A DNA stretch of 38,984 bases. Source: a virus. A program made the position numbers and the translations under genes. A model generated the notes under the pieces. That model was not told the origin of the DNA. It ran no database searches and worked only from the letters and a program-made list of their open reading frames with translations. Shown here in pieces: positions 1 through 38,984 of the stretch (position 1 is the first letter of the stretch; each line of letters opens with the position of its first letter). Location of the stretch: IMG/VR virus record IMGVR_UViG_3300039186_000245, positions 1 to 38,984 of that record, one strand, 5' to 3'.

Positions 1-85
1 GCCTAAACTATTTATTTAATTGCCTATTTACTTTGCCGTGTTATCGCCTGTTTAAAAAGTAACCATTTAATTATTGATTCCTTTG

Positions 86-100
86 TTTATTATATATTCA
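86..100 (-). promoter_or_regulatory. Candidate late promoter, orphan copy
   Basis: The minus strand reads TGAATATATAATAAA, with the exact nine-base core AATATATAA at 98-90. It lies just past the stop of the GroES-like gene and points out of the window. No start codon with a sensible frame follows before base 1: the only ATG (66-64) gives a four-codon frame. The gene it serves must begin beyond the window, or the transcript has a long leader or is non-coding. Confidence 0.5.
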
Positions 101-115
101 CTAAGTCAGTTTGTT

Positions 116-400
116 TCAGACTACATGAATATTTTTATCTATTATTGCAGTTATATCGTTTTCACGTAAACTAAATACAGTATTACCATCATATTTAAAT
201 TCAGTACCTGCCAAATCATGAAAAAGAACCTTTATACCTATTTGGTATTCTTTATCTTCTACACCATCACCTACACCAATGATCATTCCTGAATATGGTG
301 GCGCATACATACCGTCTTGTTTGACTAAAAGTATACTACCTTTTCTATCTGGTTGTTCGTCCTTTTTTAAAAATATTCTATTCCCTAGAGGTTTTAACAT
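116..400 (-). CDS. GroES-like co-chaperonin (T4 gp31-type role)
   Basis: A 94-aa protein with the Cpn10 pattern along its whole length. It opens with LKPLGNRIFLKK (residues 2-13), equivalent to the family's conserved start. A short mobile loop follows at about 14-33, holding the hydrophobic tripeptide I23-L24-L25 where GroES carries the residues that dock on GroEL. Next come SGMIIGVGDG (37-46), IGIKVLFHDLAGTEF (54-68) and the closing LRENDITAIID (78-88). GroES homologues are about 95-100 aa and T4 gp31 is 111, so length fits. The expected role is to replace or supplement host GroES as the lid of host GroEL, typically for capsid protein folding. The leader is A-rich with no Shine-Dalgarno. The roof-hairpin region looks simple. 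Family assignment is confident; substrate and partner are inferred. Confidence 0.88.
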   Translation of the reverse strand: MLKPLGNRIFLKKDEQPDRKGSILLVKQDGMYAPPYSGMIIGVGDGVEDKEYQIGIKVLFHDLAGTEFKYDGNTVFSLRENDITAIIDKNIHVV

Positions 401-464
401 ATTATTTTAAATTTAATTAGTGTAAAGCTGAAACAAACTCCACTAGTTGCAATATAATTTTTAA

Positions 465-560
465 CTATTGAATTGAAGAATAGTATCTAATTGCTAGTTG
501 TTTGCTTAAAGTATAAGTTGATGCATTAAATGATTCAGCTTCAAAGTAACAATGATTCAT
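465..560 (-). CDS. Possible 31-aa small ORF
   Basis: An ATG at 560-558 opens a 31-codon frame ending in TAG at 467-465. Its start overlaps the stop of a 17-codon frame (610-557) by the four bases ATGA, an arrangement typical of translational coupling in phage operons. The leader is A-rich like those of real genes here. The predicted peptide has no recognisable motif. AT-rich DNA easily yields such frames, so this may be chance or the remains of a decayed gene. Confidence 0.2.
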   Translation of the reverse strand: MNHCYFEAESFNASTYTLSKQLAIRYYSSIQ

Positions 561-610
561 CTTATTTGATTATTTAGAATAAAGTAAATGTTAGCTAATT
601 TCGTTATCAT
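557..610 (-). CDS. Possible 17-aa leader-type ORF
   Basis: ATG at 610-608, stop TGA at 559-557, overlapping the ATG of the next tiny frame by ATGA. It lies just downstream of the RuvC-like gene stop at 632. No motif is recognisable. The only support is the coupled arrangement. Confidence 0.12.
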   Translation of the reverse strand: MITKLANIYFILNNQIR

Positions 611-631
611 ATTTGTACTTTAAAAATTCGG

Positions 632-1300
632 CTATTTTATTTCTTGATCAACTTGTAAACATTTTATGAGAAAGTAACTATCTACCAAATCGTCTATTGG
701 TTTAGGAATCTTTTCGCTGAAGTCTTTTCCTTGTGTCCATTTCCAGAGTTTAGTTGATCTTAAGTTCTTATCATTAAGTACATCATCTTGGAATGCTTTA
801 GCCATATAGTGTTTGTTTGCATTTCCTTTACCTGCTAGTTTCTTTACATGAGATGGTTGGAATACAGACAGATTTTCAGTAGAGTACTTATCTATTAGTT
901 CCTTTCTTAAAAAAGTATTATATTGAATAATATCTATAAATGAATTACCTTTGGATCCATATGAAAATCCTTCAAGTGCTACTGATATATTTTCACCTTC
1001 AAACAGTGTAGAGAAAATGTTAACCATTAGTGAGCTAATGTTACCAGCGTCTTTTAATTTCTGTCGCTCTCTGGGTAAAAACTCTTTGCTTGTTACATCT
1101 CGGTTATATGGAAATCCTAGTATTGCTGAATCATCCATTAATTCTTTATGTATACTAAATGCTTTTGGTATCTTTTTCCCTTCATCATCCCATATACGAT
1201 TTCCATAATTAAAAAAAGTTATAAAGTGATACTGCCCGTCATCTGTTTGTACACATACACCTGGGCTATTGAGTGAAAAGTCAATTCCTATATTAATCAT
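632..1300 (-). CDS. RuvC-like RNase H-fold Holliday-junction resolvase
   Basis: A 222-aa protein with the RuvC/RNase H-fold acidic motifs in order. INIGIDFSLNSPGV (2-15) holds the first catalytic Asp, D7. VALEGFSYGSKGN (107-119) holds E110. KPIDDLVDSYFLIKCL (200-215) holds D203, D204 and D207. Between them PSHVKKLAGKGNANKHYM (149-166) matches the conserved Lys/Gly segment ahead of the last acidic motif. RuvC is about 170 aa; the extra length is an insert at about 35-90. In T4-like phages a resolvase (T4 uses the unrelated endonuclease VII, gp49) trims branched replicative DNA before packaging, so a RuvC-like enzyme in the late region fits that job. It starts 5 bp after the upstream gene's stop. 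Fold and catalytic residues are visible; the substrate is inferred. Confidence 0.8.
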   Translation of the reverse strand: MINIGIDFSLNSPGVCVQTDDGQYHFITFFNYGNRIWDDEGKKIPKAFSIHKELMDDSAILGFPYNRDVTSKEFLPRERQKLKDAGNISSLMVNIFSTLFEGENISVALEGFSYGSKGNSFIDIIQYNTFLRKELIDKYSTENLSVFQPSHVKKLAGKGNANKHYMAKAFQDDVLNDKNLRSTKLWKWTQGKDFSEKIPKPIDDLVDSYFLIKCLQVDQEIK

Positions 1301-1305
1301 ATTGT

Positions 1306-1662
1306 TTATATTCTCTTACCAAGAACTGCACCTAGCGCAGCACCGACAAGACGTGAAGTCATTAAATCATATAAAGCACCCTTTTGGATTCCTAAGACTT
1401 TAGCAATTGCTTTACCTACAGTTTTACCTAATGCAAATCCAGCAAGACCACCAAATATACTTCCCAAGATACCTTCGTTTACAATTTCTTCTACAACGGT
1501 TTCTAGATCTTTACCATTCTTGTGCTCTTCCATAATTCTTTCAACTGCCATATCAATAGCAGCATCCTGTTCTTCTGTTAAATCATGAGATTCATTTAGT
1601 AAACTTTGGATATCAAAAGTTTCGTTTTGAGTTTCTGTTAAATAGTCTTTAAAGGTTTTCAT
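1306..1662 (-). CDS. Small protein with capsid-targeting-like N-terminus and glycine-zipper C-terminus
   Basis: A 118-aa protein. The first ten residues, MKTFKDYLTE, closely resemble the capsid-targeting peptide of T4 internal proteins (MKTYQEFIAE), which directs them into the prohead core and is cut after the Glu by the prohead protease. The L-T-E arrangement at 8-10 would fit such a cut. An acidic helical stretch follows (about 18-62), then a Gly/Ala-rich hydrophobic part (64-91 and 105-118) with repeated GxxxG spacing, such as GSIFGGLAGFALG. That tail could insert in a membrane or pack as helices. It has its own promoter-like motif 18 nt upstream. Candidates are an internal capsid protein injected with DNA, a core protein, or less likely a holin-type protein. 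Confidence 0.5.
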   Translation of the reverse strand: MKTFKDYLTETQNETFDIQSLLNESHDLTEEQDAAIDMAVERIMEEHKNGKDLETVVEEIVNEGILGSIFGGLAGFALGKTVGKAIAKVLGIQKGALYDLMTSRLVGAALGAVLGKRI

Positions 1663-1680
1663 TTTGAGTTCTTTATTTGT

Positions 1681-1690
1681 TTATATATTA
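1681..1690 (-). promoter_or_regulatory. Candidate late promoter for the 118-aa gene
   Basis: The minus strand reads TAATATATAAACAAAT. The core AATATATAA lies at 1689-1681, 18 nt before the ATG at 1662. The leading TAA is also the stop codon of the upstream gene (1690-1688), so promoter and stop overlap. Confidence 0.6.
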
Positions 1691-2242
1691 GGATACGTTA
1701 ACTACTACATCTAAGATGTTATATGTAAATTCCATATCAAAAGTTTGGAATTCAACAGTGTTACTTGAGAAGTTTAAATCTAATGCACCTATATTTTTTA
1801 TAAACATATCTTTTAATTGCACAGTTACAAATACATTTCCTTCTGCATCTAACATTTGTACACCAACACCCTCTGGTAAATATGGATGCTTACCGCTTAG
1901 TTTATAGTAATAATCAAACATTTCAACAGCCATCCAATAATTAACGTAACCATCAAATGCTTGCATTGTAACAGTTAGTGATTTATCAAATAATTGCTGC
2001 GTAGGTATACTTGATCTAAATGATCGTGTATTACCAGGATAGTCTGTCTGTTGTACAGGATCAAATGACGGGCCAGGTAAATTAATAGACTGTATTCCAT
2101 AATTCCAATAATCAATAGGTTCTTTTATCAACCCACCAGGTATTCTTGTTAAGAATGGTTTATACTTCTTAGCAATTTCCTTAGGAATAAAGTTCCTTGG
2201 GAAATCAAATTTAAACTGGTTATTTCTAGCACTTAATATCAT
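1688..2242 (-). CDS. Tail-tube-like virion protein
   Basis: A 184-aa protein of the size of T4 tail tube protein gp19 (163 aa). It is mostly beta. The middle has IQSINLPGPSFDP (50-62), and the C-terminal half runs DKSLTVTMQAFDGYVNYWM (86-104) then LKDMFIKNIGALDLNFSS (143-160), FDMEFTYNILDVVV (168-181). This alternation of beta strands, with an Asn/Phe-Ser-Ser turn then a final strand, is what I would expect of the tube fold shared by gp19, gp48 and gp54. There is no tail sheath gene beside it in this window, so it could be a tube-initiator or other tube-fold protein instead of the main tube. It lies 3 bp after the upstream gene, in one operon. The call rests on fold impression, not an exact motif. 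Confidence 0.4.
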   Translation of the reverse strand: MILSARNNQFKFDFPRNFIPKEIAKKYKPFLTRIPGGLIKEPIDYWNYGIQSINLPGPSFDPVQQTDYPGNTRSFRSSIPTQQLFDKSLTVTMQAFDGYVNYWMAVEMFDYYYKLSGKHPYLPEGVGVQMLDAEGNVFVTVQLKDMFIKNIGALDLNFSSNTVEFQTFDMEFTYNILDVVVNVS

Positions 2243-2245
2243 ATC

Positions 2246-3148
2246 TTATTTGTCAAATTTGTCAAAATTACCTCCATTAGGATCCCTAGGCATAGTTACA
2301 CTATTTTTACCAACTGAGTATTGTTGTAAATTCTTTGCAGCTTGCCTGAAGAAATTCTGTTTTCTGTATTTGTTTTGCATACCACCACTACTATATCGTA
2401 ATGCTTGCTTCTGTTGTCTTATCATAAGCTGTGCAGCTGCTAATGCCTGTGCTGATTTTGCTCGCCTTGCAATTTCCTCAACTTGAGACGACTTAATATC
2501 CCCAGCCAGTTCTGCATTAATATTTGTTAATTCTTCATTACTTGAGGTTAGCGCCTGTACTGCTATTATGTTCTCCTCATATAGCGTCTTATAATCCTCA
2601 GCCCTAAGCCTTTCTTTATCGGCTATCGTTTTCTGTTTCGCAAGTTCTCTGCTATATGCTAACCTCTGTTCTTCTATTTGTGAAGTTAGTGTTATTCTAT
2701 TAGCATCCTTGTAAGCTAACCACATACCTTGATACACAATAGATTCGTCTGATACTGAACCATCACTAGCATCAACCATCTTAGTAGAGATATAAAAATT
2801 GTTATTATCTAAAGCTAAAATCTTTTTACTATCAGATTTAGTAATTCTAAACAGTACCTCTCCTCTTGATGTATCAACCTCTTGTACTTGTGTATGGTTT
2901 TTTACAGCTATCTCATCAGCAGATCCAATAAAGTTTATATAAACATCACCAACGTTACTTAAATCAATTGGTGTGTCTTCACCATCAACTTCATCAAATA
3001 AAGTAAAAAGAAAATAATCATCAAATGGTGATATTCGTATTGTACCGTCACCTTGTGGTAATGGTGTTTCATTAACTGATAAGTTGACAAATCTCTGGAA
3101 GTATTCCTTCTCGGTTGCTGTTAAAGATATGTTAGTTTGTATAGCCAT
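2246..3148 (-). CDS. Virion protein: N-terminal beta domain plus long coiled coil
   Basis: A 300-aa protein. Residues about 35-145 form a beta-rich domain (FLFTLFDEVDGEDTPIDLS, then VGDVYINFIGS, RGEVLFRITKSDS). Its order resembles the N-terminal domain of baseplate upper proteins (BppU) of other tailed phages, but the likeness is weak. Residues about 150-250 are a continuous helical coiled coil rich in Glu, Lys, Ala and Gln. The C-terminal 45 residues are basic and Asn/Gly-rich. Such an architecture suits a trimeric baseplate or fibre connector. It sits 3 bp from each neighbour in a three-gene virion operon (4579-1688). No exact function can be given. Confidence 0.4.
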   Translation of the reverse strand: MAIQTNISLTATEKEYFQRFVNLSVNETPLPQGDGTIRISPFDDYFLFTLFDEVDGEDTPIDLSNVGDVYINFIGSADEIAVKNHTQVQEVDTSRGEVLFRITKSDSKKILALDNNNFYISTKMVDASDGSVSDESIVYQGMWLAYKDANRITLTSQIEEQRLAYSRELAKQKTIADKERLRAEDYKTLYEENIIAVQALTSSNEELTNINAELAGDIKSSQVEEIARRAKSAQALAAAQLMIRQQKQALRYSSGGMQNKYRKQNFFRQAAKNLQQYSVGKNSVTMPRDPNGGNFDKFDK

Positions 3149-3151
3149 GGG

Positions 3152-4579
3152 TTAACTTATTTTTGGTTTGCCTTGTACTGTATTGTTTGCAGTTCCAAAA
3201 CTATCCGATTCTTGATTTTCTTCTGTTATAGTTTGTACTTTAACTGGCGATATCGCAGCTTTGACTTTAAGTCTATCTCTGAAGCTAGTTACATATTTAG
3301 TTTTCACAACTAACTGTGCCGCTATTTGTTCAGATGTATTAGCATTAGTATCAGCAGGTGCGGCTGTGCCTATCACTAACTGTTTTCCTGTGTCGTTATT
3401 AATTTGATTATAAACATTAGCAACTGTTGGTACTACTCCTAAGTTTATCTGTAACATTTGTCTACCATATTTCTGAGTAGCAAATGATGTTAGTTTTGCA
3501 TTTTTAATTATTTGTGTAGCATCAGCTTTGTTATATAATCGTAATACATAATTAATTGAAAAAGAAACTGCGGTGTTTGCATTTTTAATAATAGGCCTAA
3601 ATAAAATAGGCTCGTCAAAATCACTTGTCTGTGTGTATACTTGAAAACTTGTTTGTGAAAATACAGTACCTACTTGTTCAGTAACACTCACTTCATGAAA
3701 TACTACATAATCACCTTGCCCGGTTGTATTTAAAGTATTAATAAAGTTACTAAAAGAAGATCCAGCAACTTGGCCTGATAATTCAAAATAATCGCCGTTT
3801 GTTGATTGGATTACTTGTGCATATAAGTTATCATAAATATCTCTGTTTAGTATAGAAGCAGAATTAATTTCCTGCATCTCGTAATAGCTGTATGCATTCT
3901 CTGTAATAGTTTGGTAAATTCCACTAGCTCTTAATGTAATTGGTGGTGTACCTAAGAATCCCTGTCCTGAAGTTATCTTATATCCGATCTCGTTCGGTAT
4001 TGTTGCATCAAAAGCATTATTCATAAAGAACAACGCAGGAACTCTCCATTCAATATAAGTTGCATATAGCTTATCTCCTAAAAGCAAAGGATCTGCTGCA
4101 AATTGTGGTGTATCATTTTTAAGGAAGTTAATAGACGCAAGGTTTAGCATTACACCATCTCTTCTCGGTGCTAGCACTTCAAATACAATACCATCAAATT
4201 CTTGAAAACTAAACCCTGCTACGAAATGAACTTTGACTTTATCATAAGCAATATCTACGTTAGGACTGAATGTCTGTAAAAGAAGTCCACTGTCTGTTAG
4301 CTCTGGGCTATAATCATTATATGGAACCCCTATGCTTGTATCTAATGAAACATATTGGGTTTTGTTTTTGTTATTTGAAACGGCAGCCCCGTCTCTATCA
4401 TTACCCATTATAGCATTGACAGTATCAGTATTAAAGAAATAAGTTCCTTTAGTGTTTAGATCCCTCATAAGCTCGATCGGGTAATCAGCAGTATTAAACT
4501 CTGTTGGTGCGGACTGACTAGTATAGATATACTCTATAAGTATTTGATCCGATAATTGTATAAACCTTGATGATTCCAT
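3152..4579 (-). CDS. Virion structural protein, function unrecognised
   Basis: A 475-aa, mostly beta protein. It starts MESSRFIQLSDQILIEYIY, a phrasing (short segment ending in an EY-type strand) that I associate with structural proteins of large T4-like phages. It lacks a signal peptide, membrane segment or catalytic motif. The C-terminal 60 residues are polar and probably flexible. It is first of three tightly spaced genes (gaps of 3 bp) with a coiled-coil protein and a tail-tube-like protein, so a tail or baseplate role is likely. Lack of a canonical ribosome site and an A/T-rich leader (AATAGAATATA before the ATG) match the neighbours. Confidence 0.45.
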   Translation of the reverse strand: MESSRFIQLSDQILIEYIYTSQSAPTEFNTADYPIELMRDLNTKGTYFFNTDTVNAIMGNDRDGAAVSNNKNKTQYVSLDTSIGVPYNDYSPELTDSGLLLQTFSPNVDIAYDKVKVHFVAGFSFQEFDGIVFEVLAPRRDGVMLNLASINFLKNDTPQFAADPLLLGDKLYATYIEWRVPALFFMNNAFDATIPNEIGYKITSGQGFLGTPPITLRASGIYQTITENAYSYYEMQEINSASILNRDIYDNLYAQVIQSTNGDYFELSGQVAGSSFSNFINTLNTTGQGDYVVFHEVSVTEQVGTVFSQTSFQVYTQTSDFDEPILFRPIIKNANTAVSFSINYVLRLYNKADATQIIKNAKLTSFATQKYGRQMLQINLGVVPTVANVYNQINNDTGKQLVIGTAAPADTNANTSEQIAAQLVVKTKYVTSFRDRLKVKAAISPVKVQTITEENQESDSFGTANNTVQGKPKIS

Positions 4580-4593
4580 TATATTCTATTTAT

Positions 4594-5379
4594 TTACCAC
4601 TGTAAAAGCTTTGGGTTCCATGAAAGTCCTATTCCAATATAAGGTGCGAATGTACCAGTACCAGTTACTCCCATTCCTATATTGATACCTAACCCAAACT
4701 GTTTTCTGTTTTGCATCTGTAAGCTTTTAAATGCTTTACTTTTCCTATCAATCATTATTCCTTCTGTGCTATTAAATATAGTTCCTGGATAGTCAGAAGT
4801 TAATTTAATAAATATTTCCTTAGTTTTTACATCTTGTGACAATGTAGCATCTAACCAAATATTTTGTTTTAGGCCAATCGTTGCAGTACCAAATGTTAAA
4901 CTATCTATCGTGCTATATGGTAACTTGATATTAATAGACCTTGAGCTTTTAGCCCAATTACTATCAGAGCTAAAACTCAATATTGAATTGAAGCTAGTAT
5001 TACCTTGAACTGTTATAGTATCTTTAGTTAGAACTGGCACCTCCACTATTTTTTCTTTTATTATAGTTTTGTATTTAATAATAGTAACAGGTGGCCTACC
5101 CTTTTCATATTCCAAACTATCTTTTAATTCTTCTAATGATAAACTTAAACCTTTAATCTCTCCAACAGATTCTCCATTAATATTAACATAATTTCGAATA
5201 GTATCGTTTGCTGCTACTAGATTATTTTGAAATCTAACAACTTCACCTTTCGCGTTCTCAGTTTCATTACACTGTCTCATTAATAAAAAGAAAAGCACAA
5301 CCATGCCTCCTAGTAAAAACATCCTAGTGTTCTTTGGGTCGGTTATAATGCCAATAATATTTTTAATAATTAATATCAT
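4594..5379 (-). CDS. Membrane-anchored envelope protein, possible spanin-like
   Basis: A 261-aa protein. One short hydrophobic segment at about 20-34 (MFLLGGMVVLFFLLM) follows a slightly basic N-terminus, giving an inner-membrane anchor with the rest in the periplasm. Residues about 42-95 are helical, and 97-125 are strand-forming and charged. The C-terminal 35 residues (from about 227) alternate Gly and hydrophobics (FGLGINIGMGVTG, then APYIGIGLSWN) and end in Trp, like the last strands of outer-membrane barrels. A protein tethered in the inner membrane with a C-terminus able to meet the outer membrane recalls spanins. There is no lipobox (the sequence before Cys37 is LLMRQ), so it is not a typical lipoprotein spanin. 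It overlaps the coiled-coil gene upstream by ATGA, implying coupled translation. The lysis role is inference only. Confidence 0.4.
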   Translation of the reverse strand: MILIIKNIIGIITDPKNTRMFLLGGMVVLFFLLMRQCNETENAKGEVVRFQNNLVAANDTIRNYVNINGESVGEIKGLSLSLEELKDSLEYEKGRPPVTIIKYKTIIKEKIVEVPVLTKDTITVQGNTSFNSILSFSSDSNWAKSSRSINIKLPYSTIDSLTFGTATIGLKQNIWLDATLSQDVKTKEIFIKLTSDYPGTIFNSTEGIMIDRKSKAFKSLQMQNRKQFGLGINIGMGVTGTGTFAPYIGIGLSWNPKLLQW

Positions 5380-5609
5380 CCTATGTATTTAAGAAGCTTA
5401 TGTGGCGTTACCTCAGCAGCTCCATATTTTTTTGCAATCTTTTCAATAAATTTAGTTTCTTTTCCTTTCATTGCATCTACTTCGGTAAAAAGTTCGTCTC
5501 TTTTCTTACCTAGGCTAGTGATACTCTTTTGCATTAAATCAAGAGAAAGTTGTATTTCTCTATATCTATTTACAAAACCGTTTAAATCTGTTATTTCTTT
5601 CTTTGTCAT
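5376..5609 (-). CDS. Small coiled-coil protein coupled to membrane protein gene
   Basis: A 77-aa protein that is almost wholly helical. Residues 3-60 show heptad-like spacing (GFVNRYREIQLSLDLMQKSI, then KRDELFTEVDAM). The last 15 residues are KKYGAAEVTPHKLLKYIG-like and non-helical. Its stop overlaps the start of the membrane-anchored gene by four bases (ATGA at 5379-5376), so the two are probably made together and may interact, perhaps coil to coil. It follows the large fibre gene by 15 bp. A fibre-assembly or lysis accessory are both possible; I do not recognise the family. Confidence 0.45.
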   Translation of the reverse strand: MTKKEITDLNGFVNRYREIQLSLDLMQKSITSLGKKRDELFTEVDAMKGKETKFIEKIAKKYGAAEVTPHKLLKYIG

Positions 5610-5624
5610 TTTTACTTTATTAAA

Positions 5625-8201
5625 TTAAAAGTTATCATTCGGCGACTGTGATACTGGGTAGCCACCATTTAGGGTTATCCATTCATCGTAATAACCACTC
5701 GCAGTAGACATTATAGTCCAACCTCGCTGTACTTCAGTTGTAATAATTGTTGCGCTAGTGTTAAATGGATCTTGTTTATTCATGCCCTGTTGTCGCAGGA
5801 TCCCGCCGTCCCATATCATATGATAAGTAGTTTCTCTTAATTCACCACGAACCGCAGGCACTGCATTTGATGTATCTCCTGTATCATATAAACGATAATT
5901 ACTGGTACTTCCTGTTAATGGGTAAGTATATGGTGTTGAGCCATACCAGCTATTCCATGCACCTGTACCATAATTAGTTGCCCTACGTCGTGTTACTGGT
6001 ATTTTAATTCTAATACGTCCATAGTTAGTTCTAAGATCGTAGATGGAAGGACCAACTCTCCCAGCTGATTGGAAGTGTAATACTTTAAGAATCAACTGCT
6101 GCCCAGGATATGAGCCTGTTGGGAAGTTGAAAACATGATTATATTGCCTTGTCGTTGTTATTGTAGAATTACCAGTAGGTATACCTGGGCCATAACCTAA
6201 TGTTATAAAGGGAACATTCAAATCATCAGTAGTAGGCATTCCTGATATTGCATTAGGCCCTACCGATTGGTTAGTGTTCCAACCATAACTTACATAGTTA
6301 GCTGTTGGGCCATTACCACTAATAGGTGCAATATTAAGAGGACTCATATTTTTTGTACTATTTAACCCGTGATCTCTTTTATGTACTAGAGGTACTGCTA
6401 ATCCTAATTTCCCTCTCCCTAACGTGATGTATTCGTTTGCACCTGGTGTTGTGCCATTTTGCACATCCCTAACAGTAAACTCTAAAGTATTATCATCAGG
6501 ACCACCGTACGGTGAACTGAAACTATTACCACGTGAAGTATCCCACCCAGCTGTACTTTCATTACCCATGACAATACCAATAGATCCACCCGGTAGTGTT
6601 GTAGCATTAGCACCTGCTGTATATTGTCTATACCAAGTACTAGGTAGCATTGAACCAAAATCAAAGGATCCTACTCGTTCTAATATATTGTATGGTACTA
6701 ATAAAGATCCTGTTGGATTAATAATATGCCCTACTGTTGCATCAGGTATATTGATTAAAGGCTGCCCGGTCGCATATGTTGTTGTTTGCCAACCAACATT
6801 CTGTATCTGTGGATAATTACCTGAACCGTTAAGGTAATCTAATTGTATCATAGGATTACTTGCGACATTGTCAATGTTATACAGCTTAATACTAGAATTT
6901 GATCCTATCAGCAATTTACCAACTTCGGATTTCTGTTGTATTTCAACGTTACCACCAGCAACACCCGTTGCATCTTGTGATATTGCAATTGCACCACCAG
7001 CACTTGATAATGATATATTACCAGTCTGTGTTGTTAATGCAATACTACCTAGTAGCGAACCTGGTATACTACCAACATTCGTTTTTAAATTTATATCACC
7101 ACCTGAAGTAACCGCGAATGTATCTGATGCAACAAAGCTTGTTAAACCTGACAACACTTGAAATCTTCCAACGTTGGTGACTTGGCCAGTATTAGATAAA
7201 TCAATAATACTTCCACCAGACTCAATTGTCGTAGTAGCAGATGCACCTAATGTAGATACTTTAAATTTATTAGTTTGTGTTTCGCCAGTCCCAACTTGTA
7301 TCTCAAAATTTGAATTCTGACCATTCCAATGCTCGTCTTGGTTTGATCCAGTAGAGAAACTAATGGCACGCCCTGCTTCATAGCTTTGTGAACGTTTATC
7401 AGTAAGAACTTGATATCCTATTAAATTTTCTTGTGAGATTGGTGTAGTTGGACTCTTTGGGCTTCTTACAACTAATCTATCATCAATACTTAGATGTATA
7501 TTGCTTAAGTTTCCAAAAGTCGATTGTTCATACTTGTCACCTGCATTGACCCCTCCACCGTGAAATGTTATCGAAGTTCCAGCCTGGTCTTTTTGGTGTA
7601 AAAATAGAGATGTGATGTCTGATGCTATAAACCCTGCTATTGGGCCAGGTACAATATATGCAGCTGTTAGCGGTATGAGCGGGTTTACCGCTATAGCGTC
7701 AGGTGGCACTCCCCCTATTAAAATAGAGGCTACACCTTCATTATCAGTATTGGCACCTCCACTAACTGATGGATCATATCCAAATGGTTGGTTGTATCTG
7801 GTGTTTTCACCTTGCAGATAATTGGGATGCCCAAAAGCTCCACCGAATCCTCCGCTTTGTCCAGCTGGGCCAATTGGCCCCATTAAATCTACATTACCTT
7901 GAAGCCAATTAGTTCCATCATATTCCCATACGTCACCTGCAAAATCTAAGTAAAAATCACCAGATAATAAATTAGGTGATACTATAATACTATTAGGATC
8001 TGTTACTGTTGTATTTGGGTCATCATACCATGTGCTTCCTTTTGGTCCCCTGCCACCAGCAGGACCAGTTGGACCAGGACCACCTATAGGGCCAGCCGGA
8101 CCACCACCGTTAAGCATCAGCTGGTCAAAATTAAAGTTAGTCTTATCGACGAGTTGTGAAATAGTATCCGATGCTATTATTTCTTGTATAGTGATTGGCA
8201 T
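5625..8201 (-). CDS. Collagen-like tail fibre protein, 858 aa
   Basis: The N-terminus MPITIQEIIASDTIS shares a pattern with the 216-aa protein encoded at 19955-19305 (I-[TS]-I-x-E-I-[IL]-x-[ST]-D-[TS]-[IL]-S, then NFN near 22-25), probably a common docking peptide. A short collagen-like stretch follows (about 32-57, GPAGPIGGPGPTGPAGGRG then PKG), with a second patch near 108-118 (GPIGPAGQSGG). Between them is a compact segment reading WEYDGTNWLQG. The remaining 700 residues are beta-rich, Ser/Thr/Gly/Asn-rich and repetitive, with TGNISLSSAGGAIAIS-type strands suggesting a beta-helix around 350-430. The end is aromatic. I see no chaperone or peptidase domain. Likely a trimeric adsorption fibre. 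Confidence 0.75.
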   Translation of the reverse strand: MPITIQEIIASDTISQLVDKTNFNFDQLMLNGGGPAGPIGGPGPTGPAGGRGPKGSTWYDDPNTTVTDPNSIIVSPNLLSGDFYLDFAGDVWEYDGTNWLQGNVDLMGPIGPAGQSGGFGGAFGHPNYLQGENTRYNQPFGYDPSVSGGANTDNEGVASILIGGVPPDAIAVNPLIPLTAAYIVPGPIAGFIASDITSLFLHQKDQAGTSITFHGGGVNAGDKYEQSTFGNLSNIHLSIDDRLVVRSPKSPTTPISQENLIGYQVLTDKRSQSYEAGRAISFSTGSNQDEHWNGQNSNFEIQVGTGETQTNKFKVSTLGASATTTIESGGSIIDLSNTGQVTNVGRFQVLSGLTSFVASDTFAVTSGGDINLKTNVGSIPGSLLGSIALTTQTGNISLSSAGGAIAISQDATGVAGGNVEIQQKSEVGKLLIGSNSSIKLYNIDNVASNPMIQLDYLNGSGNYPQIQNVGWQTTTYATGQPLINIPDATVGHIINPTGSLLVPYNILERVGSFDFGSMLPSTWYRQYTAGANATTLPGGSIGIVMGNESTAGWDTSRGNSFSSPYGGPDDNTLEFTVRDVQNGTTPGANEYITLGRGKLGLAVPLVHKRDHGLNSTKNMSPLNIAPISGNGPTANYVSYGWNTNQSVGPNAISGMPTTDDLNVPFITLGYGPGIPTGNSTITTTRQYNHVFNFPTGSYPGQQLILKVLHFQSAGRVGPSIYDLRTNYGRIRIKIPVTRRRATNYGTGAWNSWYGSTPYTYPLTGSTSNYRLYDTGDTSNAVPAVRGELRETTYHMIWDGGILRQQGMNKQDPFNTSATIITTEVQRGWTIMSTASGYYDEWITLNGGYPVSQSPNDNF

Positions 8202-8210
8202 TTCTTTCTG

Positions 8211-11200
8211 TTATTTTTTAACTATAGTAACACTGAATCCAAATGATTCTGAGAAACCTGTTCTTTTATTATATATTAGTCTTAAATCAAATGGGTTTGT
8301 ATTCAAAGTTTTTGAAGCTATATTATTATTAATAGTTAATCCAGCACTACTTTTTTCTATATTAGTAAGCTCTGCGGTATCATAATCAGAACCACTCTTC
8401 GTACGGCTTGCTAAAGTATAAAAATCAATCTTTTCTATTTTATATAGTTTTAATATATTTTCTTTGATATATTGGTTGACATCATCATCTAAAGTTTCAA
8501 GATCACCCCACCCATATAATTTATTTATATACAATTCAAACTGAGCTTTTATTGGTGCAAACAAATATTCCATCAACCTTTTTTGATTAAGTAAATAAAA
8601 CTCAATAGTTGGTGAAGATGGTACTTTTTTAATAGCCCTAATGTTTGCAGTACCTTTGCCTCTAATTACCTTTTTATTTATAGTAACTGATGGTGTATCT
8701 TGATACATAAAAGTTCCTTTTATTAAATCAGTTTGTTTAATTGCAGCCCTAACAAATGGATCTGCCTCGAAAGTTTCAAGTATTATAGTTTCAGGAACTT
8801 TTAGATATTTAGAACCAAAGAACGACTTTCTTTCTTTCATTGATCTGGTCCCAATAATTTTTTCTGTTATTGACTTATCAATACTTTTGGTAAAGTAAGA
8901 TGGATCCCAGTTAGAAGAAAACATATAAAAATCTTTATAAGTAATACCTATTTCATTAATTAATGGGTATAAACTAGGGAATGCACTTTCTTTAGATAGT
9001 TCTAATACCGTTGACGGATCTTGTTCATTTACTTTGTGGTAAAAGAAGTTGTGTATCTGTCCGAATTTAGGATCACTACTATTAAATTGTGAATTTTTAT
9101 ACTTGCATAATTCTAATACTTTTAATTTATATACTGAATCAGTTTGAGGATCATTAAAATCTAAATTCATATATGGATCTCTAAAAAACAAAGTTGGCAA
9201 AGCATACGGTGCATAATAACCTGCATGTCTAGCAATAGGAGTTATGTTAGGTATTTTTCGTAAAGATAAATCATATCCAACAACATCAGTTAAGTTAAAC
9301 GCTGTAGGTTTAGCAGGATCTGGTAATACCCCAACATAAACAGATTTAAGAATATCAGATTGTGCTCTTAGGCTCACTGAAAATGTTTGTGCAAGCGTTC
9401 CGTCTGTGTTTTTAACCTGTTCACCAGATTCATTAATAGTTTCATAAATAACATTAGGGTTACCTATATTAACTGCATTAAAAATTTCACCAAAACTAAT
9501 TGAGTTCAATCTATTTTGAAATTGAAGGTACCCATTATTCTGGATAGTATAAGTAGCAGATCTCAGTGCAGGTAGGCCTGGTGAAGATATAGGTGGATAT
9601 ATTGTGCTACCTCCCATTGTTAATTCGCTACATATAAGTTGTCTAGATGATACTATATTCTGAATACCAAAAATTACATATTCCACACCACTTATTATAA
9701 ATTTTACCGGTGAATACCTACCATCCTGTAATACTCTTATATCATTTACAAAATCAGGTTGTACCCCAGTATCACTCTGCATTCCATTAATCGTATATAG
9801 TTGAGTTGCAGAATCATATGTGGAGGATGCTAAATTAATAGCACCCCTTAAAACACCGTCAGTATATTCATAATTACCATCTGAGTCAGTTAGTGGTTCG
9901 CAGTCAGCATTTACATCAAACGAACTATTTAAGGAATATAATGTAGTCCTATCTATAATAGGGTTTACACCACTATTTAAACAATCATCAGCATAATCTA
10001 ATGAAATTAGCATCACGATAGTTTTCCATTTTTCATTTTTAATAAACTTTACTTGACTTTCTGGTTTATTTGGTAAATTAGGTACCAATATAGTAGAGAA
10101 TCTATAATCATCAAACGAACAACCTGGTACATATGATAATGCTCTTGCATCAAAATCAGATTTCTGTTTGCCGATAGCTTTCTCCTTCACAGTAATTCTA
10201 ACACCGCGCAAGAAAGTTTCTGCAAAATTATTTTTAGAACCACAACTAAATCTACCGTATCTCAATTGCCTATCAATCTCAGTGATACCATTAGTCGTAA
10301 ATTTTTGTATAATAAAATAATCATTGAAATTATCCACAGTAACATCCTGAAATGTTCCTGGTACTAATGCTGTTCCTGTTACAGGATTTGCTGGTATATT
10401 ATCAGTTGGCGCAATATCAATATAACTCCAAGAACTTTTAATAGCTGGCTGGCTAAAGTAAGTAGGAAACTCCGAAAGATAATACCACTCATGAGTAAAG
10501 CCACTTGCTTCTTGTACTAAGTCCCATCTAGATGGTGCAAAGTTATTAAGACCGAATGCTTGGTTAACATCTAATCTATATGGGTGGTTTCTCACATCTT
10601 TCCCATCATTTATCCATGCCCACTTATTGATGTATGGCGCAATTCTTGATATGTTGGCTTGTGAGGTCAGGAAGTTTTCTTCTAATCTATTATATTCACT
10701 GTTGATATACTCATCCGTTGGGTTTTCATCTTCAGCATCCCCAAGTAATCCAATAAGATTATAGAAGCCACCGTTATCATAAAAACTCCTTATCTGTGGA
10801 TTTAGGCTTACACCCTCGTATGTCGGTGTAGCAGTTGTTCCTGTTATTTGATTATATTCAGCAGTCTCAAATGCTAGCTCACCTTCTTCACTATATAGTG
10901 TACTGTGAAAATCGAAGTCAAAGTCTCTGACATCAAAGAATGAAAATCTACCAAAGGATGGCTTATAGTCTGAGTATAAAGCTACTTGGTTGGATCTCGT
11001 AACCATTATTTGGTTGTCATTACAAGTTATGACTGCGTATTTATCGATATCAGTATACCCTATAACTTGTCCTGTTGTATTATAAATAGGTTCTTCAGTA
11101 TATGGAACCCAGTCGCCAATGGTAGCATAACCACCTGTCGTTTGTATAAAATTTCCTTTAATAAATCTATCTTGATCACTGGCCTCTACTTTAAGTAAAC

Positions 11201-13187
11201 TATTACTCACATCGTTTCCACCAACAAAGTTTTTAATGGGCGATGCTAATGTTGCAGTAGGGTGTGACTGTATTTGTGTAAGTTGTTCTGGGTAAGCAGC
11301 ATCTAAACCAAAGCTTAGTTGGTTGAATCGTGAACCACTAAATCTTGATTTTACATAAACAGTATTATCATTAAACGTAGCTGTAAAAAATCTAACATTT
11401 TCTGATATTCCTGTATTGATTGCCGATGTTATTGCCTGTGCAACCTCTTGTGTGGTACCATTAGGATTAAAGAATTTTTCAAAAGACTTACCAGGAACTG
11501 GTGCAAGTATGCTATTAGCAAATATTTCACCTGTTAGATTTGTTGGTATATTAGGATCACCATCATAGAAAGATATCTTTGAACCTTCTTGTATTTGTTT
11601 ATCTGGTACAGGTTGGGGCGTGAAAATTAATAATGCATTATCAAATATTGTGACTTTATTACTCAACGTCATTGTAGATATTGTTGGCTGTGAACCAATA
11701 ACACCTGTTGTCACGACAGTAGTACCTGGTGGTATTTTAACCCCAGTTGTAGTTGAAGTCACGACACGACCGGCTACGATAGTATTACTGATGCTATCTA
11801 TATTTATGATATTCCCAGCAGGAACATTAACCTGTTGGCCATTTGCTACTGCTGTCACTGTTGGAAATGGTGATGGTTGGTTAATATTACCAACGATGTC
11901 CATATACATTTGTGCTGTACCCTCATGCTTAATAATACTAGCATTGGCAAAAGTATCAGGTTCTTTATAGCCTGTGAATAATGATATGTCAACTTTAGTA
12001 TCAAATAATCTAATTTGATCCTGTGCCCAAGTACTACCTTTTTTAACTGTATGAAAGTCATCTTCTTTATCCTTAACATAAAACACAGACTCTACTTCAC
12101 TTACTCGTGTAGGTGTAGGAAGCCCTGTAACTGTTTCAGTTTTAAGAGGGTCTAGGAATAATAAAATACCACTATCGTTTGTAATTTCAAACGGTGTATT
12201 TAAATATTGAGATACTTCTGTTATAGTTTTTATTTTAGGTAACTGGGTTTTTTCTGTATTTTTATAAAATGCTTCACCAGATAAATCAAATTTACCTTCT
12301 TCTATTTCATTAACATACATACCAAAATATCTGTTGATAGTATAATCATCAGCAGTTGGGTCATCAAATAAGAATTCTAAATTTAAAAGATTTGCTATAA
12401 GTATTCCATTATTCTGAAATCCTTGCGTAAATAAATATTCATCTTGTATAATAGTTGAATCTTTAACAACAATATCATCGTATGCAAAATTACCACTACT
12501 AGTAAATCCACCATTTTTGTAAGATATACCATTCCATAAGATAGGTTCATCCTTTCTCCATGTCATATTAAGTGGTACAGTTGGAAATTCTTCTTGGTTT
12601 CTATAATTCCTAATATAAGAACCTAATAGAGTCCCTTCTGTTAAATCAAAAGTTTTGATAGCGGTACAGTTTTCTAATACCTGTTTTGAAAAGTTAACTG
12701 AAGTTTGTGCATTAGCAGTTCCTGCATCTTCAGTGAATGCATTTAAATTATTAACCCCAACCGGGTTATCTAATCTAAAAATTACAAATGCACTAGGTAT
12801 TTGTTCATTTAACCACAATGGTGCTAATGTTCCTAAGCTTTGTGCATATGATTCTGAAGCAATAGATCGCGTGCCTGCAGAATAAAACATTTCATATTGG
12901 TTACCGTAATCAGATAAGATTGCAGTATCTTCATATTCTTGTTGAATTTCGTAAGCAGCTTCAATTGGAAACTTTCCACTATCAAAGAACCTATACACAT
13001 CTTGATCATATGTACTAGTTCCATCAATTTTAAAAGCTTTAAATTTTTGAGAAGCTAGTCTAGTATTAGCACTAAATGATTCTAAGTAAATATCTGTTCC
13101 ATCAGATACTATCTTAACATTAGCTGTTAACTTAGGATTAGTTCTTGCAATACTGTATGATGCTTGGTCGAGCAGTTTTTCAGCCAT
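8211..13187 (-). CDS. Giant virion protein (1658 aa), probable fibre or host-contact protein
   Basis: The largest protein in the window. It is mostly beta throughout, with no signal peptide, membrane segment or enzyme motif that I can see. The N-terminal 70 residues (LDQASYSIARTNPKL, then SDGTDIYLESFSANTRLA) suggest a packed beta domain that could dock to the baseplate. Residues about 460-540 are Thr/Val/Gly-rich (VTSTTTGVKIPPGTTVV), resembling fibre shaft repeats. The last 200 residues are richer in Lys, Leu and Ile and include a helical stretch (KRLMEYLFAPIKAQFELYIN). Between two other large fibre-type genes, it probably forms part of the tail fibre or an extended baseplate plate. T4 long-tail-fibre gp34 (1289 aa) is a size analogue only. 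A promoter-like motif lies 18 nt upstream of the ATG. Confidence 0.55.
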   Translation of the reverse strand: MAEKLLDQASYSIARTNPKLTANVKIVSDGTDIYLESFSANTRLASQKFKAFKIDGTSTYDQDVYRFFDSGKFPIEAAYEIQQEYEDTAILSDYGNQYEMFYSAGTRSIASESYAQSLGTLAPLWLNEQIPSAFVIFRLDNPVGVNNLNAFTEDAGTANAQTSVNFSKQVLENCTAIKTFDLTEGTLLGSYIRNYRNQEEFPTVPLNMTWRKDEPILWNGISYKNGGFTSSGNFAYDDIVVKDSTIIQDEYLFTQGFQNNGILIANLLNLEFLFDDPTADDYTINRYFGMYVNEIEEGKFDLSGEAFYKNTEKTQLPKIKTITEVSQYLNTPFEITNDSGILLFLDPLKTETVTGLPTPTRVSEVESVFYVKDKEDDFHTVKKGSTWAQDQIRLFDTKVDISLFTGYKEPDTFANASIIKHEGTAQMYMDIVGNINQPSPFPTVTAVANGQQVNVPAGNIINIDSISNTIVAGRVVTSTTTGVKIPPGTTVVTTGVIGSQPTISTMTLSNKVTIFDNALLIFTPQPVPDKQIQEGSKISFYDGDPNIPTNLTGEIFANSILAPVPGKSFEKFFNPNGTTQEVAQAITSAINTGISENVRFFTATFNDNTVYVKSRFSGSRFNQLSFGLDAAYPEQLTQIQSHPTATLASPIKNFVGGNDVSNSLLKVEASDQDRFIKGNFIQTTGGYATIGDWVPYTEEPIYNTTGQVIGYTDIDKYAVITCNDNQIMVTRSNQVALYSDYKPSFGRFSFFDVRDFDFDFHSTLYSEEGELAFETAEYNQITGTTATPTYEGVSLNPQIRSFYDNGGFYNLIGLLGDAEDENPTDEYINSEYNRLEENFLTSQANISRIAPYINKWAWINDGKDVRNHPYRLDVNQAFGLNNFAPSRWDLVQEASGFTHEWYYLSEFPTYFSQPAIKSSWSYIDIAPTDNIPANPVTGTALVPGTFQDVTVDNFNDYFIIQKFTTNGITEIDRQLRYGRFSCGSKNNFAETFLRGVRITVKEKAIGKQKSDFDARALSYVPGCSFDDYRFSTILVPNLPNKPESQVKFIKNEKWKTIVMLISLDYADDCLNSGVNPIIDRTTLYSLNSSFDVNADCEPLTDSDGNYEYTDGVLRGAINLASSTYDSATQLYTINGMQSDTGVQPDFVNDIRVLQDGRYSPVKFIISGVEYVIFGIQNIVSSRQLICSELTMGGSTIYPPISSPGLPALRSATYTIQNNGYLQFQNRLNSISFGEIFNAVNIGNPNVIYETINESGEQVKNTDGTLAQTFSVSLRAQSDILKSVYVGVLPDPAKPTAFNLTDVVGYDLSLRKIPNITPIARHAGYYAPYALPTLFFRDPYMNLDFNDPQTDSVYKLKVLELCKYKNSQFNSSDPKFGQIHNFFYHKVNEQDPSTVLELSKESAFPSLYPLINEIGITYKDFYMFSSNWDPSYFTKSIDKSITEKIIGTRSMKERKSFFGSKYLKVPETIILETFEADPFVRAAIKQTDLIKGTFMYQDTPSVTINKKVIRGKGTANIRAIKKVPSSPTIEFYLLNQKRLMEYLFAPIKAQFELYINKLYGWGDLETLDDDVNQYIKENILKLYKIEKIDFYTLASRTKSGSDYDTAELTNIEKSSAGLTINNNIASKTLNTNPFDLRLIYNKRTGFSESFGFSVTIVKK
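8269..8277 (-). promoter_or_regulatory. Candidate internal late promoter for the 858-aa fibre gene
   Basis: An exact AATATATAA core on the minus strand, inside the 3' end of the 1658-aa gene, 67 nt before the ATG at 8201. The spacing is longer than for the other copies (13-30 nt), so it could be a chance match in codons for Ile-Tyr-Asn. It would let the fibre gene be transcribed on its own. Confidence 0.3.
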
Positions 13188-13205
13188 ATTTATCTTTTAC
13201 TTTTT

Positions 13206-13216
13206 TTATATATTCA
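13206..13216 (-). promoter_or_regulatory. Candidate late promoter for the 1658-aa gene
   Basis: The minus strand reads TGAATATATAAAAAAAG, core at 13214-13206, 18 nt before the ATG at 13187. It lies in a 64-bp true intergenic gap. Confidence 0.6.
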
Positions 13217-13251
13217 CCAAAAGAAAAAGTCAATAATCAAGCTACGCTTAA

Positions 13252-16200
13252 TTACGTTAGGTTATAACTGCTAGTGTTTCCACCACCCCATGAAGTTCCA
13301 TTATGAGCAGAGTTTTTTGATATAGCTGCTTGATTTAATGAAGGCCTTAACCCTCTCACAACTTTTTCTAAATCATACAACCCTTTAGTTACAGTCGCCT
13401 GTGGAAACTGTTTAATACTTAACCTATCAGATCTATAATTAGCAGAGATTTCGATATCAAATTGTACGACATCGCTATTGTTTGGGTATATGTCTATTCC
13501 TACTCGTTTAGCATAAGCAAGATTAACAGTATTACCAGATGAATCTCCAGCAATATTTCCTAGACCACTACCTGAAGTAACCCCAAAGTAATCAGACATT
13601 CTATATTGGAATACTAATGGAATACTAATTGCATTTTGTTGCCCAAAAGATACTATTTCATATGACTGTATCGCGTCCCCATCAACTTGTATATTCTGGT
13701 GATTATCAGATGAAACAAATAAGTAAGATCCGCACGATTGTTTACCTAGAGTATATTGGTCAAAGCCATCAAATGAAGTTTTTGCATTCCTACTATAATT
13801 AATTGTAGTTAAATTAGCTATATTCATCAATGAAGGGCTTGGTTGTAATGTTTGTATACCATTATCAAATGCGACATTACCTAGCGATGTAGTTAATGCA
13901 GCCAGCCCAACAATATTTTCATTTAGGTATATTGCTTGTTCTTTACCATAAGGGTCATCGATTTTAAGTGGAGCAAATTTAGATTGTCTAAACATAACAG
14001 CGGCAGTACCATTACCGGTCGCATTATTAGTTGTACAGTCTACAGCTGAACCGAATGCTGGTAAAGTTAATACATCTCCAGTAAGTGCTTCATACGCAGC
14101 TGTGTATGCTTTATAACTTTTTAACCACGGGTGAGCAATAGAAACCTGCACTACGTCATCTCCCATAACTCCTGGATAACCTGCAGATGTTGTTGGTAAA
14201 CCACCAGCAGTAAAACCACCACCCCATATAAACTGAGTACCTGGTAGTGCATTGCTTGTATTAGAAGTAGCACTATAGATATTTTCAGTAGTATCTAAAT
14301 TGACAGTGTATTCGTTACTTGGATTAATATAGCTATAGAAATTACCTTCTGCGGAAACATCGCTAAATCTACTGTATATAAACTGATTCTTATTCTGGGT
14401 TGATTGGAAAGGTGGTAATGAAACCATCTGACCATATTTCGTTGTTGCAGTTACTGAAGGATTGGTTAATAGGATAGGTGTAAGATCATACTTTCTAATT
14501 GTATTATAATCTACATCATCAGCTCTATATGTAGCCCTACTGTTTGATTGGTTAGCTGCGCTATTATCCAACCATGGGTATGTTGCCGGCAAAATTGTAG
14601 CACCACTAGTAACTTCACTTAGAAGTAGCGGTGAATATGATCCTGCATTTTCTGATTGTTTAACCATTCTTGTTCTACTACCAGTAATTCTAGCTATTAA
14701 CTGTAGCGCGGTCTGTGAAGAATTTGCAATGTTAATGAAATATGTTTTTGAAATGATAGCCCCTCTCGGATCGTCTAGGTCTTTTACTTCTTGTGAATAG
14801 AAACCTGCAAAAACTTTAGTAACTGCATTCCTTCTTAAGTTAAAAGTATTCCCTGCATCATCAACTAACGTAGTAGTTAATTCACCTTGTGTACTATTTA
14901 ATATCTCAGAAAACAGATCTAACTGATTTTGCATTTCATTCAATTTAGTAAATAAATCAATAGGTGTTTGATTCTCTGATAAAAACCCTGATGCTATTAC
15001 CGGTGTTGAATGCGCGAAATAAGTTTCATTTGCAGTGAAAGAACTACTTAAGTGTGTAGGAAGGCCTATAGACTCTAAGTTTTGATTCAATGCGACTAGT
15101 GATAAGTCTTCTTTGTTTTGTGCCAAAATAGAATCTATTGCATTATCAGAACCTAAGTCTGCTGGAAATTCAACTCTTATTGCTGTACTCCAATCACTTT
15201 TTAATGGATTTGATGGCCATCCTGCTTCTGATATAGATGTCACTTGTATTTCTACCTGTTCACCTTTTCTAATTGGTATATCTAATTGATTAATATTAAC
15301 TGAATCTGCATTATCATCATCTATAGCAGTCCATTCATATAAACCTGTTATACTATTTTTTGTTCTAGGTCTTAGTACACTATCAATAATAACATAATTT
15401 GAAAATGCACCTTGGCTAGTTCCACTACCATCAGTATAAGTAAACTGATTCACGGGGTTAGCTGCACCATCTGCAGAAAGATATCTATAACGATACTGAA
15501 ATTTTATTATATCTTGTACACCTGTTTCAGGAGCTGACTTTTCCTCTGGCATTGACCAGAATCCTCTTACTCTATATTTAGGAGATACACTGCTTAATGA
15601 ATTATCGCCAGCAGATGCATCAATCTCTGTAACTACTGAAGAATATAGTTTTGCTTGTGATGCACGTTCTGTGATAAGACCTTGTAGTGCATTCTTATCA
15701 GCATCTCGCTCAACTTCAGTAGAATAATTTGTTGTTTGTATTTTTTCTCTGCTCTGTGCAATCGCAACATCTAATTCGGTTAGTGTAGATTGTATTGTAT
15801 TTTTTTGATTATTTAAATCTTTAAGTTGTACAATAGCATCTGAATTACTAACTTGCCCATTTATTAATGATACAGTAAAATCATCAGGTGATAGCACTGG
15901 TGCATTAGGGGTTAACCCTTCTCTACTAGTTGGGATTTTGTCTTGTGCGAAAGATAAAAGATATCTACCAAAATCAACTGCGTTCTGTTGGTAATAATCA
16001 GCTAAGTTTTGCTGGTTACCACTAGCATCGACTGTATTTAAATCATTAGTATAAAAACCACTACCCGGTGACCAATTAACTGCAGGCATTTTAGAATCTG
16101 GATCAATTGGTTTAATAAAAGTAACACATCTTTCATTAAAACCTACAGTAACATCAACTGCTAAATCATTAGCTATTGCAGATCCTATTTTCAAAACACT

Positions 16201-17145
16201 AGCCCCTATGCTTATAGTTCTCGTACCTTCTTGTAATCTCACTGTTACTGAGTTAGTACTTGAGTCTATTTGGGTTACTGTATATCTAGTATCAATCGGT
16301 GTCGATACGACTTCTAGACTATCACCAACCTTAAGCTGTACTGTATCAGCAAAGTCAGCCTCAGTGTCAGTATAGAATATTTTGTTAAGTTTATATAATT
16401 TTTGTGCTACAGTTTGTGATACACCATTAACTGTCTCTGTAAGTTTATCTTCACCGATTCGCAATACACTAAATTCACCAGAATATCTCTTATCTCTTGG
16501 TGGCAAGTCTACAACAGCTTCATCTAAAACATATGATATATTCTTTTCAACAATTTCTTGTAAAAAGGTATCATAAGAGATATCAGCATTTCCACTATAT
16601 TGATTAATAAAATAGTTAATCTTGCTTTGTGAATTTGTATCTAGAATATATCTCTGTACAATTGCTCTCTCAGTATCAATTGGTGCTTGTCCTGTAATAT
16701 CAAACGAAATATAAAGTAAAGGATTGATTAACTCTTCAAAAAACCAGTTAGGTTTAACATTAAATTCATTTATAGAATTCATTGCAGTTACATCCATTGC
16801 TTCTGTTGGTAACTTTGCTAATACAAGTTTTCTAAATGTACCGTCAGGTAATCTTATAGAACTGTTAGCATCATTAAAATTAGTAATAGTATTAATATTT
16901 GTATTTAATCTATCTACTGAATTTTTAAGGAAGCCAAAGCTTGGAATAGTAATCCTAGATTTAGTCCCATCGTTATTCTGTATATTAACAGTCACAGAAT
17001 CTCTGCTTGATGTAATCGCTTGGTTAACTTTCTCAAAGCTCTCCAGCGAATTGTTAAAAAGTCTTAACAACTCAGGTAGCATTGTTTGTATAGAATTGTT
17101 AGTTCCTTTACTTGTTCCAGTTGTTGGTTTCGGTGTTGCAGCCAT
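13252..17145 (-). CDS. Large virion protein (1297 aa) with coiled coil and Fn3-like domain
   Basis: N-terminal residues 18-45 are helical (SIQTMLPELLRLFNNSLESF). A coiled coil spans about 436-508 (LKDLNNQKNTIQSTLTELDV continuing through ITERASQAKLYSSVV). Immediately after, about 520-660, is a fibronectin-III-like domain: strands KYRVRGFWSMPEE, FQYRYRYLSADG, RKGEQVEIQVTSISEAGWPS and WSTAIRVEFP, the usual order of a paired Fn3 sandwich. The second half (660-1297) is beta-rich and Asn/Ser/Thr-rich. It ends in GTSWGGGNTSSYNLT. Fn3-like domains are common in virion surface proteins that touch the cell. It sits in the fibre block, 23 bp after the 704-aa gene. A fibre or baseplate-periphery protein is most likely. 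No T4 counterpart is clear. Confidence 0.55.
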   Translation of the reverse strand: MAATPKPTTGTSKGTNNSIQTMLPELLRLFNNSLESFEKVNQAITSSRDSVTVNIQNNDGTKSRITIPSFGFLKNSVDRLNTNINTITNFNDANSSIRLPDGTFRKLVLAKLPTEAMDVTAMNSINEFNVKPNWFFEELINPLLYISFDITGQAPIDTERAIVQRYILDTNSQSKINYFINQYSGNADISYDTFLQEIVEKNISYVLDEAVVDLPPRDKRYSGEFSVLRIGEDKLTETVNGVSQTVAQKLYKLNKIFYTDTEADFADTVQLKVGDSLEVVSTPIDTRYTVTQIDSSTNSVTVRLQEGTRTISIGASVLKIGSAIANDLAVDVTVGFNERCVTFIKPIDPDSKMPAVNWSPGSGFYTNDLNTVDASGNQQNLADYYQQNAVDFGRYLLSFAQDKIPTSREGLTPNAPVLSPDDFTVSLINGQVSNSDAIVQLKDLNNQKNTIQSTLTELDVAIAQSREKIQTTNYSTEVERDADKNALQGLITERASQAKLYSSVVTEIDASAGDNSLSSVSPKYRVRGFWSMPEEKSAPETGVQDIIKFQYRYRYLSADGAANPVNQFTYTDGSGTSQGAFSNYVIIDSVLRPRTKNSITGLYEWTAIDDDNADSVNINQLDIPIRKGEQVEIQVTSISEAGWPSNPLKSDWSTAIRVEFPADLGSDNAIDSILAQNKEDLSLVALNQNLESIGLPTHLSSSFTANETYFAHSTPVIASGFLSENQTPIDLFTKLNEMQNQLDLFSEILNSTQGELTTTLVDDAGNTFNLRRNAVTKVFAGFYSQEVKDLDDPRGAIISKTYFINIANSSQTALQLIARITGSRTRMVKQSENAGSYSPLLLSEVTSGATILPATYPWLDNSAANQSNSRATYRADDVDYNTIRKYDLTPILLTNPSVTATTKYGQMVSLPPFQSTQNKNQFIYSRFSDVSAEGNFYSYINPSNEYTVNLDTTENIYSATSNTSNALPGTQFIWGGGFTAGGLPTTSAGYPGVMGDDVVQVSIAHPWLKSYKAYTAAYEALTGDVLTLPAFGSAVDCTTNNATGNGTAAVMFRQSKFAPLKIDDPYGKEQAIYLNENIVGLAALTTSLGNVAFDNGIQTLQPSPSLMNIANLTTINYSRNAKTSFDGFDQYTLGKQSCGSYLFVSSDNHQNIQVDGDAIQSYEIVSFGQQNAISIPLVFQYRMSDYFGVTSGSGLGNIAGDSSGNTVNLAYAKRVGIDIYPNNSDVVQFDIEISANYRSDRLSIKQFPQATVTKGLYDLEKVVRGLRPSLNQAAISKNSAHNGTSWGGGNTSSYNLT

Positions 17146-17168
17146 TATATAAGTTTCAATTTTATTAT

Positions 17169-19283
17169 TTATTTGACTATGTCATAGACAAAAGTTAATA
17201 CGCCTTGCTCTGTGCAAATTAAATCAATGATTGGTATATTACTTAAATCTGTATTTGGTATTGTTGCAGCTAATTTACCGTATGATCCACTGTTTAGTCT
17301 ACTGGGTGCATCGGTATATAGCCTTATATTTCTTGATCCTATTAAAAGTGTATTATTAAATGTTAACCTCAAAGTTTGACCAGTTCTCCACTGAGTACCA
17401 GTATCATCGATATAGATATTAAGATCACCACCTGCCTCGTTTATAGTATCTAATCTTAGCATATTAGTATAAGTATCTAATTCAGTAAATACTTTAGGTT
17501 GTACTACATTTAAGTTTAATGGATTAGTAACAGTTATTTGTATATCATTATTATTTACTGGGACCATTAGCTTATATGCCTGCACATTGCTTGATACTTG
17601 TATTTGGTTTGGTGTGTTAGTATTAATAGTAATACCAGTTCCTTGTTGTACTACTGAAGTATTGTATTGTAGTTTAGTTGAAACTTCACCATTAGCCAAT
17701 GCTTGAATTTCATCAGAGTTTTTAGCAATCAGATCCAATAGCGTAGTACTACTTGCAAAAGCAAGCGATGCATTATCGACTTTAGTATTTAGCGTTGTGA
17801 TTTGTGATTGTAAGAATGCTGAAGTACTAACAGAATTTAAAGTATTTTCCATCGCAGCCAACCTAATTTCCATATCAGCAATCTCCAGCTGTTGTCTTTG
17901 GAATATTTGAGCAGATGCTTGTAACTGAGCAGATGCATCAGAGAAAAGACCCATTGAGAAAGTATTGTAATCATTTACAATTGTATCAACACCAGCAGAA
18001 CCCGGTGATGCATCAAATCTTAAATTTATTTTAAAGCCATAACTATTACCATTTTGGCCAGTAGTTGCATTAGGTTTATATTTTGGATATCTTTGAATAT
18101 AACCACCATCAGTTGTTGGTGTTACATTATCTAATAATAAAATACCATATAAATTAGTTGTTGTATTATCTGAATTACTCAAGTCAACCATATCATAATA
18201 AACCAACACAGCGTTGAATTCAAATGACTGAGCTAAATCACTACCATTAAATTGTGGTATTGTACTTATCGCAGGGTTTGTAGCTATCTGTTGGTAATCA
18301 GCAGCATTAAAATCTATACTAATTCCATCTAGTTCACTCCTCACATATGCAGAACCACTATAACCAGGAGGATTGCCGTAATCATTAGGATATTTTCTAA
18401 TATTAGCATTTAATACACTAGTGAATGTTGTAGGTTCTGTGAAGTATGAATCCAGTGTACTTGGTGGAGTAGTTTCATCCATCCAATTTGCATTAGGGTC
18501 AGTGTATCCTGCACTATTAGGACCTTGTAATGGTTGATCATAATCATACCAAGCTAAAGTATCTAAACCTTGTGGGTGTATAGTTGCTGAATTTCTCCCG
18601 AGTATCCATTCACTTGTACCTTGAATTTTTAGTGATGGTTGATAGTTCGTGTCAGATATAGAATCAAAGAGTATAGTAGGTGTCTTACCTACCTCTGTAG
18701 GGACATTAATATACAACTCAGTATAAGCCTCTCCAGCTTTATCTACATTGTTTACAATATCTATAGCTCCTATATACTTTACGACTGGGTTATACTGTCG
18801 TGTACCTGTTGTTGCCTCAGCCTCTTCGCAAAACCTTGGTGTTGTTAAACCACCAACCTGCTCCAATACTGTTGCCTCTCTGAATCGCATGGCACCAGTT
18901 TCCTTTAACCATTTAAAGAACACTCGTTCAGTAACAGTTAAATTTGTAGTGTTATCATACCCTGCATCACTTATAATGAGTTCCTCTAAGTTTAATGCAT
19001 AATTCTGAAGGCTCTCTGTAAAGTTAACATTAGGGTCACCTTTTAAACCACCTGCAGCAATCGCACCATCAATAGTATCAAACTGCATATAGTTTTGATA
19101 TTGGCTAAATGTCGTTGGGTCCAACCTATCCATATCTGGTAGATTAAGAAGCACGAATTTAGAAAAGACTAATTTAAGATCATCATTATTGAGGGTCCTA
19201 GATAAGTCTTTAGCAGAGGATGAGAACGTGTAAAATGTTCCACCATCTGCTTGCGGTGTTTTAATTAAGGGCGTTGTTGCCAT
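17169..19283 (-). CDS. Fibre-type virion protein (704 aa) with central coiled coil
   Basis: The N-terminal 150 residues (YTFSSSAKDLSRTLNNDDLK onward, then LPDMDRLDPTTFSQYQNYMQ) are mixed helix and strand and may dock to the baseplate. Residues about 150-440 are beta-rich and aromatic. At about 450-535 a helical coiled coil appears (FQRQQLEIADMEIRLAAMEN, then QSQITTLNTKVDNASLAF), typical of a trimeric stalk. The C-terminal 170 residues are beta, with a compact end domain (QWRTGQTLRLTFNNTLLIGS) of the type that caps fibres. The gene follows the 216-aa fibre-like gene by 21 bp. A trimeric baseplate or tail fibre subunit is the best guess. Confidence 0.55.
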   Translation of the reverse strand: MATTPLIKTPQADGGTFYTFSSSAKDLSRTLNNDDLKLVFSKFVLLNLPDMDRLDPTTFSQYQNYMQFDTIDGAIAAGGLKGDPNVNFTESLQNYALNLEELIISDAGYDNTTNLTVTERVFFKWLKETGAMRFREATVLEQVGGLTTPRFCEEAEATTGTRQYNPVVKYIGAIDIVNNVDKAGEAYTELYINVPTEVGKTPTILFDSISDTNYQPSLKIQGTSEWILGRNSATIHPQGLDTLAWYDYDQPLQGPNSAGYTDPNANWMDETTPPSTLDSYFTEPTTFTSVLNANIRKYPNDYGNPPGYSGSAYVRSELDGISIDFNAADYQQIATNPAISTIPQFNGSDLAQSFEFNAVLVYYDMVDLSNSDNTTTNLYGILLLDNVTPTTDGGYIQRYPKYKPNATTGQNGNSYGFKINLRFDASPGSAGVDTIVNDYNTFSMGLFSDASAQLQASAQIFQRQQLEIADMEIRLAAMENTLNSVSTSAFLQSQITTLNTKVDNASLAFASSTTLLDLIAKNSDEIQALANGEVSTKLQYNTSVVQQGTGITINTNTPNQIQVSSNVQAYKLMVPVNNNDIQITVTNPLNLNVVQPKVFTELDTYTNMLRLDTINEAGGDLNIYIDDTGTQWRTGQTLRLTFNNTLLIGSRNIRLYTDAPSRLNSGSYGKLAATIPNTDLSNIPIIDLICTEQGVLTFVYDIVK

Positions 19284-19304
19284 GTGTCGTTTTATCTTTT
19301 GTTA

Positions 19305-19955
19305 TTATACTATTGTATATCCGTTACCACCTACTATATACCAAACCGGTAGTCCTCCGCCATTATCTATAGCTAAAAGATGTACAGTTTGACCTAGTGC
19401 ATTCATTTGAATCTTGGTACCACCGCCAGATAACACCATATTGGCATTTCCTATTATATTTACAATATTTGATCCAATGCTATATGTAAAGAAAATTTCT
19501 TGTCCAATACTACCATTATTTAATTGTAATGTTAATTCCTTAATAGGAACTGATGGATCTGAATTACCAACCCTATACATAGTATAATTTGGTATTGCTG
19601 TAGGTGTTCCAACTTGTATTGTTGCAGGCATTCCTTGCCCTATATCATCCAATGTAGTTGGGCTAGTATCATTTCTGAATACTCCTCCACCTGACATAGT
19701 AAGATTACCAGTCATTCTAACATTTGTTAAAATATCAAAAGTACTAGCGTTAATATCTAGTAATATTGTACTCAAACCAACTCTTAATGCCTCTGTAGAA
19801 ACATTATTTAAGTTAGTGATAGTACCTGCTGCTGGGGCAAAATATACCTCCATCGAATTGATCTCACTCGTGATAACATTAAAGTTATCATTTAGTACCA
19901 ATCTCGATCCGGATAAAGAATCCGTTCCTAAAATTTCTGTTATGCTAATTGCCAT
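19305..19955 (-). CDS. Short fibre-like protein (216 aa) sharing an N-terminal docking motif
   Basis: The N-terminus MAISITEILGTDSLS, with DNFN at 23-26, follows the same pattern as the start of the 858-aa collagen-like fibre encoded 11 kb downstream. This suggests both dock on the same baseplate partner. Residues about 60-95 (LLDINASTFDILTNVRMTGN, then LTMSGGG) resemble fibre shaft strands. The C-terminal 90 residues form a compact beta domain (MYRVGNSDPSVPIKELTLQL) ending LLAIDNGGGLPVWYIVGGNG, like small fibre heads. Its start overlaps the end of the gp7-like gene by 11 nt. An AAATATAA element lies 15 nt upstream. Probably a short fibre or fibre adaptor. Confidence 0.6.
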   Translation of the reverse strand: MAISITEILGTDSLSGSRLVLNDNFNVITSEINSMEVYFAPAAGTITNLNNVSTEALRVGLSTILLDINASTFDILTNVRMTGNLTMSGGGVFRNDTSPTTLDDIGQGMPATIQVGTPTAIPNYTMYRVGNSDPSVPIKELTLQLNNGSIGQEIFFTYSIGSNIVNIIGNANMVLSGGGTKIQMNALGQTVHLLAIDNGGGLPVWYIVGGNGYTIV

Positions 19956-22900
19956 TGTTTTTTGTTTGTTTTATATTTAAAATATTTCTACTTTTTTTAT
20001 ATTTATTCCCATTCGTATCAGTAAGTTCTAATGTTATCATATACTTTCCTGGGTCTTTAAAAAGATATGTTAGATATTTGCTTTCAAAATATATATCAGC
20101 CACTGACGAGTTAGTAGTATTAGAGATGGTCCATTTCGGTTCAGCTTTACCAACTATCCTACATTTATCATAGACAAACATCGCCCATGTCATTGGTGGT
20201 AGTGTTTTTCCATTATTAATAAACTTTGCAGTACTCCAGGTTGGATTACCTGCTCTACTCTGCCCTGATTTGTAAATTATACTTTCACACCCACCGGCAC
20301 CGGTTACGTCGCTACATACTCTAAGACCATTTACATCTACCATATCGACTGAGGTAAAATCTCCATATACCCCATAATATCTAGACACTGCCTGGACAAA
20401 GATTTGATTACTTTGTGCATTCATAACTAAATTATAAACATATTTATTAATTATAGGATTTGTACTAACATTAAGTAAATTCACAGCCTGTGATAACGAA
20501 GTAATAGTAAAATCAAAATACTCTGTGCCTACTATACCTTTTTTATCTACTATCTTTAAATAGCTATTAGGTTGAATTTCATTAAATTGAAAAAATCCAG
20601 GACTATCACCAGTTGTTGCAGTCATGTCCCACCATAAGTGGTATGCATTATTCCAGTCAGTAGACTTTGTATTTAAATTATTCCATTGATACGGTCCGCT
20701 AAAACTAGCCTTACCATCATTTTGAAAATTCATTAATTGAAAATCAGTACTAGTTCCAATACCAAAAGTATTTAGAATTGCGTTAACTCTATCAAGTGAA
20801 TCATATAAACTTGGAGTTTCGTCATCCCATGTTGTTGATGGTTCAATTGGTAGATCCCATAAAGAACCATAATCGTTCCAAACATACTTACCTTCGTTAT
20901 TCCAATTATAGATTTCTTTCCTTCCTTGATACCACCCTGAATATTCTACTTGTCTTTCGTCTACACAAATTGCAGAGGTTTTAACTGATGATGAGATATT
21001 ATTATATAAATCAAACAATTTCATCTCAACATTATAATCACCAACATAAGGAAGTGTTATTGGTAATGTTCTGTATGTTCCAATTTCCCCTCTTATATTA
21101 TAATAATAAGCTGGTGAAACATCTGATGCATCTTTATAAACTGTCCATTCTATTTCTGTAAAGTTACCTGATCCAATACCCTCCCAAGTAAATAAAGTTT
21201 CACCTGGTAGCTGGGTTTCTGTATATGCACCACCGCTCACGCTGTTGGCCAATATCACAGACGTAACAAATCTATTAACATCATTACCATAGGACCTAAT
21301 ACATGGGCCGATATCGTTAGTTACTTGCGACCAATCAAACCATAACCATGGGTCTATTTGATTTGTCTTGAGTAATGCAACTTGATTATATAATGAAGTA
21401 GTGATACTTTGTATAGTATCACCAGCCACTACTGTATGTGTAGCACCTGTTGATGTTGCTGGGTCTGATATATTAAATACATCACCAATGTTTGCACCCT
21501 GTACATTAAAATCAAATGTAAAGAAATCGTTAGCATTATTTAAATCATCCCAAGTACTACCAACGGTATTCCATGTTATATTATTAAAACTATCATTTGT
21601 TAACGTTATCAAAGCCCCAGATTTAACACCAGGTTGGTCTGGTAAACTTCTAGACGACTCTCCTGGTACAAATTCAGCTTGCGTTCTATTCAAATTAGGT
21701 GCATACCTCGCAAAATATGCAGCATATACTCCAGCCACTGATTGTATTGTAACATCTCCACCATCCTGTAATGCACCTAATACATTATTAGGATCTGGTC
21801 CAATTGGTGGGGGCGGTAAAGTTTGTCCTGGTGTATAAGGTCCTGCTATCATATTAGCACCAACTGCTGCTTTACCACCAGCGAGTGGGGCAATATATGC
21901 ATTACAGAAATTAATAACCGCTGGGCCGACTATAGCAGCCTCCTCCAAACAGAACGAGTTAAAGGTTCTAAGATCTTCTAAATAACTACACGAACTCGGT
22001 GATACTTTAAAATCTGTATTAATACCAACCTTAATTGTGTTTGTATCATTTCTACTTATTGTATTAGTTACTTCTAATAATCCAAAATAATCAGCCTCTG
22101 CTGTGATATCTTTAATATGAGCATTTAGTGGAAGATACTCTTTTTCTAGTTTTCTCTTTAAACCAAATAATTTGAGTAATACTTCCTCTATTGTAAAATC
22201 TTGAACTTCCTCAGTTACAGGTAGATCTTCATCAGTAAATTTATCTGGGTTTATTTTATTAATTCTATAGATAAGACTAAACATACTAGTCTTCCTAAAA
22301 TTCTTATTAGGTAATGTTATGCTCTTATCATCAAATTTAACAGTAGGTGAAAACATATCAATTTCGCTACTCTGTATATAGGAACCGAATGTAGGTGAAT
22401 TAGCATTTACATTTTTCCAGAATTCTTTAATCTTTAAATTATCGTATCCAAAAAACTTAATAGCATTTATCAAACCTTTGTATGAACCAATGTAAGGGTA
22501 GATATTACTACCTTCCATCATTATTTCTTTTCGCTTTAGATTTATTTCTACAAAATCAGGTAAAGCTTCCTTTAGGTTAGTATCTCTAAATATTGTACTA
22601 TCAGCAGCAATAACATTATAACCCATATTCTGAGTCATGACTTTAAGTCTTTCGTCTTCCTCAATACTCTCAGACCACACAGTAAATTCTGCAACTATTG
22701 TGTTAGTGCATTTATCAGTAATCTGTAAAGTTCTCTTATATGTATTTTCATCACTCGAAGAAAATGCTATATTAATTTGCAATGCAACAGATCGTATATC
22801 ACTAGTGACAATAAAACCTTCATTGTTTATTGTTTGACTGCCGTCATAATCCAAAGGTATAGTAAGCTTATCATATTTTACTAAAGGTGGACCGTCAGGT

Positions 22901-23247
22901 TCTTGTACTAATGCAGATTGTGTGCCTGTATTAAAATCTTTATCAAATTGAAATAAGAACACTTCTTTAGGCGTAAGTGTTTTCCATTCAGCATCCCATC
23001 CACAACCAGTTCCAGTAGGATCTCCAGTAGACCCATCTATATAATCATGGGGATATCCAAATTGAAAAGAATTATTTGTAGAATCCACCATTTTTTGCAA
23101 AATGAATAATTGACCTACTTCAAATAAATCAATAGATACTTGAGGTAAAAATATGTCACCAGTCCACATGTCAGCAGTACTGTCATAGTTCATATTGTAA
23201 TTCTGTCCTTCTTTATCAAAGAAGTGTAAATGTTGCCAGCGATTCAA
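19945..23247 (-). CDS. gp7-like baseplate wedge protein (1100 aa) with PKD-like domains, TTG start
   Basis: Size and place match T4 gp7 (1032 aa), which follows gene 6. The N-terminus (NRWQHLHFFDKEGQNYN) is aromatic and looks functional. The chosen start is TTG at 23247-23245, 7 nt after the preceding stop; the next in-frame ATG is codon 19 and would cut off this segment and leave a 61-nt gap. An in-frame TAA at 23262-23260 rules out a longer reading. The first 400 residues mix helix and strand (IGSYKGLINAIKFFGYDNLK). Two PKD/Ig-like segments are visible, near 730-755 (LPYVGDYNVEMKLFDLYNN) and near 1060-1090 (FKDPGKYMITLELTDTNGNK). It probably forms the wedge core linking gp6-like and fibre proteins. 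The gp7 call rests on context more than sequence. Confidence 0.55.
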   Translation of the reverse strand: MNRWQHLHFFDKEGQNYNMNYDSTADMWTGDIFLPQVSIDLFEVGQLFILQKMVDSTNNSFQFGYPHDYIDGSTGDPTGTGCGWDAEWKTLTPKEVFLFQFDKDFNTGTQSALVQEPDGPPLVKYDKLTIPLDYDGSQTINNEGFIVTSDIRSVALQINIAFSSSDENTYKRTLQITDKCTNTIVAEFTVWSESIEEDERLKVMTQNMGYNVIAADSTIFRDTNLKEALPDFVEINLKRKEIMMEGSNIYPYIGSYKGLINAIKFFGYDNLKIKEFWKNVNANSPTFGSYIQSSEIDMFSPTVKFDDKSITLPNKNFRKTSMFSLIYRINKINPDKFTDEDLPVTEEVQDFTIEEVLLKLFGLKRKLEKEYLPLNAHIKDITAEADYFGLLEVTNTISRNDTNTIKVGINTDFKVSPSSCSYLEDLRTFNSFCLEEAAIVGPAVINFCNAYIAPLAGGKAAVGANMIAGPYTPGQTLPPPPIGPDPNNVLGALQDGGDVTIQSVAGVYAAYFARYAPNLNRTQAEFVPGESSRSLPDQPGVKSGALITLTNDSFNNITWNTVGSTWDDLNNANDFFTFDFNVQGANIGDVFNISDPATSTGATHTVVAGDTIQSITTSLYNQVALLKTNQIDPWLWFDWSQVTNDIGPCIRSYGNDVNRFVTSVILANSVSGGAYTETQLPGETLFTWEGIGSGNFTEIEWTVYKDASDVSPAYYYNIRGEIGTYRTLPITLPYVGDYNVEMKLFDLYNNISSSVKTSAICVDERQVEYSGWYQGRKEIYNWNNEGKYVWNDYGSLWDLPIEPSTTWDDETPSLYDSLDRVNAILNTFGIGTSTDFQLMNFQNDGKASFSGPYQWNNLNTKSTDWNNAYHLWWDMTATTGDSPGFFQFNEIQPNSYLKIVDKKGIVGTEYFDFTITSLSQAVNLLNVSTNPIINKYVYNLVMNAQSNQIFVQAVSRYYGVYGDFTSVDMVDVNGLRVCSDVTGAGGCESIIYKSGQSRAGNPTWSTAKFINNGKTLPPMTWAMFVYDKCRIVGKAEPKWTISNTTNSSVADIYFESKYLTYLFKDPGKYMITLELTDTNGNKYKKSRNILNIKQTKNNGN
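19971..19978 (-). promoter_or_regulatory. Weaker promoter-like element for the 216-aa gene
   Basis: The minus strand reads AAATATAAAACAAACAA, a shorter variant (one TA fewer) of AATATATAA, 15 nt before the ATG at 19955 and inside the 3' end of the gp7-like gene. Confidence 0.3.
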
Positions 23248-23254
23248 AGTCTTG

Positions 23255-23524
23255 TTAATTTATTTTTTGATACCATTTAGGTACTGCGAAGTTGTAAAAG
23301 ATTCTTATATACTTAACTTTGTTAATATAGAATACCATAATAGGTGTTAAGTAATCTTCCAGGAATATCTTTATCTGTGGATTCTTAAACATATATTTTG
23401 ACATCGTATTATTTAACAAGTTTTTACTATAATCAAATCCAGTATTTTTCAATACCCAACCCTCCTCATAAGTTGCCCTATATAAACTAGGGTAACCTGT
23501 TCTTCTATCTTTAACTGTTGCCAT
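23255..23524 (-). CDS. Small basic protein between gp6-like and gp7-like genes
   Basis: An 89-aa, Lys/Tyr-rich basic protein opening MATVKDRRTGYPSLYRATYE. The C-terminal half (LEDYLTPIMVFYINKVKYIR, then IFYNFAVPKWYQKIN) is aromatic and strand-forming. It starts 1 nt after the gp6-like stop and ends 7 nt before the gp7-like TTG start, so it is embedded in the wedge operon and is probably a virion component or wedge assembly factor. I do not recognise the family. The hydrophobic stretch at about 58-68 is too short and interrupted for a membrane segment. Confidence 0.5.
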   Translation of the reverse strand: MATVKDRRTGYPSLYRATYEEGWVLKNTGFDYSKNLLNNTMSKYMFKNPQIKIFLEDYLTPIMVFYINKVKYIRIFYNFAVPKWYQKIN

Positions 23525-23525
23525 A

Positions 23526-25382
23526 TTATTGTCCTTTCATTGTTTTGAGTGTTGGTGTAGCCTGCAGTCTCCCTGTATTTAACCCAGCAGAATTTGCACC
23601 AGTAGCAATAGTTGTGCCCCTGTTTCTCTGTGCGTTGTTATATTTTTCTTGCTGTATTTTATTATAAAGATTGTTTGCAATAGCTTCCTTATAGAATATA
23701 TTAAGTGAACTGATTTTATTAGCTTCTGGTACATCTTCATAATAAGTACCATTCCTATCTTCCCAGCCACCCCTGATTATTGCTAATTCATTATTATCAA
23801 TTACTACATCACCAAAGCTATCTAAACCTAACTGAGGGTCTTCCTCAGGTTTGAGTACTATTTTAGTATTCTCTATTAATACGCGCTGATCTGTTATAGG
23901 ATCTGTGCCATATACAGGAACATAATAAAAACCATCTTTGATTGCCTGTTCATTTCTCTCAGATATAAAGAATACATTTACAGAGTCAATTCCCTCTACA
24001 TTTTCAACTATAGAAATAATATCTGATCTTGGTATTCTATCTCTCCTATTTACATTTAGGAAATATTCATCCAAGTTTTTTCTTATTTCAATTCTCATAC
24101 CATCTTTATCATGATCTTCGAAATATCGTATAACAATATTTAATGCATATCTTTGTATTACTGGATCAACTATTCGAGTCTCAGCAGTTACTACTTGTCT
24201 TCCACTTTTGTTTATAATTTCATATGTCATTTCCTTCTCATCAGCAGTCATTGTAAATTCAACCTCAGGTACACTGAAATAATCCATATCACTAGTAAGT
24301 TTCTTTTTTACATCAGGAATCAAAAACAAGTAAATAATATTATCATCATCTAAGTATTCGTCATTCTTTGTATTATAAGCATCTATGAATGACCAGAAAT
24401 CATACTTACTTAAATAGTAAATGTAATTATTAGGATTAGCTAAAACAAATGAGTTACTTTGGTATGGTGCAATAAGTCTAGTAAATGCAGGATCTTCACT
24501 ATCAGAACCAAACATCGGGTTTCTTGTAATATTAAGTGATAAGATTTCGTTTAAGTCTACTTGCTCTCCTGATGGATCAGTACCTGGTGTTGCGAATTTA
24601 ATATCTAATTGCTTTCCTCCAATATTACCAGCATTACCTCTAGTTTTTATATATGTAACTCTAATACGTGAACCTAATGCAGGAGGCCTACCAAATTGAT
24701 TGTTTCCAAAGAATACACTAAGACCACCATTTACACTAGTTTTAACCATTGCAGTTTTTTCGCCATTATTCATATCGTATAATGAATCTACTTTTTTCCA
24801 TAATTCACCATCGACAAATACATCAACCAAATACTGGTCAGTTGGGTCTTTTGTAGTTAGATTATAACTCTGTAGTGCCAAACCTGATCCTGTAAAACTT
24901 TGCTCATCTTTCTCACCTTGTACTATTTCAACATTTACAAATGTTTTTGTAGTTTTATCTAACCGAATAAAATCACTGTTGAATTTTAAGAAATATGTTA
25001 ATCCATTTTGCCCGATCTCAAGACTTGCTCCATTTATTATTTGTACATAATCCCCATTAAGAAGGCTAGATGCACTTGTGTTAAGTCGTAATCCAATAAT
25101 ACCCCTTGATGATATACCTCGTGTAGGGTCGTGTCCAGTTAATCTAGACAAACCGTAGATTGATTCGAGGTTTCTTGCTCTTGATATATTTAGTTCTGTT
25201 AGAGCAGCCTCAATATAGAAGAAAATCATTTCACCTAAGTTTGATACTACTGTTAAGATCTGACCAAATGGTGATGCAGGTGTAAATACCTCGATCGCTT
25301 GGTCATAGGTACGCGCAAGATATTCAAAAGAATCTTCGAATAGCTCAGTTGCTTTTATTCTTGTTTTGCTAAAAAATGACAT
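23526..25382 (-). CDS. 6: Baseplate wedge protein, gp6 / gpJ-like
   Basis: A 618-aa protein (T4 gp6 is 660). It lies directly after the gp25-like gene, as gpJ follows gpW in P2. The helical N-terminus runs LFEDSFEYLARTYDQAIEVF then SPFGQILTVVSNLGEMIFFY, equivalent to the entry helices of the baseplate-J family, followed by ARNLESIYGLSRLTGHDPTR, matching its conserved small-domain turn. Residues about 215-265 hold a J-like strand segment (GGLSVFFGNNQFGRPPALGS, then RIRVTYIKTRG). Later, RRDRIPRSDIISIVENVEGI (about 452-471) with DSVNVFF is the C-terminal J-family signature. The last 70 residues are polar and perhaps disordered. gp6-type proteins form the ring that joins the wedges around the hub. 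Assignment is good. Confidence 0.8.
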   Translation of the reverse strand: MSFFSKTRIKATELFEDSFEYLARTYDQAIEVFTPASPFGQILTVVSNLGEMIFFYIEAALTELNISRARNLESIYGLSRLTGHDPTRGISSRGIIGLRLNTSASSLLNGDYVQIINGASLEIGQNGLTYFLKFNSDFIRLDKTTKTFVNVEIVQGEKDEQSFTGSGLALQSYNLTTKDPTDQYLVDVFVDGELWKKVDSLYDMNNGEKTAMVKTSVNGGLSVFFGNNQFGRPPALGSRIRVTYIKTRGNAGNIGGKQLDIKFATPGTDPSGEQVDLNEILSLNITRNPMFGSDSEDPAFTRLIAPYQSNSFVLANPNNYIYYLSKYDFWSFIDAYNTKNDEYLDDDNIIYLFLIPDVKKKLTSDMDYFSVPEVEFTMTADEKEMTYEIINKSGRQVVTAETRIVDPVIQRYALNIVIRYFEDHDKDGMRIEIRKNLDEYFLNVNRRDRIPRSDIISIVENVEGIDSVNVFFISERNEQAIKDGFYYVPVYGTDPITDQRVLIENTKIVLKPEEDPQLGLDSFGDVVIDNNELAIIRGGWEDRNGTYYEDVPEANKISSLNIFYKEAIANNLYNKIQQEKYNNAQRNRGTTIATGANSAGLNTGRLQATPTLKTMKGQ

Positions 25383-25395
25383 TCAATTTATTTTT

Positions 25396-25758
25396 TTAAA
25401 AAAGGGCTCCTAATACTCTCTGTTCATTAACAAAAATATCGACTAGGGCACCATTTCGTTCTACAGTAGAAAAGAAGGTTACTCTAGTATTTACTGTAAA
25501 ACCGTTACTAATCGGTAAACAATATGCTGCAATTTGCCCATTAATATTATTCTGTATACTAGATTCATTTAAAACTAATGAAAATATTAGTTCATCTAAA
25601 TTAGCACCCATTCCAGGTGCTCCTAGTACATCGCCCTTTCTAGTAAAAAGACAATTTTCTATTTTTAGAATTAACTGAGATAAAGTATCACTTACTTCTA
25701 ATGTATCATTGCTATAATTAGCAGTGTCCGGGCTTCGGCTGTACATATCTCTTATCAT
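25396..25758 (-). CDS. 25: Baseplate wedge subunit, gp25 / gpW-like
   Basis: A 120-aa protein (T4 gp25 is 132). The family signature is clear at 37-59: LFTRKGDVLGAPGMGANLDE followed by LIF, equivalent to the conserved segment in which an Arg and the Gly-x-G turn precede a helix. A helix (SDTLSQLILKIENCL, 23-37) comes before it, and two strands (GFTVNTRVTFFS, GALVDIFV) end the domain. gp25 joins the wedge to the tail tube and sheath initiation site; gp25-like proteins also occur in type VI secretion baseplates. It precedes the gp6-like gene by 13 bp. Its promoter-like motif lies 20 nt upstream in a real intergenic gap, so the wedge operon probably begins here. Confidence 0.85.
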   Translation of the reverse strand: MIRDMYSRSPDTANYSNDTLEVSDTLSQLILKIENCLFTRKGDVLGAPGMGANLDELIFSLVLNESSIQNNINGQIAAYCLPISNGFTVNTRVTFFSTVERNGALVDIFVNEQRVLGALF

Positions 25759-25778
25759 ACTTTAACACTAATTTTTTA

Positions 25779-25788
25779 TTATATATTC
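25779..25788 (-). promoter_or_regulatory. Candidate late promoter for the gp25-gp6-gp7 operon
   Basis: The minus strand reads GAATATATAATAAAAAATT, core at 25787-25779, 20 nt before the ATG at 25758. It lies in a 60-bp intergenic gap, and the tightly packed wedge genes follow. Confidence 0.6.
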
Positions 25789-25818
25789 TCTTTTTAATTA
25801 ATAGCTTTCAGATTATAA

Positions 25819-26682
25819 TTATCCAGTGAAAAAGTAATCAACACCTTCATCGTTTTTAATTTCTTCAACTATTCTATCTACTTCTTCTCTACCCTCAGTT
25901 GAAATCATATCATAATTGATAGTAATATTACCTGGTAGATTAAATGAGAAGGTTCCTAATATTCTAGCTAATTGAATTTTAGCTTGCCCTATACAATATC
26001 TAATAAAAGCTTCATCTTGGAATAATGCACAATCAGGAATAGTTGAAAAGATTTCAAATATAACAGCCTGTTTTGGTAATTCACCTTGAAATCTAAACTT
26101 TTTAGTTAATCGATTATACGTGAATGATATTTGTGGTAATAGCGCTTGTCTAGCATTATCCATGAATAAGGAATTTACTACATAGTACATTAAATTTTCA
26201 CTACCTAAACCAGCACCATATACATCGTTATAGATAAACTTATCAACTGAAAAATCTACATCTCCTGCATTAAAACCTTGGCTACCAAACCCACCATCTT
26301 CTCCAGAAAATCCACCAATCTCAAAAACAGCATTAACTGAGTATACTCTTGATGGCATTTGTACAATCCCCCTAGGATTATTGATTTGGTTTTTATTAGT
26401 TATAACTTCGTTAGCTTCTCCTGAACCAAAAGGAACACCCTGGTTAAATGTTTGTTTTGCTAATGCACCTGCAGGCAATGCAATATACATTTGCTCCACA
26501 CTATCCTCATATATTTTATAAAAGTAACCCTTTGCTCTTTTAATTATATTAGCCAATTCTTTTTTAGGAACGGTAAATGGGATTTGACAAGCAATAGTTA
26601 GCTCCTCGTTAATTTCTTTAATTAATGCATCTAAGCATGCTGCTTCATCAGGATCATTACAGTAAGTATTTGTATTCGCCAT
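25819..26682 (-). CDS. Virion structural protein upstream of gp25, neck- or baseplate-type
   Basis: A 287-aa protein. The N-terminal 75 residues are helical (LIKEINEELTIACQIPFTV, then LANIIKRAKGYFYKIYEDSV). The middle is Gly-rich (GGFSGEDGGFGSQGFNAGD, about 123-141). The C-terminal 75 residues combine helix and strand (FIRYCIGQAKIQLARILGTF, then SFNLPGNITINYDMI) and end in an acidic helix. The helical start followed by a beta body loosely recalls T4 neck protein gp13 (309 aa), but placement beside gp25 favours a baseplate role. It starts 5 bp after the amidoligase-like gene. A TATAAATA sequence (26693-26686, minus strand) lies only 3 nt before the ATG, probably too near to serve as its promoter. 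Confidence 0.4.
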   Translation of the reverse strand: MANTNTYCNDPDEAACLDALIKEINEELTIACQIPFTVPKKELANIIKRAKGYFYKIYEDSVEQMYIALPAGALAKQTFNQGVPFGSGEANEVITNKNQINNPRGIVQMPSRVYSVNAVFEIGGFSGEDGGFGSQGFNAGDVDFSVDKFIYNDVYGAGLGSENLMYYVVNSLFMDNARQALLPQISFTYNRLTKKFRFQGELPKQAVIFEIFSTIPDCALFQDEAFIRYCIGQAKIQLARILGTFSFNLPGNITINYDMISTEGREEVDRIVEEIKNDEGVDYFFTG

Positions 26683-26687
26683 GTTAT

Positions 26688-27980
26688 TTATATTTTTTCT
26701 ATTTCAATAATTTCAGTATTCTCAAATCTTGCAAGCTTCGTTGCTCTACCTTTTCTAAATATACCACCGTTCATCTCTCCACTAAAAACACCTCTTATAC
26801 CAAAAACGTATGAATCTTTAACTCCAACATTTTTGCTTACATATGAATCTTCTAATTTAGAATCAACAACATCAGTTGCTCCAAACAAATTACACTCCAT
26901 CATTGAAGAATTAATTAGCTCTGTACTAAATATATCACAACCAATAATATTACCTTGAATTTTAGAATCAACAATATCAATGCCTCGTATTTCAAAACAT
27001 TTCATAAGTTCTGCATTTTTTAGTTGCATCCTACCAGTATCAGAATCATAATTAATCAAACCTTCAGTAAGACCTGCTTTGGTTAATAGTTCAAATACTT
27101 TCTCTCTCATTTTCGGGAAGTAAGTTTCGACTATTTGGTCATAGGTTTGTAAATCAACCATTAATTTGACTTTAGGAAAATTTCTTTTAAATGTTCGGTA
27201 TGCTTTATAAGATTCTACAATACCTTTATGCTTTTCTAATATAACATCTAATTTTTTAATATCTTCTGCATTATAGACAGGATCAACTAAACTTTCGTAC
27301 AAAGATATGACAAAATGTTCTGTCATATTCATTATAGTGTTATATTTTTTTTCATAATCTTTACCACCTAGATATCTAAATTCAATATAGTTCTGTGGTA
27401 TTTTAGAAAAGTTTACTCCATAGTATTTCTCAGACACAAACATATAGTTCTTCCATGAAATTCTCTCAGGAGACGGTTGTGTCATTCCACTTAATGGTAC
27501 AATAAATTTTATAGATTTAGCATAAACAGAATCCTTTCTATCAGGGAACGCTTCATATACTGCATTTTCATTGAAGTTAAGAACGAACTTACCAATATCT
27601 AAAGATGATACATTAGTAGGGGTTCCTAATTTCTTACCATCAAATGCAATATTAACATGAATAGAACAACGGTCATTAGTAGATCCGTTTTCTCTAATCC
27701 ACTTTAGAGTTTTTGCAATGATTAACTTTGATTCGACAAAGGGCATTGGGCCTGTTACTAATTCGATCATCCCAGATCCACCAGAATTATCCGGCTCTAG
27801 TTTAAAGATTTCATCGCTGGGTGTAAAGTCACTGTGGGCTTTATCCTCAACTCGTATTTGTTTATTTAGAGTTTGGGAAAGGCTTCGTTTAACTTCATCC
27901 ATTCCCTCATTGGCAAAGAATTCAAATTCTAAACCAATCTTTGATGCATATATAGCATTTAGCTGTTCGTTAGTGTACAT
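26688..27980 (-). CDS. Amidoligase-like enzyme (glutamine-synthetase fold) fused to pentapeptide-like repeats
   Basis: A 430-aa protein in two parts. The N-terminal 300 residues carry the ordered motifs of the GS-fold COOH-NH2 ligase (amidoligase) family: IGLEFEFF at 15-22, with the G-x-E-x-E acidic pair E18/E20 for metal-ATP; SGMIELVTGPMPF at 69-81 (E73); CSIHVNIAF at 105-113 with H108; and NYIEFRYLGG at 197-206 with E200 and R202. From about 320 to 410 comes a run of short, regularly spaced hydrophobic repeats (KCFEIRGIDIVDSKIQGN, then CDIFSTELINSSMMECNLFG) typical of a pentapeptide-type right-handed beta-helix. GS-fold amidoligases join carboxyl and amino groups in peptides or small molecules. 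The substrate here is unknown; a virion protein, host protein or cell-wall peptide are possible. It has its own promoter-like motif. Confidence 0.65.
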   Translation of the reverse strand: MYTNEQLNAIYASKIGLEFEFFANEGMDEVKRSLSQTLNKQIRVEDKAHSDFTPSDEIFKLEPDNSGGSGMIELVTGPMPFVESKLIIAKTLKWIRENGSTNDRCSIHVNIAFDGKKLGTPTNVSSLDIGKFVLNFNENAVYEAFPDRKDSVYAKSIKFIVPLSGMTQPSPERISWKNYMFVSEKYYGVNFSKIPQNYIEFRYLGGKDYEKKYNTIMNMTEHFVISLYESLVDPVYNAEDIKKLDVILEKHKGIVESYKAYRTFKRNFPKVKLMVDLQTYDQIVETYFPKMREKVFELLTKAGLTEGLINYDSDTGRMQLKNAELMKCFEIRGIDIVDSKIQGNIIGCDIFSTELINSSMMECNLFGATDVVDSKLEDSYVSKNVGVKDSYVFGIRGVFSGEMNGGIFRKGRATKLARFENTEIIEIEKI

Positions 27981-27996
27981 GTATTTCCTGATTTGT

Positions 27997-28006
27997 TTAT
28001 ATATTC
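27997..28006 (-). promoter_or_regulatory. Candidate late promoter for the amidoligase-like gene
   Basis: The minus strand reads GAATATATAAACAAATC, core at 28005-27997, 16 nt before the ATG at 27980 and downstream of the S1-like gene's stop at 28023. Confidence 0.6.
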
Positions 28007-28022
28007 TAAACCAGGATTGCGG

Positions 28023-29162
28023 TTATGCCACGTTCATAGTAATCTTACGATCACTAACATTAACACTACCAATTTTAACATCGATAACATCGCCCTTGGT
28101 CAAGTTAGCAGTTTTTAGTTTAGATTTGTGGATTAAACCACTAATTCCTTTTTCTAGTTCGACGAATGCACCATACGAAGTTATCTTAGTAACTGTACCT
28201 TCAACAATCATCATAGGTTTATATTTTTCATCTATCCCATCCCATAGATCAACTTTAGGACCTAACTGACTTAATATAATCTTCTTATCTGAAATAATTT
28301 CTTTAGCCCAGAATTCTATTTCATCACCAGCTTTAATATCCCTGTTATCTAATTGCTCTTTCATCTTATCAGTTAATTCAGCTCTAGGAATTAAACCAGT
28401 TAAACAATCATCAAACTGAGCAAATACACCAAACTTAGTTGTACCTGTTACAAAACCAGTTCTAGCTTCTTTTATGTTTTCATCTAATTCATGAATCCTA
28501 GTAGGTATCATTGTTCTTAGATATTCTCTGTGAGATACTACGATAGTAGATTTGTCTTGTGAGTATGTAATAGGCATTACAATAATTTCTTTACCTACTA
28601 AAGAATTAAAGTCATGTAATTTGTTTAAGCCACCTAGTGATCCTGGCATGAAGCAATTAATACCTGCAACATCTACCCAATAACCACCATGTATAAGTTC
28701 CTTAACAACGGCAGTAAAACCAACCGTTTTGTTACCTATAGCATCCTTAATTTCTTTTAACTTAATATCCATCAACGCGTCGTTAATAGAGGCTATAACC
28801 TCACCAGTCTTTGTCGTTTTGATTTTAACATCAATTTCCATTCCTACTTGCATCTGTTCAACAATATACTCAGGTTCTTTTGTTAGAATACAGCTTGCAG
28901 TATATTTAGAATTAGTATCGATAGTTGCTCTTGTTCTATCAGGAGAAATATAAGTAATTTCGCCAGATGTAGTGTAAGATACATTATCTTCTGTTAATTG
29001 AGTTTTTTGTATAGCAGAATCTGAAAGTTCATACATTGCTAAACAATCAGCAGCATAAGATTCAGTACTCATTAGTTTTGTCCCTTTGGGAACTAATACT
29101 TTCATTACTTTAGTATCAAATGGATCATCACTTAATTGAATTGTGATTTCTTGCTCTATCAT
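28023..29162 (-). CDS. Ribosomal protein S1-like protein with four S1 domains
   Basis: A 379-aa protein. After a 60-residue non-S1 start there are four S1 (OB-fold) repeats at about 62-128, 143-215, 232-300 and 317-378. The second is the clearest match to bacterial S1 domain 2: ELIHGGYWVDVAGINCFMPG (155-174), then LVGKEIIVMPI and IVVSHREYL (207-215), the hallmark that closes that domain in S1. Repeats three and four have the RNA-binding S1 pattern (TKFGVFAQF and GLIPRAEL; SYGAFVELEKGISGLIHKSK). Cellular S1 usually has four to six repeats; the first two bind the ribosome and later ones bind mRNA. This protein thus keeps both kinds and could recruit phage mRNAs, which here lack Shine-Dalgarno sites. 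It lies between spike and wedge genes with its own promoter-like motif. Function is inferred. Confidence 0.88.
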   Translation of the reverse strand: MIEQEITIQLSDDPFDTKVMKVLVPKGTKLMSTESYAADCLAMYELSDSAIQKTQLTEDNVSYTTSGEITYISPDRTRATIDTNSKYTASCILTKEPEYIVEQMQVGMEIDVKIKTTKTGEVIASINDALMDIKLKEIKDAIGNKTVGFTAVVKELIHGGYWVDVAGINCFMPGSLGGLNKLHDFNSLVGKEIIVMPITYSQDKSTIVVSHREYLRTMIPTRIHELDENIKEARTGFVTGTTKFGVFAQFDDCLTGLIPRAELTDKMKEQLDNRDIKAGDEIEFWAKEIISDKKIILSQLGPKVDLWDGIDEKYKPMMIVEGTVTKITSYGAFVELEKGISGLIHKSKLKTANLTKGDVIDVKIGSVNVSDRKITMNVA

Positions 29163-29192
29163 CTTTTTTATTTTTAAAGGTTGTTAACTGTA

Positions 29193-29202
29193 TTATATAT
29201 TA
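29193..29202 (-). promoter_or_regulatory. Candidate late promoter for the S1-like gene
   Basis: The minus strand reads TAATATATAATACAG, core at 29201-29193, 30 nt before the ATG at 29162. This is the longest leader among the eight closely placed copies, and it lies in a 108-bp gap. Confidence 0.55.
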
Positions 29203-29270
29203 GGTATCTACTGGATGTATTTATTATTGTACACACCACTTATAGATTTGTTTCATTATTAAATTAAGTA

Positions 29271-29624
29271 TTATGATAGCCCAACGTTCGGTGCTCCTGT
29301 ACCAGATCCAACACCAACACCAGCCTGCGCAACAGCTGTACCTGCGGTAGTTACTGCGGTAGTTACAACCGTCGTTACCGTTGCAGATTTTACGAATGTA
29401 TCAATTGCTGATGCCGCCGCGCTTTTAAAAGTAGTACCACCAATAGCCCCGCCTACACTAGCAGCAGAGTCAACAGCAGCCTCGAACTGATCTTGGCTTG
29501 AACCATCAGTAGCGGTTTGTTGGAAATTCAAAAACTCCCTAAATGCATCATGTAAACCAATTTCTAGAGCATCTTTAAATGCAGTGTCCAGTGAGCTCGT
29601 TAATGTCGCGATATCTAATGCCAT
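29271..29624 (-). CDS. Small Ala/Thr/Gly-rich protein following the spike gene
   Basis: A 117-aa protein. The N-terminal 35 residues form a helix (IATLTSSLDTAFKDALEIGL, then HDAFREFLNF). The rest is very rich in Ala, Thr, Ser, Val and Gly (ATVTTVVTTAVTTAGTAVAQ, then AGVGVGSGTG), ending APNVGLS. No signal peptide or clear membrane helix is present, though 80-100 is mildly hydrophobic. It is encoded immediately after the spike with its own promoter-like motif, so it may be a spike-associated or hub protein made in quantity. I do not recognise the family. Confidence 0.5.
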   Translation of the reverse strand: MALDIATLTSSLDTAFKDALEIGLHDAFREFLNFQQTATDGSSQDQFEAAVDSAASVGGAIGGTTFKSAAASAIDTFVKSATVTTVVTTAVTTAGTAVAQAGVGVGSGTGAPNVGLS

Positions 29625-29642
29625 AATTAAATTGTTTATAGT

Positions 29643-29652
29643 TTATATATTA
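29643..29652 (-). promoter_or_regulatory. Candidate late promoter for the 117-aa gene
   Basis: The minus strand reads TAATATATAAACTATAAAC, core at 29651-29643, 18 nt before the ATG at 29624. Its leading TAA (29652-29650) is the stop codon of the spike gene, the same overlap as at 1690-1681. Confidence 0.6.
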
Positions 29653-30510
29653 GTCAGTAGTATTCTTTGCACTTAATGACGGTGCAGTTACTGAAGTTGG
29701 TGGGCTAGTTGGTGCTCCTAGATTTCCAATATGAGTATGTGCATCGAATATTCCTGCAAAAGTATCACCCTTGATAACTGCCTCAGCAGCAGCCTCCCCT
29801 AATTTAATCCTAGGAGAATTAATATGAGTTTCTCCAGTTGCAGTAACAGTAGCATTTACACAATTTATATTAACATCAGCAGAGTGAGTCATTGTAATAT
29901 TTCCATCATTTAACATTACGATAGAATCGCCATTTGCATTTAGTATCTCTACAGAATTATCTGGTTTAATATTAATTGAAGTAGGTCCTTCTGTTGTGGT
30001 ATAATCAATCATCACACCTTTCTCTTCAGTAAAGAAAACTTTAACATGTTCACCCTCCCTATCATTTGTAACTTCTGCACCATCTTCACCACCAGTTAAA
30101 CCGAACGCAGTATCATAAATAAGCACATGTGAATTTTGATATGAAGCTTCTATCTCAGCTTTCGTTTCATCTGAAGGATATATGTTCTCGTGATATATCG
30201 GTTGGTAAAGATTTCCATTATCAAAAGTTATCCTAACGATAGATCCTAATTTTGGAATTTCAAATTTACCACTACCGGTATTACTACCACCATACATTAA
30301 TTGATGAGGTCTTGACCACGGTAATGCAGCTGTTGGAATTTTGTATGCACTTGCAGGATCTTCGGGATCTACTCTATCATCCATTTTACCATACACTCTT
30401 ACCCTACATCTCCCTTCGAAGATATCGTCTGCAGTATCTTCAACTATACCTACCCACTGAGTAGTTCTTAAATTATCTGCATTGAAATTTCTTGGATCTA
30501 CTTTTCCCAT
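29650..30510 (-). CDS. Baseplate central spike, gp5/gpV-like, no lysozyme domain
   Basis: A 286-aa protein. Residues about 17-107 form the gp5/gpV OB-fold: WVGIVEDTADDIFEGRCRVR then VYGKMDD, LPWSRPHQ (63-70), and GKFEIPKLGSIVRITFDNGN (81-100). The C-terminal half is a beta-prism stalk of short alternating strands (TSINIKPDNSVEILNANGDS, DGNITMTHSADVNINC). Near the end, FDAHTHIGNLGAP includes H258-T259-H260, an HxH motif like the one that holds an iron ion at the tip of P2 gpV and phi92 gp138 spikes. T4 gp5 has a lysozyme domain between OB-fold and stalk; none is present here, so wall degradation, if any, is done by another protein. The start overlaps the upstream stop as TAATG. Confidence 0.85.
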   Translation of the reverse strand: MGKVDPRNFNADNLRTTQWVGIVEDTADDIFEGRCRVRVYGKMDDRVDPEDPASAYKIPTAALPWSRPHQLMYGGSNTGSGKFEIPKLGSIVRITFDNGNLYQPIYHENIYPSDETKAEIEASYQNSHVLIYDTAFGLTGGEDGAEVTNDREGEHVKVFFTEEKGVMIDYTTTEGPTSINIKPDNSVEILNANGDSIVMLNDGNITMTHSADVNINCVNATVTATGETHINSPRIKLGEAAAEAVIKGDTFAGIFDAHTHIGNLGAPTSPPTSVTAPSLSAKNTTD

Positions 30511-31985
30511 TATTCAAAAATATTTGATGAGGCTAAACCTCCATTATCTTGCGCAGGCCCAGGTGCACCAAACGCATTTATTGTCTTTAACCCGCCGTGT
30601 GTATCTGTTGATGGATCATATGCTCTACTTGAATTAATTGTTTGCAATGGCGCAGCAGCATCTCCCATTGGATTATCACCGAGATTATTATTTATATTAG
30701 GTTGACCGAATGTATCTAGTGATCCACTCTGTCCTGCTGCCCCTAGTGCAGCATTTAACAAACCTTGTGGGTTTGCCAATGTTCCTAGTAATTCGTTTCT
30801 TAAACCAAACACATTACCCAAAGTAATACCTTGTATAGCGCTGTTCACCGCAGATGTTAATTTATTAGCAACACCTTGTACTGCATTGTCAAGTTGAGCT
30901 TTCCCGAACTGTTTAATTTTATCAGTGAATGATGGATTACTACTTATTTGTTGTTTACTAACATCCAAGCTATCATCAAAACCAGAATACTGTGACATCA
31001 GTTCCAATGAACCATATCCAAATTTAATTTCTGTTGATGCAACCTCACCACCATTATTCTTTACAGTGTCAAAAACTTTACCACTTGCCGCAGGATCAAA
31101 CATACACTCAGTAAATTTAAACCTAATTCTTGAACTGTTTTCATTTACAAAATCTTTAGTGCCTTTTGTTGTATCACTAGGGTTTAACGCCTTTAGCCAA
31201 TTTCTAACAGTTTTAAATCTTCTTATCTCATGTACATCTACATATACATCAAACCTCATTAAATTTTTTGGCAAAATAAATCTTTTATATTTCTCATCAT
31301 ATACTGCCATTCTATATAAATTAAATAATCCAGTCATTTTTAAATCTATAGCCTCTAGACAACCGATAGTAACTCCAGCTTTAAAATCTGCTCCAGTATA
31401 TGGATCTTCTGTGAATTCTGTACTTTTACTCCAGGCTTCTAATAACCCAGTAATAGTTTGAAAGTAATATGGTCTAGTATTAGTAACTTCTAATAGCCCT
31501 TGTATGAATGCCTTCATATATTTCATTCGCTGAACTTCCCCAATCTTATGTAAGTAACCAACAGCTGATGCTTCTGCTGGAAATGTTGCAGGCGCGGCTC
31601 CACCATCCTCTGGTGTTGGCGGACCACCGAAGTTGTCTATACCTAAAGCATTTCCAACTTTATCTTTTAAGCCACCAAGCTTCTTAGTTGCACTATCAAC
31701 TAACCCATCTAATTTAGACAGCGTCGGTTCAGGTGGTGGTTTAGAATCTGTAGCAACAGGGGTGTCTCCTATCCATGCAGCATTAAATAGTGGTGATGTA
31801 ATATCAAACATTAAACCGAAGCCCAAGTAGGTCGGGTCATCTAATGCAGTAACACCATTATTACCACTACCTTGTGCGGATGTTGCGTTTTGTACAAATC
31901 TTTTTGCAAATGGGTAACTTGCTGGAAATGATTTACCACCTAAGGCACCACTAAACGGTCCAGCTATACTTGAAAAATTTGCCAT
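30510..31985 (-). CDS. Tail/baseplate protein (491 aa), possibly tube-cap type
   Basis: The first 170 residues are Gly/Ala/Pro-rich and low in complexity. A folded core spans about 170-350: QRMKYMKAFIQGLLEVTNTR, RPYYFQTITGLLEAWSK, KRFILPKNLMRFDVYVDVHE and then IRFKFTECMFDPAASGKVFD, followed by TEIKFGYGSLELM. A pattern of strand, R-F, strand and a Cys-containing strand with FD recalls tube-fold proteins such as T4 gp48 and gp54, which cap and start the tail tube. The C-terminal 130 residues are again Gly/Asn-rich and probably flexible. It is directly upstream of the spike (1-nt overlap) and downstream of the hub, a position consistent with the tube-hub junction. The identity is uncertain. Confidence 0.4.
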   Translation of the reverse strand: MANFSSIAGPFSGALGGKSFPASYPFAKRFVQNATSAQGSGNNGVTALDDPTYLGFGLMFDITSPLFNAAWIGDTPVATDSKPPPEPTLSKLDGLVDSATKKLGGLKDKVGNALGIDNFGGPPTPEDGGAAPATFPAEASAVGYLHKIGEVQRMKYMKAFIQGLLEVTNTRPYYFQTITGLLEAWSKSTEFTEDPYTGADFKAGVTIGCLEAIDLKMTGLFNLYRMAVYDEKYKRFILPKNLMRFDVYVDVHEIRRFKTVRNWLKALNPSDTTKGTKDFVNENSSRIRFKFTECMFDPAASGKVFDTVKNNGGEVASTEIKFGYGSLELMSQYSGFDDSLDVSKQQISSNPSFTDKIKQFGKAQLDNAVQGVANKLTSAVNSAIQGITLGNVFGLRNELLGTLANPQGLLNAALGAAGQSGSLDTFGQPNINNNLGDNPMGDAAAPLQTINSSRAYDPSTDTHGGLKTINAFGAPGPAQDNGGLASSNIFE

Positions 31986-32001
31986 ATTTTTTAATTGTTT
32001 T

Positions 32002-32009
32002 TTATATTT
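32002..32009 (-). promoter_or_regulatory. Weaker promoter-like element for the 491-aa gene
   Basis: The minus strand reads AAATATAAAAAACAA, the shorter variant of the core, 16 nt before the ATG at 31985, in the 25-bp gap after the hub-like gene. Confidence 0.3.
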
Positions 32010-32010
32010 A

Positions 32011-33492
32011 TTATGTTGTTGGTGTGAACTCCCTACGCTGTAGTGTTAATTTCATTCCCACTGGTCCTGGTTTTGCATATACCCATTCAACACCAGAAAT
32101 AACATAAAACCCAGTTAAGTATTCGTTCACTACTCCACTCTCTGAAGCTTTGTCATTTTCATCAGCCCCACCTTCTCTAGTCTGTGGTGCTTCATCTCCT
32201 TCTATTTCATCTTGTGATGGTGCAAGTAATACACTCTTTATTGGACTTGCAAATTCTAATATCTGGCAATAAATTCGAGTATATCTCATTAGAGCAGGAT
32301 TAACAGTATCTAGTGATATGACCATTCCCATCTTATTAATCTCAGTTATATTTTGATAATTAAGTACTGTACTGTATTGATATTGCGCATGGACATTATC
32401 ACCCTGTGTCCCTAGGTACTTATATTTAACTTGATCATTTCTTGGGCCTTCTACTTCACCATCTATTAACCTACCTTTAGTTGCAGGTATCATACCGGGT
32501 GTATCATTAGTCAATGGATCAACAAATTCACTTATCCATTCTTTAGCTTCTAAATCCCAATACTGAGTATATCTTTTATAACCATTAGCTTTGCTTATCG
32601 CACCACTCTTGTTAACCATTTGGTGTTTAACAATATATCTAGCAGTTCCCTGCATTTGAACCATGTTACTTAAATAGTTAGGAATACCATCAGTTTGCCC
32701 CTGTGCACCATCAGCTCCCATAGTATCACCGGCATTTGTAGTAAAACTTTGACTAGCTTCGATTGCACCTTCTTGGCTAAAGAATCTATTAACATCTACT
32801 AAAGTCAAATAGTAGTAAGGATCAATATAGCTTGTAAAAAAAGTTTCTTCATTCAAATAGCTATTTGCTACAATATCCTGTACCCAAGTTTCAGTAGTAT
32901 CATTAGGATTTGTCCAAGTCATTGCATCTGCAGTATCTTCTACGTTTGATGCGAAACCTAATTGCATTCGCTCTGCTATGTTTGACAGCGCAGTAAAACT
33001 AGTTACATTTTCTTCATACTCCACCGATTCTGTAAATAGCTTCGGAACAAACATTCGACCTCTTATAAGATATTCGTTTGCTTCCTCACCACCACCACCG
33101 ATTGGTTTACATTCGATTATAGTAAAATCTATTCGAATTGGTTTGAATGTAGTTTCATCACCTTGGGATCTAATATTAACTTGCATAAGATCACCATCTT
33201 TAGGATAAAATCTTGCTGTAAATAATCCATCAACATCTGCGAATTGTAATCTGCATGTTGGATAAAATTTATCATTCATTAAAGTAAACAAATTTAACCT
33301 ATCCATCTGAACATCATACCCATTCACTCTTACTTCAGGTACTACTTGCGAAAATAGCGATGGTTTTTGCTCCATCGTTGAACCGTCAGAATTATCACTA
33401 CCACTCTCCGCATCTAATATTTCCAACGGATCTAGTTCGATAGAGGGTTCTATAATTGTTAATATGTTTCTTTCAACTATACTTTCTGACAT
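32011..33492 (-). CDS. Baseplate hub protein, gp27 / gpD-like
   Basis: A 493-aa protein. After an acidic leader (residues 17-45), PEVRVNGYDVQMDRLNLFTL (52-71), YPTCRLQFADVDGLFTA (77-93) and FYPKDGDLMQVNIRS (95-109) give the strand order of hub proteins of the late-control-D/gp27 type. In that fold a first tube-like barrel opens with an nG pair and then GD-x-[IV]. FTSYIDPYYYLTLVDVNRFF (219-238) fits the second barrel. An acidic Gly/Glu segment near 445-465 is probably a loop. It sits between the LysM-like gp53 gene (3 bp) and the spike block, as expected for the hub that carries the spike. The gp27-like fold is inferred from strand order and context, not a unique motif. Confidence 0.55.
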   Translation of the reverse strand: MSESIVERNILTIIEPSIELDPLEILDAESGSDNSDGSTMEQKPSLFSQVVPEVRVNGYDVQMDRLNLFTLMNDKFYPTCRLQFADVDGLFTARFYPKDGDLMQVNIRSQGDETTFKPIRIDFTIIECKPIGGGGEEANEYLIRGRMFVPKLFTESVEYEENVTSFTALSNIAERMQLGFASNVEDTADAMTWTNPNDTTETWVQDIVANSYLNEETFFTSYIDPYYYLTLVDVNRFFSQEGAIEASQSFTTNAGDTMGADGAQGQTDGIPNYLSNMVQMQGTARYIVKHQMVNKSGAISKANGYKRYTQYWDLEAKEWISEFVDPLTNDTPGMIPATKGRLIDGEVEGPRNDQVKYKYLGTQGDNVHAQYQYSTVLNYQNITEINKMGMVISLDTVNPALMRYTRIYCQILEFASPIKSVLLAPSQDEIEGDEAPQTREGGADENDKASESGVVNEYLTGFYVISGVEWVYAKPGPVGMKLTLQRREFTPTT

Positions 33493-33495
33493 AAC

Positions 33496-34047
33496 TTATT
33501 TTTTTGTATTATTTTTAGTTTTAGTCCTAGTTGGTAAATTGGCACCTAATAAAATTTTACCACCTGCATATATCTTAGCATCTTGTCCTTGTTGTAGCAT
33601 GTTTGGTGGTATTGGTGATTTGACACCATTCTTTTTAGTTTTGGCTAATTGTGTTAATCGCTGTATTCTTGATTGATCAGGTGCACTTTGTCTATCAGTA
33701 TTAGTATATTGAGCCAGTGTTTCGCTTGGTCTTGATGCTGCATTCGGTCTTGCATAAACTAACCCTTCATTCTTGAGCTGAGGTATAGCAAGAACATCCC
33801 CCTCAGAAACTGAAAATGGATTAAAGATATTATTAACTATACATATAGCGTCAATATATGCCCCTGTTCCAAAATACTGTTCTGATATTTTATCAACCCG
33901 ACCGGCTTGATCTACTGTAACATAATGTAATGCCTTAACACCAAGTTCTCTATTATAACTAAAAGAAGGAGCTGATAAGTCATAATACTGCTCACCAGTT
34001 TCTTCTATGTTTAATTTATTTTTTAATTCTAAAGATTTAATATTCAT
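33496..34047 (-). CDS. 53: Baseplate wedge protein with LysM-like domain, gp53-like
   Basis: A 183-aa protein (T4 gp53 is 196). Residues about 41-90 form a LysM-like unit: HYVTVDQAGRVDKISEQYFG, then TGAYIDAICIVNNIFNPF and VSEGDVLAIP, including the paired Ile/Asn segment and the GDVL-IP ending seen in LysM repeats. In myovirus baseplates this element binds partner proteins and not necessarily peptidoglycan. The C-terminal 90 residues are basic, Thr/Asn/Lys-rich and probably disordered, with a KTKNNTKK end. It lies upstream of the hub-like gene (3 bp gap) and downstream of the 598-aa gene (16 bp). A general LysM tail protein (gpX-like) is the alternative. Confidence 0.65.
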   Translation of the reverse strand: MNIKSLELKNKLNIEETGEQYYDLSAPSFSYNRELGVKALHYVTVDQAGRVDKISEQYFGTGAYIDAICIVNNIFNPFSVSEGDVLAIPQLKNEGLVYARPNAASRPSETLAQYTNTDRQSAPDQSRIQRLTQLAKTKKNGVKSPIPPNMLQQGQDAKIYAGGKILLGANLPTRTKTKNNTKK

Positions 34048-34063
34048 TTTTCTTTATATTATT

Positions 34064-35860
34064 TTATGAACCGATTAACATCTGGGTTAAGTTACTAATA
34101 TACTCACCTGTAACTGACATATTGGCTTCTCTGGTAGATTGCGTTGAGCCTTTATCACCCTTTGCATCTGCTGCTGTTGCTGGGTTTGTTTGCGAATCTT
34201 GTATATTTACTTCACCATTGACTTTCTTACCACCGTATGTACCACCTAAATATGGTGTCTCTGCTGGTAAAAGATCCTCAGCACCTTGTACTGTTGCATA
34301 TATTCTACCGTTTCCAGCATTAAACATATTTTCTATATCACCCTTATCTCTTGGCTTACCATGTTTCATGTCTATATCAAACTTTACTTCCATCGGAAAA
34401 TCATCATAACCTAATCCTGCACCCAGTGTCATTGTTGTTTTATCACAAACCATATTACCCATCATAACAATTGGATTGAGTGGATTACCAACAGTTACAT
34501 GCCAATCACCAGTAGGTTCACCACTAATGAATGCCTTTGTTGCCACTGTACCAGTTTGCCCACCTACTTGACTTCCTAAAAATCCTCCAAGCATATTACC
34601 TAATAAAGTTTTACCTACAGTCTTTAAACCGTCTACAATACTGTTTGCATCAAAGTTACCGCTTGAATCACCAAACAAACCTTTCATACCAGTTTCAACA
34701 TCAGTAACTACGCTTCCCATATAACCTGCAAAATCACCATTCCTTAATTTACTTACATCACCGAATTGGCTAGCTACAAAACCTGCACTACCATAATATC
34801 TATGACCACCTCCGAAGAACTGTGCATTGTTGGTAGTCATTGCTAGCATGTTACTTATAATATCAATCATTGCTATTTTAGGATTGACATAGCTTAATGA
34901 TTTTAATTCATATTCAAAAGTAAGACTCATATCATTTTCAAACTTTAAACCACGATCTCTGATTGTAGTTTCATCTACTACATTTATTGGTCCTAATACA
35001 AAATTTGCATAAGTTGTACCTAGCTGATCTGCTGTTGATGAACCTGATCCATTTTGTGCTCTAAACTTTGCTCCAGAACTTACACCCTTTGCAGCATCTG
35101 CTGTTGCCTTTCCGATACCACCTAGCTTACTATAAAATGGTTGTTGTGTATAACCACCCCCAGCTCCACCAGTATCAACTGCTTCCATCTCAGCTTCCAA
35201 TTTCTTCCAGTTTAAACCAAATGAAAATTTAAGTAACTCAGATAGTTGATTACCGGCAGTCTCGCCTAAGTAAGTAACAGCAGTAACACCAGCTACATGC
35301 GATGCATCTACTGAGTCTGCTTTAGCACCTCCTTTTGGTCTAATATTATAATTATAAATATTATCTGCAATAGGTGTAGCAAATCTTCTTAATGTTATTA
35401 AATGATTAACTGGTATTTTTTTATAGTACTTACCATACAAAAAATCAGCTGGTCGATAACTTATCTTTGGATACTTATCCTCGAAATAATTTATAATTTT
35501 TGAAATAGAAACTGTTTTTGAACCTACGTCACCACCCATAAGAGGGTTGTTTGGTTTATCTATAAAATGATCTCCTTGTGGTGTAGCTAAATCGCCATGA
35601 AAACCTTGGAAGTTAAATAGCGAATACTTATTAGCAATTGATCGTGGAATTTCTTGGTTTGCAATACCCATAGCAACACCACCAGCTGAAGCCTTTGCTC
35701 TCTCTACATAAAATAGCTCACTTGTTTTATCTGTCATACCTTTGGCAAACCCATTAGACTGGCCACCAAAACTACTTATCATGCTGTTGTTAGCCTTATT
35801 AGGACCAGGGAACATCGCATCATTTAAATTTTGTATTTTGTTACTTAGATTAAATCCCAT
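34064..35860 (-). CDS. Large tail/baseplate structural protein (598 aa)
   Basis: The N-terminal 100 residues are Gly/Asn/Ser-rich. Residues about 115-180 contain a folded segment (SISKIINYFEDKYPKISYRP, then KKIPVNHLITLRRFATPIAD). Residues about 300-350 (LKFENDMSLTFEYELKSLSY, then PKIAMIDIISNMLAMTTNN) are strand then helix. Near 460-535, DWHVTVGNPLNPIVMMGNMV then GLGYDDFPMEVKFDIDMKH look like a tube-type beta domain close to those of tail-tube or tube-cap proteins. The C-terminus is polar. It opens the hub block and has its own promoter-like motif 18 nt upstream. A gp48/gp54-type junction protein or a tape-associated hub protein are possible. Confidence 0.4.
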   Translation of the reverse strand: MGFNLSNKIQNLNDAMFPGPNKANNSMISSFGGQSNGFAKGMTDKTSELFYVERAKASAGGVAMGIANQEIPRSIANKYSLFNFQGFHGDLATPQGDHFIDKPNNPLMGGDVGSKTVSISKIINYFEDKYPKISYRPADFLYGKYYKKIPVNHLITLRRFATPIADNIYNYNIRPKGGAKADSVDASHVAGVTAVTYLGETAGNQLSELLKFSFGLNWKKLEAEMEAVDTGGAGGGYTQQPFYSKLGGIGKATADAAKGVSSGAKFRAQNGSGSSTADQLGTTYANFVLGPINVVDETTIRDRGLKFENDMSLTFEYELKSLSYVNPKIAMIDIISNMLAMTTNNAQFFGGGHRYYGSAGFVASQFGDVSKLRNGDFAGYMGSVVTDVETGMKGLFGDSSGNFDANSIVDGLKTVGKTLLGNMLGGFLGSQVGGQTGTVATKAFISGEPTGDWHVTVGNPLNPIVMMGNMVCDKTTMTLGAGLGYDDFPMEVKFDIDMKHGKPRDKGDIENMFNAGNGRIYATVQGAEDLLPAETPYLGGTYGGKKVNGEVNIQDSQTNPATAADAKGDKGSTQSTREANMSVTGEYISNLTQMLIGS

Positions 35861-35878
35861 AGAGTAAGGTTATTTTTA

Positions 35879-35888
35879 TTATATATTT
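35879..35888 (-). promoter_or_regulatory. Candidate late promoter opening the hub block
   Basis: The minus strand reads AAATATATAATAAAAATAACC, core at 35887-35879, 18 nt before the ATG at 35860. The stop codon of the upstream 187-aa gene (35889-35887) overlaps its first bases. Confidence 0.6.
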
Positions 35889-36450
35889 ATCCTAAGCTAT
35901 TAAGATACTTATCGATGTTCAAACTACTCTTGTCGAATTTATCAGACCAACCTTTTTTATACTTAGCATCAAACTCTTTTACACTATCTAGTGATAATGG
36001 ACCTTTAAAGAATGGTCTTGTTGAGATGTCACGTATTTCTTTTAGATTTTTGGAAATCATATAAAATTGAACCTTTTCAAATAATTCAGATAAACCAACT
36101 TTAGTTTTAGTACACATCACAGATTCTATAACGACATAAAACCTCTCCCGATCTATATCGTTTAGTCTAGATTCTAATACTCTAGTAGTTTTAAAGTCAT
36201 CTGCTTTGAGGATCATCTTCCTTGCTCGGTTTTCAAACACGTGTCTGAAATTCATATCAAAGAAATGTTGTTTTAGGAATTTCATATTATCATAAAACTT
36301 AACAATACGAATTTGGTAGAGTGGGTTAACTGGATCCCATTTGGAATCTAGAATAATACCTTTAACTGGTAAAAGTATATTTGGATTAGTGTGGGATGCT
36401 AGTAAGCAATATACAGTTTGTCCTTTATTAAATATTCTGTGGGTTTTCAT
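35887..36450 (-). CDS. Hypothetical protein, 187 aa
   Basis: The N-terminal 65 residues form strands (KGQTVYCLLASHTNPNILLP, then YQIRIVKFYDNMKFLKQHFF), perhaps a small barrel. The middle is basic (FENRARKMILKADDFKTTR) and the C-terminal third is helical and Lys-rich (FDAKYKKGWSDKFDKSS). No catalytic or membrane motif is visible. The start overlaps the upstream gene's stop as ATGA, so the two are coupled. The basic character might suit nucleic acid binding or a scaffold role, but neither is supported. Family not recognised. Confidence 0.6.
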   Translation of the reverse strand: MKTHRIFNKGQTVYCLLASHTNPNILLPVKGIILDSKWDPVNPLYQIRIVKFYDNMKFLKQHFFDMNFRHVFENRARKMILKADDFKTTRVLESRLNDIDRERFYVVIESVMCTKTKVGLSELFEKVQFYMISKNLKEIRDISTRPFFKGPLSLDSVKEFDAKYKKGWSDKFDKSSLNIDKYLNSLG

Positions 36451-36839
36451 TCAAATTCTATTATGTCATCGAATAGCTCAGCTGTGCCATTGACCATAAT
36501 ATCAGGTGAATGATAGATTTTATATGTAATAGGTTTTTTGGATAATGATTCTACATATTCTTGTATTCCATTAACAGTATCTTTATCAAGATTTCCTAAT
36601 ACATAAAATATTGTAGTAGAGATATTGCGACTTATTGCGTTTTGTAATTGTCTCATCAAATAAGAAGAGACTACTGCATCAGATGGTTCAAACTGGTAAT
36701 AATCGTTTTTTGTAAGCTTGTTGAATATATCCATATAATTTATACACTCAATGCTCCTAGGAACATTACCTAAGAATGCTTTGACTCGTAATGCGTCTTC
36801 TGAGTATATGAAATTAAATTCTATATGTTCTTCTTCCAT
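36447..36839 (-). CDS. Hypothetical protein, 130 aa
   Basis: Alternates strand and helix: EHIEFNFIYSEDALRVKAFL, AVVSSYLMRQLQNAISRNIS, then TTIFYVLGNLDKDTVNGIQE and ITYKIYHSPDIM. This looks like a small alpha/beta (Rossmann-type) fold, but no P-loop or other nucleotide motif is present. The acidic C-terminus is DDIIEFE. Its start overlaps the end of the upstream gene by 19 nt, and its stop overlaps the downstream start by ATGA, so it sits in a coupled run of small genes. Not recognised. Confidence 0.55.
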   Translation of the reverse strand: MEEEHIEFNFIYSEDALRVKAFLGNVPRSIECINYMDIFNKLTKNDYYQFEPSDAVVSSYLMRQLQNAISRNISTTIFYVLGNLDKDTVNGIQEYVESLSKKPITYKIYHSPDIMVNGTAELFDDIIEFE

Positions 36840-37156
36840 TCTTCTAATTCTATTAGCTCAGATTTAAGCTTTTTTATTTTAGATTCAATATCTTTAATAG
36901 TAGGTTCATAATGAGAGCCCCATATTGAAGTAATATCTAATACACTCTTATCGAACTTGCTACCAACCTCTAAACCTAGGTCTTCGCATAGATCAAAGAA
37001 GAATCTTTTTATATAACTTTTTTTATTTTTGTCAAGAGTATCAGCATATTCATAAACATCAGTAGAAGTAAAGTACTCTTTTCCTCCACCGTAATTATCA
37101 TCAGTGACTTTCTTGATCACGCCATTTCTAGCAGATTCTAAAATTATCTTTACCAT
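36821..37156 (-). CDS. Hypothetical protein, 111 aa, C-terminal helix
   Basis: It starts directly after the upstream stop (TAA followed at once by ATG). The N-terminal part has strand and Gly-rich turn (TDDNYGGGKEYFTSTDVYEY). Residues 40-60 are helical (LDKNKKSYIKRFFFDLCEDL). The last 30 residues form a charged coiled-coil helix (KDIESKIKKLKSELIELEEW). No motif is recognised. Its last 19 nt are shared with the next gene. Confidence 0.5.
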   Translation of the reverse strand: MVKIILESARNGVIKKVTDDNYGGGKEYFTSTDVYEYADTLDKNKKSYIKRFFFDLCEDLGLEVGSKFDKSVLDITSIWGSHYEPTIKDIESKIKKLKSELIELEEWKKNI

Positions 37157-37546
37157 TTATGATCTTTGTTGTAAGTTTGCTCTAATTTCTTTGAATATGT
37201 TTCTAGCTGTTTTCTTATCAGCTTTCCATGTATTTTTATCTTTAATAGATATAAGAGCATGAGCTTCTCTTAACTGTTCTATTTCTTTATCAGTATAACC
37301 CTCTTCTCGCCATTTGGTAATCTTCTTAGCTTCAATTGCCTCCAATTTTGCAAATACAGCATTCTCATTTCGCTCTACATTCGCTTGGTGAATTTCATTT
37401 CCCTTAATCCTAATTTCTGTACATAGCTTGGACCAATCAGATAATGAAAGTTTACCTTTTTGTTTTAATAACCCTTGATGTTTCATTGCCATTCTTCGCT
37501 GGCTACGATTAGGGATTCCAGATGTTTTGTTATTTGCTTCGTTCAT
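37157..37546 (-). CDS. Hypothetical basic helical protein, 129 aa
   Basis: A basic, almost fully helical protein. The N-terminus NNKTSGIPNRSQRRMAMKHQ is strongly positive. The long central helix includes AVFAKLEAIEAKKITKWREE (about 64-83). The C-terminus is NTWKADKKTARNIFKEIRAN. The charge pattern would suit nucleic acid or membrane-surface binding, but there is no recognised domain. A promoter-like motif lies 13 nt upstream, so it probably begins the transcript for the four small genes down to 35887. Confidence 0.5.
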   Translation of the reverse strand: MNEANNKTSGIPNRSQRRMAMKHQGLLKQKGKLSLSDWSKLCTEIRIKGNEIHQANVERNENAVFAKLEAIEAKKITKWREEGYTDKEIEQLREAHALISIKDKNTWKADKKTARNIFKEIRANLQQRS

Positions 37547-37559
37547 ATGATTAATTTTA

Positions 37560-37569
37560 TTATATATTA
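37560..37569 (-). promoter_or_regulatory. Candidate late promoter for the small-gene run
   Basis: The minus strand reads TAATATATAATAAAATTAATC, core at 37568-37560, 13 nt before the ATG at 37546, the shortest spacing among the good copies. Confidence 0.55.
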
Positions 37570-37585
37570 CTAGTTATAAAGTGTG

Positions 37586-38125
37586 CTATTCGCCTTTGTA
37601 CTTGCTCTCGATTAATGATTCAATACTATTATTTAAACAATCAGTTATATCATCTTTTGATAATTGATCTAAAATAAAATTTTTGAGTTCTGTTTTTACT
37701 TCATCTGATTCAAATGAGGTACTCATCAGGTCGTACATTCCCTTTGGTGGAACATTTACAGGAAATTCTAATACTAAGTCTATCTTGTTATTCTTTTTCT
37801 GTTTATCAAACAGAAGCCGTATTGGTGATTTAATCTGGGTTGCACTTTTGAGTGGTGCTATGTTTGACTGTTTACTTACACCTAACGGATCAACCCCTAT
37901 TGAATTTTGTGGTATTAAAGCTCCTGCAATATCAGCATCTAAGTTTACTAGAAACTCATCTTTCAAACCTATTGCAATTCTACCACCTTCGTTAAAGTTA
38001 ATCCACTTATCATCAGTATCTTTGAATGTAACTACATCACCAGTCAAGTCGCCCTTTATCCATTGCCAATGCTTAGACTCTGTTATTTCAACTGAATCAT
38101 CATCGGTTATATTTTCGTGTTGCAT
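37586..38125 (-). CDS. Hypothetical protein, 179 aa, possibly baseplate-associated
   Basis: The first part has aromatic strands (ESKHWQWIKGDLTGDVVTFK, then DDKWINFNEGGRIAIGLKDE), and the last 75 residues are DLVLEFPVNVPPKGMYDLMS followed by an acidic helix. The P-x-K-G-M-Y-D-L-M phrase followed by helix is distinctive, but I cannot tie it to a named family. It follows the collagen-like fibre gene and precedes small genes. A TATAATAATA element (38148-38139, minus strand) lies 13 nt before the ATG and may serve as its promoter. A baseplate hub or assembly factor is conceivable from position only. Confidence 0.5.
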   Translation of the reverse strand: MQHENITDDDSVEITESKHWQWIKGDLTGDVVTFKDTDDKWINFNEGGRIAIGLKDEFLVNLDADIAGALIPQNSIGVDPLGVSKQSNIAPLKSATQIKSPIRLLFDKQKKNNKIDLVLEFPVNVPPKGMYDLMSTSFESDEVKTELKNFILDQLSKDDITDCLNNSIESLIESKYKGE

Positions 38126-38138
38126 TTGGTATCTATTT

Positions 38139-38148
38139 ATTATTATAC
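38139..38148 (-). promoter_or_regulatory. Possible promoter variant for the 179-aa gene
   Basis: The minus strand reads GGTATAATAATAAATAG, 13 nt before the ATG at 38125. It is TATA-rich but is not the exact AATATATAA core. It lies in a 74-bp gap after the fibre gene. Confidence 0.22.
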
Positions 38149-38199
38149 CTTAAATATAATAATTGTTTAAGAAACTTAGTTTTGTAAAATATTATAAAC

Positions 38200-38984
38200 T
38201 TACGAGGTTTTTGCTAGTCGCCATGACCAACTCCACATCGCAGTTTTAGGTATAGCCTTATTTGTTGTATCATCAAATGCGATACCAACACCAACCATGT
38301 CTAATGCTGTAATTGCTTTAGCAGATGTCCAATCAATATTAAAATGCCAATTACCCTTCCCACTAGCATCTAATATAACCGTAGGACTTATACCGCTATT
38401 AAAAATTCCTGCTACGGTACCAGCTGCTGGAAATGGTAAACTTGAACTTGGTGGTGATAATGTGTCCATAGCCCACCGTACCCCAGTAGGATTCCCAGCA
38501 TTACTCGGCGACGTTAATTGTGCAAATATAGACAACCTATAAGTTGAATCTACTGGCATAACAGTTCCACCGTGTATGAAACATGATATTGCCTCTGGTG
38601 TCCATAGCCCACCTGATGGTGCAAGTGCTAAGTCGGTATTACCACTAGGATTAACCGGTGTCCATGTTGCGAACCCATTTTTACCATTACCAGGACCAAC
38701 ACCCCATGCTAATTCCCTTCCACCACTTAGATTGTAATCAGGTGCGTTTTCAATGTCACCTAATGCTCCTTCATTTATTTGCCATACTGAAGATCCACTA
38801 CTTGAGCCCGTTGCTCCGATTGAACCAGTTGCTCCAGTTGAACCTGCCCCAGCTAAACCAGTTGAACCAATACCGCCAGTTAACCCGGTTGCTCCAGTTG
38901 AACCAATTAAACCTGTTCCAGTTAAACCAGTTGCTCCAGTTGAACCAATTAAACCTGTTCCAGTTAAACCTGTTGCTCCAGTTG
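38200..38984 (-). CDS. Collagen-like tail fibre, C-terminal part (5' end outside window)
   Basis: The frame is open from the window edge to the stop at 38202-38200; the internal ATG at 38559 is not the true start because coding continues upstream without a stop. The first 60 visible residues are Gly-x-y collagen-like repeats (units GAT, GLT, GLI, GST) with periodic two-residue breaks (G-T, G-A). Then come a Ser/Gly linker (GSSSGSS) and a C-terminal domain of about 195 residues rich in Trp, Gly, Pro and beta strands ([50 protein letters not shown]). This domain is probably the receptor-binding head at the end of a collagen-like stalk. It is a separate protein from the collagen-like fibre encoded at 8201-5625, with no obvious sequence identity. 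Confidence 0.75.
38891..38984. repeat. 42-bp tandem repeat in the collagen-like region
   Basis: Two full copies (38891-38932 and 38933-38974) differ by a single base (A/T at the twelfth codon), and a third copy begins at 38975 and runs out of the window. Each unit encodes 14 residues: [11 protein letters not shown] and GLI, so one triplet per unit is a residue short. The near identity suggests recent duplication. Confidence 0.85.

Follow-up and report, generated by a model that had tools for sequence, protein, structure and literature searches.

A predicted amidoligase with a pentapeptide-repeat tail in a phage baseplate gene block, and a clade of orthologues devoid of its catalytic residues

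The window analyzed here, i.e., the whole stretch of 38,984 bases of IMG/VR record IMGVR_UViG_3300039186_000245, is a virus fragment in which a uniform minus-strand run of tail and baseplate genes includes a gene, hereafter AMID, coding for an amidoligase-like domain followed by a pentapeptide-repeat tail. Two observations are new: AMID is locked to one slot of the baseplate block, and a clade of its orthologues without catalytic residues keeps the fold, the tail and purifying selection. On balance, we lean toward regarding AMID as a baseplate assembly or structural protein that derives from an amidoligase and that probably still ligates in the phage of the window.

AMID (26688..27980, minus strand) is an ATG-initiated open reading frame of 430 amino acids. 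Its N-terminal part (residues ~12-220; 27321..27947, minus) is assigned to the glutamine synthetase (GS)-fold amidoligases by hhalign, by the PF12224 match of a relative and by Foldseek. Alignments and hhalign locate, all on the minus strand, the motif G16-L-E18-F-E20 with its predicted metal-binding Glu residues (27921..27935), E73 of IELVTGP (27762..27764), H108 of SIHVN (27657..27659), where N110 stands in place of the second His of the classical HxH, and E200-F-R202 (27375..27383). According to the secondary structure of the AlphaFold2 model, a helical linker follows (residues ~221-300; 27081..27320, minus), and the model strands, Foldseek and profiles delineate a C-terminal pentapeptide-repeat solenoid (residues ~317-430; 26691..27032, minus). 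The gene is real and the motifs G16-x-E18-x-E20, E73, H108 and E200/R202 lie where the initial sequence-only reading had placed them; they are invariant in an alignment of 16 members. The model has a mean pLDDT of 90.9 and a pTM of 0.85, and dN/dS between the AMID of the window and those of near relatives is 0.05-0.11.

Several lines of evidence indicate that the N-terminal domain is of the GS-fold amidoligase type, with ligase activity predicted from profile, motifs and fold. The family profile of AMID aligns with ten classical phage PF12224 amidoligases over residues 12-218 with the motifs in register (hhalign E = 1.3e-14). The window protein alone yields no Pfam match at E ≤ 0.01, PF12224 is matched at this threshold by 16 of 68 relatives, and one of them (L055) exceeds the cut-off of the family (23.5 vs 22 bits). 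A Foldseek search of the PDB with the AMID model returns glutamine synthetases as its top 22 matches (E ≤ 0.001, best E 3e-5), the whole-chain TM being only ~0.28. Thus, the GS fold proposed from the letters alone is borne out by both profile and structure. The six catalytic residues (E, E, E, H, E and R, in this order) are intact in 73 of 82 non-redundant relatives, down to ~28-30% identity. Many matches of the model in BFVD are annotated as amidoligases, and the list is headed by an unannotated, uncharacterized protein of an uncultured Caudovirales phage, A0A6J5PQ40, which has the whole architecture of AMID (TM 0.91, 24% identity). AMID shares with the PF12224 amidoligases of Arthrobacter phage Salgado (gp98), Vibrio phage 1.293.O and Porphyromonas phages the fold and the ordered GxExE, ELVS/TP, H, N and ExR motifs. 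In contrast to AMID with its Asn110, the classical PF12224 amidoligases examined possess the second His of HxH and lack a pentapeptide tail, and several of their genes adjoin glutamine amidotransferase (GATase), cyclotransferase or ATP-grasp genes.

The tail also withstood scrutiny as a β-helix. In the AlphaFold2 model its strands recur about every 5 residues (349-351, 354-356, 359-361, 364-366, 370-372 and 375-377), the family profile matches pentapeptide proteins of the PDB (McbG-like, MfpA and Qnr; E 6e-5), and structure searches with the model find pentapeptide proteins as well as glutamine synthetases. Pfam Pentapeptide_4 is detected at E ≤ 0.01 in 32 of 68 relatives, the strongest examples examined falling under the curated cut-off, and the period-5 hydrophobicity of the window protein taken alone is borderline (p 0.04). 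The tail is kept in the full-length relatives aligned. A search of open-access papers uncovered no description of an amidoligase fused to pentapeptide repeats; the single paper that mentions both appears to deal with another superfamily. Among the DUF2169 chaperones that serve spike assembly in type VI secretion systems, which are contractile machines, a C-terminal pentapeptide extension is likewise frequent (PMC11883445); the N-terminal domain of these proteins is unrelated to that of AMID, and they offer a precedent for an assembly role by analogy only.

The location of AMID within a baseplate gene block, as first read from the sequence, is corroborated by its neighbors. Upstream lie an S1-domain gene (28023..29162, minus; Pfam S1 4e-21, synteny), which is the fixed neighbor of AMID, and a baseplate hub/spike gene (29650..30510, minus; phrog_37871 2e-14, phrog_430 1e-12). 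Downstream lie g287 (25819..26682, minus; phrog_211, connector), which is the fixed neighbor on that side, a gp25-like baseplate wedge gene (25396..25758, minus; synteny and a weak phrog_43 match, E 0.002) and a baseplate J-like wedge gene (23526..25382, minus; phrog_219 3e-24, Pfam Baseplate_J 0.017). A tail tube gene belongs to the same minus-strand run (phrog_45, 1e-9). The S1-domain product is of an RNA-binding type, and its gene stands between the spike gene and AMID throughout the marine lineage. The window also encodes a Cpn10/GroES-like chaperonin subunit (116-400, minus; Pfam 1e-11).

Throughout the marine lineage, down to ~30% identity, the gene order remains spike-S1-AMID-g287-gp25-J, so that the fusion does recur in other phages beside S1-like and gp25 genes. 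AMID is present at 78 of 80 close g287 loci, the remaining two beginning at a contig end (78 of 78 where the contig reaches). Of 80 distant g287 loci, 60 have AMID immediately upstream and in the same orientation, 14 have it elsewhere within 10 kb and six lack it, two of the six being on truncated or short contigs; the four others, which have 10 kb on either side, lack AMID in their whole records as well (fragments of 35-113 kb). The phages that keep AMID in their baseplate block form a family whose members are mostly very large. At least 567 relatives of AMID occur in IMG/VR contigs, the records of the window's own lineage all being fragments, and six records from huge uncultured phages (462-735 kb) contain further relatives; each of the five genomes searched whole has a single full-length copy. 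Among 84,980 cellular species, relatives occur in three contigs only, all from metagenome-assembled genomes. In the huge phages (~30% identity) the operon is broken: AMID lies outside the S1-g287 operon, often solitary and sometimes on the strand opposite to its structural neighbors. Despite this, it is near structural genes in many of them, and the complete genome LR756500 (462 kb) carries the spike, S1, AMID, g287, gp25 and J genes in matching order, with insertions. The DHH-like gene c12 that adjoins AMID in huge phages, named from a reading of its motifs only, was set aside as a lineage-specific neighbor.

Expression of the block is likely to be late. Ten copies of the motif AATATATAA lie on the minus strand of the window (at 37568, 35887, 29651, 29201, 28005, 25787, 13214, 8277, 1689 and 98) and none on the plus strand, ~2 copies per strand being expected. 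Nine of the 10 copies sit 22-76 nt before an open reading frame, eight of these within 40 nt, and the copy preceding AMID (27997..28005, minus) lies 25 nt ahead of the start codon; a near-identical stretch is conserved in close relatives. Position and strand bias make AATATATAA a probable late promoter of the phage. The promoter-like motif noticed before AMID is therefore present, but it is not AMID's "own," as had been supposed, being shared with other genes.

A role beyond catalysis is suggested by nine of the 82 non-redundant relatives, which are positional orthologues without the catalytic residues (the dead clade). They are full length, occupy the same slot and keep the tail; those compared are 28-36% identical over their whole length, and their motif alignments are free of gaps. 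E73, H108 and E200 are replaced (e.g., E73 by R/S/K, H108 by N/F/T, and E200 by R/T/V), and E18 and E20 mostly so. Among the sites without variation in the active clade, the dead orthologues have lost those of the GS pocket (G16, E18, E20, D64, S66, E73, G77, H108, N110, N190 and E200) and a few others conserved together with the active site, including K375 and R409 of the tail. Classical amidoligases have the same active site, which makes loss the best reading of its absence here. It does not reflect a general divergence of the block, since 25 of 83 active-clade invariant sites are lost in AMID vs 2 of 375 summed over 11 neighboring genes. The fold is retained, the predicted model of a dead orthologue (pLDDT 89.6) matching glutamine synthetases in Foldseek, and dN/dS in the four informative pairs is 0.03-0.06, a sign of strong purifying selection (a fifth pair, too similar for this estimate, was left aside). 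In a midpoint-rooted tree with long branches, the dead orthologues form a single group that requires one change (SH-aLRT 89) and is nested within a well-supported clade holding the window. No second or active amidoligase was detected in the dead-clade records (fragments of 35-161 kb). The pooled profile of the clade was too divergent for scanning, and sub-clade profiles were used instead. A covariation search of the 11 neighboring genes for a substrate residue returned only E73 of the J-like protein and Q179 of g287, both with exceptions (at the former, Asn in the active-type relative L355 and Glu in the dead orthologue L347), and neither is claimed.

The retention of place, fold, tail and selection after the loss of catalysis suggests that AMID has a further role, which we propose to be that of a docking or scaffolding protein while the baseplate is assembled, and the purifying selection acting on dead positional orthologues makes a structural or assembly role at least as likely as an enzymatic one. 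The intact pocket in the window's clade argues that catalysis still matters there, and the lack of GATase and cyclotransferase partners points to a protein, an amino acid or free ammonia as the source of the amine instead of a dedicated glutaminase. The proposal of an enzyme made during virion assembly and modifying its targets thus survives in part: fold, motifs, tail and baseplate context agree with it, but the modification accounts for only half of the picture, as the dead orthologues show that the block requires AMID at its slot even when catalysis is gone. AMID, an amidoligase joined to a pentapeptide solenoid, would be made late and take part in the baseplate assembly program. Through its solenoid and conserved scaffold it would dock on another protein encoded in the block, the likeliest candidates being the g287 protein, whose gene is adjacent, and the gp25/J wedge. 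In the phage of the window and most relatives, AMID would probably also be an ATP-driven ligase that links a carboxylate to an amine, its target being a protein of the baseplate or tail, or AMID itself; one clade would have lost this activity and kept a structural or chaperone role alone. Counting against this reading are the broken operon of the huge phages, the four g287 loci whose records lack AMID and the failure of the covariation search to yield a clean substrate site; moreover, the dead clade, whose branches are long, may have gained another function. More tentatively, a broad group of large phages might have taken over a metabolic-type ligase as a core protein of the baseplate, the living form covalently modifying or cross-linking the baseplate and the dead form, in the same slot, being a scaffold needed for its own sake. 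Covalent isopeptide chemistry in tail assembly, if true, would be unusual. The occurrence of both living and dead orthologues within a conserved operon offers a natural comparison that makes the question directly testable, and a function would be given to an unannotated gene of the largest known phage genomes.

Other explanations fit part of these data. AMID could be a classical phage amidoligase that acts on a component of the host wall or surface or on a metabolite and belongs to a late operon merely for timing; its fold and catalytic set equal those of phage amidoligases for which such a role has been proposed, e.g., superinfection exclusion for that of phiEco32, as mentioned in a passage of PMC10580990 citing Iyer 2009. 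Classical amidoligases are often flanked by GATase or cyclotransferase genes, among early or metabolic genes, whereas neither partner adjoins AMID. Pfam and phrog searches found neither a glutamine amidotransferase nor a γ-glutamyl cyclotransferase in the block or the window; GATase_6 is missing from all 14 large records of relatives, complete genomes included, and GGACT occurs in only three of the 14, never adjoining AMID. Moreover, this explanation, which we consider rather unlikely, leaves unexplained both the baseplate linkage and the dead orthologues in the AMID slot.

Equally improbable in our estimation is a purely protein-modifying assembly enzyme without a structural role, which would add an amine or an amino acid to a baseplate protein and whose dead clade would have switched chemistry. 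The invariance of the active site in 73 non-redundant relatives speaks for it, as does the disappearance of K375 and R409 along with the active site, as if the tail bound the substrate, but the dead clade presents no recognizable alternative catalytic constellation. Finally, the matches of the family profile to McbG-like, MfpA and Qnr structures raise the idea of a DNA mimic of the Qnr/MfpA type directed at gyrase, with an amidoligase attached. DNA-mimic pentapeptide proteins are strongly negative in charge. The charge of the tail (~-2 in the window protein, -4.6 on average among relatives) is too weak for such a mimic, which, given also the late baseplate context, we regard as very improbable.

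Beyond the relatives of AMID, amidoligase-like proteins are encoded by other jumbo phages, namely Agrobacterium phage Atu_ph07 (AUZ94978) and Salicola phage SCTP-2 (gp124 and gp125). Unlike AMID, these proteins have long N-terminal insertions and no tail, and they are more distant (~26% identity over part of the length). The Atu_ph07 amidoligase-domain protein (L006, 11497-12999; PF12224 30 bits) is encoded one gene away from the portal gene, and the two tandem paralogues of SCTP-2 (L007, 10987-14747), of ~600-650 amino acids, lie near a ClpP-like gene; all are annotated as hypothetical proteins.

Follow-up and report, generated by a model that had tools for sequence, protein, structure and literature searches.

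Genes for ribosomal protein S1 in huge phages have been published and linked to a lack of Shine-Dalgarno (SD) sequences (Al-Shayeb et al., 2020, PMC7162821). That account treats S1 generally, with "up to six S1 domains", and its main-text passages on S1, supplements aside, contain neither a docking analysis nor a bS1+bS21 pairing. Phage bS21, a small-subunit initiation protein encoded in the structural-gene region of Bacteroidetes phages, has been described as expressed late and proposed to redirect translation (Chen et al., 2022, PMC9723584). Mizuno et al. (2019, PMC6375957), another account of phage-encoded bS21, mentioned bS1 and, in the relevant passages, excluded the S1 domain as functionally ambiguous. 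In the cyanophage PhiMa05, bS1 is likewise phage-encoded, among several ribosomal proteins, and lies near Vampirovibrio bS1, i.e., is host-derived according to its authors (PMC13157829). Two members of the family described below are already in databases, where they are annotated only: Foldseek against BFVD matched, each over the whole length, A0A7S9STL2 of Virus NIOZ-UU157 ("S1 motif domain-containing protein"; 76% identity) and A0A8D9CG03 of an uncultured marine phage ("30S ribosomal protein S1"; 29% identity). Given that huge-phage S1 has already been published, this kind of gene is known. In the main texts of the openly accessible papers covered, we found nothing on phage S1 docking residues or on bS1 and bS21 occurring as a pair within a single group of Bacteroidota phages.

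Here we analysed an S1 gene in a window of 38,984 nucleotides, positions 1 to 38,984 of IMG/VR virus record IMGVR_UViG_3300039186_000245. The original prediction, made from the letters alone, was of a phage-encoded S1 homologue whose second domain helps to dock it on the ribosome and which could replace or compete with host S1 and steer translation to phage mRNAs. Its S1 type, domain layout and gene context stood, its view of the gene as rare did not, and the docking role that it gave to domain 2 had to be refined.

A bS1-type gene among baseplate genes

The features on which the argument draws are the following.

26688..27980, minus strand: constant downstream neighbour of S1, 430 aa
28023..29162, minus strand: phage bS1-like gene, D1-D2-D3-D4, 379 aa
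28026..28232, minus strand: S1 repeat 4, D4-type, residues 311-379, with Y330, F333 and H345
28254..28496, minus strand: S1 repeat 3, RNA-binding type, residues 223-303
28515..28742, minus strand: S1 repeat 2, D2-type, residues 141-216, with Y161/F171
28779..28976, minus strand: S1 repeat 1, D1-type, residues 63-128, with D82 and K86
29025..29069, minus strand: candidate uS2-docking helix, ESYAxxxLxMY, residues 32-46, from conservation, the structural model and chained profile alignments
29073..29162, minus strand: phage-specific N-terminal segment, residues 1-30, MIEQEITI...DPFDTK...VPKGTK, a predicted beta-hairpin
29163..29270, minus strand: A-rich intergenic leader of 108 nt, without SD-like sequence before the start
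29193..29201, minus strand: promoter-like motif AATATATAA, 30 nt before the S1 start codon
29271..30510, minus strand: upstream genes for a 117-aa protein and a baseplate hub-type protein (PHROG baseplate)

The open reading frame at 28023-29162 has exactly these bounds and lies on the minus strand, a detail absent from the original prediction, as do all window genes counted (32/32). Pfam S1 (PF00575) matched the 379-aa protein at E 4.2e-21, with two stretches passing singly, and matched 19/19 aligned relatives. In NCBIfam, bS1 models came out on top (IspH/S1 fusion, 142.3 bits; rpsA-type, 131.7 and 126.7 bits) and led PNPase (36.7 bits) and RNase R (32.8 bits), which matched in the S1 part only, by about 100 bits. 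An exoribonuclease-type S1 (PNPase, RNase R) is ruled out by these scores which, together with the domain profiles below, bear out a ribosomal-type protein. Each listed full bS1 model missed its cut-off by hundreds of bits (for the curated equivalogs, 142.3 against 624 and, for rpsA, 126.7 against 577), and we therefore file the protein as a phage bS1 homologue, not as an rpsA equivalog. The best PDB matches were bS1 proteins, some of them 30S-bound: a sequence search placed E. coli bS1 first, over residues 103-374, and with the family profile the E. coli bS1 match spanned profile positions 51-382.

Profiles for each of the six bS1 domains, built from ten bacterial proteins, assigned repeat 2 (141-216) to D2 at 35.6 bits, while other domain profiles reached at most 2.3 bits there; GGYWV, FMPGS and VVSHREYL, by which domain 2 had been recognised in the prediction, are literally present. 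Repeat 4 (311-379) scored 38.8 bits with D4 and 37.4 bits with D5, and repeat 3 (about 223-303) fit loosely (D5, 18.1; D6, 16.7; D4, 11.1 bits), in keeping with the two further RNA-binding-type repeats expected after a docking-type first half. Repeat 1 (about 63-128) reached just 1.5 bits with D1 in the window protein, but D1 scores 8.2 to 39.1 bits in four relatives (L023 and, clearly, L046, 39.1; L036, 20.8; L043, 15.1). The claim of an S1 homologue with four repeats, which follow the bS1 order, is therefore correct, the first repeat being recognised mainly through the relatives. Domain profiles detected no fifth or sixth S1 repeat, and the protein ends after D4; a natural short form, of 381 aa, is known from Listeria S1.

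Residues 1-30 are conserved among relatives (M..EQEITI, DPF, P.GTK) and are predicted by AlphaFold2 to form a beta-hairpin with strands at 2-9 and 17-24. No such segment was seen in the bacterial bS1s that we fetched and aligned. A profile of residues 1-48, run against 13,770 ORFs, gave 123 matches, all to S1 ORFs (99 recognised by motif filter, 24 by eye), and none to non-S1 ORFs; reuse of the segment in other phage proteins is thus excluded among these ORFs (0 of 13,770).

The neighbours of S1 are baseplate genes according to PHROG, and their order is stable. A homologue of the gene at 26688-27980, whose product matched no Pfam family, was the next gene after S1 in 80/82 loci, and a homologue of the gene at 29650 or 29271 was the nearest upstream match in 78/82, the misses being contig ends and L130; LR756500 also keeps the window gene order around S1. 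Relatives of the baseplate wedge gene occur mainly in Bacteroidota phages (of Prevotella, Tenacibaculum, Chryseobacterium and Flavobacterium), and also in Sphingomonas and Rhizobium phages. From these matches and the leader composition, the host phylum is probably Bacteroidota. Among annotated phage records, the listed Tenacibaculum, Flavobacterium, Chryseobacterium and Sphingomonas phages gave no S1 match. Elsewhere in the window, a phage GroES co-chaperonin is encoded at 116-400 (minus strand; PHROG 3188, E 6e-11; Pfam Cpn10, E 1.3e-11), and an 858-aa protein at 5625-8201 (minus strand), whose translation shows collagen-like GPxGP stretches close to the N-terminus, is probably a tail fibre.

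Family, selection and candidate docking residues

A first IMG/VR scan gave 40 loci at 52-96% identity, and a profile scan gave at least 534 relatives among 600 candidate stretches, a count that may include cellular S1s and from which 80 loci were carried forward. Annotated phage records yielded 36 matches, including LR756500 (462 kb, 45%) and Lak phages. A DNA pattern for MIEQEITI had 40 matches, mostly in contigs already listed; its match in the 169-kb contig L176 was rejected as a chance match. The expectation that a multi-domain phage S1 is rare fails against these numerous IMG/VR relatives and the published huge-phage S1s (PMC7162821). Among genome contigs, relatives are encoded on 2/40 candidate stretches, L130 (Erysipelotrichaceae MAG contig) and L131 (Clostridium MAG contig, Lak-like). 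Their S1 genes are of phage type, and the two apparently are phage contigs that had been binned with bacteria.

The profile search and tree that the prediction called for, run with bacterial S1s, gave a bS1-type protein on a separate phage branch. A tree built from D2-D4 (37 rows, 239 columns) separated 21 phage rows from 16 bacterial rows at 100/100, with long branches (Fusobacterium, Pusillibacter and some phage rows) that call for caution. The bacterial rows comprised 15/16 fetched plasmid-collection loci (of 63 matching records) and PDB 9zcd_A, the Stammera row having been dropped for its broken reading frame. No phage S1 fell inside the cellular bS1 branch, as sampled with 16 bacterial S1s, and the split indicates either long-ago acquisition by phages or fast evolution. 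Recent capture from a host is ruled out by the same 100/100 split, in a tree with only 16 bacterial S1s. Values of dN/dS were 0.064, 0.127 and 0.137 for three unsaturated pairs and 0.06-0.21 for six other pairs, in which dS was above 1. The S1 gene is under strong selection, and its stable neighbourhood, the hundreds of candidate IMG/VR relatives and the 45% homologue in the 462-kb LR756500 speak for its age.

In E. coli, bS1 is anchored by its N-terminal helix, where Phe5 and Phe9 stack on uS2 Phe32, and by Lys43, which enters the uS2 zinc pocket (PMC4288201, PMC10123108). An Asp39 bridge is described in PMC4288201 but was not seen in the account of these contacts in PMC10123108. The prediction had made domain 2 the docking part; a true D2 is indeed present, but the literature places docking more on the helix and D1, and candidates for both occur here. 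We counted conservation over 62 distinct family proteins longer than 300 aa, leaving out the truncated L040. In the candidate helix, Y36 is present in 62/62 and Y44 in 61/62; K86, in the E. coli K43 column, is present in 62/62 and D82, in the D39 column, in 59/62. The equivalents of the D2 pocket residues F120/F130 are Y161 (61/62, with one X) and F171 (62/62), and the counterpart of E. coli Lys117 is H158 (58/62). The RNA-binding-type residues Y330, F333, H345, F244 and F247 of D3-D4 are each found in all 62 (62/62). The candidate 30S-docking determinants, i.e., the helix Tyr pair, the Lys43 equivalent and the D2 aromatic pair, are near-invariant and, as candidates read from sequence, new here.

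MAFFT lined up the candidate helix with the helices of E. coli and Bacteroidota bS1. Profile alignments linked the family from residue 31 to the S1s of huge phages, which in turn aligned through the helix with Bacteroidota bS1. Given that direct profile alignments start at residue 63 (Bacteroidota bS1) and 51 (proteobacterial bS1), the helix correspondence to cellular bS1 is indirect, and the Tyr spacing (Y36-Y44) is 8 versus 4 for E. coli F5/F9. An AlphaFold2 model of the phage S1 (pLDDT 81, pTM 0.53) was superposed by VIA-align, residues 36-215 on residues 3-174 of bS1 in a 30S pre-initiation complex (Z 13.9, rmsd 4.4, 168 residues), and this model may echo the known bS1 arrangement from training. 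The Lak S1s (L048/L049) end after D3, carry an insert in the region of D1 and have no counterpart of Lys43, but keep the helix as ESYAxxLxxxY; they are a divergent form that, from these features, would fit the docking scheme in part.

Start signals and co-encoded bS21

The motif AATATATAA occurs in 10 copies in the window, 10/10 of them on the coding strand, compared with a mean of 3.4 and a maximum of 8 on both strands of the shuffled window. Nine of the 10 copies lie at most 80 nt upstream of a start: eight end 13-30 nt before the start codon and one 67 nt before it, and the tenth has no nearby start. The sites include 27997-28005, 29193-29201 and 29643-29651, and with one mismatch allowed there are 57 coding-strand sites, 14 of which are within 60 nt of a start. 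AATATATAA is probably a phage late promoter element, and the predicted place of S1 among baseplate genes that have a promoter-like motif in common was confirmed by PHROG and by these 10 copies. It is only from this neighbourhood and this motif that we infer late timing of S1.

Translation in Bacteroidota generally initiates without SD pairing. SD-like tetramers precede 2/32 window genes, and A stands at -3 in 19/32, at -11 in 24/32 and at -12 in 21/32, with an overall A content of 36%. In Bacteroidia, adenines at -3, -6, -12 and -13 are reported as start determinants, and bS1 raised initiation on one SD-less Flavobacterium mRNA, with rpsU little affected (PMC9976891). D4 of bS1 has been placed near mRNA positions -12 to -15, in work that offers recognition of A-rich motifs by bS1 as a hypothesis (PMC6847099); a four-domain S1 ending at D4 fits this placement.

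The co-encoding of bS1 and bS21 in relatives is new here. bS21 (PF01165) scored above cut-off in 13/20 records, i.e., in 9/13 IMG/VR fragments of 61-84 kb and 4/7 huge-phage genomes, several of the fragments being near copies and hence not independent. In the IMG/VR fragments, the bS21 gene shares the strand of S1 and is found some 19-36 kb upstream of it. Given that two of the four fragments lacking bS21 are too short upstream, 9/11 informative fragments carry it, and 2/11 reach far enough upstream and are without it. bS21 was not found in the window, which extends just 9.8 kb upstream of S1. In E. coli, bS21 bridges bS1 D1 to 16S rRNA, according to a paper that also describes the D2 pocket (PMC10123108). 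Autoregulation of host rpsU often works through an SD of exceptional strength (PMC9976891). The phage bS21 genes lack such an SD: AGGA, GGAG and GAGG are absent from the 20 nt before the start in 8/8 genes read. Exact AATATATAA precedes 2/8 phage bS21 genes, with near variants at others. In the eight bS21 regions (L200-L207, IMG/VR contigs), a AATATATA-like element often stands just before the bS21 start, and tRNA genes lie near bS21 in 6/8.

Proposed role and relation to known systems

We favour, with moderate confidence, a role in which the phage bS1 docks on uS2 and aids initiation on SD-less, A-rich phage mRNAs late in infection. A phage promoter would drive S1 expression late, along with that of the baseplate proteins, as motif and position suggest. 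The helix (about residues 32-46) and D1, with K86 in the zinc pocket, could anchor it on host uS2, where it might take the place of host bS1 or sit on 30S subunits that have lost bS1. D2 would then be at the mRNA exit, and D3-D4 may grip the A-rich sequence that precedes phage start codons, a grip that, by analogy with published E. coli and Flavobacterium work, would replace SD pairing. The N-terminal hairpin might, speculatively, help the protein to bind the host platform more tightly or more specifically. In relatives, the co-encoded phage bS21, a direct bS1 partner on this platform, would presumably contribute, and given this co-encoding we propose that the phage can re-dress the host 30S mRNA-binding platform. 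A bolder version, possible but tentative, is that a matched bS1+bS21 pair makes phage-specialised Bacteroidota ribosomes, which favour SD-less, A-rich late messages and escape host bS21 autoregulation, with the hairpin as an added grip.

That the phage S1 is instead an extraribosomal RNA-binding factor, which coats or protects transcripts or serves RNA processing or transcription with no 30S docking, seems unlikely to us. Extraribosomal S1 roles are known, such as RegB activation and Qbeta replicase (PMC13157829, PMC9409239), the huge-phage authors wrote "on or off the ribosome" (PMC7162821), and D3-D4, the RNA-binding part, is well conserved; yet an RNA chaperone acting off the ribosome could do without uS2-contact residues, candidates for which are near-invariant in this family. 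RegB was found in 0/20 records by a search that matched no control genome either. We judge it quite improbable that the protein is a dominant-negative decoy, a truncated S1 that occupies uS2, blocks host S1 and shuts off host mRNAs, phage mRNAs being largely independent of S1. The missing D5-D6 of six-domain bS1s and the reportedly loose binding of host bS1 (PMC9976891) would suit such a decoy, but RNA-binding residues of D3-D4 kept in 62/62 would be superfluous in a mere plug, and short S1 proteins like that of Listeria occur naturally. A virion or tail-assembly protein, whose S1 repeats would serve the baseplate as OB-fold modules or be packaged with it, is very improbable: although S1 has a fixed position among baseplate genes and phage bS21 has been suggested to be packaged (PMC9723584), S1 matches no PHROG structural family, its repeats retain RNA- and ribosome-contact residues and not just the fold, and in four phages of 634-735 kb the homologue lies about 109-235 kb from the baseplate wedge gene.

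The favoured role, initiation on the host 30S subunit, sets the phage protein beside cellular bS1 (rpsA) of Bacteroidota and Proteobacteria, with which it has in common the D1-D2-D3-D4 order, the D2 signature and equivalents of Lys43 and the aromatic residues; by indirect alignment, it may also have a counterpart of the anchoring helix. Unlike cellular bS1, it is without D5-D6, has an extra N-terminal segment and forms a separate 100/100 branch at about 25% identity. As with the published S1 of huge phages, homologous genes occur in huge-phage genomes and SD sequences are few, here in the window; the homologue of LR756500.1 (462 kb) has 45% identity, a similar N-terminal segment and a matching neighbour order. 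We take the LR records to be genomes from the 2020 study of Al-Shayeb et al. Unlike the PhiMa05 bS1, the present family shows no closeness to the sampled bacteria. S1 brings mRNA to the ribosome, and a shortened S1 of its own, with the likely anchoring parts retained, could let a phage favour its own messages late in infection. That bS1 recognises A-rich sequence ahead of the start is a hypothesis in published work (PMC6847099), and a compact four-domain bS1, strongly selected in phages of probable Bacteroidota hosts and with bS21 co-encoded in relatives, is a natural tool for testing it. The complete genomes of Chen et al., as described in the relevant passages, carried no other ribosomal protein genes beside bS21 (PMC9723584), whereas in the present relatives bS1 and bS21 occur together; if the proposed role is true, phage ribosome remodelling would go beyond a single exchangeable protein and take in two that touch each other.
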